Of a stretch of DNA of 35,019 bases, positions 1 to 35,019 are shown piece after piece. This DNA comes from a virus. Within the stretch, counting starts at the first letter, position 1. Each line of letters starts with the position of its first letter. Below the pieces are notes generated by a model. It was given only the letters and a program-made list of their open reading frames with translations. It was not told where the DNA came from and searched no databases. Made by a program: the position numbers and the translations under genes. Location: positions 1-35,019 of the IMG/VR virus record IMGVR_UViG_3300020205_004484. The stretch is one strand, 5' to 3'.

Positions 1-2
1 CA

Positions 3-50
3 ATCACCGAATATATATCAATGCTGGTTAAGCGTGATGTTGGTAGTTGA
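3..50 (+). CDS. possible C-terminal end of an upstream gene (partial)
   Basis: A reading frame open from the window edge ends with TGA at 48-50 and would encode ITEYISMLVKRDVGS. It lies just upstream of the large plus-strand gene. Another frame is open to a TAA at 70-72, so the assignment is weak: only about 15 residues are visible and no family can be recognised. Confidence 0.22.
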   Translation: MTEYISMLVKRDVGS

Positions 51-87
51 GGGCGTTTTTGTTGTGTCATAATTGACGGGTGGAGGT

Positions 88-3000
88 ATGGGTGAAGTGG
101 AACAAAAAGAATTGGGACCTAAAGTTGGTCCGCAAATTGGTGGGGGTTTACGTTCCGCTCCAGAAGGAATGTCTTTTGTAGACATCACTGGACGTGTTGA
201 CGGTGACAATGATGGAATTGTTTTTGAAGGAATTCCCGGCATGGAACGTCCTATTATTCCTAGGTTTTTGGTTCCAACAAATTTGGCTGGCAAGTTATCA
301 AAACTTATCGAGGGCGACTCGCTAGAGATAGAACGACAACGTCGTGCTGGGAATACAGATATTGAATTTGATGAAAGTAAGTTTAATTCAATTATTTCTT
401 CTTTGCAAGATGAATCCTCTGCAGTGAGAGAAATTGTTTCTCCTAAGCGGAAAAAAATATCTGAGAGAATAAATGATGATTCGTATCAGATGTTGCATCG
501 TCCTGCAGATAGGGAGTCTGGGGCTCCGTTGAGCGATTTGACCCATATCTACCCTAATGATGTTTACGGTCCAGATGGGCTTCGTTTTTATTCTGTTTCT
601 GGCGATGATATGGACGCAAAGGCTTACAGAAAAATTCTCGCTTTTAGAGGTAAGCCAGATGAGAAAGTTTGGGTTTATCGTGCGGTTCCATTGGATTCTC
701 CGGAAACGGTCAGCAAGGGTGAATGGATTTCAATTATTCCTGAATACGCTGTTGAGCATGGCGAAAGTCAACTTGGTGGCAAATACAAAATAGTGGCTGC
801 CCGTGTTCGTGCGGGAGACATTTTCACCGAGGGTGATTCGTGGCATGAGTGGGGGTATGACCCTATTGACGATGTTGGCCCTCTTGGTCGCAAGTCTCCT
901 AAATATAGCCCAAAGATAAAGAAACCCAAATCTGCTGGCAATGATGACGCTAGTAGTTCTCGTTCTAAGCGAGCATTCCCTCCAGTTTCACAATTGGACA
1001 CACCCGAGAAACGTGCGTCTGTCAAGATAAATAGGAAATTTGGTCCATCATTAGGTATCCTAAGACCCGAGAATAAATTTAAACCTGGTCGTTTGAATAA
1101 CTTGTCATCCACTAGTTTTGAAGAAGAAGGCGATGATGGCGAAGAATATACGGTAAAAAACTATTTTGATTCAGTTACTTTTGTCAGAGATTTAGAAAAT
1201 CTAAGAACTGGCAAAAAGAAAAAAGTTACATATTACAACGGTACAGAAGGAGAAGCACCTGATGTCTCCGATTGGACTAAGAGCGTATTAGCCAATATTG
1301 ATAGGGTATCGGGACGATTTGGAAGTATTCCACAACACGTATTATATGAGACAATTGTTGAGCGATATGGGAAAGATTCTTTTGAAAAAATAGTTAGCCA
1401 ACTTTATGGTAGGAAAAAGAAACCAGAAGTAGAGGAAGAAATTTTTTTACATACTTTGAAAAATCTTATTTATTCTTTAAATTTTGCGGACCAAGTTTTA
1501 ACCGAAGAAGACATCAAGCGAGGAAAAAGAAAAATAACTCCCGATGATGTGGAAAATCTTTTAAAATTCATAGGTTACGGAAAGATGTATGGCGAACGTC
1601 AAATTGTATTTGCTGAGAGTGCAAAACGACTACATGCTTTGAAAAAATATGAAGAGTCTCGCCCTGATGTTGTGGTTAATCCAGAATTGCGTGTTGATTT
1701 AAGCGATTTGCGTCCTAGGTTGGATAAATTTAAAACTTTTAACATACCGAGGCGATTTCAGCCTGGGTATACCTTGGAAGGAGCATCTTTCATTGACTGG
1801 ACATCTCCTGATGATGATGAGATGAATGATTCTATGTCTGCATTATTAGAGGCTGGTGAAAGGGTCTTGAATCAGTGGGAAAGCGAAATATCAAGAATTT
1901 CTGATAGTGGTTTGTTGGCGGAGTTGAAATCGATTAAAGAAAAATTAACTCATATGAACAGTGGTAAAGATGATATTGCAAATAAAAAATATGAATTAAT
2001 GAATAAAATCAGCATATTAGCAATTCGTGATGCTGCTTCATATTTGAGTCCTCAATCTCAAAAAGATATTGAAGATTTGATAAAGTCTTTTACCATCAAA
2101 GATGGGGTTTTTGTTGCTAGAAAATCTTTTGCTGGGAAAATAGCCGACATCATTGAGAGGGAACCTATTGGAGAAGGCATTATAAGATTAAATGAAGCGT
2201 TTGGAGGAAGGCCAGACGCAGCATCTCTTAGAAAAATTATTGAACTTAATAATGCTGGTATATCAACTTTTGATGATAGGGTTTATTCGGAAGATATTGA
2301 ATACGCAAAAGATTATCTTCTTCAGTATTGGCGTTTTAGAGCAAATGGATATGGTCCCGGTATACGCCGCGGCAGTAAGCATATAAAAGATTTTAAAATT
2401 CCTGAAATTGGAAATGATGGAAAATTAGGTGTTTCTTATACGCGTATATATAAAGATAAAATAAAAGATGCAAGATTACGGCTCGATACAGGTGATAAAG
2501 AAAGAATATTTCTCAAGCGTGATGATGGCAGTTATTATAATCCATTTAATTTAGATGAAGAAATATTGAATGAATATGAATCTCTTCGAGACAAATTGGC
2601 TGAGGTGTATCGGAGTAAGGAAACACAAGAACTAGAAGAACGTCGAAATAAATTAAGTAAGCAATTATCAAAAGACAGGGTACAAGCACTAATGAATGTT
2701 CTCAGGGCCACTCGTCCGGGTTATGGAGAATCCAATGATTCATTTCAAGAGTATTTTGGGGAAATTATTGGCGGAGAAGGATATGTGCAAGAAGAAGTTC
2801 GCGAAATGATTGAACGAATACGTAGCATTTTTCCTGAAGAATGGATTGCTGGGCTTCTTGGAAAAGGAAAGATGAATCTAGTATGGCGCAAGCGTGGATA
2901 TTTTGCCGAGAACAGAAGGGTACCTGCCGTGGCAATAGACTCCCGTGGATTTACTGTTTTGGCTCACGAAATAGGACACGGCGTAGAGGGTTTGCCGGGA

Positions 3001-3288
3001 ATCATTAATGCTCAAACAATATTTTTCCGAAAAATAGGTTTAGATTTTGGCTGGACTGACGCAACTGCAAAGAAAGTGAAAATTGATTCTACTGGTACCG
3101 AAATGGCCTATGATTACAAATTAATGGGCGAATATGGCGATTCAACCTATATATCAAAAATATATCCTCAGGAAAATTTTGAACTTTTGACTATGGGTAT
3201 AGAAGCATTATTGGTAAGAGGGGATGCTTTATCTGAATTTGATGAACGGTATTTGAATTTTGTTTTAGGCGTATTGGCGGGATTATAA
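88..3288 (+). CDS. large phage polyvalent/MuF-type protein with ART-like region and C-terminal HEXXH metalloprotease
   Basis: About 1066 residues. The N-terminus carries an acidic motif DITGRVDGDNDGIVFEG followed by a MERPIIPRF stretch, resembling Ca-binding-like segments of actinophage head-associated proteins. Around residues 190-263 is a segment (VYRAVP, later HGESQLGGKY, then WHEWGYDP) resembling ADP-ribosyltransferase-like domains of phage polyvalent proteins. The middle is highly charged and probably helical. Near the C-terminus HEIGH (about residues 960-964) is a zincin motif, and ENFELLTMGIEAL about 70 residues later can supply the third, glutamate ligand. The start is uncertain: GGAGGT at 82-87 is too close to ATG88 but well placed for GTG97; an upstream in-frame TTG73 has no clear site. 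Family knowledge suggests a virion-associated or injected protein. Domain calls are from motif reading only. Confidence 0.75.
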   Translation: MGEVEQKELGPKVGPQIGGGLRSAPEGMSFVDITGRVDGDNDGIVFEGIPGMERPIIPRFLVPTNLAGKLSKLIEGDSLEIERQRRAGNTDIEFDESKFNSIISSLQDESSAVREIVSPKRKKISERINDDSYQMLHRPADRESGAPLSDLTHIYPNDVYGPDGLRFYSVSGDDMDAKAYRKILAFRGKPDEKVWVYRAVPLDSPETVSKGEWISIIPEYAVEHGESQLGGKYKIVAARVRAGDIFTEGDSWHEWGYDPIDDVGPLGRKSPKYSPKIKKPKSAGNDDASSSRSKRAFPPVSQLDTPEKRASVKINRKFGPSLGILRPENKFKPGRLNNLSSTSFEEEGDDGEEYTVKNYFDSVTFVRDLENLRTGKKKKVTYYNGTEGEAPDVSDWTKSVLANIDRVSGRFGSIPQHVLYETIVERYGKDSFEKIVSQLYGRKKKPEVEEEIFLHTLKNLIYSLNFADQVLTEEDIKRGKRKITPDDVENLLKFIGYGKMYGERQIVFAESAKRLHALKKYEESRPDVVVNPELRVDLSDLRPRLDKFKTFNIPRRFQPGYTLEGASFIDWTSPDDDEMNDSMSALLEAGERVLNQWESEISRISDSGLLAELKSIKEKLTHMNSGKDDIANKKYELMNKISILAIRDAASYLSPQSQKDIEDLIKSFTIKDGVFVARKSFAGKIADIIEREPIGEGIIRLNEAFGGRPDAASLRKIIELNNAGISTFDDRVYSEDIEYAKDYLLQYWRFRANGYGPGIRRGSKHIKDFKIPEIGNDGKLGVSYTRIYKDKIKDARLRLDTGDKERIFLKRDDGSYYNPFNLDEEILNEYESLRDKLAEVYRSKETQELEERRNKLSKQLSKDRVQALMNVLRATRPGYGESNDSFQEYFGEIIGGEGYVQEEVREMIERIRSIFPEEWIAGLLGKGKMNLVWRKRGYFAENRRVPAVAIDSRGFTVLAHEIGHGVEGLPGIINAQTIFFRKIGLDFGWTDATAKKVKIDSTGTEMAYDYKLMGEYGDSTYISKIYPQENFELLTMGIEALLVRGDALSEFDERYLNFVLGVLAGL

Positions 3289-3289
3289 A

Positions 3290-3601
3290 ATGGCTTGGAT
3301 AATAAGTGCTGACGGTGTGAAACTTTATAGCAGTAGAGACGGTTTGAATTCCGCTATAACGCCATTGGTGGAACGTTGGCTGTCCAAGCGTGGCTGGGGG
3401 CTACCTGTCTCCCCATATCCATCAATCGTTGACTATGACGATAAGGACGAAAGTATGGTTCTTTCTGCACATCTTGAGTATTACAAAGACAGCGCCTATA
3501 CTGACGTCGGTATCGTGGAGTCAGACGTAAAACCATATGTCGCTGATGAAATCCTGGATGCTCCATTGACAGATGAAGACTTAGGACGAGATGGGTCATA
3601 A
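3290..3601 (+). CDS. hypothetical protein, 103 aa
   Basis: Begins one base after the stop of the large metalloprotease-like gene, so it is probably translationally coupled to it. The product is soluble and acidic toward its C-terminus (DAPLTDEDLGRDGS), with no signal peptide, membrane segment or Cys pairs. I do not recognise the family. The next gene starts inside its last codons, which supports a plus-strand operon covering 88-4312. Confidence 0.7.
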   Translation: MAWIISADGVKLYSSRDGLNSAITPLVERWLSKRGWGLPVSPYPSIVDYDDKDESMVLSAHLEYYKDSAYTDVGIVESDVKPYVADEILDAPLTDEDLGRDGS

Positions 3602-3935
3602 AGCAAGAAAAGTAAAACATAAAGATAGTCTATTCAATATAGTTTTGCGGGTTAAAGGTTCAATGAAAAACGAAATCATTGATGCTGCTGAAAAACATGG
3701 AATGCCATTATCTAAATATGTCTTATATTGCGTCTGGGAACATATGCGCTCTGAAAGAGGCATACCCGCCCCAGGTTCCGCTCAATTCACCATACCTGAC
3801 ACTAGGACAGAATTGGAAGCATATATTCGCGGCGAGTCGGTCTTGATGCCCTGTGGCAAGCGTTCATGTGATATGAATATTGTTGAATTCCAAGGTATGG
3901 AGTTTTGCGATACTTGTAATGTGAGGGTTACTTAA
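3591..3935 (+). CDS. putative ribbon-helix-helix protein with C-terminal zinc-binding tail, 114 aa
   Basis: ATG3591 overlaps the previous gene by 11 bases and has AGGA five bases upstream. Residues about 18-50 read like an RHH/Arc-type fold: a beta-strand (NIVLRVKGS) followed by two helices around a G-M-P-L-S-K-Y turn. The C-terminus has CGKRSC and CDTC, four cysteines that could bind one zinc. The same layout (RHH-like core plus C-terminal Cys pairs) occurs in the minus-strand gene at 14391-14708. The likely role is DNA binding; the target is unknown. Inference from pattern, not a database match. Confidence 0.65.
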   Translation: MGHKARKVKHKDSLFNIVLRVKGSMKNEIIDAAEKHGMPLSKYVLYCVWEHMRSERGIPAPGSAQFTIPDTRTELEAYIRGESVLMPCGKRSCDMNIVEFQGMEFCDTCNVRVT

Positions 3936-4312
3936 TGGCGATTGAACACGTCTCAGGGAAAACGATATTTGAAAACAATGCTGAAGCAGTCTTGATTTTT
4001 GTTGATAAACAAGGAAAAAGCAATAGTTACGCTGCAAACTACTGGCCTGACGTAATGCAGGTTGTTGAGATGATGGCAACGACAAATAATTTCAACGAAT
4101 CCGAGGTTGTTGTTTTCAATACAAATCAACTCAAATTGATGGCTACTGTTAATGGCGATAAGGCAAATTGTTTAGAAAATGTTGTAGAGAAAATGCGCGA
4201 ATTCGATATTCGTTCAATAAATATTCCTGGAGATAGTTTGCTTGAAGCAGAAATTATTGCGACAGATTTAGATGTATCTGATTTGGTTTTTAATATTTGC
4301 GAAAATAGGTGA
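3935..4312 (+). CDS. hypothetical protein, 125 aa
   Basis: Starts in a TAATG overlap with the preceding gene, so it is coupled. The product has no signal peptide, membrane span or recognised motif. It looks like a small alpha/beta protein, with alternating hydrophobic strands such as AVLIFVDKQG and VVVFNTNQLKL. It is the last gene of the plus-strand run and is followed by a hairpin-rich convergent spacer. Function unknown. Confidence 0.7.
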   Translation: MAIEHVSGKTIFENNAEAVLIFVDKQGKSNSYAANYWPDVMQVVEMMATTNNFNESEVVVFNTNQLKLMATVNGDKANCLENVVEKMREFDIRSINIPGDSLLEAEIIATDLDVSDLVFNICENR

Positions 4313-4322
4313 ATGTAGTGCG

Positions 4323-4361
4323 GAGCCCCTACCGGAGAGGGGAACAGACCGATAGGGGCTC
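4323..4361. terminator. stem-loop 1 in convergent spacer (possible bidirectional terminator or structured RNA)
   Basis: GAGCCCCTA (4323-4331) pairs perfectly with TAGGGGCTC (4353-4361), and the intervening bases can form further G-C pairs. There is no U-run directly after it on either strand, so it is not a textbook intrinsic terminator. It sits between the ends of a plus-strand gene (4312) and a minus-strand gene (4460). Confidence 0.5.
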
Positions 4362-4373
4362 GACGCGTTGAAG

Positions 4374-4395
4374 AGGAAACCAGGGGAAGTTTCCT
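4374..4395. terminator. stem-loop 2 in convergent spacer
   Basis: AGGAAAC (4374-4380) pairs with GTTTCCT (4389-4395) around an eight-base loop. A short T-rich stretch follows on the plus strand, so it is a reasonable weak terminator for the plus-strand operon. Together with stem-loop 1 it fills most of the 147-base spacer; the rest (4396-4459) is AT-rich with nothing else visible. Confidence 0.45.
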
Positions 4396-4459
4396 TTCAT
4401 ACTATTATTTTAGCACCACTATTTTGATGCTGCAACCCATTAAATGTAATTTACATACT

Positions 4460-6433
4460 TTAATTTAACAAATTGAATAAAATATTAACTGCGCTGACAT
4501 CATTAAATGTCATTTCTCCTTCTACGGCAACATCAAGGATTGACCTCTTTTTCTCGATAAGCGAGTAAATATCCTCATCGATAGTTCCGCTGGTCATCAT
4601 GTATGTTGCCGTTACCGAACCCTTCTGTCCTATGCGATGACATCGCGAATATGTCTGGTCAACGTCTGCGGGAGTCCATGGTAATTCAACAAAAAGCACG
4701 TTTTGAGCAGCGGTCAAGGTGTGTCCAGTTTTTGCTGCCTGGATAGATAACACTATTACTGGTGCCTGTTCGCACGAAAGTGTCTGAAATTTATGTTTGG
4801 CGTCTTCAACGGAATTGATGTCCATTCCGCCCTGTATTTTAAGTCCACCATATTTGCGCGCTATCTCATCGACTATTTCACGATGATGGGCAGCAACAAC
4901 AACCTTCTTGCCATCATTGATTCTTTCCTGAATCCACTCATGCACTACAGGCATTTTTGCTTTTGCAGCAATTTTCCGTAAAACAGAAATCCGAGCAAGA
5001 TGTTCTGCTGCTTCTGTCCGCATTTGTGCTGCAATCTGGCTGGCACCAACAGGAAGGTTTAGTTCCTCTGCAATAATTTTTGCACGGTTAACCAGATAGG
5101 CAACAATGTCTTCTTTTGCTTTTGCGTATTCCTTCATAAACGTGGCATCACCATCTATGAGAAGCGAGTCATGAATAACGGGAGGGAGGTCTGGCATTAC
5201 TTGGTCTTTGGTTCTACGTATATAACATGTTGAACGTAATTTTTCGTTGAGTTCTTCTAGGTTTGAATGCCCATCTAGATGCCATTGTCCCCACTTGTCT
5301 TTATGGGCGCCGCAGTAACGCCTGTAGAAGCCCCAGAGGCCCCCAAACTTATCTAGTTGCCCAATGAGTTCAAGTTGTGGTGCATATTCAGCAGGGCGAT
5401 TAGTTACTGGCGTTCCAGTTAGGCATAGGACTATTGCATTTTTAGGTGCTGACTTAACCATCTTTTTAGCAGCACGAGTTCGTTGAGTATCCATCGATTT
5501 ACAGTAGTGAGATTCATCGAAAATGTAACTATTGTGATTGAGTAGTTCTTTTTCCCAGAAGTTAATGTTGCTATATCCAATGATGAGTACGTCATATGTG
5601 CCGTACATCGGTATTTGTTTCCTATTGAGACATGCTTCAACGATGAGATTTGGAAAAAATTTATTGTATTCTTTCTTCCAGTTCAGTGATAAGTTTGGTG
5701 GGCAAACAACAACTGCTGGATATGATGGTGAACCTTCGCCGGCGAGATAGTGTTGATGGGTATATTCCAAAGTTGCCATTGCCTGCAGAGTTTTCCCCAG
5801 TCCCATTTCGTCTGCAATAAATGCTCTTCGTGAGTTCGCTGCATAGGCAACACCTGCTCGTTGATACGGCAACAGGGTTCCGTTCAGGGATTTAATTTCT
5901 ACTTCAGCATCGGTGGCCCTACTGGCATTTTTTAACACACTAAGTTCGTTGTGTGTTCTTTCTGCTCTATCTCTTACGTTCTGAGGGATGTTTTGTTTGA
6001 ATGTTTCTGCCCATTTAATAACGGTCTGAGAAGCAGATACTGGGGCTCGCCATGCTTTGGTTTTTGGGTCCCAAGTTATTCCCTCGATTTGCTTAACGGA
6101 CCTAACCATAACTGGGTCATATTTAAATGAAAGAAACAGATAGTTGCCTTCTATCGTTACGCCGCCACCAGGATTTTTATGAGCAGGGATATCAAAAGCA
6201 AGTATCTCATCAGTGATTTTGAAATCATATTTTAACCCAAAGGAGCGGATGATTCCCATATTTACTGCGGGTATGCGCCAAACCTTGGAAACCTTGTCCC
6301 ATTTTGCACCCTCAATAGCCTTTATCTCAACCACTAAATTATCATCGTAAGGAAAATCGGCAATTATTTGGTCGTCAATTAACTTTAGGGTACTTGGACG
6401 ATGAACATTGTCGGTTTGACGTGAATATTTCAT
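4460..6433 (-). CDS. SNF2/SWI2-family DNA helicase/ATPase (SMARCAL1-like, HARP-like repeats)
   Basis: 657 residues. The helicase core shows motif I DEMGLGKT (208-215), motif II DESH (306-309), motif III LCLTGTP (about 336-342) and motif VI QTYSRCHRIGQKG (about 593-605), the classic SNF2 set; it should be an ATP-driven dsDNA translocase. Before the core are two similar segments, IEGAKWDKVSKVWRIP (about 40-55) and IEGITWDPKTKAWRAP (about 116-131), resembling HARP-like DNA-annealing modules of SMARCAL1 relatives. SNF2 enzymes are common in phages, where they are placed in replication, recombination or remodelling. It is the last gene of the minus-strand run from 12326. The function class is firm; the exact role is inferred. 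Confidence 0.92.
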   Translation of the reverse strand: MKYSRQTDNVHRPSTLKLIDDQIIADFPYDDNLVVEIKAIEGAKWDKVSKVWRIPAVNMGIIRSFGLKYDFKITDEILAFDIPAHKNPGGGVTIEGNYLFLSFKYDPVMVRSVKQIEGITWDPKTKAWRAPVSASQTVIKWAETFKQNIPQNVRDRAERTHNELSVLKNASRATDAEVEIKSLNGTLLPYQRAGVAYAANSRRAFIADEMGLGKTLQAMATLEYTHQHYLAGEGSPSYPAVVVCPPNLSLNWKKEYNKFFPNLIVEACLNRKQIPMYGTYDVLIIGYSNINFWEKELLNHNSYIFDESHYCKSMDTQRTRAAKKMVKSAPKNAIVLCLTGTPVTNRPAEYAPQLELIGQLDKFGGLWGFYRRYCGAHKDKWGQWHLDGHSNLEELNEKLRSTCYIRRTKDQVMPDLPPVIHDSLLIDGDATFMKEYAKAKEDIVAYLVNRAKIIAEELNLPVGASQIAAQMRTEAAEHLARISVLRKIAAKAKMPVVHEWIQERINDGKKVVVAAHHREIVDEIARKYGGLKIQGGMDINSVEDAKHKFQTLSCEQAPVIVLSIQAAKTGHTLTAAQNVLFVELPWTPADVDQTYSRCHRIGQKGSVTATYMMTSGTIDEDIYSLIEKKRSILDVAVEGEMTFNDVSAVNILFNLLN

Positions 6434-6445
6434 AATCTCAAAATA

Positions 6446-6643
6446 TCATAATACTTGTTCAGAGATGATGTTTAGCCTATCCACAACTTCGTTCCATGAT
6501 TCACTGGTCAGAATTTGGCCAGGTTTTCCGACAGGAATTTCTGGTATGGGTTTTTTGCCAAAGCGAGAAATTTCCGAAATAGTCAATAATGGTGCAGCGA
6601 CTAATGCGCTACTGGAAAAACTTATAAATTTACGACGATTCAA
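6446..6643 (-). CDS. 65-aa protein with twin-arginine (Tat) signal sequence
   Basis: The product begins MNRRKFISFSSSALVAAPLL, which fits a Tat signal: RRKFI, a mildly hydrophobic h-region rich in Ser and Ala. The remaining 40 residues include GKPGQILTSESWNEVVDRLN, resembling a short motif seen in phage tail/fibre proteins near their start. The start codon is TTG, supported by AGGAGA about five bases upstream. It lies nine bases after the whiB stop and 12 bases before the SNF2 gene. A folded-export substrate this short is odd; the signal may instead act as a membrane anchor. Function unknown. Confidence 0.6.
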   Translation of the reverse strand: MNRRKFISFSSSALVAAPLLTISEISRFGKKPIPEIPVGKPGQILTSESWNEVVDRLNIISEQVL

Positions 6644-6652
6644 TTTTCTCTC

Positions 6653-6982
6653 CTATTTGTTTTTTGCTAATTTAGCAAGTGCATTACGAAGATTTGCCCC
6701 ATCCATGGTATTGATAATTTCTTGACGTCGCATCTCGTACTGAACTCTTTTTCTTGTTTTTTCAATAACTCCAGGGCGACGATTCTGAGGCGCAACTCCA
6801 CCCCATATACCAAAGTCGTACTCTTTTAATTCAACGGCGTAGTCGAGACATTCAATACGTACGGGACAATCGGCACATACTTCTTTGGCGGTGGCGACGC
6901 CAACATCATGCCCTTCGCCAAAAAACAAAGAAGTGTCAAGGCCCTTGCAAGATGCTTTATTGAACCATTTGGGTGATTTCAT
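6653..6982 (-). CDS. WhiB-family transcriptional regulator (first of three)
   Basis: 109 residues from ATG6982, chosen because GAGGAG lies ten bases upstream; a TTG at 7000 would place the start inside that site. The four iron-sulfur ligands are C12, C36, C39 and C45 (CADCPVRIEC), followed by the beta-turn GIWGG at 58-62 and a basic C-terminus, so all core WhiB features are present. WhiB proteins carry a 4Fe-4S cluster and bind the primary sigma factor region 4. Phage WhiBs such as that of TM4 can interfere with host WhiB function. The role here is inferred. The 31 bases around its start are duplicated at 9002-9032. Confidence 0.93.
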   Translation of the reverse strand: MKSPKWFNKASCKGLDTSLFFGEGHDVGVATAKEVCADCPVRIECLDYAVELKEYDFGIWGGVAPQNRRPGVIEKTRKRVQYEMRRQEIINTMDGANLRNALAKLAKNK

Positions 6983-7006
6983 TACTATTATTCTCCTCAA
7001 TTATTA
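6976..7006. repeat. 31-bp direct repeat copy A (covers whiB ribosome-binding site and start)
   Basis: Matches 9002-9032 in the same orientation at 29 of 31 positions, with differences at 6994 and 6999. This copy contains the Shine-Dalgarno site and first codons of the whiB gene at 6653-6982. The two copies bracket the secreted-protein gene at 7013-8932. Confidence 0.8.
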
Positions 7007-7012
7007 TTTCTT

Positions 7013-8932
7013 TTAACTTCTCCAATAACTATTTACCCAAGTGCCACCCCTCCAATACCCACTCACTAGATTGGTTTTTGGGCGTCCTGTAATGGTGGAT
7101 GTACATCCGTAGCAGTTTCCAGTATTCCCCCATCCAGTATTCCCCCATACGGTATTTGGAGTAGTTGTTCGAGTTTGAATGATACTGCTTGTTGTTTGTG
7201 TTTGTGTTAACCAAGTGGCAACACCTCCATGCCAGGAACAAGCACCGCTGCCGGTTGCTGTTGAGCGCGAGCCGTCACTACAAATTGCACCAGTACGAAT
7301 ATCCGTTTTTTTATAAACGGTTTTACTTGTATAAGATTCCCATGATTTTGGTGGTGGGGCGACATAGGTATGACAAATCTTATTACTCCACGGAGATTGT
7401 CCATATTCGGCAACCAGAGCAATTTCCCAACAGTTTGAAGAGTTTGGCTCAAAAATATGTCCAAAGTCAGTAATCTTACCCAATTTGGTCTTTGTACCAT
7501 TGTTGGTTCGGATTAGTACTCCTCTATATTCACCAACATTGCATTCTCGCGAAGAGTCATACCCGTAGACACCCTTGTTACTCCACTGCACTTCCACTGG
7601 ATTCCCATTATCATGCCCCCACCAAAAAGAAATTAATTTATCTTTTTTAGGCAGACATTGTCGTGGTGCTTTATAACAAACTTTATTGCTCCACGCGGAC
7701 TGTCCATACTGGCTGACACGAGCAATTTCCCAACAGTTGGATGTCTCTTTGGGAAAGTATATTTCAAAATTTATGGAAGTTTGAGAGGTTGTTCCATTAC
7801 TGGTGCGAATAAGTACTGATTGAATTGGACCAACGGTACAACGCCTGGTGTAGTCTGTTGTAAAACCCGAACCTCCAGAGTCATACTGTCCGCCATAATT
7901 AGTTACCTTTCCAAGACTTTCCCAAATGTGCAATTTGTCGGTTGTTGGTGGACAAGTAGGGGCGACTGTAGTGGTCGTGGTTTGTGGAGTTGTATTAAGA
8001 GAAGAGCAACCACCATTAGGAACAGGATGAACCGCACTAGCGGGATAGGTCTGATATGAACTATCGAGAGTTTGTTGATACCACGTGTAGGCGTTGTAGG
8101 GGATGCAATAAGTTCTCCAACGTGGGAGTGTTGTTGTTGTAGAGGGAGCAGTTGTAGAGGGAGCAGTTGTAGTTGTGGTAGTTGGTTCTCCTGCGCAGGG
8201 TCCTCCGTAACCACAAGAAGTAAAATTAAATATGGAACAATCAGTGCTCATGCTTGTAATTATGTAGACGGGGGCCATTGTCTTTCTTTGAAAATCTGAC
8301 ATAGATAGCCAGTTAGATTCTTCTACTTTTTTATAGGCTGAATTAAATGGACCATTCGATTGGGTTGTCCAAAATGTGTAACCACTCGAAATGCAGGTTT
8401 TGATACTAGGGGCAACGGTACTAGTAGTGGTCGTGGTTGTTGTCGTGGGCGGAAGAGTAGTTGTGGTTGTCGTAGTAGTGCTAGTGGTTGTTGTAGTCGT
8501 CGTCGGAATATAAACAGACTTACCATAGGATAAGTCCCAGGTTCCGTGAGAAAGTAGATTAGAACCAGTAACGTCAACGTTAAGGAAATAAATTCCACGA
8601 TAAGAAGTTCCACCCCAATTAGTATTAGAAAGATTAGAGTTATCGAATCTATTATTAACTAATACCACTCCATAAAAATCAATACCACTTAAATCAGCAC
8701 AACTCATATCGACGCCACCTAAATTGGCATATCGCTGACTAGAGTTTGGAAGTATTTGATTTCCATTCCATGGATTTATTGGTATCCTCCATTGAGAACA
8801 GCCAGTATAGGTTGTGCTCATATTTGCTTGAGCGGTTTTGCCACCAGTAATAATGGCGCACATTATTAATATTAATGGCAGTATAAATACTTGAACTAAT
8901 CTCTTTGTTCTCATTCTATATTCTACCTTCAT
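7013..8932 (-). CDS. secreted multidomain protein: pentapeptide repeats, Thr-rich linkers, two FN3-like modules, DUF3761-like tail
   Basis: About 639 residues from ATG8932, which has AGGGG six bases upstream; ATG8914 is an alternative. A Sec signal peptide (basic n-region, then LVQVFILPLILIMCAIITGG, cleavage near AQA) is followed by pentapeptide repeats at about 68-127 (ANLGG, ADLSG, SNLSN type). Poly-Thr linkers come next, at about 143-172 and again further on. Two similar Cys-bearing modules contain NCWEIARVSQYGQSAWSNK and NCWEIALVAEYGQSPWSNK and look FN3-like. The tail has ICSDGSR and GACSWHGGVATW, matching the DUF3761 pattern. Probably a cell-surface or virion-surface protein; it is bracketed by a direct repeat and may be a moron-type insertion. 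Confidence 0.8.
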   Translation of the reverse strand: MKVEYRMRTKRLVQVFILPLILIMCAIITGGKTAQANMSTTYTGCSQWRIPINPWNGNQILPNSSQRYANLGGVDMSCADLSGIDFYGVVLVNNRFDNSNLSNTNWGGTSYRGIYFLNVDVTGSNLLSHGTWDLSYGKSVYIPTTTTTTTSTTTTTTTTLPPTTTTTTTTSTVAPSIKTCISSGYTFWTTQSNGPFNSAYKKVEESNWLSMSDFQRKTMAPVYIITSMSTDCSIFNFTSCGYGGPCAGEPTTTTTTAPSTTAPSTTTTLPRWRTYCIPYNAYTWYQQTLDSSYQTYPASAVHPVPNGGCSSLNTTPQTTTTTVAPTCPPTTDKLHIWESLGKVTNYGGQYDSGGSGFTTDYTRRCTVGPIQSVLIRTSNGTTSQTSINFEIYFPKETSNCWEIARVSQYGQSAWSNKVCYKAPRQCLPKKDKLISFWWGHDNGNPVEVQWSNKGVYGYDSSRECNVGEYRGVLIRTNNGTKTKLGKITDFGHIFEPNSSNCWEIALVAEYGQSPWSNKICHTYVAPPPKSWESYTSKTVYKKTDIRTGAICSDGSRSTATGSGACSWHGGVATWLTQTQTTSSIIQTRTTTPNTVWGNTGWGNTGNCYGCTSTITGRPKTNLVSGYWRGGTWVNSYWRS

Positions 8933-8994
8933 GTTCCGCCCCTGATTCACTGGTACCACTCTAGCGGTAGGCTCGATTTTTTGCAACCATTAAT

Positions 8995-9255
8995 TCAAGT
9001 TATTTCATTACTATTATTCCCCTCGATTATTACTGGAAATTTGGTTTCAATCCAAACCTGCGCACCACATGATAGAGGTGTTTCTGGCTGGTATACAACG
9101 CTAGCAACGACATTCCCAAGACTATCGCAAATATCAACCTGATTGCAATAGGCCGCTTTTGAACTCCGTGTCTTGCGAACGCTCAAAGGGGGGACCTCTG
9201 TTTGACTTTTCCTATTTGAGCGTATTGTATTGCTATTCACGTGGACTATAGACAT
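8995..9255 (-). CDS. hypothetical protein, 86 aa
   Basis: ATG9255 has an AGGATGA element upstream and lies 37 bases after the ribonucleotide reductase stop. The core segment has two Cys in CNQVDIC and one in SCGAQVWIETKFP, with DSLGNVVASVVYQPE between; it looks like a compact beta protein. I do not recognise the family. Its last codons (VIIEGNNSNEIT) come from the 31-bp repeat copy B, and the same frame in copy A would read IIEENNSNEIT followed by QMVQ and a stop. That suggests the gene originally ended across the whiB start and was truncated or re-ended by an insertion. Confidence 0.65.
   Translation of the reverse strand: MSIVHVNSNTIRSNRKSQTEVPPLSVRKTRSSKAAYCNQVDICDSLGNVVASVVYQPETPLSCGAQVWIETKFPVIIEGNNSNEIT
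9002..9032. repeat. 31-bp direct repeat copy B (end of the 86-aa gene)
   Basis: The partner of 6976-7006, 29 of 31 identical. It retains a GAGGGG and an ATGAAAT that correspond to the whiB ribosome-binding site and start, although no whiB reading frame continues. Patchy similarity appears to continue to about 8975 with gaps, as expected of a decayed copy of the whiB 5' end. Confidence 0.75.
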
Positions 9256-9292
9256 GAACTCATCCTACTGTACCGAAGGTACCTGTATGGGG

Positions 9293-11221
9293 TTATTTTA
9301 TTGGGCAAGCACCAGTAGCACAATCATCCAATTCAACCAAACCATCAAATGCTGGACGATGCAGTGGGATAGAGAAATCAATCTTGTTCAACGACTTCTC
9401 ATAGGCTTCTTTGGTGCATTCTTCATAAGGAGGTAGGGGGAAGTTATGGTCTGCATGAAGTAAGAAAGATACGGACTTCACGGAATTATCATAATTCTTT
9501 GAAAGCCAGTCTTTGATTTCCGAAAGTTCTTCCTTGCGATAATAGACAGTCACCGAAACAGCATTATCTGCCCATTCGGTCTGCATCTTCTTCACCCACT
9601 CCAATTGTGCTACGGCAGTCATACTGCTCGCCAATACAGAGCCCTCAGGTGACTCGCAGGGGAACTCAACAACGAAGCGAGTGTGGTCTTCGCGCCCATC
9701 AATCCCGACGTCGTAGCAGACCTTGTAACCACGCTTACGGCATGCATCGACTAATGGGTCAGATGAACCAAAACGGACACGACGAATATAGTATGGCGCA
9801 AATGCTGGGTGAATACCAGGGGTCACGCCAGGAAGTAATGAAAGTGTCCCTGATGGCTGGACGGTTGTCAGGCGAACCGAAACAGGTAATCCATTTTCTT
9901 TTGAATACTGAGCATCGAGTGCCTCTAGGTAATTGTAGGCGTCCGACAACCACGAAACCTGGTCCTCTGAGCACTGCAGGATTCCCGTAATGGACTGACC
10001 TAAACGAGAATTCTTTTGGACAATCTTGGTGGTTTTCTCATAAGGGTAATTCATGCGGGTAATTTGCTTTTGAGTCTTGTAGAGCAAATACGAAATGTCC
10101 TTAAATTGCTCGGCAGATTTGATATTCGGAAGAAAAATCGTTGACAGATTGCATGATTCGCCATCACCTAGAGCAATTTCAGCGCAAGGATTGAATCCTT
10201 CGATTGTAGGGTCTGGCTTTAGTTGTCCTACACGACCGAACTTGCGGGCAAGTTTACGATTAACTAATCCGTAAGGTTCGCCGGTACCGTCATAACCCTT
10301 CCATAGTTCTGCAGCGATTTCATCGTAACCATCTGCGTAGATACTGTTGTTGCTGTTTGCTCTCCAAGCGGGGACATTACCTGAACCCCAGTTCTTTGCA
10401 CGAAGGAATAAAACATCGTCGGGGTCGCCAATGGCAATCTGTGCTGAACGGCGCGACGAACCAGAAACAACAATACGACCAATGATGTTGCAGATGTCCA
10501 GAACATCAATAGAGCGGAGTTTCTTGCCTACACGATTTTCAAGAACTTTACAAATGTCTACGATGCCATCAATGAGTGCGCCTGGACCCGATGCGGTTCC
10601 ACCAAACTTCTTCAACGGAGCGCCGTATTCACGAACAAGAATCGTTGAGTATGTGAATGAGCGACCTGTTTCAAAGTACGACTTCAATACTGAGTGGAGT
10701 AGGCGACGCCATCCTTGACGACTGTCGGGAACGATGATATCTGCGTCATTTGTTCGTTCGTGAGTTACGGTGACTCCACTTTTAACTTTTGGCAAATCAT
10801 GAATCTTTGAGCGTTCAACCGAGAAGCCGACTCCACCACCAAGCATGAGGTAATCAAAAAGAAGTTCAAAGTCTTCAATCTTCTCAATATTGGTGAAATA
10901 ACAGTTGTTTAGACTCGTGCCTGAGAACTCTTTTGTCAACGTTGTCCCAAGTTGCCACAACGAGCGACCCGAGAAAGAGCAACGAAGGTTGAACATGTGG
11001 TCAAAAAGGCGTTCTGCTTCTTCCTGCGTGTACGGAACCCCAATATCGATAGCGCCGTTGATTACTCGCTGAAGTGTGTCTGTCCAAGTTTCGCTGTCTC
11101 CGTTTTCTTTCTTGCGACTGTATGTGCGCAGAAAAACAATTTCCCCCATTCCGTTAAATCCCCAAGGAGGTGTCTGTGAGGAATAGGTGTGTACAAAATC
11201 GTCGGTAATCATGGCGCTCAT
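9293..11221 (-). CDS. nrdJ: adenosylcobalamin-dependent (class II) ribonucleoside-triphosphate reductase, monomeric type
   Basis: 642 residues from ATG11221, which has a purine-rich AGAAAGAGA upstream; the frame extends to a TTG at 11278. It should reduce ribonucleotides to deoxyribonucleotides with coenzyme B12 as radical source. Visible active-site residues: NNCYF (C107), NPCAEI (N344, C346 thiyl cysteine, E348) and C357 in ESC, 11 residues on as in Lactobacillus RTPR (C408/C419). The C-terminal CATGAC pair (C634, C639) is the usual re-reducing dithiol. GGGVGFSVE is also family-typical. It is shorter than the roughly 740-residue Lactobacillus enzyme. Class II needs no oxygen and no separate small subunit, but depends on host or environmental cobalamin. 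No intein is visible. Confidence 0.93.
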   Translation of the reverse strand: MSAMITDDFVHTYSSQTPPWGFNGMGEIVFLRTYSRKKENGDSETWTDTLQRVINGAIDIGVPYTQEEAERLFDHMFNLRCSFSGRSLWQLGTTLTKEFSGTSLNNCYFTNIEKIEDFELLFDYLMLGGGVGFSVERSKIHDLPKVKSGVTVTHERTNDADIIVPDSRQGWRRLLHSVLKSYFETGRSFTYSTILVREYGAPLKKFGGTASGPGALIDGIVDICKVLENRVGKKLRSIDVLDICNIIGRIVVSGSSRRSAQIAIGDPDDVLFLRAKNWGSGNVPAWRANSNNSIYADGYDEIAAELWKGYDGTGEPYGLVNRKLARKFGRVGQLKPDPTIEGFNPCAEIALGDGESCNLSTIFLPNIKSAEQFKDISYLLYKTQKQITRMNYPYEKTTKIVQKNSRLGQSITGILQCSEDQVSWLSDAYNYLEALDAQYSKENGLPVSVRLTTVQPSGTLSLLPGVTPGIHPAFAPYYIRRVRFGSSDPLVDACRKRGYKVCYDVGIDGREDHTRFVVEFPCESPEGSVLASSMTAVAQLEWVKKMQTEWADNAVSVTVYYRKEELSEIKDWLSKNYDNSVKSVSFLLHADHNFPLPPYEECTKEAYEKSLNKIDFSIPLHRPAFDGLVELDDCATGACPIK

Positions 11222-11291
11222 TGCGTTTCTCTTTCTGGTTTTAGTTGAACTAGGAAAAACATTGTAGATGAATTTCAAATAAAGAAAGTGT

Positions 11292-11597
11292 CTATAATAG
11301 ACCTAATCTTTTTGCTTCATCAATCGAAATGTTTTCCCCCTTCTTGTATACCAGAACGCGAGCCTTGGTGTATGGCGTAATTTGTTTTTCTTCCCAAACT
11401 TCTTCTTCTAGATGAAAAAGGGGCGTGTTTTTTCCTTGCGATGCTTCAAAACCTATTACATGAATTGGCGCTTTTTCACCAGCGCAATCCCCAGTTGGGT
11501 GTCCACAAACAGGACATGGGCTTCTGTCGGCTTCCAAAAAAGAAACGCCTTCTATTTTATAATTACCATAATTTAAATAATCAAAAAAATATCCCAT
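11292..11597 (-). CDS. small zinc-ribbon-type protein, 101 aa
   Basis: Read from ATG11597 (MGYFFDYLNYG); the longer open frame to 11639 is rejected because it would run into the tRNA. A Cys cluster CPVCGHPTGDC at about residues 28-38 looks like a small metal-binding knuckle. The C-terminal half contains an EEEVWEEKQITPYTKARVLVY segment and ends SIDEAKRLGLL. The 3' end lies about 70 bases from the start of the ribonucleotide reductase, so they may share a transcript. Function not recognised; a virion or regulatory protein cannot be told apart from sequence alone. Confidence 0.7.
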   Translation of the reverse strand: MGYFFDYLNYGNYKIEGVSFLEADRSPCPVCGHPTGDCAGEKAPIHVIGFEASQGKNTPLFHLEEEVWEEKQITPYTKARVLVYKKGENISIDEAKRLGLL

Positions 11598-11615
11598 AAC
11601 CAACTGTAGCAGTCG

Positions 11616-11687
11616 TACCCCCGGGTGGAGTTGAACCACCTTAGCGACCTTATAAGAGTCGAGTCCTAACCGGTAGACGACGAGGGC
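11616..11687 (-). tRNA. tRNA-Ile (anticodon UAU, reads AUA)
   Basis: The minus strand folds as a full cloverleaf. Acceptor GCCCTCG pairs with CGGGGGT (two G-U pairs) and the discriminator is A. D-stem GTCT/GGAC has loop ACCGGTTA. Anticodon stem CGACT/GGTCG has loop CTTATAA, giving anticodon TAT after T33. The variable region is CTAA, and T-stem GGTGG/CCACC has loop TTCAACT. CCA is not encoded. The gene sits between an unknown gene and the zinc-ribbon gene. A UAU tRNA-Ile would help translate AUA codons, which high-GC actinobacterial hosts use rarely and this phage uses freely. Confidence 0.9.
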
Positions 11688-11693
11688 TTGTAC

Positions 11694-12326
11694 TTACATT
11701 TCCTCGATATTGAAGCCGCACGCCGTCAAGGTGGTAATGGTCTCGTCAAATTCTTCATCGGTGACTGCTTCCAATATCTCTTCTCTGAGTCCGTCCATCA
11801 ACAACTTTGGTATCGGCGAATTGCGAAGAACCGTCTCTGTCCCTCTCGTGTAACCCATTGAATCTCCCCATTCTATCTCTCTCCCCAGCAAATATTTATA
11901 TGGCGTTGAGACCAGATATAACTCAATATCATCATTGACTTCATTTTTTTGACAATGAGTGACGGTTAAGCATTCATTTACTAGATTTTCATCTTCAATA
12001 AATGCCTGTCTAAGTTCGCGCCCATTTAGTTTCTCTTTATTGAGAGTTTCGAACCCTTCAGCGACAAAACTTATTGCGTCTACCGCCCAGTGTGATGTCA
12101 TGGCCGAACAGAGCAATTTGCACGCCTCAAGCCTTTTGGCAACAGGGAAGTTCATATACTCACGCTTGAGTTGGGCCACCATCACTAGGCTATTCTCTCT
12201 CCACCCAAAGAAATTAAATGCTAGTTCCTCGCCGATGCCGTGCTCCTGAACCATTAAATCTTTAGCCAATTGAGCACCAGTTAGGCAAATTGCTATTTTG
12301 CTCATTGAGTCGGTATATTCATCCAT
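11694..12326 (-). CDS. hypothetical protein, 210 aa
   Basis: The first gene of the minus-strand run ending at 4460. It starts at ATG12326 (ATG12305 is an alternative; neither has a clear Shine-Dalgarno site). Soluble, mainly helical and acidic at the C-terminus (EEILEAVTDEEFDETI), with scattered Cys and no membrane segment or known motif. It ends seven bases before the tRNA gene, so tRNA processing may define its mRNA end. I do not recognise the family. Confidence 0.7.
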   Translation of the reverse strand: MDEYTDSMSKIAICLTGAQLAKDLMVQEHGIGEELAFNFFGWRENSLVMVAQLKREYMNFPVAKRLEACKLLCSAMTSHWAVDAISFVAEGFETLNKEKLNGRELRQAFIEDENLVNECLTVTHCQKNEVNDDIELYLVSTPYKYLLGREIEWGDSMGYTRGTETVLRNSPIPKLLMDGLREEILEAVTDEEFDETITTLTACGFNIEEM

Positions 12327-12350
12327 CTTTATAAACTAGTCGGTAAATAC

Positions 12351-12379
12351 TTGCATCAATGAAACAAATGTGGTACTAA
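12351..12379 (+). promoter_or_regulatory. candidate promoter for the Lys-rich protein gene
   Basis: TTGCAT (12351-12356), a 17-base spacer and TACTAA (12374-12379) lie in the divergent spacer upstream of the plus-strand gene at 12426. Predicted leader about 40 bases. The GGTACTA around the -10 recurs upstream of the next gene (12926-12932). Confidence 0.4.
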
Positions 12380-12425
12380 TATAAGCAACGCCGAAAATAC
12401 ATGGCCTTAAAATATGGAGAACAAA

Positions 12426-12884
12426 ATGGCAGCAAAAAAGAATACGGTTCCCGCCAAGAAAGTGGCAACAAAAAAAGTAGCCACTGCGACTAAGAAAGTT
12501 GCACCAAAAGGTGAAGCCTCCAAGAAGACTGGGAAGCCAGCAAAGAGTGCGCAGTTAAAGAGTAATGCCAAAGACGGCGATAAAGATGGTCTTGTTCAAG
12601 ACGGAACAACACAGGAGCGACGTAAGCCAGGGCGTCCCCAAAACAAGCCAGTGTCAAAGAGCCCGGCAAAAACAACCGCCACTGATAAAGGATTCACAAT
12701 CAGCGTCAGCACCCCAGGCATTAATCCGATTGCCATGCCTTCTAATTCGACATCCACAAACGCTACCGGTTCGGTTCCGGGTATTGACGTTATGGCTGCA
12801 GTTTTGGCAGCAACGCCCAAGCACGCCAAGAAGAGCATTTTGAAGCGTCTATTTGGAGTTTTTAAGCGTTCATCAAAACGTTGA
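12426..12884 (+). CDS. Lys/Ala-rich basic protein with acidic DGDKDG motif, 152 aa
   Basis: Start ATG12426, because GGAGA ends five bases before it; ATG12414 lies upstream of that site. The first 50 residues are histone-H1-like repeats of AKKVATKK type, suggesting nonspecific nucleic-acid binding. Then comes KDGDKDGLVQDGTTQERRKPG, an EF-hand-like acidic segment closely resembling one in the 1066-residue protein (DGDNDGIVFEG). A Ser/Thr/Pro-rich stretch follows, and the C-terminus is basic (HAKKSILKRLFGVFKRSSKR). Possible roles are a DNA-condensing or capsid-associated protein. The composition is clear; the function is inference. Confidence 0.7.
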   Translation: MAAKKNTVPAKKVATKKVATATKKVAPKGEASKKTGKPAKSAQLKSNAKDGDKDGLVQDGTTQERRKPGRPQNKPVSKSPAKTTATDKGFTISVSTPGINPIAMPSNSTSTNATGSVPGIDVMAAVLAATPKHAKKSILKRLFGVFKRSSKR

Positions 12885-12956
12885 AAATCAATAATTGGTG
12901 TTTTCTTTAATTAAAACTTCAATTTGGTACTATGGTGTATCAAATGGAGGTTTTTT

Positions 12957-13133
12957 ATGAAGAAGAAAATTGACGCAATAGCCGAGGCTGCTGCAATTAT
13001 TGGTGCCGAGCCAGATTCGTTAACAGAAGAGCAGGCTTTGAAGATTCTCCGAAGCCTTGTGATGACTAACGAAAGTGTTCGCATTAGAAAAGCGTTAAAT
13101 TCTTTTAATCGCAAGAAAGAAATCAACGAATGA
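12957..13133 (+). CDS. hypothetical protein, 58 aa
   Basis: ATG12957 with a perfect GGAGG (12946-12950) six bases upstream; the longer frame to a TTG at 12924 is not needed. A small helical, charged protein (KKKIDAIAEAAAIIGAEPDS, then EEQALKILRSLVMTNESVR). It overlaps the following gene by ATGA, so the two are coupled. No family recognised. Confidence 0.65.
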   Translation: MKKKIDAIAEAAAIIGAEPDSLTEEQALKILRSLVMTNESVRIRKALNSFNRKKEINE

Positions 13134-13357
13134 GCGAACTGGTGAAACAAATTTCCGACTTACGTCGACGTGTCTTTGAGTTGGAAGATAATTTGATTCA
13201 AGAAAAACGCCAGTATGCGGATGAAATTGACCATTCCGACAACCTTTCTTACCTATTGGGCATCTTGCATAATGGGAAAAATTGTGCATCAACAGCATGT
13301 TCCTTTTGCGATGCTGTGAGATTGCATGAAAAAAGACGCAATGCTGATATGGCATAA
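13130..13357 (+). CDS. coiled-coil hypothetical protein, 75 aa
   Basis: ATGA overlap with the previous gene. The N-terminal half is a predicted coiled coil (heptad-like VKQISDLRRRVFELEDN), and the C-terminal half has CASTACSFC, three cysteines that may bind metal, followed by a basic tail. Function unknown; a small dimeric regulator or adaptor is possible. Confidence 0.65.
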   Translation: MSELVKQISDLRRRVFELEDNLIQEKRQYADEIDHSDNLSYLLGILHNGKNCASTACSFCDAVRLHEKRRNADMA

Positions 13358-13360
13358 AGT

Positions 13361-13576
13361 ATGAAGAAAACAATTAGAACAAAAGACGCAGATATTCTGT
13401 TTGGGCCAATTGCTGTTGCGGGTTTTATTCTTATCTACGATTTAATTTCTATCAAGATACGTAAAAGAACAATTAGTGCCAGTATTAGGCATTTGTCCAA
13501 CAAGGGTTATGGGCCGGAAATATCTGGAGCAATAGCGGGATGTTTAATATTCCATTTATTTTTCAGAAATGACTGA
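13361..13576 (+). CDS. small membrane protein, 71 aa
   Basis: Starts four bases after the previous stop. It has one clear membrane segment (ILFGPIAVAGFILIYDLISI, about residues 12-31), a basic connecting segment (KIRKRTISASIRHLSNKG) and a second shorter hydrophobic segment (AIAGCLIFHLFF) near the end. Actinophages often encode small two-span membrane proteins of this size; their roles are mostly unknown. It sits in the early-type plus-strand cluster, not next to the endolysin. Confidence 0.65.
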   Translation: MKKTIRTKDADILFGPIAVAGFILIYDLISIKIRKRTISASIRHLSNKGYGPEISGAIAGCLIFHLFFRND

Positions 13577-13607
13577 ACTAAGCAATTTTATTTATTAGTA
13601 TCCGTAT

Positions 13608-13910
13608 ATGTACTTGGAAATTTTAGAAAATTATATTGTTTCTCTTGCTTCTGAAACCGTTGACAAACCAAACAAAGTGAAAAAAATAAGTATCGTGGTT
13701 GGTGAACTAATGGATGTTATGATTCAGCAGGAAATATTATGTCCTGACATTATATTTGATGGAGATGTAATAAATAAAGAAATAAAAATGAAGGAACTTT
13801 TTGTAGCACAAAAAAGGAAATTGAAAATGGCAAAGAAAATTATTTGGCTTCTTGCAACAGTGACAATTGCACTCACTTGTTTCATGTTTGGATTTTTTGC
13901 CGCACCATGA
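13608..13910 (+). CDS. C-terminally anchored membrane protein, 100 aa
   Basis: The N-terminal 70 residues are soluble and charged. The C-terminus has a single hydrophobic span (IIWLLATVTIALTCFMFGFF, about residues 78-97) preceded by KRKLKMAKK, which fits a tail-anchored topology with the bulk in the cytoplasm. It overlaps the next gene by ATGA. The family is not recognised. Confidence 0.65.
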   Translation: MYLEILENYIVSLASETVDKPNKVKKISIVVGELMDVMIQQEILCPDIIFDGDVINKEIKMKELFVAQKRKLKMAKKIIWLLATVTIALTCFMFGFFAAP

Positions 13911-14230
13911 GTACAGAAGATGTTGTTGAACCTCAATTTACCGAGTCGCATATAGCGACCACATTTCTCTATCTTGGAAGGTCTTGGGAATTCCGCTGGA
14001 ACTCTCTAGATAAAGTATGTGGACTGTTTTTAATTGCCCCTAATGACGATAATCAAAATATTTGTATTTATAAAAAAATATGCGAAATCAATGAGTCGGA
14101 TGCTGGTTATCCATCTGGAGAGTCAGTTAATGATGCAGCAAAACGCATGATAATGCATTATTCAACAAAAGAACATGCTAAAGAAGATAACTATATTTCT
14201 CCGTGGAAAAAGAAGGAAAAAAATGTCTGA
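13907..14230 (+). CDS. hypothetical protein, 107 aa
   Basis: Read from ATG13907 in an ATGA overlap with the preceding gene; the longer frame starting at 13844 would run through that gene's membrane segment. A soluble protein with a basic C-terminus (SPWKKKEKNV) and the segment FLYLGRSWEFRWNSLDKVCG. No known motif. The next gene starts within its last codons. Confidence 0.65.
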   Translation: MSTEDVVEPQFTESHIATTFLYLGRSWEFRWNSLDKVCGLFLIAPNDDNQNICIYKKICEINESDAGYPSGESVNDAAKRMIMHYSTKEHAKEDNYISPWKKKEKNV

Positions 14231-14384
14231 AGAAAATAAAGAACTCTCAGCGGCGCAAAGAATGAAAATTTGCATGGAATGCGAACACTTATTCAAGCCA
14301 ACGCGTCAATGCAAGCAATGCGGATGTTTTATGAAAATTAAAACAAAACTAAAGAATTCCTCATGCCCAATTGGGAAATGGTGA
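14223..14384 (+). CDS. zinc-ribbon protein, DUF6171-like, 53 aa
   Basis: ATG14223 with AAGGA upstream, overlapping the previous gene by eight bases. The Cys pattern is CMEC, then CKQC, G, C and a final CPIGKW. This CxxC-x(n)-CxxCGC...CPxGKW arrangement resembles DUF6171-type mini-proteins of phages. It probably folds around one or two zinc ions. Last gene of the plus-strand cluster; it converges with the RHH gene only six bases away. Confidence 0.7.
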   Translation: MSEENKELSAAQRMKICMECEHLFKPTRQCKQCGCFMKIKTKLKNSSCPIGKW

Positions 14385-14390
14385 TTGTAT

Positions 14391-14708
14391 TTACAATCTC
14401 TGCTTACAACGTGTGCAAATTTGTGCCCATGGATATACGCGACGCAGTTCTGCTGGGTGAGAACATTCTAGTATTTCTGTAACTTTCTCATTAATTGTCT
14501 CCCTCAGGAATTGGGCAAGACTCTTGCCCTCTTTTTGAGCAGCATTTTTCCAGCGTTCCCTGTCAATATCTGTTGCCCTAATTAGGACCTGCTTATCGGC
14601 TGGGGTGTCGCCTTCCAAGCGCGTAGAAATCGTATGCTCCATAACATCAGCAATGGCATTCATTGCTTGTTCTAGGTTATCTACAGATGTATCGTCTTCA
14701 TCATTCAT
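14391..14708 (-). CDS. ribbon-helix-helix protein with C-terminal zinc knuckle, 105 aa
   Basis: The N-terminal 40 residues are acidic and probably disordered. The central segment (VLIRATDIDRERWKNAAQKE, then KSLAQFLRETINEKV) is a good RHH/Arc-type pattern: strand, helix, G-K-S turn, helix. The C-terminus has CSH and CTRC. It overlaps the upstream HTH gene by eight bases and is last in the operon 18866-14391. Likely a DNA-binding repressor or packaging/partition accessory; the target is unknown. Confidence 0.7.
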   Translation of the reverse strand: MNDEDDTSVDNLEQAMNAIADVMEHTISTRLEGDTPADKQVLIRATDIDRERWKNAAQKEGKSLAQFLRETINEKVTEILECSHPAELRRVYPWAQICTRCKQRL

Positions 14709-15333
14709 TGTTTATTTCCTCCGTCTTTAACTCTATCGCAGGAATTACCTCGGCATCGATAATTTCCCCAGTTTGAGTTAATAGCCGATTAACAATTTCT
14801 GATGGCAAAATACCAGAGCGTCCCATAAGTTCAAGAAGGGCACGCGCCTCCGCTTCAGGATTAAATGTTTCTAGTGCTGCAGCCGATTGAATACCGGCAA
14901 GAGTTGCTTTGATGGTCTCAGGTTGAGTGACTTCCATTTGAACGTTGATATTATTCTGGTCCATGCCAAGAAGTTTTGAACGCCTGTCCATGATTGCCAA
15001 TACCTGCTGAATAGCCTTCAGGTCAGGCTCAATTTGAACCTCAGTGCCATCATCGGTTCGTATCTTCCTATGTTGCGTCATGGGCCATATAGCCGCCTGT
15101 AGGTTGTCTAGGCGCTCCAGTTCCATTCTGAGCACCTCAGGATAGGCCATGAGGGTCTCTTTGTTAAGTTTTTGGAGTTGACGCTCTACTGCTTTTTGCA
15201 CAACAGAAATTGAAACACCAAAACGTTTTGATATTTCGCTTACAGAAATACCTGCTTGGCGCATTTTGAAAATACGAGCATCGCGTTCAGCCAAGAACTC
15301 TTTAGTCATTACGCTAGGTGTGTTTTCATTCAT
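14701..15333 (-). CDS. helix-turn-helix protein, small-terminase-subunit-like, 210 aa
   Basis: Starts in an ATGA overlap with the primase-helicase stop. Residues about 9-50 form a helix-turn-helix (MRQAGISVSEISKRFGVSIS). The middle contains ERLDNLQAAIWP and QVLAIMDRRSKLLGMD, a helical pattern common in phage small terminase subunits and related DNA-binding proteins. The C-terminus is acidic. Terminase small subunits recognise pac or cos DNA, but no large terminase is in the window, so this may instead be a regulator. DNA binding is well supported; the terminase assignment is tentative. Confidence 0.65.
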   Translation of the reverse strand: MNENTPSVMTKEFLAERDARIFKMRQAGISVSEISKRFGVSISVVQKAVERQLQKLNKETLMAYPEVLRMELERLDNLQAAIWPMTQHRKIRTDDGTEVQIEPDLKAIQQVLAIMDRRSKLLGMDQNNINVQMEVTQPETIKATLAGIQSAAALETFNPEAEARALLELMGRSGILPSEIVNRLLTQTGEIIDAEVIPAIELKTEEINNE

Positions 15334-18161
15334 GGCTTAATCACCTTAAATTCCATCGGCTCAAACGGCCATTTTTTGCCGCGTCGCATTTTCGTAGGCC
15401 ATTGCCTCTCGTCGCGTTCGCCACGAAAATGTTTTACGTCATATACATAATCCCCCACAGCCATGGGGTCTGGCTGCAACGATATGCCAAATTCTGGCCA
15501 ACGTGACCAAACGGCCGAACCAAACGGACGTAAGTTGCGTGAAGTCTGAGACTCCCCAAGAGGAGCATGATGCTCCAACCATAGGGCGCAATCATAGACA
15601 ATACGCAAGGTGTCTAGGTATTTGACTACTTCAATCGTAACCGCTTCCGATGTCTTGTTCCCTGGGTCAAGAAAAGATTTATAAAGGGGGCCCAAAATAA
15701 GCAAGTCAGGTTGTGCTTGCTCAATATACATTTCAAGAAGAAGCCTGTCAGATGGGGACAGTAAATTCAATCCATCTGGCTTAATGACCAAGTGGGCATG
15801 ACAATTCATTGAATAATTCATTGAAGCAGCAGCGCCCATGATGCTTCGTGACGAGCGACGGATGATGCTCTCGGGGTTTTCTAGGTCAATAGTCAGCGTC
15901 CGAATTGGTCTCATTTTACTAAAAGTGAAAGGCTGTACGCCCCATGCCGTCGTAATAGCAACCTGACGAGCAAGCATCGTGTTGTGTGTTGGGATATATG
16001 CGCCACCTATCAGATAGGTATTGTCGGGCCCATCAACGGATATGCATCTCATTGGGACTGGAGTTATTGGCTCTACTGAAACTATGTAGCGATACAAGGA
16101 GCGTGGAGTGGCAAGTTTCTTCGGGAGTCTCTCTTCTTTACGCTTTAGTCTGCAAACTGGGATATCAGTCTTGAAGGAAATTCTGTACCTCGTACCAGTG
16201 ACTCGTCCATATAGTTTTGAATCAGATTCACGCATCGTCGCTTTAATGCCAAGCGTCTGTATGAGGTCCAAGAATCCTTTTGCTAGTTCTTGACGATTCA
16301 CAGAAAACTCGCATAGGCCGCTGGTGGCGACATACCCATCAGTATCCATGAGACCTTGCACCAAGGCTAGTCGCTGTTCGTAAGATGCTCGTGAATAGAT
16401 GGGGGGAATGTGTTTGTTCCCGTGCAGTCCGTGTTCTTTTAGTTGAGATTGCAGCCCGAGTATTCCGTAGATGTTCTTGGTTGATTCTCGTTTGCGGACA
16501 ACGTATCCGTCGTTACGAATTTCCTCAAGTATTTCATTATCCTCAGAACAAATGGAACCGTTTCTGGTCGTTCCGTCGCCCAACCATGCTCCAAGTGTGT
16601 ATGGAGGGATGGGTAGATTTGCTTCGGGGAGATTGAGGGGTTTGGTCGTTGGGATGGCGTGATTGAGCGCTTTCGTCTGTCTGCCAGAGATGAGCGTGTC
16701 TCGGATTTCTGCCGTAGTACGAACTTTGCCAACCTTGCGTTTTTCGCGTTCGTTCAAAGTCTCCGTATACCACTGATGTTCGGCGTCGGCGTCAATGTAG
16801 TTGCCATCAGAGAAACTCACTCTGTATGCGTCGGGGTTTGGTTCTATTGGACTGACATAAGTGACACTGACTGGATTACCAAAACGGTCAATGACTATAT
16901 CCCCAACGCTTATTTCGCCAAGAGTTGTCCAGCCCGAAGGAGTAGGTATCACGCTATCTATTGTAGCACGCTTGCCCACCCCCTCTGCAGCAACAACGAT
17001 AACTCGCTCTCTGCGCTCTAATAAGCCGGGTATTAGCCAATCATAAGTATCATCATCTGATTCTCCAACAAAATCTTGCCAATTAACAAGACGACCCTCC
17101 GTAACGAGAGAAGTAGATAGTGCGGATGATACGAGCAATGAAGCACGATTAATGAGTGCTGTCGGAGTCAGTTTGGTATTTTCTAATAAATCACGCAGTT
17201 TTGAAATTGCTACTTCAGTTTGTGTTTGAGGTATTTCCTCAAATTCTTCTTGATTACTTTCATCATTGGCAGAATCGTCGACGGACGCATCAGTCAACGG
17301 CAAATTGTCTGAATCATTAGGCTCAAAAGGTACTAATTCAGAAGTGGAACCACCCGCAGTGATGAAATCAGTAATATCTTTCCCTGTCGGACAAATCCAG
17401 CCCTGAACATCACAGCCAGCACCACGCAGTGCTTCCATCACTAGAACGGCATGTTTGCGACCTGGCTCATCATTGTCAGCAATGACGTCAACCGTCGCAC
17501 CAGCAAGGGCGTCTGTGTGGATTTGCAGCCACTTGCCAGCGCCACCGGGCATCGTCGTAGCGCAGGCTTCTAAAGCAATGAGGGTATTGACATCCTTTTC
17601 ACCTTCAACGACAAAAATTGATTCGTTTTTGCTTTTCGCTGCCATAATCTGAGGCAACTTGTACAGAACTTTTGGCGTATCTCCAAGAGAATAGGTGTAG
17701 CCACCATTGCCGTCTGGTTTACGTTGACGGAAAGTTTTCTTACCATCCTCGTCAACGTAACGAACCTTTTGAAACAGTAATTCCCCTGATTCAGAAACAT
17801 AATCGTAGGTGGCGACTACTTGAAGTTTTACTTTTGAAACTTTTGGCACAGAAACTTTTTTCTCAAAAGGCCTTGGCTCGTAAGAATCAAAAGAAGTGTT
17901 TCTGTCCTTTGGAGGAAGCAAGTCTTTCATAAGAAGCCCTACCGCTTGCACAATTTCTGGTACAGAACATCCGCCCCCACGATGACAATGAAGAAGCAGT
18001 GCTCCATCCTGTTTTTCGTGAATAGATAATGATGGATTGCTGTCATCGTTTCGACATGGGCAACGTGCATCCCACCCATTGGCAGTTTTAACTATGCCGT
18101 CAAGACGTGAGAGAAGTTCACTCGTATGAGTTTCCACGTTCTGGATACCCCACAATCTCAT
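15330..18161 (-). CDS. bifunctional primase-helicase (CHC2-like zinc, TOPRIM, AAA_25/RepA-like ATPase) split by an in-frame intein
   Basis: 943 residues as translated. An N-terminal zinc module uses C34, C36, C59 and C65. The TOPRIM fold shows E186 in VVEGEKD and D229/D231 in ADNDEPG, as in primases. The RecA-like ATPase has Walker A AAEGVGK (391-397) continuing as T728-M-L-A-R after the intein, and Walker B-like PDLLILGPL (818-826) with EHHAP later. After removal of intein residues 398-727 the enzyme would be about 613 residues. It should unwind DNA and prime at the phage replication fork. It overlaps the upstream whiB by 44 bases and the downstream HTH gene by ATGA. The start codon has no clear Shine-Dalgarno site, and translation may be coupled. 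Confidence 0.9.
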   Translation of the reverse strand: MRLWGIQNVETHTSELLSRLDGIVKTANGWDARCPCRNDDSNPSLSIHEKQDGALLLHCHRGGGCSVPEIVQAVGLLMKDLLPPKDRNTSFDSYEPRPFEKKVSVPKVSKVKLQVVATYDYVSESGELLFQKVRYVDEDGKKTFRQRKPDGNGGYTYSLGDTPKVLYKLPQIMAAKSKNESIFVVEGEKDVNTLIALEACATTMPGGAGKWLQIHTDALAGATVDVIADNDEPGRKHAVLVMEALRGAGCDVQGWICPTGKDITDFITAGGSTSELVPFEPNDSDNLPLTDASVDDSANDESNQEEFEEIPQTQTEVAISKLRDLLENTKLTPTALINRASLLVSSALSTSLVTEGRLVNWQDFVGESDDDTYDWLIPGLLERRERVIVVAAEGVGKRATIDSVIPTPSGWTTLGEISVGDIVIDRFGNPVSVTYVSPIEPNPDAYRVSFSDGNYIDADAEHQWYTETLNEREKRKVGKVRTTAEIRDTLISGRQTKALNHAIPTTKPLNLPEANLPIPPYTLGAWLGDGTTRNGSICSEDNEILEEIRNDGYVVRKRESTKNIYGILGLQSQLKEHGLHGNKHIPPIYSRASYEQRLALVQGLMDTDGYVATSGLCEFSVNRQELAKGFLDLIQTLGIKATMRESDSKLYGRVTGTRYRISFKTDIPVCRLKRKEERLPKKLATPRSLYRYIVSVEPITPVPMRCISVDGPDNTYLIGGAYIPTHNTMLARQVAITTAWGVQPFTFSKMRPIRTLTIDLENPESIIRRSSRSIMGAAASMNYSMNCHAHLVIKPDGLNLLSPSDRLLLEMYIEQAQPDLLILGPLYKSFLDPGNKTSEAVTIEVVKYLDTLRIVYDCALWLEHHAPLGESQTSRNLRPFGSAVWSRWPEFGISLQPDPMAVGDYVYDVKHFRGERDERQWPTKMRRGKKWPFEPMEFKVIKP
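15981..16970 (-). other. intein with LAGLIDADG homing endonuclease, class-3-like (WCT motif), inserted in Walker A
   Basis: Residues 398-727 of the primase-helicase (330 aa). The splice boundaries read GVGK/RATIDS at the N-side and PTHN/TML at the C-side, so the extein GVGK-T is restored. Block B is AEHQW (H462, W464), block F is MRCISVDGPDN (C706), and block G is PTHN (T725, H726, N727) with Thr at +1. W464, C706 and T725 together match the WCT triad of class 3 inteins, which use the block F Cys as first nucleophile. Position 1 is Arg (CGT). The endonuclease motifs are TLGAWLGDGT (about 522-531) and GLMDTDGYV (about 603-611). Such enzymes cut intein-less alleles to spread the element. Confidence 0.88.
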
Positions 18162-18441
18162 GAAGGGTTGGCCGCAAAATTCTTAATCCCAAATTCCTAC
18201 GCATGCGTTCTCGCGCTCCCTCTGTCTCCCCACCCCAAATACCAAACGGTTCCCATTCGATTGCGTAATTGAGGCATTCAATTCGCTTGTCACATAACTT
18301 GCAAATTCCTACCGCCAATTTTATTTGTTCACGTGTCTCACTACGTTGACGTGGCGTTGAATGATTCGAAAGATTCGGATACCACCATTCACTTGGTTTG
18401 CCCTTGCATGCACCGTCAAGCGGTGGGTGTGCGCTATTCAT
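18118..18441 (-). CDS. WhiB-family transcriptional regulator (second of three)
   Basis: 107 residues. Cluster ligands are C12, C47, C50 and C56 (CKLCDKRIEC), followed by GIWGG at 67-71 and an Arg-rich stretch (ARERMRRNLGLR). It shares little with the other two WhiBs outside these motifs. The insert between the first and second Cys is longer and carries a WWYPN motif. It lies between the zinc protein and the primase-helicase, overlapping the latter by 44 bases, so it is probably expressed together with the replication genes. It may bind the host sigma factor to redirect transcription; this is inference from the family. Confidence 0.92.
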   Translation of the reverse strand: MNSAHPPLDGACKGKPSEWWYPNLSNHSTPRQRSETREQIKLAVGICKLCDKRIECLNYAIEWEPFGIWGGETEGARERMRRNLGLRILRPTLHEIVGYPERGNSYE

Positions 18442-18866
18442 TACTGTTCCCCTTTTGTTAAAATCCGATTTATGTCGCCTGATGATAAAAATATGTACGC
18501 TGACTTAATGACAAGACGTCCTCCTGCGTCTGTTGAAACAATACTAACGGCATCTACTGGAATTTGCAACATTGCAGCAATAGAAGCGCGAGTCCTGTTT
18601 ACTTCTACCTCATCTTGACTCATGAATTCTTCCATGTCAAGTATCTGTAAGGAATTTTTTTGTGGCGATACTAATTGGCGAAGTTCTTCTTCTTTTTCTT
18701 TAGCCTTCACGCACCAAGTACACGCAATTTTTTTTGCACTAGAAGCGCGTGGGAGAATTTCAGAATGTCCACAATCGAGTTTGTGTTCGTAACGAACTTT
18801 TCCCCAAGCACCTACGCGATTAATAGATAGGATTTTTTGTTTTGGTGCTTGTCGTCGCTCAACCAT
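18441..18866 (-). CDS. zinc-finger-like hypothetical protein, 141 aa
   Basis: First gene of the minus-strand operon that runs to 14391. Residues about 15-55 have a basic beta-rich segment with C-G-H (LDCGHSEILPRASS) and ACTWC, a likely zinc site of the C-x-H / C-x-x-C type found in small actinophage proteins. The C-terminal half is soluble alpha/beta (IPVDAVSIVSTDAGGRLVIK). It abuts the second whiB with a one-base overlap. Its own promoter must lie in 18867-18907, because an intrinsic terminator sits just beyond. Function unknown. Confidence 0.7.
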   Translation of the reverse strand: MVERRQAPKQKILSINRVGAWGKVRYEHKLDCGHSEILPRASSAKKIACTWCVKAKEKEEELRQLVSPQKNSLQILDMEEFMSQDEVEVNRTRASIAAMLQIPVDAVSIVSTDAGGRLVIKSAYIFLSSGDINRILTKGEQ

Positions 18867-18907
18867 ACTGCAAAGAATAGACGATACAAACTAACAACAT
18901 GTGCAAC

Positions 18908-18935
18908 AAAAAACCCGCCCATTTTAAGGGGCGGG
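18908..18935 (-). terminator. intrinsic terminator after ssb and RHH genes
   Basis: On the minus strand a GGGCGGG-type stem (18914-18920 pairs with 18929-18935, seven G/C pairs, eight-base loop) is followed by six T. This is a textbook rho-independent terminator for the ssb operon and insulates the next minus-strand operon. The 120 bases between it and the RHH stop (18936-19056) hold nothing I can recognise. Confidence 0.85.
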
Positions 18936-19056
18936 CTCATTGCTCAGGTTTTCCGTAGTTGGTTACTGTTAAGTTTCCAAACCTGAATCACCGGAATATG
19001 TGCGGTGAATATTATGGTCGAATAATCTCTCAAGGATTATTTATCGACAGTTTGAA

Positions 19057-19224
19057 TTATGAAGCAATCTTTTCGCGAACCAATGCAGCGAATGAAACAC
19101 CACGAGTGCGGGCTTCGTTGCTCAATTGTTCAATGAGAGATTGTGGAAATGTGAGAGTAACGCGACGCGATGACTCTTCTGGATTAATGCGGGGACGACC
19201 CCGACCTCGTGCTGATTCATCCAT
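19057..19224 (-). CDS. ribbon-helix-helix protein, 55 aa
   Basis: A short gene whose ATG overlaps the ssb stop (TGATG). The product begins MDESARGRGRPRINPEESSR and continues with VTLTFPQSLIEQLSNEA, then RGVSFAALVREKIAS. The strand RRVTLTF followed by two helices around a G-V-S-F turn is a classic RHH/CopG pattern, and the GRGRPR stretch is AT-hook-like. Such proteins bind DNA as dimers. Being coupled to ssb and followed by the terminator, it may autoregulate that operon. Good codon structure and coupling support it despite its size. Confidence 0.78.
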   Translation of the reverse strand: MDESARGRGRPRINPEESSRRVTLTFPQSLIEQLSNEARTRGVSFAALVREKIAS

Positions 19225-19688
19225 CAGAAGGGCTCCTCATTTTCAGTGATTTGTGGGACTGACTGAAGTGTTGGACGTGTTTGACGTGGTGAAGTTGCTT
19301 TCTTGGCAGGTGATGCTCCACCCTCGGCGTTACCACGACGCTTACGTTCGAATGTTTCGATTGAACGTGTGAGTACGCCAATATGGTCTGCGATGAGTTC
19401 TACCGTATAACGCTTGGTACCATCATCTGCTTCCCATGAACGCTGTTCAAGGCGTCCTGAAATCATTACACCCACACCCTTTTCAAGAACGCTGGCAGAA
19501 TCTTCTGCAACATAACGCCATGCAATGACATTGAAGTAGGATGTCTTTTCTTGCTTTTCACCGGACTGGTCGGTCCAGTAATGGTTGACGGCAACACCAA
19601 ATGCTAATCTTGGCTTTCCGTCTGCTGTAAATGACAATTTCGGGTCATCGGTGATGTTCCCAATAATGGTCGCTGGTGACTGACTCAT
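19224..19688 (-). CDS. ssb: single-stranded DNA-binding protein
   Basis: 154 residues, ATG19688 with GAGGA upstream. The OB-fold covers residues 1 to about 110: TIIGNITDDPKLSFT, then TSYFNVIAWR and GVGVMISGRLEQRSW. A basic low-complexity linker follows, and the C-terminal tip ENEEPF matches the acidic partner-binding tip (typically DDDIPF). It coats ssDNA at replication forks and recruits replication partners. It is first in a two-gene operon with the RHH gene. A palindrome in its leader could be an operator. Confidence 0.95.
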   Translation of the reverse strand: MSQSPATIIGNITDDPKLSFTADGKPRLAFGVAVNHYWTDQSGEKQEKTSYFNVIAWRYVAEDSASVLEKGVGVMISGRLEQRSWEADDGTKRYTVELIADHIGVLTRSIETFERKRRGNAEGGASPAKKATSPRQTRPTLQSVPQITENEEPF

Positions 19689-19702
19689 TTTTTCCTCGTT
19701 TC

Positions 19703-19716
19703 TGGGGTAAGCCCCA
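19703..19716. promoter_or_regulatory. palindrome in the ssb 5' leader
   Basis: TGGGG-TAAG-CCCCA is a perfect five-base inverted repeat located between the ssb Shine-Dalgarno site and its predicted promoter. It could be an operator or a small RNA hairpin; no protein is linked to it by sequence alone. Confidence 0.35.
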
Positions 19717-19730
19717 ATTTGTTAAGGATG

Positions 19731-19759
19731 AACTTATCAGAGGGTTTCTTGTGATGCAA
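19731..19759 (-). promoter_or_regulatory. candidate ssb promoter
   Basis: On the minus strand TTGCAT (19754-19759), a 17-base spacer and TAAGTT (19731-19736) precede ssb by about 43 bases. The -35 is close to consensus and the -10 is weak. Confidence 0.42.
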
Positions 19760-19798
19760 GTCATATGAGGATATTTAAAAAATTATTTACTCAGCAAG

Positions 19799-19827
19799 TT
19801 GCTGGCTCGACATTAGTGCGATATGGT
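19799..19827 (+). promoter_or_regulatory. candidate promoter giving a leaderless transcript
   Basis: TTGCTG (19799-19804), a 17-base spacer and TATGGT (19822-19827) end six bases before ATG19834, which would then be at or near the first transcribed base. Leaderless mRNAs are common in actinobacteria, and the same spacing is seen upstream of ATG21502. Confidence 0.38.
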
Positions 19828-19833
19828 ATCCGC

Positions 19834-20067
19834 ATGGCTACAGATTCTGAAATAATGTTGAAAATATCAAACGTTATTCGTGATTCACTCTATGTCTACG
19901 GTGGCAATGGAGCCGAGATGTCTGAAAAGGAAAAAGAGATAGCCATCAAAACATGTGAAGATTTTGCTGACTTTTTAATTGAAGTTTTAGATTTAGAAGT
20001 AGTGGAATTTCAAGATAACTTGTTTACAGTTGATGGAAGATTTCAGAATCCTGAGGATATTTTTTAA
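19834..20067 (+). CDS. hypothetical protein, 77 aa
   Basis: The frame is open from ATG19765, but ATG19834 (MATDSEIMLKI) is preferred: the extra 23 residues have no ribosome-binding site and would overlap the divergent ssb promoter, while a promoter-like pair sits just before 19834. The product is acidic and helical (MSEKEKEIAIKTCEDFADFL) and ends DGRFQNPEDIF. No family recognised. It is followed by a 164-base spacer containing a strong promoter. Confidence 0.6.
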   Translation: MATDSEIMLKISNVIRDSLYVYGGNGAEMSEKEKEIAIKTCEDFADFLIEVLDLEVVEFQDNLFTVDGRFQNPEDIF

Positions 20068-20128
20068 AAAATTTTAAATAGTAATACCTGCTCAGAGAGT
20101 GTTTTTTTTATTAATTTTCGTCAAGTAG

Positions 20129-20156
20129 TTGACAGACTGTAATCAAATGGTAATAT
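20129..20156 (+). promoter_or_regulatory. strong sigma-A-type promoter for the secreted lytic genes
   Basis: A perfect TTGACA (20129-20134), a 16-base spacer and TAATAT (20151-20156). Predicted start near 20163, giving a leader of about 69 bases with a GAGAC-ACA-GTCTC hairpin (20190-20202) and AGGAG before ATG20232. This is the best promoter match in the window. The stretch 20068-20128 is AT-rich, with a run of eight T at 20102-20109 but no convincing terminator stem. Confidence 0.7.
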
Positions 20157-20231
20157 TTAGATGGCGCACCTGCTAGTGTTTGCCACACGGAGACACAGTC
20201 TCTAGCCGTATCCACCAAACACAGGAGACAA

Positions 20232-20768
20232 ATGAATCATCCGCTAAGACTTCTATTTTCAATACCCGTCATACTTCTCGCTCTTGCAGTGGGGGTTAAT
20301 GCTCAAGGAAAGGAAGAACTAAGCGCTGTCTCTACGACACTTACTGGATATGCCGTTTCAACAACGACACCTCCAACAACTGTCGCTCCAACCACTACAA
20401 CTACTGTAGTAACGCTCCCTGAAGGCTTTTCTCTACCGACGCTCCCTCCTGAGGTCCCATGCCAAGAATGGACTCAAACGGCACTTGATGCTGGATGGCC
20501 TTGGCGCCTACTTCCCGAACTTCTCCGTGAAGTGTGGTCTGAGTCTCGTTGTCAGAATGTGATTGAGGGTCACCCTCAGTGGAATGGTCACGACCGAGGA
20601 CCGCTTCAAATCAACCAAATTTGGCTTGATGATATTGAAGCAAAGTACGGCACTTGGGAAGTAGTCAACGACCCGCACTATAACTTTGCGTGGGCCTGGG
20701 AAATGTACAGATGGTACGACGACCACAAGGGCTGTGGATTCATCCCTTGGTCACGGAAATGCAAGTGA
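20232..20768 (+). CDS. secreted lysozyme/transglycosylase-like protein, 178 aa
   Basis: A Sec signal peptide (PLRLLFSIPVILLALAVGV, cleavage near VNA) is followed by a Thr/Pro-rich linker (about 44-60) and a lysozyme-fold domain. The catalytic Glu candidate is E104 in SESRC and the substrate-cleft motif is RGPLQINQIW (122-131), as in SLT-type muramidases. The C-terminus has CGFIPWSRKCK, whose Cys may pair. It should cleave the peptidoglycan glycan strand outside the membrane. The next gene is a paralogue with the same layout. The strong upstream promoter suggests abundant or early expression. Confidence 0.8.
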   Translation: MNHPLRLLFSIPVILLALAVGVNAQGKEELSAVSTTLTGYAVSTTTPPTTVAPTTTTTVVTLPEGFSLPTLPPEVPCQEWTQTALDAGWPWRLLPELLREVWSESRCQNVIEGHPQWNGHDRGPLQINQIWLDDIEAKYGTWEVVNDPHYNFAWAWEMYRWYDDHKGCGFIPWSRKCK

Positions 20769-20779
20769 GGGGAAATAAA

Positions 20780-21391
20780 ATGAGACTATTACAAAGATGG
20801 TTAATTGGCATTTTTCTCGTAGTATTGGTTGTGGCTGTAGCCACCTGCGGTACTGACGGGGATAAAGCAGTAGTAAATACCGAAGTAATCAGTATGACAG
20901 AAAACGACTACCTGCTAACTTGGCCTCAACAAGCAACCGTCGTACCTGAACCACCGAGTACAACAATCCAACTCGTTGCGCCAAGCACAACAATCCAACC
21001 CGTTGCGGTAAGTAACAATAAATCTAAAAACGGCTACAAGTCTGTTGAGTGGAACGGCGATGTCGCTCAAATACCCGCCGATGCGACAAAACGATGCCCG
21101 CAATACGAAGCGAAGTTTGCTAAATACGGTCTTCCTGTAGAGATTTTTTCGTATATTTCGTGGCGTGAGTCTCGTTGTAATCCGAAAGCAGAGAACTGGA
21201 CGCTCAACGCTAACGGGAGCAGCGACCACGGACTCGTACAAATCAACTCGTCATGGAAAACGGTGACGGCGGAGTCGTGTGACAGCAGGAGGGGCGACCT
21301 GAGCGTGCTTCTGAATGTGGACTGCAATCTCAAAGTTGCTAAGCGGTTACTGGATACTTCATCCAACCCACTCGGCAACTGGAGACTCTGA
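20780..21391 (+). CDS. second secreted SLT/lysozyme-like protein, 203 aa, possibly lipid-anchored
   Basis: ATG20780 with GAGGGGA upstream, 11 bases after the first lysozyme-like gene; the frame extending back to 20690 would overlap that gene. The N-terminal signal LIGIFLVVLVVAVATCG has a Cys where a lipobox might be, but A-T-C is not a perfect fit. A linker with two PSTTIQ repeats precedes the domain. The catalytic Glu candidate is E130 in WRESRC and the cleft motif is DHGLVQINSSW (149-159). Two Cys near the C-terminus may bond. It probably acts with its neighbour on the cell wall. Confidence 0.8.
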   Translation: MRLLQRWLIGIFLVVLVVAVATCGTDGDKAVVNTEVISMTENDYLLTWPQQATVVPEPPSTTIQLVAPSTTIQPVAVSNNKSKNGYKSVEWNGDVAQIPADATKRCPQYEAKFAKYGLPVEIFSYISWRESRCNPKAENWTLNANGSSDHGLVQINSSWKTVTAESCDSRRGDLSVLLNVDCNLKVAKRLLDTSSNPLGNWRL

Positions 21392-21465
21392 TTACTCGCC
21401 TATAGCGAGAAACTGGTTACGCGCATCTCCTGGTGCATGGTTTCCAAATAAAAACATTTGACTAC

Positions 21466-21495
21466 TTGACAGGATGTTAATTTTGTTGGTATCTT
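21466..21495 (+). promoter_or_regulatory. promoter with probable leaderless start
   Basis: A perfect TTGACA (21466-21471), an 18-base spacer and TATCTT (21490-21495), six bases before ATG21502. No Shine-Dalgarno site is visible upstream of that ATG, so the transcript may be leaderless. The rest of the spacer 21392-21465 shows nothing definite. Confidence 0.52.
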
Positions 21496-21501
21496 TAGTC
21501 G

Positions 21502-21708
21502 ATGACCATCAAATATATATCTAAAGAAAATCCAACTAAAGATTCTTGGTATATTGCTCACGTTGATTTACCAGCAACATACTGGTCGATTATGGGCGGA
21601 TGGGTGAAAGACCTAATGGTTGCAACAAAATTCGATTGGTCTTCAACGTCTGATTTTGTTCTTCCAGATAACGGAACATGGAAACGAGGGGAAGATGTTT
21701 CAAAGTGA
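21502..21708 (+). CDS. hypothetical protein, 68 aa
   Basis: First gene of the plus-strand run to 22963. A small soluble protein with many aromatic residues (DSWYIAHVDLPATYWSIMGG). It overlaps the next gene by 14 bases and carries its ribosome-binding site (GAGGGG). No family recognised. Confidence 0.65.
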   Translation: MTIKYISKENPTKDSWYIAHVDLPATYWSIMGGWVKDLMVATKFDWSSTSDFVLPDNGTWKRGEDVSK

Positions 21709-22216
21709 AGGGTATGACCCTTACGCTGATATTCGTGGGGATTCTAAGGGTAGTTTTAAGACTGACCTACAGTTCGGCAAGGTTGGGGAAGACGATGCAT
21801 CTATGTTGGCTCAAGCGATGCTGGATGGTTGGGTCGAAGTCAAGAGTGATGCTTTCGGCAACGGGAATATATTTATTGAATTGGCGCATTGTCTTGGCAG
21901 AAAAACGAATCCAGATGGCTCTTTTGTTTGGACAAAATCAGGGCTCAATGTCACTCAAGCAAAGTTCTGGATGTATCTGAAACTTAGCCCTGGGGGTGTT
22001 TTCCGCAGTGCGCTAATACTCGAAACATCTCGGCTAAACAAGTTTCGCTCTTGGTTTAAAGAGAACAATGGGACCAGTATTATGGCCTCTGGCTCAAAAT
22101 CTACTGGCTACATGATTGGCAATGCTAATGGCGAGACGCCAACGTTGGGGTTAAGAATAATATCTTCAGATTTAAGTCAGATTATGTACAGTAAGGACTG
22201 GGATGAGCAACAATAA
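21695..22216 (+). CDS. putative PD-(D/E)XK-type nuclease, 174 aa
   Basis: ATG21695 with GAGGGG just upstream. Residues about 22-70 show KTDLQFGKVGEDD, then DGWVEVKSDAFGNGNIFIEL. The D...ExK core (VEVKSD) followed by GNIFIE is the arrangement seen in small phage endonucleases of the PD-(D/E)XK superfamily. The next segment (TKSGLNVTQAKFWMYLKL) also fits their usual continuation. It would be a metal-dependent DNA endonuclease, perhaps for recombination or host DNA breakdown. The assignment rests on motif reading, so it is moderate. Confidence 0.6.
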   Translation: MFQSEGYDPYADIRGDSKGSFKTDLQFGKVGEDDASMLAQAMLDGWVEVKSDAFGNGNIFIELAHCLGRKTNPDGSFVWTKSGLNVTQAKFWMYLKLSPGGVFRSALILETSRLNKFRSWFKENNGTSIMASGSKSTGYMIGNANGETPTLGLRIISSDLSQIMYSKDWDEQQ

Positions 22217-22487
22217 GGTAATCAACATTTTTGGCGAAGAGGTTCACTCTATTGACAACGCATTGAATGCTGTGCTCAATGTCTTAGAAAAAGAGATGGG
22301 CAAGCCTTTAGATACTTTGAATAATACCGAGAGACTAAATGCCTTCCGTCGTTTATTGGAAATGGGTGTTTTTAGTTTGAGGTATGCGGTTCCTGTCATT
22401 TCTGAAGAATTCGCTATTAGCCGCACTGCCGTTTACAACGCCTTAAATAAATTGGGCTACATAGATACAAGAGATATACGCAAATGA
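22203..22487 (+). CDS. helix-turn-helix protein, 94 aa
   Basis: Overlaps the previous gene by 14 bases and the next by ATGA. The N-terminal half is helical. The C-terminal segment PVISEEFAISRTAVYNALNK is a good HTH (E-E-F-A-I-S-R-T-A-V-Y core, FIS/MarR-like recognition helix). It probably binds DNA and may regulate the neighbouring genes. No enzyme motif is seen. Confidence 0.7.
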   Translation: MSNNKVINIFGEEVHSIDNALNAVLNVLEKEMGKPLDTLNNTERLNAFRRLLEMGVFSLRYAVPVISEEFAISRTAVYNALNKLGYIDTRDIRK

Positions 22488-22777
22488 GTAGTGTAGAGAA
22501 TGAGCATGATGATTCTACGGTTTTGGAAATTCTGGAAACATTATTGTCCACACATAATGCTGCTGAGGAAAATGGAATACCTATTCGCATATCTTTAACT
22601 GCAGAGTTTATTAAGGATATTATAGACGAATTAAAAAATAATATTACAATATTATCTGACTCGGGTGAATTGGTATGTATTATTGAGGAGCCCCTGGCAT
22701 CCCAGGTTATCAACTCCGCCGTCAAGAAATATGTTGAGGAAGCAATACATAACTATATAGACGGCTATCAAACATAG
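22484..22777 (+). CDS. hypothetical protein, 97 aa
   Basis: Coupled to the HTH gene by ATGA. An acidic helical protein (VLEILETLLSTHN, FIKDIIDELKNNITIL) without Cys pairs in motif spacing, signal or membrane span. It may act with its HTH neighbour, but nothing in the sequence proves that. Family not recognised. Confidence 0.65.
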   Translation: MSSVENEHDDSTVLEILETLLSTHNAAEENGIPIRISLTAEFIKDIIDELKNNITILSDSGELVCIIEEPLASQVINSAVKKYVEEAIHNYIDGYQT

Positions 22778-22792
22778 AGAGGTAGGTGCGCC

Positions 22793-22963
22793 ATGTGCCT
22801 ATTATTTTTTTTAGCAGGAATTCTTATTGGTTATGTTACTTTCCGCCTCGCCACAGCACCACATCTATGGGACGCCGAAGAAGAAGCAAAATTCTACAAA
22901 AAGCAGTGGATTCTCTTAAAAAATAAAGAAGATATTGCTGAAGATAATATAAATAATCAATAA
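22793..22963 (+). CDS. small membrane protein, 56 aa
   Basis: A short gene with GAGAGGTAGGTG just upstream of ATG22793. The product starts MCLLFFLAGILIGYVTFRLA, one N-terminal membrane span, followed by a charged cytoplasmic-type helix (DAEEEAKFYKKQW) and an acidic Asn-rich tail. It lies 15 bases after the preceding gene, in the same direction. Good coding structure in a slot that would otherwise be empty. Confidence 0.65.
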   Translation: MCLLFFLAGILIGYVTFRLATAPHLWDAEEEAKFYKKQWILLKNKEDIAEDNINNQ

Positions 22964-22976
22964 ACATATTGATGAG

Positions 22977-23005
22977 TTGCTCCAAGTAATCTGATGCTGT
23001 AGCAT
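22977..23005 (+). promoter_or_regulatory. candidate promoter for the DUF932 gene
   Basis: TTGCTC (22977-22982), a 17-base spacer and TAGCAT (23000-23005), with AAGGAG (23026-23031) before ATG23038. Reasonable match to the other predicted promoters of the window. Confidence 0.42.
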
Positions 23006-23037
23006 ATCTCTATTGGATTTATCCAAAAGGAGTACAC

Positions 23038-24066
23038 ATGCCACATGACTTAGATTCAACAAAAAGCGGAAAAATTCGTATGGCTTATGCCGACCACGAG
23101 ATACCTTGGCATCGCCTCGGTACAGCGATGAACGGCCTCAGTACAGTAGAAGAAATGCTGCGTGCTGCAGAGGCAGATTATAATGTAGTCATTGCTGGAG
23201 TTGCTGCGGTAGATATCGATGGGCAAGTTATTCTTGGCGTTGATGGAAAACCCTTAATTATCGAAGACAGTCGCGCCACCGTACGAATCAACTATGACGG
23301 AACTTACGACGCATTGTCTACGGTAGGAACACGATACGTTGTTCAACAAAATAAGGACTGTCTCACTAGGGCTCTACAGATAGTCGGCGCTGCAGATAAA
23401 GATGCTGTAGTCGACACATGTGGCGTGCTTAATGGAGGAAGAGAGTTCTTTGCATCCATCGACCTTGGGGCACTGATTGTTGACCCGAAAGGCGTGAACG
23501 ACAAAATTGAACGTTTCCTGCTGGTTCGTAATGGACACGATGGGAAGACACCAATTACATATGCAAACACCTCTATTCGTGCAGTATGTAAAAATACCAT
23601 CACTGCTGGCATGAAGGCTTCTCTTAAAGTATTCACAACTCGACATACCCGCAATCAGGATTTTGCAATTAATGAAGCAAAAAGTGTGCTGAATTTTTCT
23701 ACAGAATGGGCAGAAGACTTTGTGATGACTGCAGAAAAAATGCTGTCTATCCCCATTCCTGCTGGGTCGTTAAAGTTTGATTCTGTTATCAATAGCGTAT
23801 TCCCTAAAAAACGTGATGAAAGCGAACGGCAACGTATTAACAGGGAAGAAATTAATGACTTAATCCGCTCGATGTATTTGTCGGACAAAAACTCTGGTGC
23901 CGTCGGTTTTAATGGATGGGCCGTATATAACTCTGTTGTTGAATACTTTGACCACTACAGGGATGCCAAAGCAGACGACAGAGCCAGTTCTTCAATGGAC
24001 CCGACCTCATGGGTATCAAAAAAGAAGCAAGAAACCCAAGATTCTATTCTTTCATTGGTTCGTTGA
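23038..24066 (+). CDS. DUF932 phage/plasmid-like protein (TIGR03299 type), 342 aa
   Basis: Recognised from the family pattern: an N-terminal segment with PWHRLGTAMNG, a mid-region STVGTRYVVQQN, a core with GREFFASIDLG, and NTSIRAVCKNTI further on. DUF932 proteins are common in phages and plasmids. Their function is not settled; links to DNA recombination or anti-defence have been suggested. It starts after a clear AAGGAG and its own promoter-like site, so it may be an independently controlled and well-expressed early gene. Length is normal for the family. Confidence 0.87.
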   Translation: MPHDLDSTKSGKIRMAYADHEIPWHRLGTAMNGLSTVEEMLRAAEADYNVVIAGVAAVDIDGQVILGVDGKPLIIEDSRATVRINYDGTYDALSTVGTRYVVQQNKDCLTRALQIVGAADKDAVVDTCGVLNGGREFFASIDLGALIVDPKGVNDKIERFLLVRNGHDGKTPITYANTSIRAVCKNTITAGMKASLKVFTTRHTRNQDFAINEAKSVLNFSTEWAEDFVMTAEKMLSIPIPAGSLKFDSVINSVFPKKRDESERQRINREEINDLIRSMYLSDKNSGAVGFNGWAVYNSVVEYFDHYRDAKADDRASSSMDPTSWVSKKKQETQDSILSLVR

Positions 24067-24123
24067 TATTCGTGACACAATGGTATAGAGCCTTCCAGGC
24101 CCCCAATAGAAGGGTGATTTATC

Positions 24124-24561
24124 ATGTACCCAGAAGATGAAGATAACGAATTTTCTCGTGCAGATTTACTCAACTTTTTGGGTGATTTCATTAGTCAAAA
24201 TAGGAATGCGGAGACATTGTACCGCAACCATTTGTGTGGCGTTATTGTAGGCAGAATACTTGACGAATTTGGACCAGAGGGACTTTGTGAACTCATGATG
24301 CAGATTGACATCAAGGCAGGGTGGATTTCGGACATTATTTTTGAATCATCAGATTTTAATAATGCAATGTTTAAGCGTCATGGAATCTATGATGAGAAAA
24401 TCGTCAACAAAGCCCGCAGTACGGATTCGTTAAATGAATTGAATAAAAAAATTTGGCGTCTAAGAAAGAAGTATGCAAATATTATTGCTGATGAAATAGC
24501 GATAAAAGATTCAGAGTTTAATGCAGGAATTGATTCAGAAGACGAAACCGATATTGGTTAA
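24124..24561 (+). CDS. hypothetical protein, 145 aa
   Basis: ATG24124 with AGAAGGG upstream. An acidic, mainly helical soluble protein with a possible coiled segment (LNELNKKIWRLRKKYANIIA) and an acidic end (DSEDETDIG). A weak TTGATA...TATAGA pair (24063-24089, 15-base spacing) may be its promoter. It overlaps the next gene by TAATG. No family recognised. Confidence 0.65.
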   Translation: MYPEDEDNEFSRADLLNFLGDFISQNRNAETLYRNHLCGVIVGRILDEFGPEGLCELMMQIDIKAGWISDIIFESSDFNNAMFKRHGIYDEKIVNKARSTDSLNELNKKIWRLRKKYANIIADEIAIKDSEFNAGIDSEDETDIG

Positions 24562-24818
24562 TGATGTCTAGGTTCTGGCAAAAGTTTATTTATTTCTGCC
24601 CGCCATTTAATGGAACAGCAGAACAAATGAATGAGAATTTTGATTCACATATTTGGCGCGTTGTTGACTTAGCGGAAAGATTTGGCTACAAAGGTCTAGG
24701 AAAAGTATCCGAATGTAGGGTTTGCGAAATTATCGCAAGTAGCGAGCAAGCAAAATACGAATGTGGGAAAGCGCCAGAAGAAGTAACATTAGACGAATGG
24801 CAACGTCGAAATAAATAA
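24561..24818 (+). CDS. hypothetical protein, 85 aa
   Basis: Coupled by a TAATG overlap to the previous gene. Contains CRVC and a later lone Cys (YECGK), perhaps a metal site, plus aromatic residues in the first third (FWQKFIYFCPPF). It converges with the third whiB gene, the ends being four bases apart. Function unknown. Confidence 0.65.
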   Translation: MMSRFWQKFIYFCPPFNGTAEQMNENFDSHIWRVVDLAERFGYKGLGKVSECRVCEIIASSEQAKYECGKAPEEVTLDEWQRRNK

Positions 24819-24822
24819 AGTA

Positions 24823-25128
24823 CTACCCTCCCCACATTTGGGCTAAGGTGGGTCTAAGAGGTGCGATATTGCGTCGACGTTGTTCCGCTGCCAACTGACG
24901 ACTAGTAAGCCCAGCCCACACTCCATGCATGTCTACGGTAGGGAATTCTAGAGCATATTCGAGACAGGCAGGCCTTACTGGACAATCTGCGCAGAGTGCT
25001 CTAGCGGCAACAATGTATGTGATGTCTTTATGTTCCTTGGGAAACATGAGATACGTTTGACCTCTACAGGCAGCATTGTCCATCCATGCATAATCTGATT
25101 TATTTTCTACTGGTATTTCTGGTTTCAT
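24823..25128 (-). CDS. WhiB-family transcriptional regulator (third of three)
   Basis: 101 residues from ATG25128, supported by AGGAAA nine bases upstream; the longer frame to 25221 lies inside the Ntn-hydrolase gene. Ligands C21, C46, C49 and C55 (CADCPVRPAC), then GVWAG (69-73), a variant of the usual GVWGG, and an Arg-rich C-terminus (EQRRRNIAPLRPT). It overlaps the Ntn-hydrolase gene by 29 bases and so is probably co-transcribed with it and the phosphoesterase. The C-terminus (RPTLAQMWGG) differs from the other two copies. Confidence 0.92.
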   Translation of the reverse strand: MKPEIPVENKSDYAWMDNAACRGQTYLMFPKEHKDITYIVAARALCADCPVRPACLEYALEFPTVDMHGVWAGLTSRQLAAEQRRRNIAPLRPTLAQMWGG

Positions 25129-25756
25129 TTCTGGATTTCCTACTTTGTGTTGAATTGGCGTCTTGAGAAACGACATTGTATGGGTGTCCGCTATGAGGGT
25201 CGAACCTAGAGGCTGTCGCAAGAGCCTTCATAACGTAACGTTTAGCCTGAGAGATTGTGGGCGTCTTAGGGCAAAGAATACTGAGAGCCCCTATTGCGTA
25301 TGGTGCCCCAGAACCGATTGCGTAGACACCGCTCGAATCTGTTGCCCAGGCGTAATCGTTATCAATTTGATATATCGTCCTATTGACAGATATCAATAAA
25401 ACGGAACCATGCTCGGCCACATGCTGAGATGAATCTTTAGAAGGCGCTGAATAGCCATTAACGTCAAAGCATTCTCTAAGTGCGGGGATGAATTTAACAG
25501 TTATGAATTCATCAAGTTTCTTCCCTTTCATTCCTGCTGGAGGTTGAGGGGGAGTGAGGGCGTGGCTAACTAAATTAATTGCCCTAACATCACCTGCAAC
25601 ACCTATGAGGTAGGGTCCAACATTGGCAATTTTGGACATACTTAAAGCAAGTGTTTGAATATTTGTTGAAAAACCATCTCCATCTACGCTGAGAATACGG
25701 CTATCAGCGCACATGACAGAAAATCCGTCACCCTGAATGCCTACGATGGTTGTCAT
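25100..25756 (-). CDS. HslV/proteasome-beta-like Ntn hydrolase, 218 aa
   Basis: Read from ATG25756, four bases after the phosphoesterase stop. After Met removal the N-terminus is TTIVGIQGDG: Thr1 nucleophile, Asp17 in CADSR, and Lys in MSKIANVG (mature residue 41, aligned with Lys33 after an eight-residue insert). LIGVAGD and GSGAPYAIGAL are also beta-subunit-like. No propeptide is present, as in HslV. It should be a Thr protease or related amidohydrolase, probably oligomeric. No HslU/ARC-type unfoldase is in the window, so it may use a host partner or act alone. The C-terminal 20 residues are basic and polar. Confidence 0.78.
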   Translation of the reverse strand: MTTIVGIQGDGFSVMCADSRILSVDGDGFSTNIQTLALSMSKIANVGPYLIGVAGDVRAINLVSHALTPPQPPAGMKGKKLDEFITVKFIPALRECFDVNGYSAPSKDSSQHVAEHGSVLLISVNRTIYQIDNDYAWATDSSGVYAIGSGAPYAIGALSILCPKTPTISQAKRYVMKALATASRFDPHSGHPYNVVSQDANSTQSRKSRNETRNTSRK

Positions 25757-25760
25757 ATCT

Positions 25761-26987
25761 TTAGTCGCTTTTCTTTTGAGTAGCCTTAACTTTTTTTTCT
25801 TGAACAGGAGCGGGAGTATTCGAGATTCGCTCAGAAATAAATTCTTTGCCACGAAACATTCCCCAGCCAGAATAAATAGCCATGCACTCATATGAGAACT
25901 TATGGTCACCATCGTCTTCGTACATCACTATGCCAAGACCCTGTTGCCAGTTCTCGTAGCGCACCAATGGACGACCATCGAGGTCAACTCCGCCTCGCGT
26001 GCTTGGAATGGCTCCATCAATACGCGCAAGGCAACCAGGTGATGCTGCCATGATAGTTCTTGGGCCATCCCAATCTTCGCGAGTTTTGAAAGCCATCTCA
26101 ACACGATGGATGTGACCATAAATAACACTACTTTTTTCAGCGTTGAGATACACATGAGCAGTTGAGCCACCACTCTTTACGCGGTCGCCGTGAATGATGC
26201 GCAGTTTTTTGTTTACCCAGATATCTGAAGCGGGATATCCTGGACGGTATTCGACGCCAAAATCTTCCATTCTGCAAAGATAGGGAACACTGAGGACTGG
26301 CCATGATGCTGGTATATTGCCTTTACGCAAGCCATATGCTGCACCAGCATTTTGTACAAGATATTTTGGCATACGCTCTTCGTGGTTTCCTGCAAGCCAA
26401 ACAATTTGCGCATCCGGTGAAGCGTGACGCATCTCCGCACAGAAAGTTGTCGCCCTATCAATTGTTGCCTGAGTCGTAAGGGCATAACTTGGATAGGTGA
26501 CATATTTACCCATCTCTGGTAGGTCCAAGTTGTCACCAACACAAACGATAAGTTCTGGCTTTAAGTGCTTGATGACGTTGAGCGCAACACTAATAGCATC
26601 TTCGTCATGCGTTGGCTCCAAATCCCCATCACGATTTCTGAAATACCCAAATTGAATGTCAGGGACGACAACACATGTCTTAAAAGTTTCAGCCTTTTTA
26701 GGTGCGGAAGTATTTTTGGGTAGTTTGATTTCTGGTCCGCGTTGAACTACGGGCCACTCTGGTCCAGTTTCCCATTTGGGTGAAATCTGGATTGCTGCGA
26801 GGTCAACTATTTGAGGGTCGCCGTTGTCGTCCTTGAGCATTGACTGATAGATGGAAATTCTTGTAATATCTCCAACTTCACTGATGTCAATATTTTTCGA
26901 TGCAAGTAAGTCGGCAATCGCGCCAAGCGTCTTGGTATTTTTCGAGACTGACTCTACCTCTGTCAACTTACTTGAAAGGTTGCTCAT
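25761..26987 (-). CDS. calcineurin-like metallophosphoesterase, 408 aa
   Basis: From ATG26987 in an ATGA overlap with the upstream small gene. Metal-binding motifs in order: PDIQFG (D110; Gln replaces the usual His), VGDNLD (D152), GNHE (201-203), IIHGD (H266) and GHIHR (291-295). This is the classic two-metal phosphoesterase set. The N-terminal 100 residues look like a separate helical or HTH-type segment, and the C-terminal tail is Lys-rich. Phage members may act on DNA ends, nucleotides or proteins; the substrate is not evident. Operon partners are the Ntn hydrolase and whiB. Confidence 0.88.
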   Translation of the reverse strand: MSNLSSKLTEVESVSKNTKTLGAIADLLASKNIDISEVGDITRISIYQSMLKDDNGDPQIVDLAAIQISPKWETGPEWPVVQRGPEIKLPKNTSAPKKAETFKTCVVVPDIQFGYFRNRDGDLEPTHDEDAISVALNVIKHLKPELIVCVGDNLDLPEMGKYVTYPSYALTTQATIDRATTFCAEMRHASPDAQIVWLAGNHEERMPKYLVQNAGAAYGLRKGNIPASWPVLSVPYLCRMEDFGVEYRPGYPASDIWVNKKLRIIHGDRVKSGGSTAHVYLNAEKSSVIYGHIHRVEMAFKTREDWDGPRTIMAASPGCLARIDGAIPSTRGGVDLDGRPLVRYENWQQGLGIVMYEDDGDHKFSYECMAIYSGWGMFRGKEFISERISNTPAPVQEKKVKATQKKSD

Positions 26988-27250
26988 TTGTTGATAATCT
27001 CCTGCATGTCGGCACATTTACATGTCTTCTTTTTTAAAAGACACTTACGTGCATCTTCAATTGAACTTCTTCCAATTTCGATATTTTCTGATTCTAGTAC
27101 TGAATGAATAGAGCGACTGGAGATATCTTCATTTTTGATTAATGAAATCAACACTCCTTGACTCTCACTGTCCAATGCCTTGAGCATGGAATTAAACTTG
27201 CAAGTAAATGCTTGTTTTTCTAGCAATTCATTTAATGCATCTTTAAGCAT
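26984..27250 (-). CDS. small winged-helix-like protein, 88 aa
   Basis: ATG27250 with GAGGG about eight bases upstream; a GTG at 27259 lies closer to that site. The segment LIKNEDISSRSIHSVLESEN, then EIGRSSIEDARKC, resembles small actinophage HTH regulators in which a final Cys cluster follows; here it ends CLLKKKTCKCADM. First gene of the operon with phosphoesterase, Ntn hydrolase and whiB. It diverges from the winged-helix gene at 27320 across a 69-base spacer with an inverted repeat. Likely regulator of that divergent region; inference. Confidence 0.62.
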   Translation of the reverse strand: MLKDALNELLEKQAFTCKFNSMLKALDSESQGVLISLIKNEDISSRSIHSVLESENIEIGRSSIEDARKCLLKKKTCKCADMQEIINK

Positions 27251-27282
27251 TCTACGCACCCTCTCAATTTTGGTGTAGCCTG

Positions 27283-27314
27283 GTCTCCCAGAACACTAGC
27301 AATACCATGGAGAC
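27283..27314. promoter_or_regulatory. inverted repeat in a divergent spacer (candidate operator)
   Basis: GTCTCC (27283-27288) and GGAGAC (27309-27314) are complementary, 20 bases apart, between two divergent genes that both encode probable DNA-binding proteins. The second arm also contains the GGAGA ribosome-binding site of the gene at 27320. Confidence 0.35.
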
Positions 27315-27319
27315 ATGTA

Positions 27320-27649
27320 ATGGATATGGACAAAATGTTAAGTATGTGGGATACCGATGAACCTCAAGCAAAACCGGCGTTGCTTAGTACAACAGGTCGT
27401 GTCTTCTTCATGATGATGGTAAACCCAAAAATTACGCAGATAACAATGTCAATACTTTTCAATGTTTCCGAGGCAGCAATTGAAAAAGCGGTTGCAAATT
27501 TGGTAAATGCCGGTATCGTAGAAAGTGTTAAAAATGGAAGAAAAAATGAGTATTCCATTAATTGGGAAATTATTGAATTACACAATGATTTCAAGATGAT
27601 GAAAGAGATTTTTCAGAATGATGTTCAAAAAAGATTCACCAACCCATGA
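27320..27649 (+). CDS. winged-helix DNA-binding protein, 109 aa
   Basis: ATG27320 with GGAGA upstream. The segment from about 22 to 80 (TGRVFFMMMVNPKITQITMS, then VSEAAIEKAVANLVNAGIVE) fits a winged helix: helix, HTH and a wing (SVKNGRKNEYSIN). MarR/ArsR-like in outline. It overlaps the next winged-helix gene by 32 bases. Likely a transcription regulator of the lysogeny or early-late type. Confidence 0.72.
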   Translation: MDMDKMLSMWDTDEPQAKPALLSTTGRVFFMMMVNPKITQITMSILFNVSEAAIEKAVANLVNAGIVESVKNGRKNEYSINWEIIELHNDFKMMKEIFQNDVQKRFTNP

Positions 27650-27917
27650 TTTATTGGGTTTAGCAAAAGTATTCAATCGCCCATTTGCTCCTGGCGAAGT
27701 GCTCAAGATATTGGGAACTTTTGACGGGGAGTCACGCGTAGTGCGTTCAGCGAAATTACTTGCTCGACACGGATGTTTGCGTGATATGGATAATGGCACT
27801 TATGTGATTACTCAATTTGGAAAAGATACAATATACAAATACGCTAGTTGTACATATGACAAGTCGTACCCGCTACCTCAATCTAAGTCAGGATTTTCCA
27901 AGTCTTCCTTGTCGTGA
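27618..27917 (+). CDS. second winged-helix-like protein, 99 aa
   Basis: Overlaps the preceding gene by 32 bases. The segment HDLLGLAKVFNRPFAPGEVL, then SRVVRSAKLLARHGCLRDMD, followed by GTYVITQFGKDTI, fits HTH plus wing. The last 40 bases of the gene overlap the 3' end of the opposite-strand gene at 27878, so the final Ser-rich residues are encoded antisense to another protein. It may form a pair with the gene before it. Confidence 0.65.
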   Translation: MMFKKDSPTHDLLGLAKVFNRPFAPGEVLKILGTFDGESRVVRSAKLLARHGCLRDMDNGTYVITQFGKDTIYKYASCTYDKSYPLPQSKSGFSKSSLS

Positions 27918-28249
27918 GTATTTTTACTAACGAGCCAGGCACGAAACATGTCGTCATCCAGTGGGACGAACCATAGTTGCGCTGCTTCGATGTCGTACTT
28001 ATCCCCGACAAGCGACCAGCAGATAGTTAAAAACTCTTTTGCTGGGCATACGCCCACGTTGCAATCCAAACCAAAACGTGTTACGAAGAACTCAACGACA
28101 CATCCATAGCGTTCATGCCTGCATTCTCCACCGGCTGTATTGGGGCAGTAGACATCGATTATTTCTAATTCAGATTTGTTGATTTGAAGAAATAGTTTGT
28201 GGCCATCGTTATGCCATAGCATTTCGCTGTCATTGATGAGTGTGGACAT
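27878..28249 (-). CDS. hypothetical protein, 123 aa, Cys-rich
   Basis: ATG28249 with AAAGG upstream. The middle has CPNTAGGECRHERYGC and FGLDCNVGVC, a Cys/His set that may bind metal. The end is acidic (DKEDLENPDLD). The layout resembles a conserved small family of actinophages, but I cannot name it. It converges with and overlaps the second winged-helix gene. A nested hairpin lies between it and the holin-like gene upstream. Confidence 0.65.
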   Translation of the reverse strand: MSTLINDSEMLWHNDGHKLFLQINKSELEIIDVYCPNTAGGECRHERYGCVVEFFVTRFGLDCNVGVCPAKEFLTICWSLVGDKYDIEAAQLWFVPLDDDMFRAWLVSKNTHDKEDLENPDLD

Positions 28250-28259
28250 ATTGGCCTTT

Positions 28260-28307
28260 GTTGAGATTTATATTTTTTGCCTACGTTTTTAAGCAGGCAT
28301 CCTCAAC
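28260..28307. other. nested stem-loops between genes
   Basis: The outer arms GTTGAG (28260-28265) and CTCAAC (28302-28307) enclose an inner GCCTAC/GCAGGC stem (28279-28284 and 28293-28298). There is no T-run after the stem on the minus strand, so it is not a standard terminator. It could mark mRNA processing or attenuate between the lysis genes and the gene at 27878. Confidence 0.4.
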
Positions 28308-28316
28308 ATGAGCCTA

Positions 28317-28550
28317 CTATTCGCTATCGGCTCTGTCAACTTTATTGAACACGGAGTTTATTTCCGCTACAGATAGTTTACCGTCATCTAGGTACGCCCG
28401 GGACAACCCTTCGACAACTTGTGCCACTCCGGCGACGCCAGCCATGAAGGCTGCCTTCCATAGGGGGATATTGGCGATAGCGCCAGCCCCAATAACACCA
28501 AGCCCTGAGGCTGCAAATGTTGCCAAAATACGAAATGCAAGAGTTTTCAT
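28317..28550 (-). CDS. holin-like small membrane protein, 77 aa
   Basis: ATG28550 with AGGGA upstream. Two membrane segments (ILATFAASGLGVIGAGAIA and AAFMAGVAGVAQVVEG) and a charged C-terminus with DDGKLSVAEINSVF, similar in layout to phage holins of r1t-like type. A holin would permit endolysin release or membrane depolarisation. It is the last gene of the lysis-type cassette. Other small membrane proteins nearby could equally be the holin. Confidence 0.7.
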   Translation of the reverse strand: MKTLAFRILATFAASGLGVIGAGAIANIPLWKAAFMAGVAGVAQVVEGLSRAYLDDGKLSVAEINSVFNKVDRADSE

Positions 28551-28574
28551 GATTTTTATCCCTAATAATTGTTT

Positions 28575-28754
28575 TTATTCTTCAAATTCACCTTTTGCGT
28601 GGTCGTTGATATGACCATCAATTTTAATCTCAATGCGATTCAATGACTGTACGACGAGGTTGTGGTCATCCTTGTTCTCTTTGCGACCCTTCTGAATAAT
28701 CACCGTCAAAATAGCAAACACTCCACCAATGACTGCAACAATGACGGCCTCCAT
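28575..28754 (-). CDS. small membrane protein with N-terminal span, 59 aa
   Basis: A short gene whose ATG overlaps the previous stop (TGATG). The product has an N-terminal membrane segment (AVIVAVIGGVFAILTVII), then a basic-to-charged soluble tail (QKGRKENKDDHN ... GEFEE) that may be coiled. The layout fits a pinholin/antiholin partner or an i-spanin-like protein. Coding quality is supported by tight coupling and a filled gap. Confidence 0.65.
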   Translation of the reverse strand: MEAVIVAVIGGVFAILTVIIQKGRKENKDDHNLVVQSLNRIEIKIDGHINDHAKGEFEE

Positions 28755-29023
28755 CAGATTTCCGAATCCGTGTCGTTATTGCCTTTGCGTGAATTGGAAA
28801 TCATTAATCCAGCAAGGGTTCCGGTAATGAACGTGGCAACGCTTGATAAAACGCTAAAAAACATTTTGTCGTTCTCTGCCTGAACGCCGATGGGTTGAGT
28901 GACGAACACGAGCGCATACAGGATTGCCCCTGTCGTAACAAGAAGCACCCCTCCAAGGACGCAACCAATAACAAATTTCAGGCGAGCGTCTAACTCGTCT
29001 GCTGTATAGCGTTTCTTACTCAT
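28754..29023 (-). CDS. two-span membrane protein, 89 aa (holin/antiholin candidate)
   Basis: From ATG29023 (AAGGAAG upstream), overlapping the lipoprotein gene by ATGA. Two membrane spans (VIGCVLGGVLLVTTGAILYA and SVLSSVATFITGTLAGLMIS) with a basic N-terminus and a charged tail. Position between lipoprotein and holin-like genes in the endolysin cluster makes a lysis role likely. Confidence 0.65.
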   Translation of the reverse strand: MSKKRYTADELDARLKFVIGCVLGGVLLVTTGAILYALVFVTQPIGVQAENDKMFFSVLSSVATFITGTLAGLMISNSRKGNNDTDSEI

Positions 29024-29211
29024 GGCTGACTTCCTTTTCCGATAAGCGTGAACCAGCACGAGCCATTTACTTCACAAATAGGCGGATTGCATTCTTCGTT
29101 CTCCCAGTTTGCGGGGTCTTGGCATGAATATCTGTAGACTCCATCCCCACAAGAAGCAAGAGAGGGGGCAAACAGCAAAAATAACCCGATTATTAGTTTA
29201 TTAATTTTCAT
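29020..29211 (-). CDS. small lipoprotein, 63 aa (o-spanin-like candidate)
   Basis: From ATG29211. Signal IIGLFLLFAPSLASCG with lipobox L-A-S-C, then a Cys-rich mature part (YRYSCQDPANW, ECNPPICEVNGSC). It starts 20 bases after the endolysin stop and overlaps the next gene by ATGA. Short lipoproteins next to endolysins are often Rz1-type o-spanins in phages of Gram-negatives; in an actinobacterial host this would need explanation, so the function is open. Confidence 0.7.
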   Translation of the reverse strand: MKINKLIIGLFLLFAPSLASCGDGVYRYSCQDPANWENEECNPPICEVNGSCWFTLIGKGSQP

Positions 29212-29231
29212 GGCACCTTTTTCTGTTGGTG

Positions 29232-30047
29232 TCAGCCGAACATTTTCTTCCATGTGACAGGGCCAACAGAACCGTCGGTAGCCAAGCCATTAGCCTTTTG
29301 CCATGCCTTCAACGCCTCAACGGACTTGGCCCCAAAGTCACCATCGGTTTTTCCTCCGATGACAGATTGGACTAATATCGCAGGCATTCCATTTGACCCA
29401 AGACCCACGGGGGTGCCAGGATAGTCAAACTTCATAGGGCCAGCCTCTACAGAGCCTCCAGAGGGCTTCAGAGTGTCGCTGGAGGCAACTGGGGCAGAGG
29501 CATTGGGTGCAGAATCGCCGAGACAGTACTGCCAGTGCCACGCTTCAAATTCTTTAGAAGATGAATCTGAACCCTGTAGATAAAAACCATACTTAGGGGC
29601 ATTGGCGCACATCCATTTAAAGCACTCTCCACCCATTGAGGTGAGTCTGCCGTTGGCGTCATAACCAAGGTCAATTGCGAGTCCCCAGCCATGATTGGAG
29701 CCCTTAAGACCAGTTGGGTCTGGGGTGGCAGAAGGGGCCTTACCCTTCTTGAGGTACCAAGTCTTGCCTTCGAAGTTTCGGGTTACGCCAGTGCCGGTGT
29801 TTTCAAGGACATAGCGGTCACGGAACATCGCTAATTGACTTGCAAAGGAGCGATAGTCACCGACATTCTTGAGTTTGAATCCAGCAGCGAGGGCAGCATC
29901 ATACATTTTATTAAACTGCTGCGCCACTGGAGTATGCATTCTTCCGCCGGTCTTAACTGATGCCAATAAAGAATCAGGTAATTGACCATTTTTGTGCGCT
30001 TTGAGCGCCGCTGGTACTACGAGTTTAATGAAAGGATATTGACTCAT
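29232..30047 (-). CDS. endolysin: M15/VanY-type peptidase with C-terminal peptidoglycan-binding domain
   Basis: 271 residues with AGGAG before ATG30047. The peptidase domain has SNHGWGLAID (S117, H119, D126) and EAWHW (E168, H171), the zinc-site motifs of M15 D-Ala-D-Ala carboxypeptidase/L-Ala-D-Glu peptidases. After a Pro/Ser/Ala linker, residues 215-271 (GGKTDGDFGAKSVEALKAWQ, then GLATDGSVGPVTW) form a PG_binding_1-type domain. It cleaves the peptide part of peptidoglycan at lysis. No signal peptide is seen, so release would depend on a holin. Confidence 0.9.
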   Translation of the reverse strand: MSQYPFIKLVVPAALKAHKNGQLPDSLLASVKTGGRMHTPVAQQFNKMYDAALAAGFKLKNVGDYRSFASQLAMFRDRYVLENTGTGVTRNFEGKTWYLKKGKAPSATPDPTGLKGSNHGWGLAIDLGYDANGRLTSMGGECFKWMCANAPKYGFYLQGSDSSSKEFEAWHWQYCLGDSAPNASAPVASSDTLKPSGGSVEAGPMKFDYPGTPVGLGSNGMPAILVQSVIGGKTDGDFGAKSVEALKAWQKANGLATDGSVGPVTWKKMFG

Positions 30048-30100
30048 GAAAATCTCCTAAGATACTAAAGTTATAGAAGTATATTGTACAGGATTTATGC

Positions 30101-30280
30101 CTATTCGTCAGATGGTTTGATGACTGCGATGAGCAGATGTAGTAATAAAGCGAATACAAATATCTGAATTCCTTGAGATTTTGTTGGTCCGCTGAGTGTG
30201 ATAAGAACAAGAATTGTTCCTGCCACTGTCCAGTTTAGGCCATCAAGAATATCTAGTAATTTTTTAAAGTATTTTTTCAT
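30101..30280 (-). CDS. two-span small membrane protein, 59 aa
   Basis: ATG30280 overlaps the stop of the 1202-residue gene (TAATG) and has AGAGGA upstream. After MKKYFKKLLD it has two spans (WTVAGTILVLITLS and IFVFALLLHLLIAVI) and a short acidic tail. It is the first gene of the lysis-type cluster, just before the endolysin, so it is another holin candidate. Confidence 0.65.
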   Translation of the reverse strand: MKKYFKKLLDILDGLNWTVAGTILVLITLSGPTKSQGIQIFVFALLLHLLIAVIKPSDE

Positions 30281-33200
30281 TATTTCCTCTTTCCAGTATT
30301 TTTGTTTTTATTATCAGTTGCGGCGACAGGGCCACCACTTGAAGGGGCGGGTGCTGGTGGTGCGGGCTGGGGTAGCATTGTCATTGTTAAGCCAGCAGCA
30401 GCGATAATGACACGACGGGTACTGACGGGGACGCTTGACCCAATGGGGACGTAGGTATCTACGTTGCCTGCAGAAAAAATGTCAATTTCACTCTCAAAAG
30501 CAGCCTTAACTTCGGTTGGAGCATCCTGCACCGCCTCAACGAGTGCTGCCGCTTCTTCGTCGGTAATTTCAGAAATAGGAACTTCAGCAAAAATTTCCGA
30601 AGCCTGGTCACCTGTAACGGATTCAAGAACTTCTCCACTCGTAGCGATACTTACAGCCTGAGATTCCGTAATTCCGTTGTCAATAATTGAGGTAACGGCT
30701 GATTGAACCTGCTCCTCGGTAACGCTATCGCCACCCAAGACATCAACCAACTCATCGAACGCAGCGTCCGAAATTGGCTCATCCAAAATAGCGTCAATGA
30801 CAGAATTGAATACGTCGTCACTTAATGGCTCTTCAAAAACAGTATTGAGAACTTCAGTGAATGCTTCATCACTAATATCCGCCGTGAAAACTTGGTCTGC
30901 GACAGCGGCTATTTCTTGGTCGGACAAATCTTGACTAAAAACTTGGTCAACGAGTTCAGTTAACGCATCGTCTGATAAATCTTGACTGAATACTTCAGCA
31001 ACGACAGAAGCGAATTCTTCAGAACTTAAATCCGATGCCAATAATGCACCAGCAACGCTTACTAATTCTTCTTCAGAGTCAGTATTGCTTAAAGCATCAC
31101 CAACAGCATTTCCTAGTTCTTCGGGAGACAAATCTCCTGAAAGAATGTCTCCAACAACCTCTTCGGCTGTCGGCGTTTCTTCTACCGGTAATTCCGGTGT
31201 TGTAGTTGTCGTTTCTTCTTCTGGGGCTGATTCAGGTACGGTTGTTTCGGGTGACGTTGTGTCGGGCGGACTTCCGGTTCCTCCATCAGGACCTCCATCG
31301 GTTGTATTTGGTGTTGTTACTATTGTATCTTCTGGCTCTGTATCTGGAGGTAAAGTTTCTGGTGCTTCAGTCGTCGTTGTAGGGACCTCTGTTGTTGTGG
31401 TTGTTGGTACTTCTGTGGTTGTCGTGGTAGTAGGCGGAATAGTTGTAGTTGTAGTTGTAGTTGTAGTTGTAGTTGTGGTCGGCGGGGTTGGGTCAAGAAC
31501 AGTTGCATCAACGGTTATTTCGGGTCCATAGACACACGGCCCTACTCCTTCGTTAGAAAAACAACTTTGATTTCCTGCTTTGATACCAAAGCGAACTGGT
31601 CCGTACCCAGTCGTGACAGGATTGCTGCCAGAAAACATTTCAGTGCTTAATGAATAGGTGGTTCCTTGATTAGTCCACACACCCCAGCCGCCCGAGGTGG
31701 TTCCGCCAATTTCGTCAAGGTCGTAAAAACTAACCGAGTAGGCGTAGGTGGCAGTATTGCTTGCCGCTGATGCATCCCAGTCAAGGTCAACGCTTCCATC
31801 TGCGTTTGCAATAGCCGTGAGACTTGTTACTGGATTGAGATACGGAGCAACGATTGTATTGCCAGAATCCACGTATCCAGAACCAGAGAACACTGCTGTA
31901 TTTGGAGCACTAGCACCAAATGTATTACCTGAAGCAGTGGAGAACGAGTTTGCGTTTACACCGTTGTATTCCGTGGCACCGTTATTCCATCTGTTTGCAA
32001 AGTTAATAGCGGTGGTATTGCCATTGAATGTATTTCCTGAAACCATTTGATTGCCAGCACCCACTGCCCAACTTGTTGGGATATAGGAAGAGAAATATAA
32101 GGCAGTATTGTTTGATGTAAATACTGAGTTGGTTACTTGCTGACGATTGAGGCCGTTCAGAGAAGCCGCAGTGACCGTATTGTTGGAAAATTGTGTGTTG
32201 TTTATCTTGAAAAATCTTTGCCCGGAAATACCATAAGAGTTACCGGAAAACACTGAGTCATAAACATATGTACGGTTTGTGTACGAAGTATCGTCCATGC
32301 TTAAGGTCGTTGGTGTCGAGCCATAGTCACCAGCAATGCCTATATATAGGGAATCAAATGTCGTATTCGTCAGAGTAGAGACAGAGCCGTTGTTGTTATT
32401 GAAGACTGCCGAACCGCCACTCATCCCAGTAAAACGCATGTTCGTCGCAGACAGGGTTCCTGAACCGTTAAAGATAAGACCGCCATTGGTTGACTGCCCA
32501 TTTCGTAATGTCATATTTGAAATTATTAAAGATTTTGTGGAAGCAATATTGAATGGACGATGGGCATTATTCCCGCTGATTACAGTCTGTGTTCTGCCAT
32601 TGCCAGTTACTGTCAGGTTTTGCGTTATTTGAGGCAATGCGCTCGTCAATGAAATTGTTCCATTAACGTTAAAAGTAATGGAATCATAAACTCCGCCAGA
32701 TATAGAGTTGGCTTGAGTGATTGCCCAACGCAAAGTCCCTGCAGTATTGTCGTCGGCGAGACTAGTAACAACTATTGATGTTGGCTCATCGGCACCTAGG
32801 TCACATATTGAAGCAGTCTGCAGTAAGGTGCAGGTGTCATCTCCGCCCTCACCGTAAAACAAAGACTCTTCACTGAGTGTTGAAACTGTGTCGTCACCAT
32901 ATCCACCATAAAACACCGAATACCACATTTGAGTGACAGTGTCGTTTCCTGCGCCACCCCAAAAATAGTCTTTTGTCCCACCATTAGAGTCAAGGTTAGG
33001 TGATTGATTGTTTTGACTGTTTCCACAATAGACATCTGGGCGATTCCCGTAGTCTTCTCCGAAGTTGCCAGAACCAGAAGCAATATACACACCCCATGTG
33101 CCAGCGTTATATGCAGTAATGAACGTTGCTTCAGTATTGAGCCCTGTTGCGGAAAGAATTGACTGCTTGGTTACTAAAGCATCATCAATATTATTGACGC

Positions 33201-33888
33201 ATAAATCCAAAATGCTTAGTTCATAGTTTGTGTGATATGGCGTGTTTTCTCTATCTACACACAACGTGGACGTATAAAGACCCTGGCAAGTATCCCATGC
33301 CGTATATGTGTAGAGAGTCCAGTCATCTGGAGCGTTGTCCGTTACGTCATTGAAGTCGTGGTTGGTTAATTTCTCGTAAGTAGTTCCGTCTATTTTTGTT
33401 CCAACGAGGCTCACGTAGTCCACTATTGGCCCGTAGTTTCCTCCCCATGATTCACTATCTTGCCCATATACAGAGACCGCAATATGTTTAATATCCGACC
33501 ACGCAATACCAGACGGAAGACCCGCATTTATGGGGTCAATTGTGTATGCGGACACTTGATAATCGGCTAATAAAGTGATGTTGCCCGATTCAGGGTATCT
33601 AACCGTACTTAATGTTGACCATGCATCATCATAGAGGGTGATTTCGGAGTATAAATTGTCTGGTCCGTAAGCCCCATATCTCGCTTTAACAGAAAACGTC
33701 AATGACGAGTAGTCCGAAATATTCTCGGTATCGATTTGTTGACGGATATGGTTGGATGTATACGAAAATCTGACAACACCATTTGAATAATCATCAGCAT
33801 AAACACGGGCCTGGCTAGGGGCGAACCACGCCACAAGGGCGATGACCCAAAATATCCATTGCCCTTTACGGACGCCCTTTTTTCGCAT
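30280..33888 (-). CDS. 1202-aa secreted surface protein: RTX-like repeats, CSLREA-type beta-helix, poly-Thr linker, eight 17-residue repeats
   Basis: ATG33888 with GGTGAG upstream. A signal peptide (GQWIFWVIALVAWFAPSQA) is followed by a beta-rich N-terminal part. RTX-like nonapeptides lie at about 309-357 (GGAGNDTVT, GGYGDDTVS, GEGGDDTCT). A CSLREA-type right-handed beta-helix runs from about 375 to 700 (TAGTLRWAITQANS, then many N-x-T/N-x-F rungs). A poly-Thr linker occupies about 799-846, and eight tandem 17-residue acidic helical repeats occupy 939-1074. The C-terminus ends in a hydrophobic RVIIAAAGLTMTML, a Pro/Ala tail and KNKNTGKRK. It could be an adhesin, tail-associated surface protein or host-cell display protein. 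Confidence 0.75.
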   Translation of the reverse strand: MRKKGVRKGQWIFWVIALVAWFAPSQARVYADDYSNGVVRFSYTSNHIRQQIDTENISDYSSLTFSVKARYGAYGPDNLYSEITLYDDAWSTLSTVRYPESGNITLLADYQVSAYTIDPINAGLPSGIAWSDIKHIAVSVYGQDSESWGGNYGPIVDYVSLVGTKIDGTTYEKLTNHDFNDVTDNAPDDWTLYTYTAWDTCQGLYTSTLCVDRENTPYHTNYELSILDLCVNNIDDALVTKQSILSATGLNTEATFITAYNAGTWGVYIASGSGNFGEDYGNRPDVYCGNSQNNQSPNLDSNGGTKDYFWGGAGNDTVTQMWYSVFYGGYGDDTVSTLSEESLFYGEGGDDTCTLLQTASICDLGADEPTSIVVTSLADDNTAGTLRWAITQANSISGGVYDSITFNVNGTISLTSALPQITQNLTVTGNGRTQTVISGNNAHRPFNIASTKSLIISNMTLRNGQSTNGGLIFNGSGTLSATNMRFTGMSGGSAVFNNNNGSVSTLTNTTFDSLYIGIAGDYGSTPTTLSMDDTSYTNRTYVYDSVFSGNSYGISGQRFFKINNTQFSNNTVTAASLNGLNRQQVTNSVFTSNNTALYFSSYIPTSWAVGAGNQMVSGNTFNGNTTAINFANRWNNGATEYNGVNANSFSTASGNTFGASAPNTAVFSGSGYVDSGNTIVAPYLNPVTSLTAIANADGSVDLDWDASAASNTATYAYSVSFYDLDEIGGTTSGGWGVWTNQGTTYSLSTEMFSGSNPVTTGYGPVRFGIKAGNQSCFSNEGVGPCVYGPEITVDATVLDPTPPTTTTTTTTTTTTTIPPTTTTTTEVPTTTTTEVPTTTTEAPETLPPDTEPEDTIVTTPNTTDGGPDGGTGSPPDTTSPETTVPESAPEEETTTTTPELPVEETPTAEEVVGDILSGDLSPEELGNAVGDALSNTDSEEELVSVAGALLASDLSSEEFASVVAEVFSQDLSDDALTELVDQVFSQDLSDQEIAAVADQVFTADISDEAFTEVLNTVFEEPLSDDVFNSVIDAILDEPISDAAFDELVDVLGGDSVTEEQVQSAVTSIIDNGITESQAVSIATSGEVLESVTGDQASEIFAEVPISEITDEEAAALVEAVQDAPTEVKAAFESEIDIFSAGNVDTYVPIGSSVPVSTRRVIIAAAGLTMTMLPQPAPPAPAPSSGGPVAATDNKNKNTGKRK
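30667..31074 (-). repeat. eight in-frame 51-bp / 17-residue tandem repeats
   Basis: Aligned units include SEEFASVVAEVFSQDLS, DDALTELVDQVFSQDLS, DQEIAAVADQVFTADIS and DEAFTEVLNTVFEEPLS, plus four more diverged ones. The register is constant at 17 residues. Consensus: acidic pair, then hydrophobic residues at positions 4, 7, 8, 11 and 12, and L/I-S/T at the end. The units differ in DNA sequence, so the array is old or under selection and not a recent slippage product. Confidence 0.8.
31350..31490 (-). repeat. poly-Thr coding low-complexity tract
   Basis: Within the 1202-residue protein, the run of Thr codons (ACA, ACT, ACC) with E-V-P and I-P-P interruptions makes a repetitive tract. This is a protein linker, likely extended or glycosylated, not a CRISPR or regulatory repeat. 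Confidence 0.7.
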
Positions 33889-33918
33889 TTCTCACCACTT
33901 TGCAGGATAGTGAACTCT

Positions 33919-33924
33919 ATTATA
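33919..33924 (-). promoter_or_regulatory. possible -10 element upstream of the 1202-aa gene
   Basis: A perfect TATAAT on the minus strand, 31 bases upstream of ATG33888. No good -35 exists at the normal spacing, so it is a weak promoter or a phage-factor-dependent one. Confidence 0.3.
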
Positions 33925-33930
33925 GACTAA

Positions 33931-33962
33931 TACATTAAGTGATAGAGTACATTAAGTGATAG
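33931..33962. repeat. tandem 15-bp direct repeat with 17-bp period
   Basis: TACATTAAGTGATAG occurs at 33931-33945 and again at 33948-33962, overlapping the stop of the FN3-like gene and preceding the 1202-residue gene. It may be a regulator-binding site or a slippage product. Confidence 0.6.
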
Positions 33963-35019
33963 TGCCATCAATAGTTTCGACACCTACGGCTTGCATGTTT
34001 TTTGCTGAAAAATAATCACCCTTGAGGCTAAGAGTACAACCAGAACCCCAACTCTTGCCGGAAGAGGAACTTACAAAAAAGACTTTATTGTGAAGTGACG
34101 TTCCGCCTACGGGAGTGGCAAAAATGCGATACCAACTTTGGTCACTACCACCAAGATTGGGTGTAGTGCCAGAGAGGGTAGTGGGTTGTGCATTACTTAC
34201 ACTGGTTATAGTAGTGCTATTAACATAGGTGGCAGTAGAAAATCTAAGATTGTCAGTGTTGCACAAAGAAGGTAGTGGGGTAGTTACTGGGTACGTACCG
34301 GCATAAGGGCCGCTATCAACAACCTCATCAGGCTCCTGAAAATTAACGTTGCTTCCATACTCGGAAGGTCTTTTTAATTGAACACCGCAACTTAGTGTGG
34401 CCGTCACATAGTCGACTCGCATGTAACCAGGCTCATCTTCAGTTGCGGCAATTCCACTTGAGGGGAATCGAACAGCCACCCTAAATGGCTCACAAGTATT
34501 TGTTGGTATGGCGTACGTGTAGGCTGTGTAATTTGTATTGAGACCAAAACTACTGGCTGTCCATGTTTTTGCAACATCCTTCTGTGGCCTAATCCATCGC
34601 CTCTGGGTCGATGCGGTAGATTGTTCGCCAAGTCTATTGTAGTTGTATGCAACATAATATGAAGTACCACCATTAGAGGCGTGTCCAGTAATCTGTTGGT
34701 CGCCAGTTGCTTTAGTGAATTCATCTGCCCCAGTATTAGAACCAGATACCGTGCGCCTAAAAATTTTGACGACGGTTGTTGAGCCACCGTTATTTCCGAT
34801 TGTAAACAGGGCAGTTCCGTACGAAGAGGCAGTCATGGTATTGCGCCATACAAGTGTAGGAGTTGGAGGGAGGAGTGGGTTGAGTCGTTGTTGAACGTTG
34901 GCAGATGCCGTGCCAGCATATTTTTCCCCCTCAGTCGATATGGCTCGTGTGCGTACGTGGTAAGTTTCGTCCGGTGTCCGGTCTAAGGTGATGGACGACT
35001 CAAAACCAAAATTTCCAAA
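33952..35019 (-). CDS. FN3-like structural/tail-fibre protein (N-terminus beyond window)
   Basis: The frame is open to the window end, so at least 355 residues are visible and the start is missing. The segment nearest the edge (TPDETYHVRTRAIS) fits a fibronectin-III strand pattern and is followed by a Pro-rich linker. The rest is beta-rich with many Ser/Thr/Asn (VYRIF-type strands, CGVQLKRPSEYGSN). Cys are sparse. It precedes the 1202-residue surface protein on the same strand. Likely a virion tail or host-contact protein; no enzymatic motif is seen. Confidence 0.7.
   Translation of the reverse strand, partial: FGNFGFESSITLDRTPDETYHVRTRAISTEGEKYAGTASANVQQRLNPLLPPTPTLVWRNTMTASSYGTALFTIGNNGGSTTVVKIFRRTVSGSNTGADEFTKATGDQQITGHASNGGTSYYVAYNYNRLGEQSTASTQRRWIRPQKDVAKTWTASSFGLNTNYTAYTYAIPTNTCEPFRVAVRFPSSGIAATEDEPGYMRVDYVTATLSCGVQLKRPSEYGSNVNFQEPDEVVDSGPYAGTYPVTTPLPSLCNTDNLRFSTATYVNSTTITSVSNAQPTTLSGTTPNLGGSDQSWYRIFATPVGGTSLHNKVFFVSSSSGKSWGSGCTLSLKGDYFSAKNMQAVGVETIDGTIT

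Follow-up and report, generated by a model that had tools for sequence, protein, structure and literature searches.

An arginine-led class 3 intein in the Walker A loop of a phage primase-helicase

Introduction

Can an intein whose first residue is arginine be a working intein, and what keeps the arginine there? The question arises from a viral contig (IMG/VR record IMGVR_UViG_3300020205_004484, 35,019 nucleotides, analyzed whole and called the window below) in which a first-pass annotation described a class 3-type intein that interrupts the Walker A loop of a primase-helicase and carries Arg at position 1. That annotation considered the residue unusual, and suggested that it would either extend the range of residues tolerated at this position or mark a TGT to CGT mutation that might impair splicing.

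Class 3 inteins with Arg1 are natural material on what residue 1 does once the nucleophile is another residue. In the class 3 AceL NrdHF intein, replacing Ala1 with Gly abolished splicing (PMC7891396), which gives residue 1 a structural role and means that it cannot be swapped at will; yet a large, charged Arg is fixed in the intein studied here.

Results

The gene encodes a 943-residue precursor with a Toprim-like region (residues 183-267, scoring under the curated cut-off) ahead of a RecA-like AAA_25 ATPase that contains the intein (Table 1), and the best matches of its exteins are Arthrobacter phage genes annotated as "DNA primase/helicase." A terminase identity, proposed by PHROG matches (phrog_36964, phrog_15 and phrog_19299, precursor residues 385-733), was rejected because those matches sit on the intein region and reflect a shared intein rather than the extein. 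This is an annotation trap of its own: class 3 inteins are built into the PHROG "terminase large subunit" profiles, which intein-bearing helicases therefore match strongly.

The intein translates to RATIDSVIPTPSGW...DADAEHQW...PVPMRCISVD...AYIPTHN, with Thr as the next residue, and splits GVGK|T in the Walker A loop. Two intein-free orthologs on IMG/VR contigs, L022 and L023, are uninterrupted at this place and read VVAAEGVGKTMLARQ, that is, GVGKTMLARQ. The insertion therefore lies exactly between Lys and Thr, as had been proposed, and by this empty site, together with the structural superposition described below, Arg is certainly residue 1 of the intein. The +1 position is filled by the Walker A threonine, so an unspliced helicase would be unable to bind ATP normally, which agrees with the earlier view that an active helicase requires splicing.

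Table 1. Positions in the window of the primase-helicase gene, its intein and the motifs discussed in the text.
Feature	Position	Strand	Basis or remark
Primase-helicase gene, 943-aa precursor	15330..18161	-	Toprim-like part, then RecA-like AAA_25 ATPase with intein inside
N-extein, 397 aa	16971..18161	-	C-terminal EGVGK of Walker A; GVGK at 16971-16982
Class 3 intein, 330 aa	15981..16970	-	Translation, alignments, empty site, structure match
C-extein, 216 aa	15333..15980	-	First residue Thr+1, the Walker A threonine
24-nt tract at intein 5' end, CGTGCTnnAnTAnnTAGnnnnnTA	16947..16970	-	Nucleotide-level conservation in the intein family
Arg1 codon CGT	16968..16970	-	
Block B His65 (B:10)	16776..16778	-	Invariant in alignments
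Block B Trp67 (B:12, W of WCT)	16770..16772	-	Invariant in alignments
LAGLIDADG motif 1, YTLGAWLGDG, residues 124-133	16572..16601	-	
LAGLIDADG motif 2, RLALVQGLMDTDG, residues 200-212	16335..16373	-	
LAGLIDADG_3 domain (Pfam PF14528), residues 198-264	16179..16379	-	E 5e-8
Block F Cys309 (F:4, C of WCT), predicted initiating nucleophile	16044..16046	-	Invariant
Block G Thr328 (G:5, T of WCT)	15987..15989	-	T in 181/182
C-terminal Asn330, predicted to cyclize	15981..15983	-	Invariant

The signature residues are those of class 3. There is no Cys, Ser or Thr nucleophile at residue 1, which excludes class 1, and the triad of B:12 Trp, F:4 Cys and G:5 Thr is complete (W67, C309 and T328), accompanied by B:10 His (H65), a C-terminal Asn (N330) and Thr at +1. 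All five intein residues are invariant when aligned with 14 further class 3 inteins from phages; across 182 distinct inteins the same holds for H65, W67, C309 and N330, and the one exception at T328 is a Ser. The WCT triad, Thr+1 and LAGLIDADG endonuclease reported in the first-pass annotation were thus borne out, the endonuclease showing both motifs (LGAWLGDG and LVQGLMDTDG) with the invariant acidic residues, including D132 and D211. The intein is a further member of class 3.

Structural comparison leads to the same assignment. The top match in the PDB is a proven class 3 intein, Msm DnaB-1 of Mycobacterium smegmatis (6bs8; phmmer E 3e-20), in which both splicing halves align with the endonuclease lying between them. 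An AlphaFold2 model of this stretch of the precursor superimposes on the class 3 structures 6bs8 and 6riy with Z 21 and 1.3-1.7 Å over 125-130 residues, which points to a HINT fold, and the alignment begins at model residue 71 (Arg1), which falls onto residue 1 of 6bs8, 6rix and 6riy. The model also matches PI-SceI (Z 26). The N-extein beside Arg1 is of low confidence in the model, and the Arg1 side chain gives no usable view.

Among known inteins, Msm DnaB-1 occupies the same position in the Walker A loop of a RecA-type helicase (native flanks FGVGK/STLGL; PMC5222942), shares the H65/W67 numbering and the WCT triad, and has the same fold from first residue to last (1.3 Å over 125 residues), but it is a mini-intein with Ser+1, whereas the GVGK|T intein has an endonuclease, Thr+1 and Arg1. 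Relatives at the DnaB site in our census carry Ala1. Of the named relatives, the nearest (45% identity across 328 residues) is the intein of a DnaB-like helicase of Brevibacterium phage Rousseau (OV696622); its site, GAGK|T, likewise lies in a homologous helicase, although its residue 1 is Ala and its host protein matches precursor residues 356-942 alone, without the primase half. Rhodobacter phage RcKickapoo carries in its terminase another class 3 intein, with Arg1 and a P-loop site (GGGK|R...THN|T) and with near-identical matches in the terminases of RcDurkin, RcMenchie and RcTiptonus; however, it lies in a different host protein, is 38% identical, uses the Arg codon CGG and stands apart from the GVGK|T family on the tree. 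MchDnaB1 and AceL NrdHF share the block F Cys mechanism and the catalytic Cys-His-Thr arrangement (PMC7664689, PMC7891396), but AceL NrdHF is a split intein with Ala1.

To place Arg1 among class 3 inteins, loci were gathered from phage records, IMG/VR and GTDB genomes (198 loci at that stage) and residue 1 was read by profile alignment. The 177 distinct inteins had Ala in 127, Gly in 11, Leu in 10, Arg in 9, Gln in 6, Pro in 5, Met in 4 and other residues in 5. After a targeted scan with a DNA pattern, Arg1 stood at 12 and Ala at 129 of 185 distinct inteins, figures that are not population frequencies, since sampling followed resemblance to the query and Arg1 itself was the criterion for the last rows. 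Outside the GVGK|T family, Arg1 occurs in the RcKickapoo intein (L026) and in L060, to which the targeted scan added L218 (partial), L227 (PESGK|R...THN|T) and a 148-residue mini-intein without an endonuclease (L215/L222; SRQVGK|R...TRN|S). Arg1 is thus found at at least four insertion sites, including the terminases of named Rhodobacter phages; the best tree has five changes of residue-1 state, of which supported branches require at least two. The description of Arg1 as unusual holds in that it is a minority residue and fails in that it recurs; nor does it add to the residues known from nature, given that it already occurs at these different sites.

A terminase-like site, SRQxGK|[ST]T, supplies a natural series in which residue 1 is Ala, Leu or Arg at one location (Arg1 in L060; L199, L108, L109 and L117 compared). 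The L215/L222 mini-intein (around 3301 in L215), at the terminase-like site SRQVGK|S, has Arg in place of the penultimate His, and farther downstream the same open reading frame holds a second, LAGLIDADG-like stretch. Across the census, the strongest covariation partner of residue 1 is F:2, two residues ahead of the catalytic Cys: Met is found there in 26/32 inteins with Arg, Gln, Leu or Met at residue 1 versus 5/150 others. On the tree, this coupling of residue 1 to Met did not reach significance, the independent pairs being too few. A coupling of Arg1 to an acidic B:5 was likewise discarded; it held in 9/10 Arg1 rows at one stage (the GVGK|T family and L026) but is absent in L060, L215 and L227.

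The intein belongs to a known class; the novel part is the tract formed by the first 24 nucleotides of the intein. The tract CGTGCTnnAnTAnnTAGnnnnnTA is also present at positions 3001-3024 of L001 and at the equivalent place in L002-L013. Over eight distinct family members, six of the third positions in the first eight intein codons are invariant against a background of 2.8% (binomial 1.3e-8 for this window, 331 windows), and codons for the same residue are identical in 93% of cases, whereas codon use predicts 27% and the remaining intein codons give 41-44% (six gapless members). First and second positions do vary (codon 3 is ACA, GCA or ATA; codon 5 is GAT, AGT or ACT), so the tract is neither recently homogenized nor explained by conservation of the protein. 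It begins precisely at the intein boundary, and the flanking extein codons show no such nucleotide constraint. A general nucleotide constraint at the 5' end of class 3 inteins was sought in six other class 3 groups and not found, and the motif is absent elsewhere in the 1.08 Mb of loci. On this codon evidence, protein function leaves the conservation of the tract, the Arg1 codon included, without explanation.

Discussion

The tract bears directly on why residue 1 is Arg. Tentatively, it may be a nucleic-acid element that travels with the intein family, in which case Arg1-Ala2 would be read out from the element rather than chosen by splicing, and splicing would merely tolerate the Arg that the element mainly fixes. 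The third-position invariance, the codon identity and the limits of the tract at the intein boundary and at the family speak for such an element, which is compatible with a functional intein; against it, inteins without the tract also have Arg1, encoded by other codons (CGA, CGG). We regard this explanation of Arg1 as possible, though less likely than not.

The tract could act as a hairpin at the splice-junction codons, as an internal promoter from which a leaderless endonuclease mRNA would begin at the RTG of codon 7, or as a protein-binding site. In the candidate hairpin, nucleotides 1-7 face 15-21 with 96% of cells paired, and the folds beat shuffled sequences (z ≤ -2) in 6/8 members (in L005 through a shifted pairing), but compatible changes are one-sided only, with no double compensations, and the hairpin is weak in the GVGK|T intein itself and in L001. 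An outer RNA stem joining the GVG codons to the PTP codons was accounted for by the amino acids. As for a promoter, an extended -10-like TGnTAnnnT lies seven nucleotides ahead of an in-frame GTG or ATG at codon 7, an arrangement that resembles actinobacterial leaderless genes. Six of the eight members fit, and the key A of the -10-like site is missing in two; the RTG is present in seven, and both other frames are closed by invariant stops within the tract (TAR at nucleotides 11-13, TAG at 15-17). A promoter scan of 15300-18300 gave no excess over shuffles and did not list the tract, and Rfam found only a tRNA over the whole window. We know of no intein with its own 5' regulatory signal, and the tract asks whether inteins carry nucleic-acid signals of their own within coding sequence.

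Whatever fixes the Arg, we consider it highly probable that the class 3 intein set between the Walker A Lys and Thr is functional and mobile and carries a LAGLIDADG homing endonuclease, and very likely that it splices with Arg1. Following the established class 3 scheme (PMC5222942, PMC7664689), Cys309 of block F would attack the bond between Lys(-1) and Arg1, the acyl group of the N-extein would pass from Cys309 to Thr+1, Asn330 would cyclize, and an O-N shift would seal GVGK-T, leaving the helicase as GVGK-TMLARQ. The endonuclease, which we infer cleaves DNA, would carry the intein to alleles of this gene that lack it.

Distances between loci suggest that such spread has taken place. The exteins are 89% (N) and 92% (C) identical in amino acids to those of the intein-free L022, whereas relative to L001 the intein is 87% identical and the exteins just 51% (N) and 63% (C). 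Synonymous divergence follows the same pattern: against L001 the intein stands at about 0.9 while the exteins are near saturation, and the exteins differ from those of L022 by about 0.85. This mismatch argues for a mobile intein; these comparisons give intein and host gene separate histories, with horizontal movement between phages. Codons no more than 25 from the insertion are 76% identical to L022, those farther out 87% (Fisher p 0.0016), a dip that co-conversion on homing would leave; no clear matching rise toward any one donor was seen.

A decaying or splicing-dead copy, in a phage that lives without this helicase, is improbable. Dead class 3 inteins do exist, as demonstrated for the Arthrobacter Arth_1007 intein (PMC3196547), but here every catalytic residue is present, the open reading frame is intact across the relatives to the extent of their contigs, and the insertion lies within the Walker A of a replication gene of which both halves are retained. 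Furthermore, dN/dS of the intein is 0.06-0.09 for the closest pairs (dS around 1-2), which indicates strong purifying selection.

That a recent mutation in a class 1-like intein produced Arg1 and impaired splicing can safely be set aside, for although TGT (Cys) to CGT is a single transition and Arg1 is a minority residue among class 3 inteins, the comparison with inteins at the same site that had been called for found CGT encoding Arg1 in 13/13 IMG/VR relatives (64-87% intein identity), most of them near saturation at synonymous sites between one another, the WCT residues are intact, residue 1 of class 3 is usually Ala and not Cys, Cys1 is absent from all same-site relatives (182 inteins), and the single apparent Cys1, in L096, seems to come from the alignment slipping by one residue. 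As far as the aligned relatives can tell, Arg1 is a tolerated, lineage-fixed, uncommon yet recurrent residue, tolerated because residue 1 of a class 3 intein is not the nucleophile.

Elsewhere in the window are three WhiB-like genes (6653-7000, 18118-18441 and 24823-25221, minus strand), which indicate an actinobacterial host. The phage also encodes a B12-dependent (class II) ribonucleotide reductase (9293-11278, minus strand), adjoined by a tRNA gene (11616-11687).
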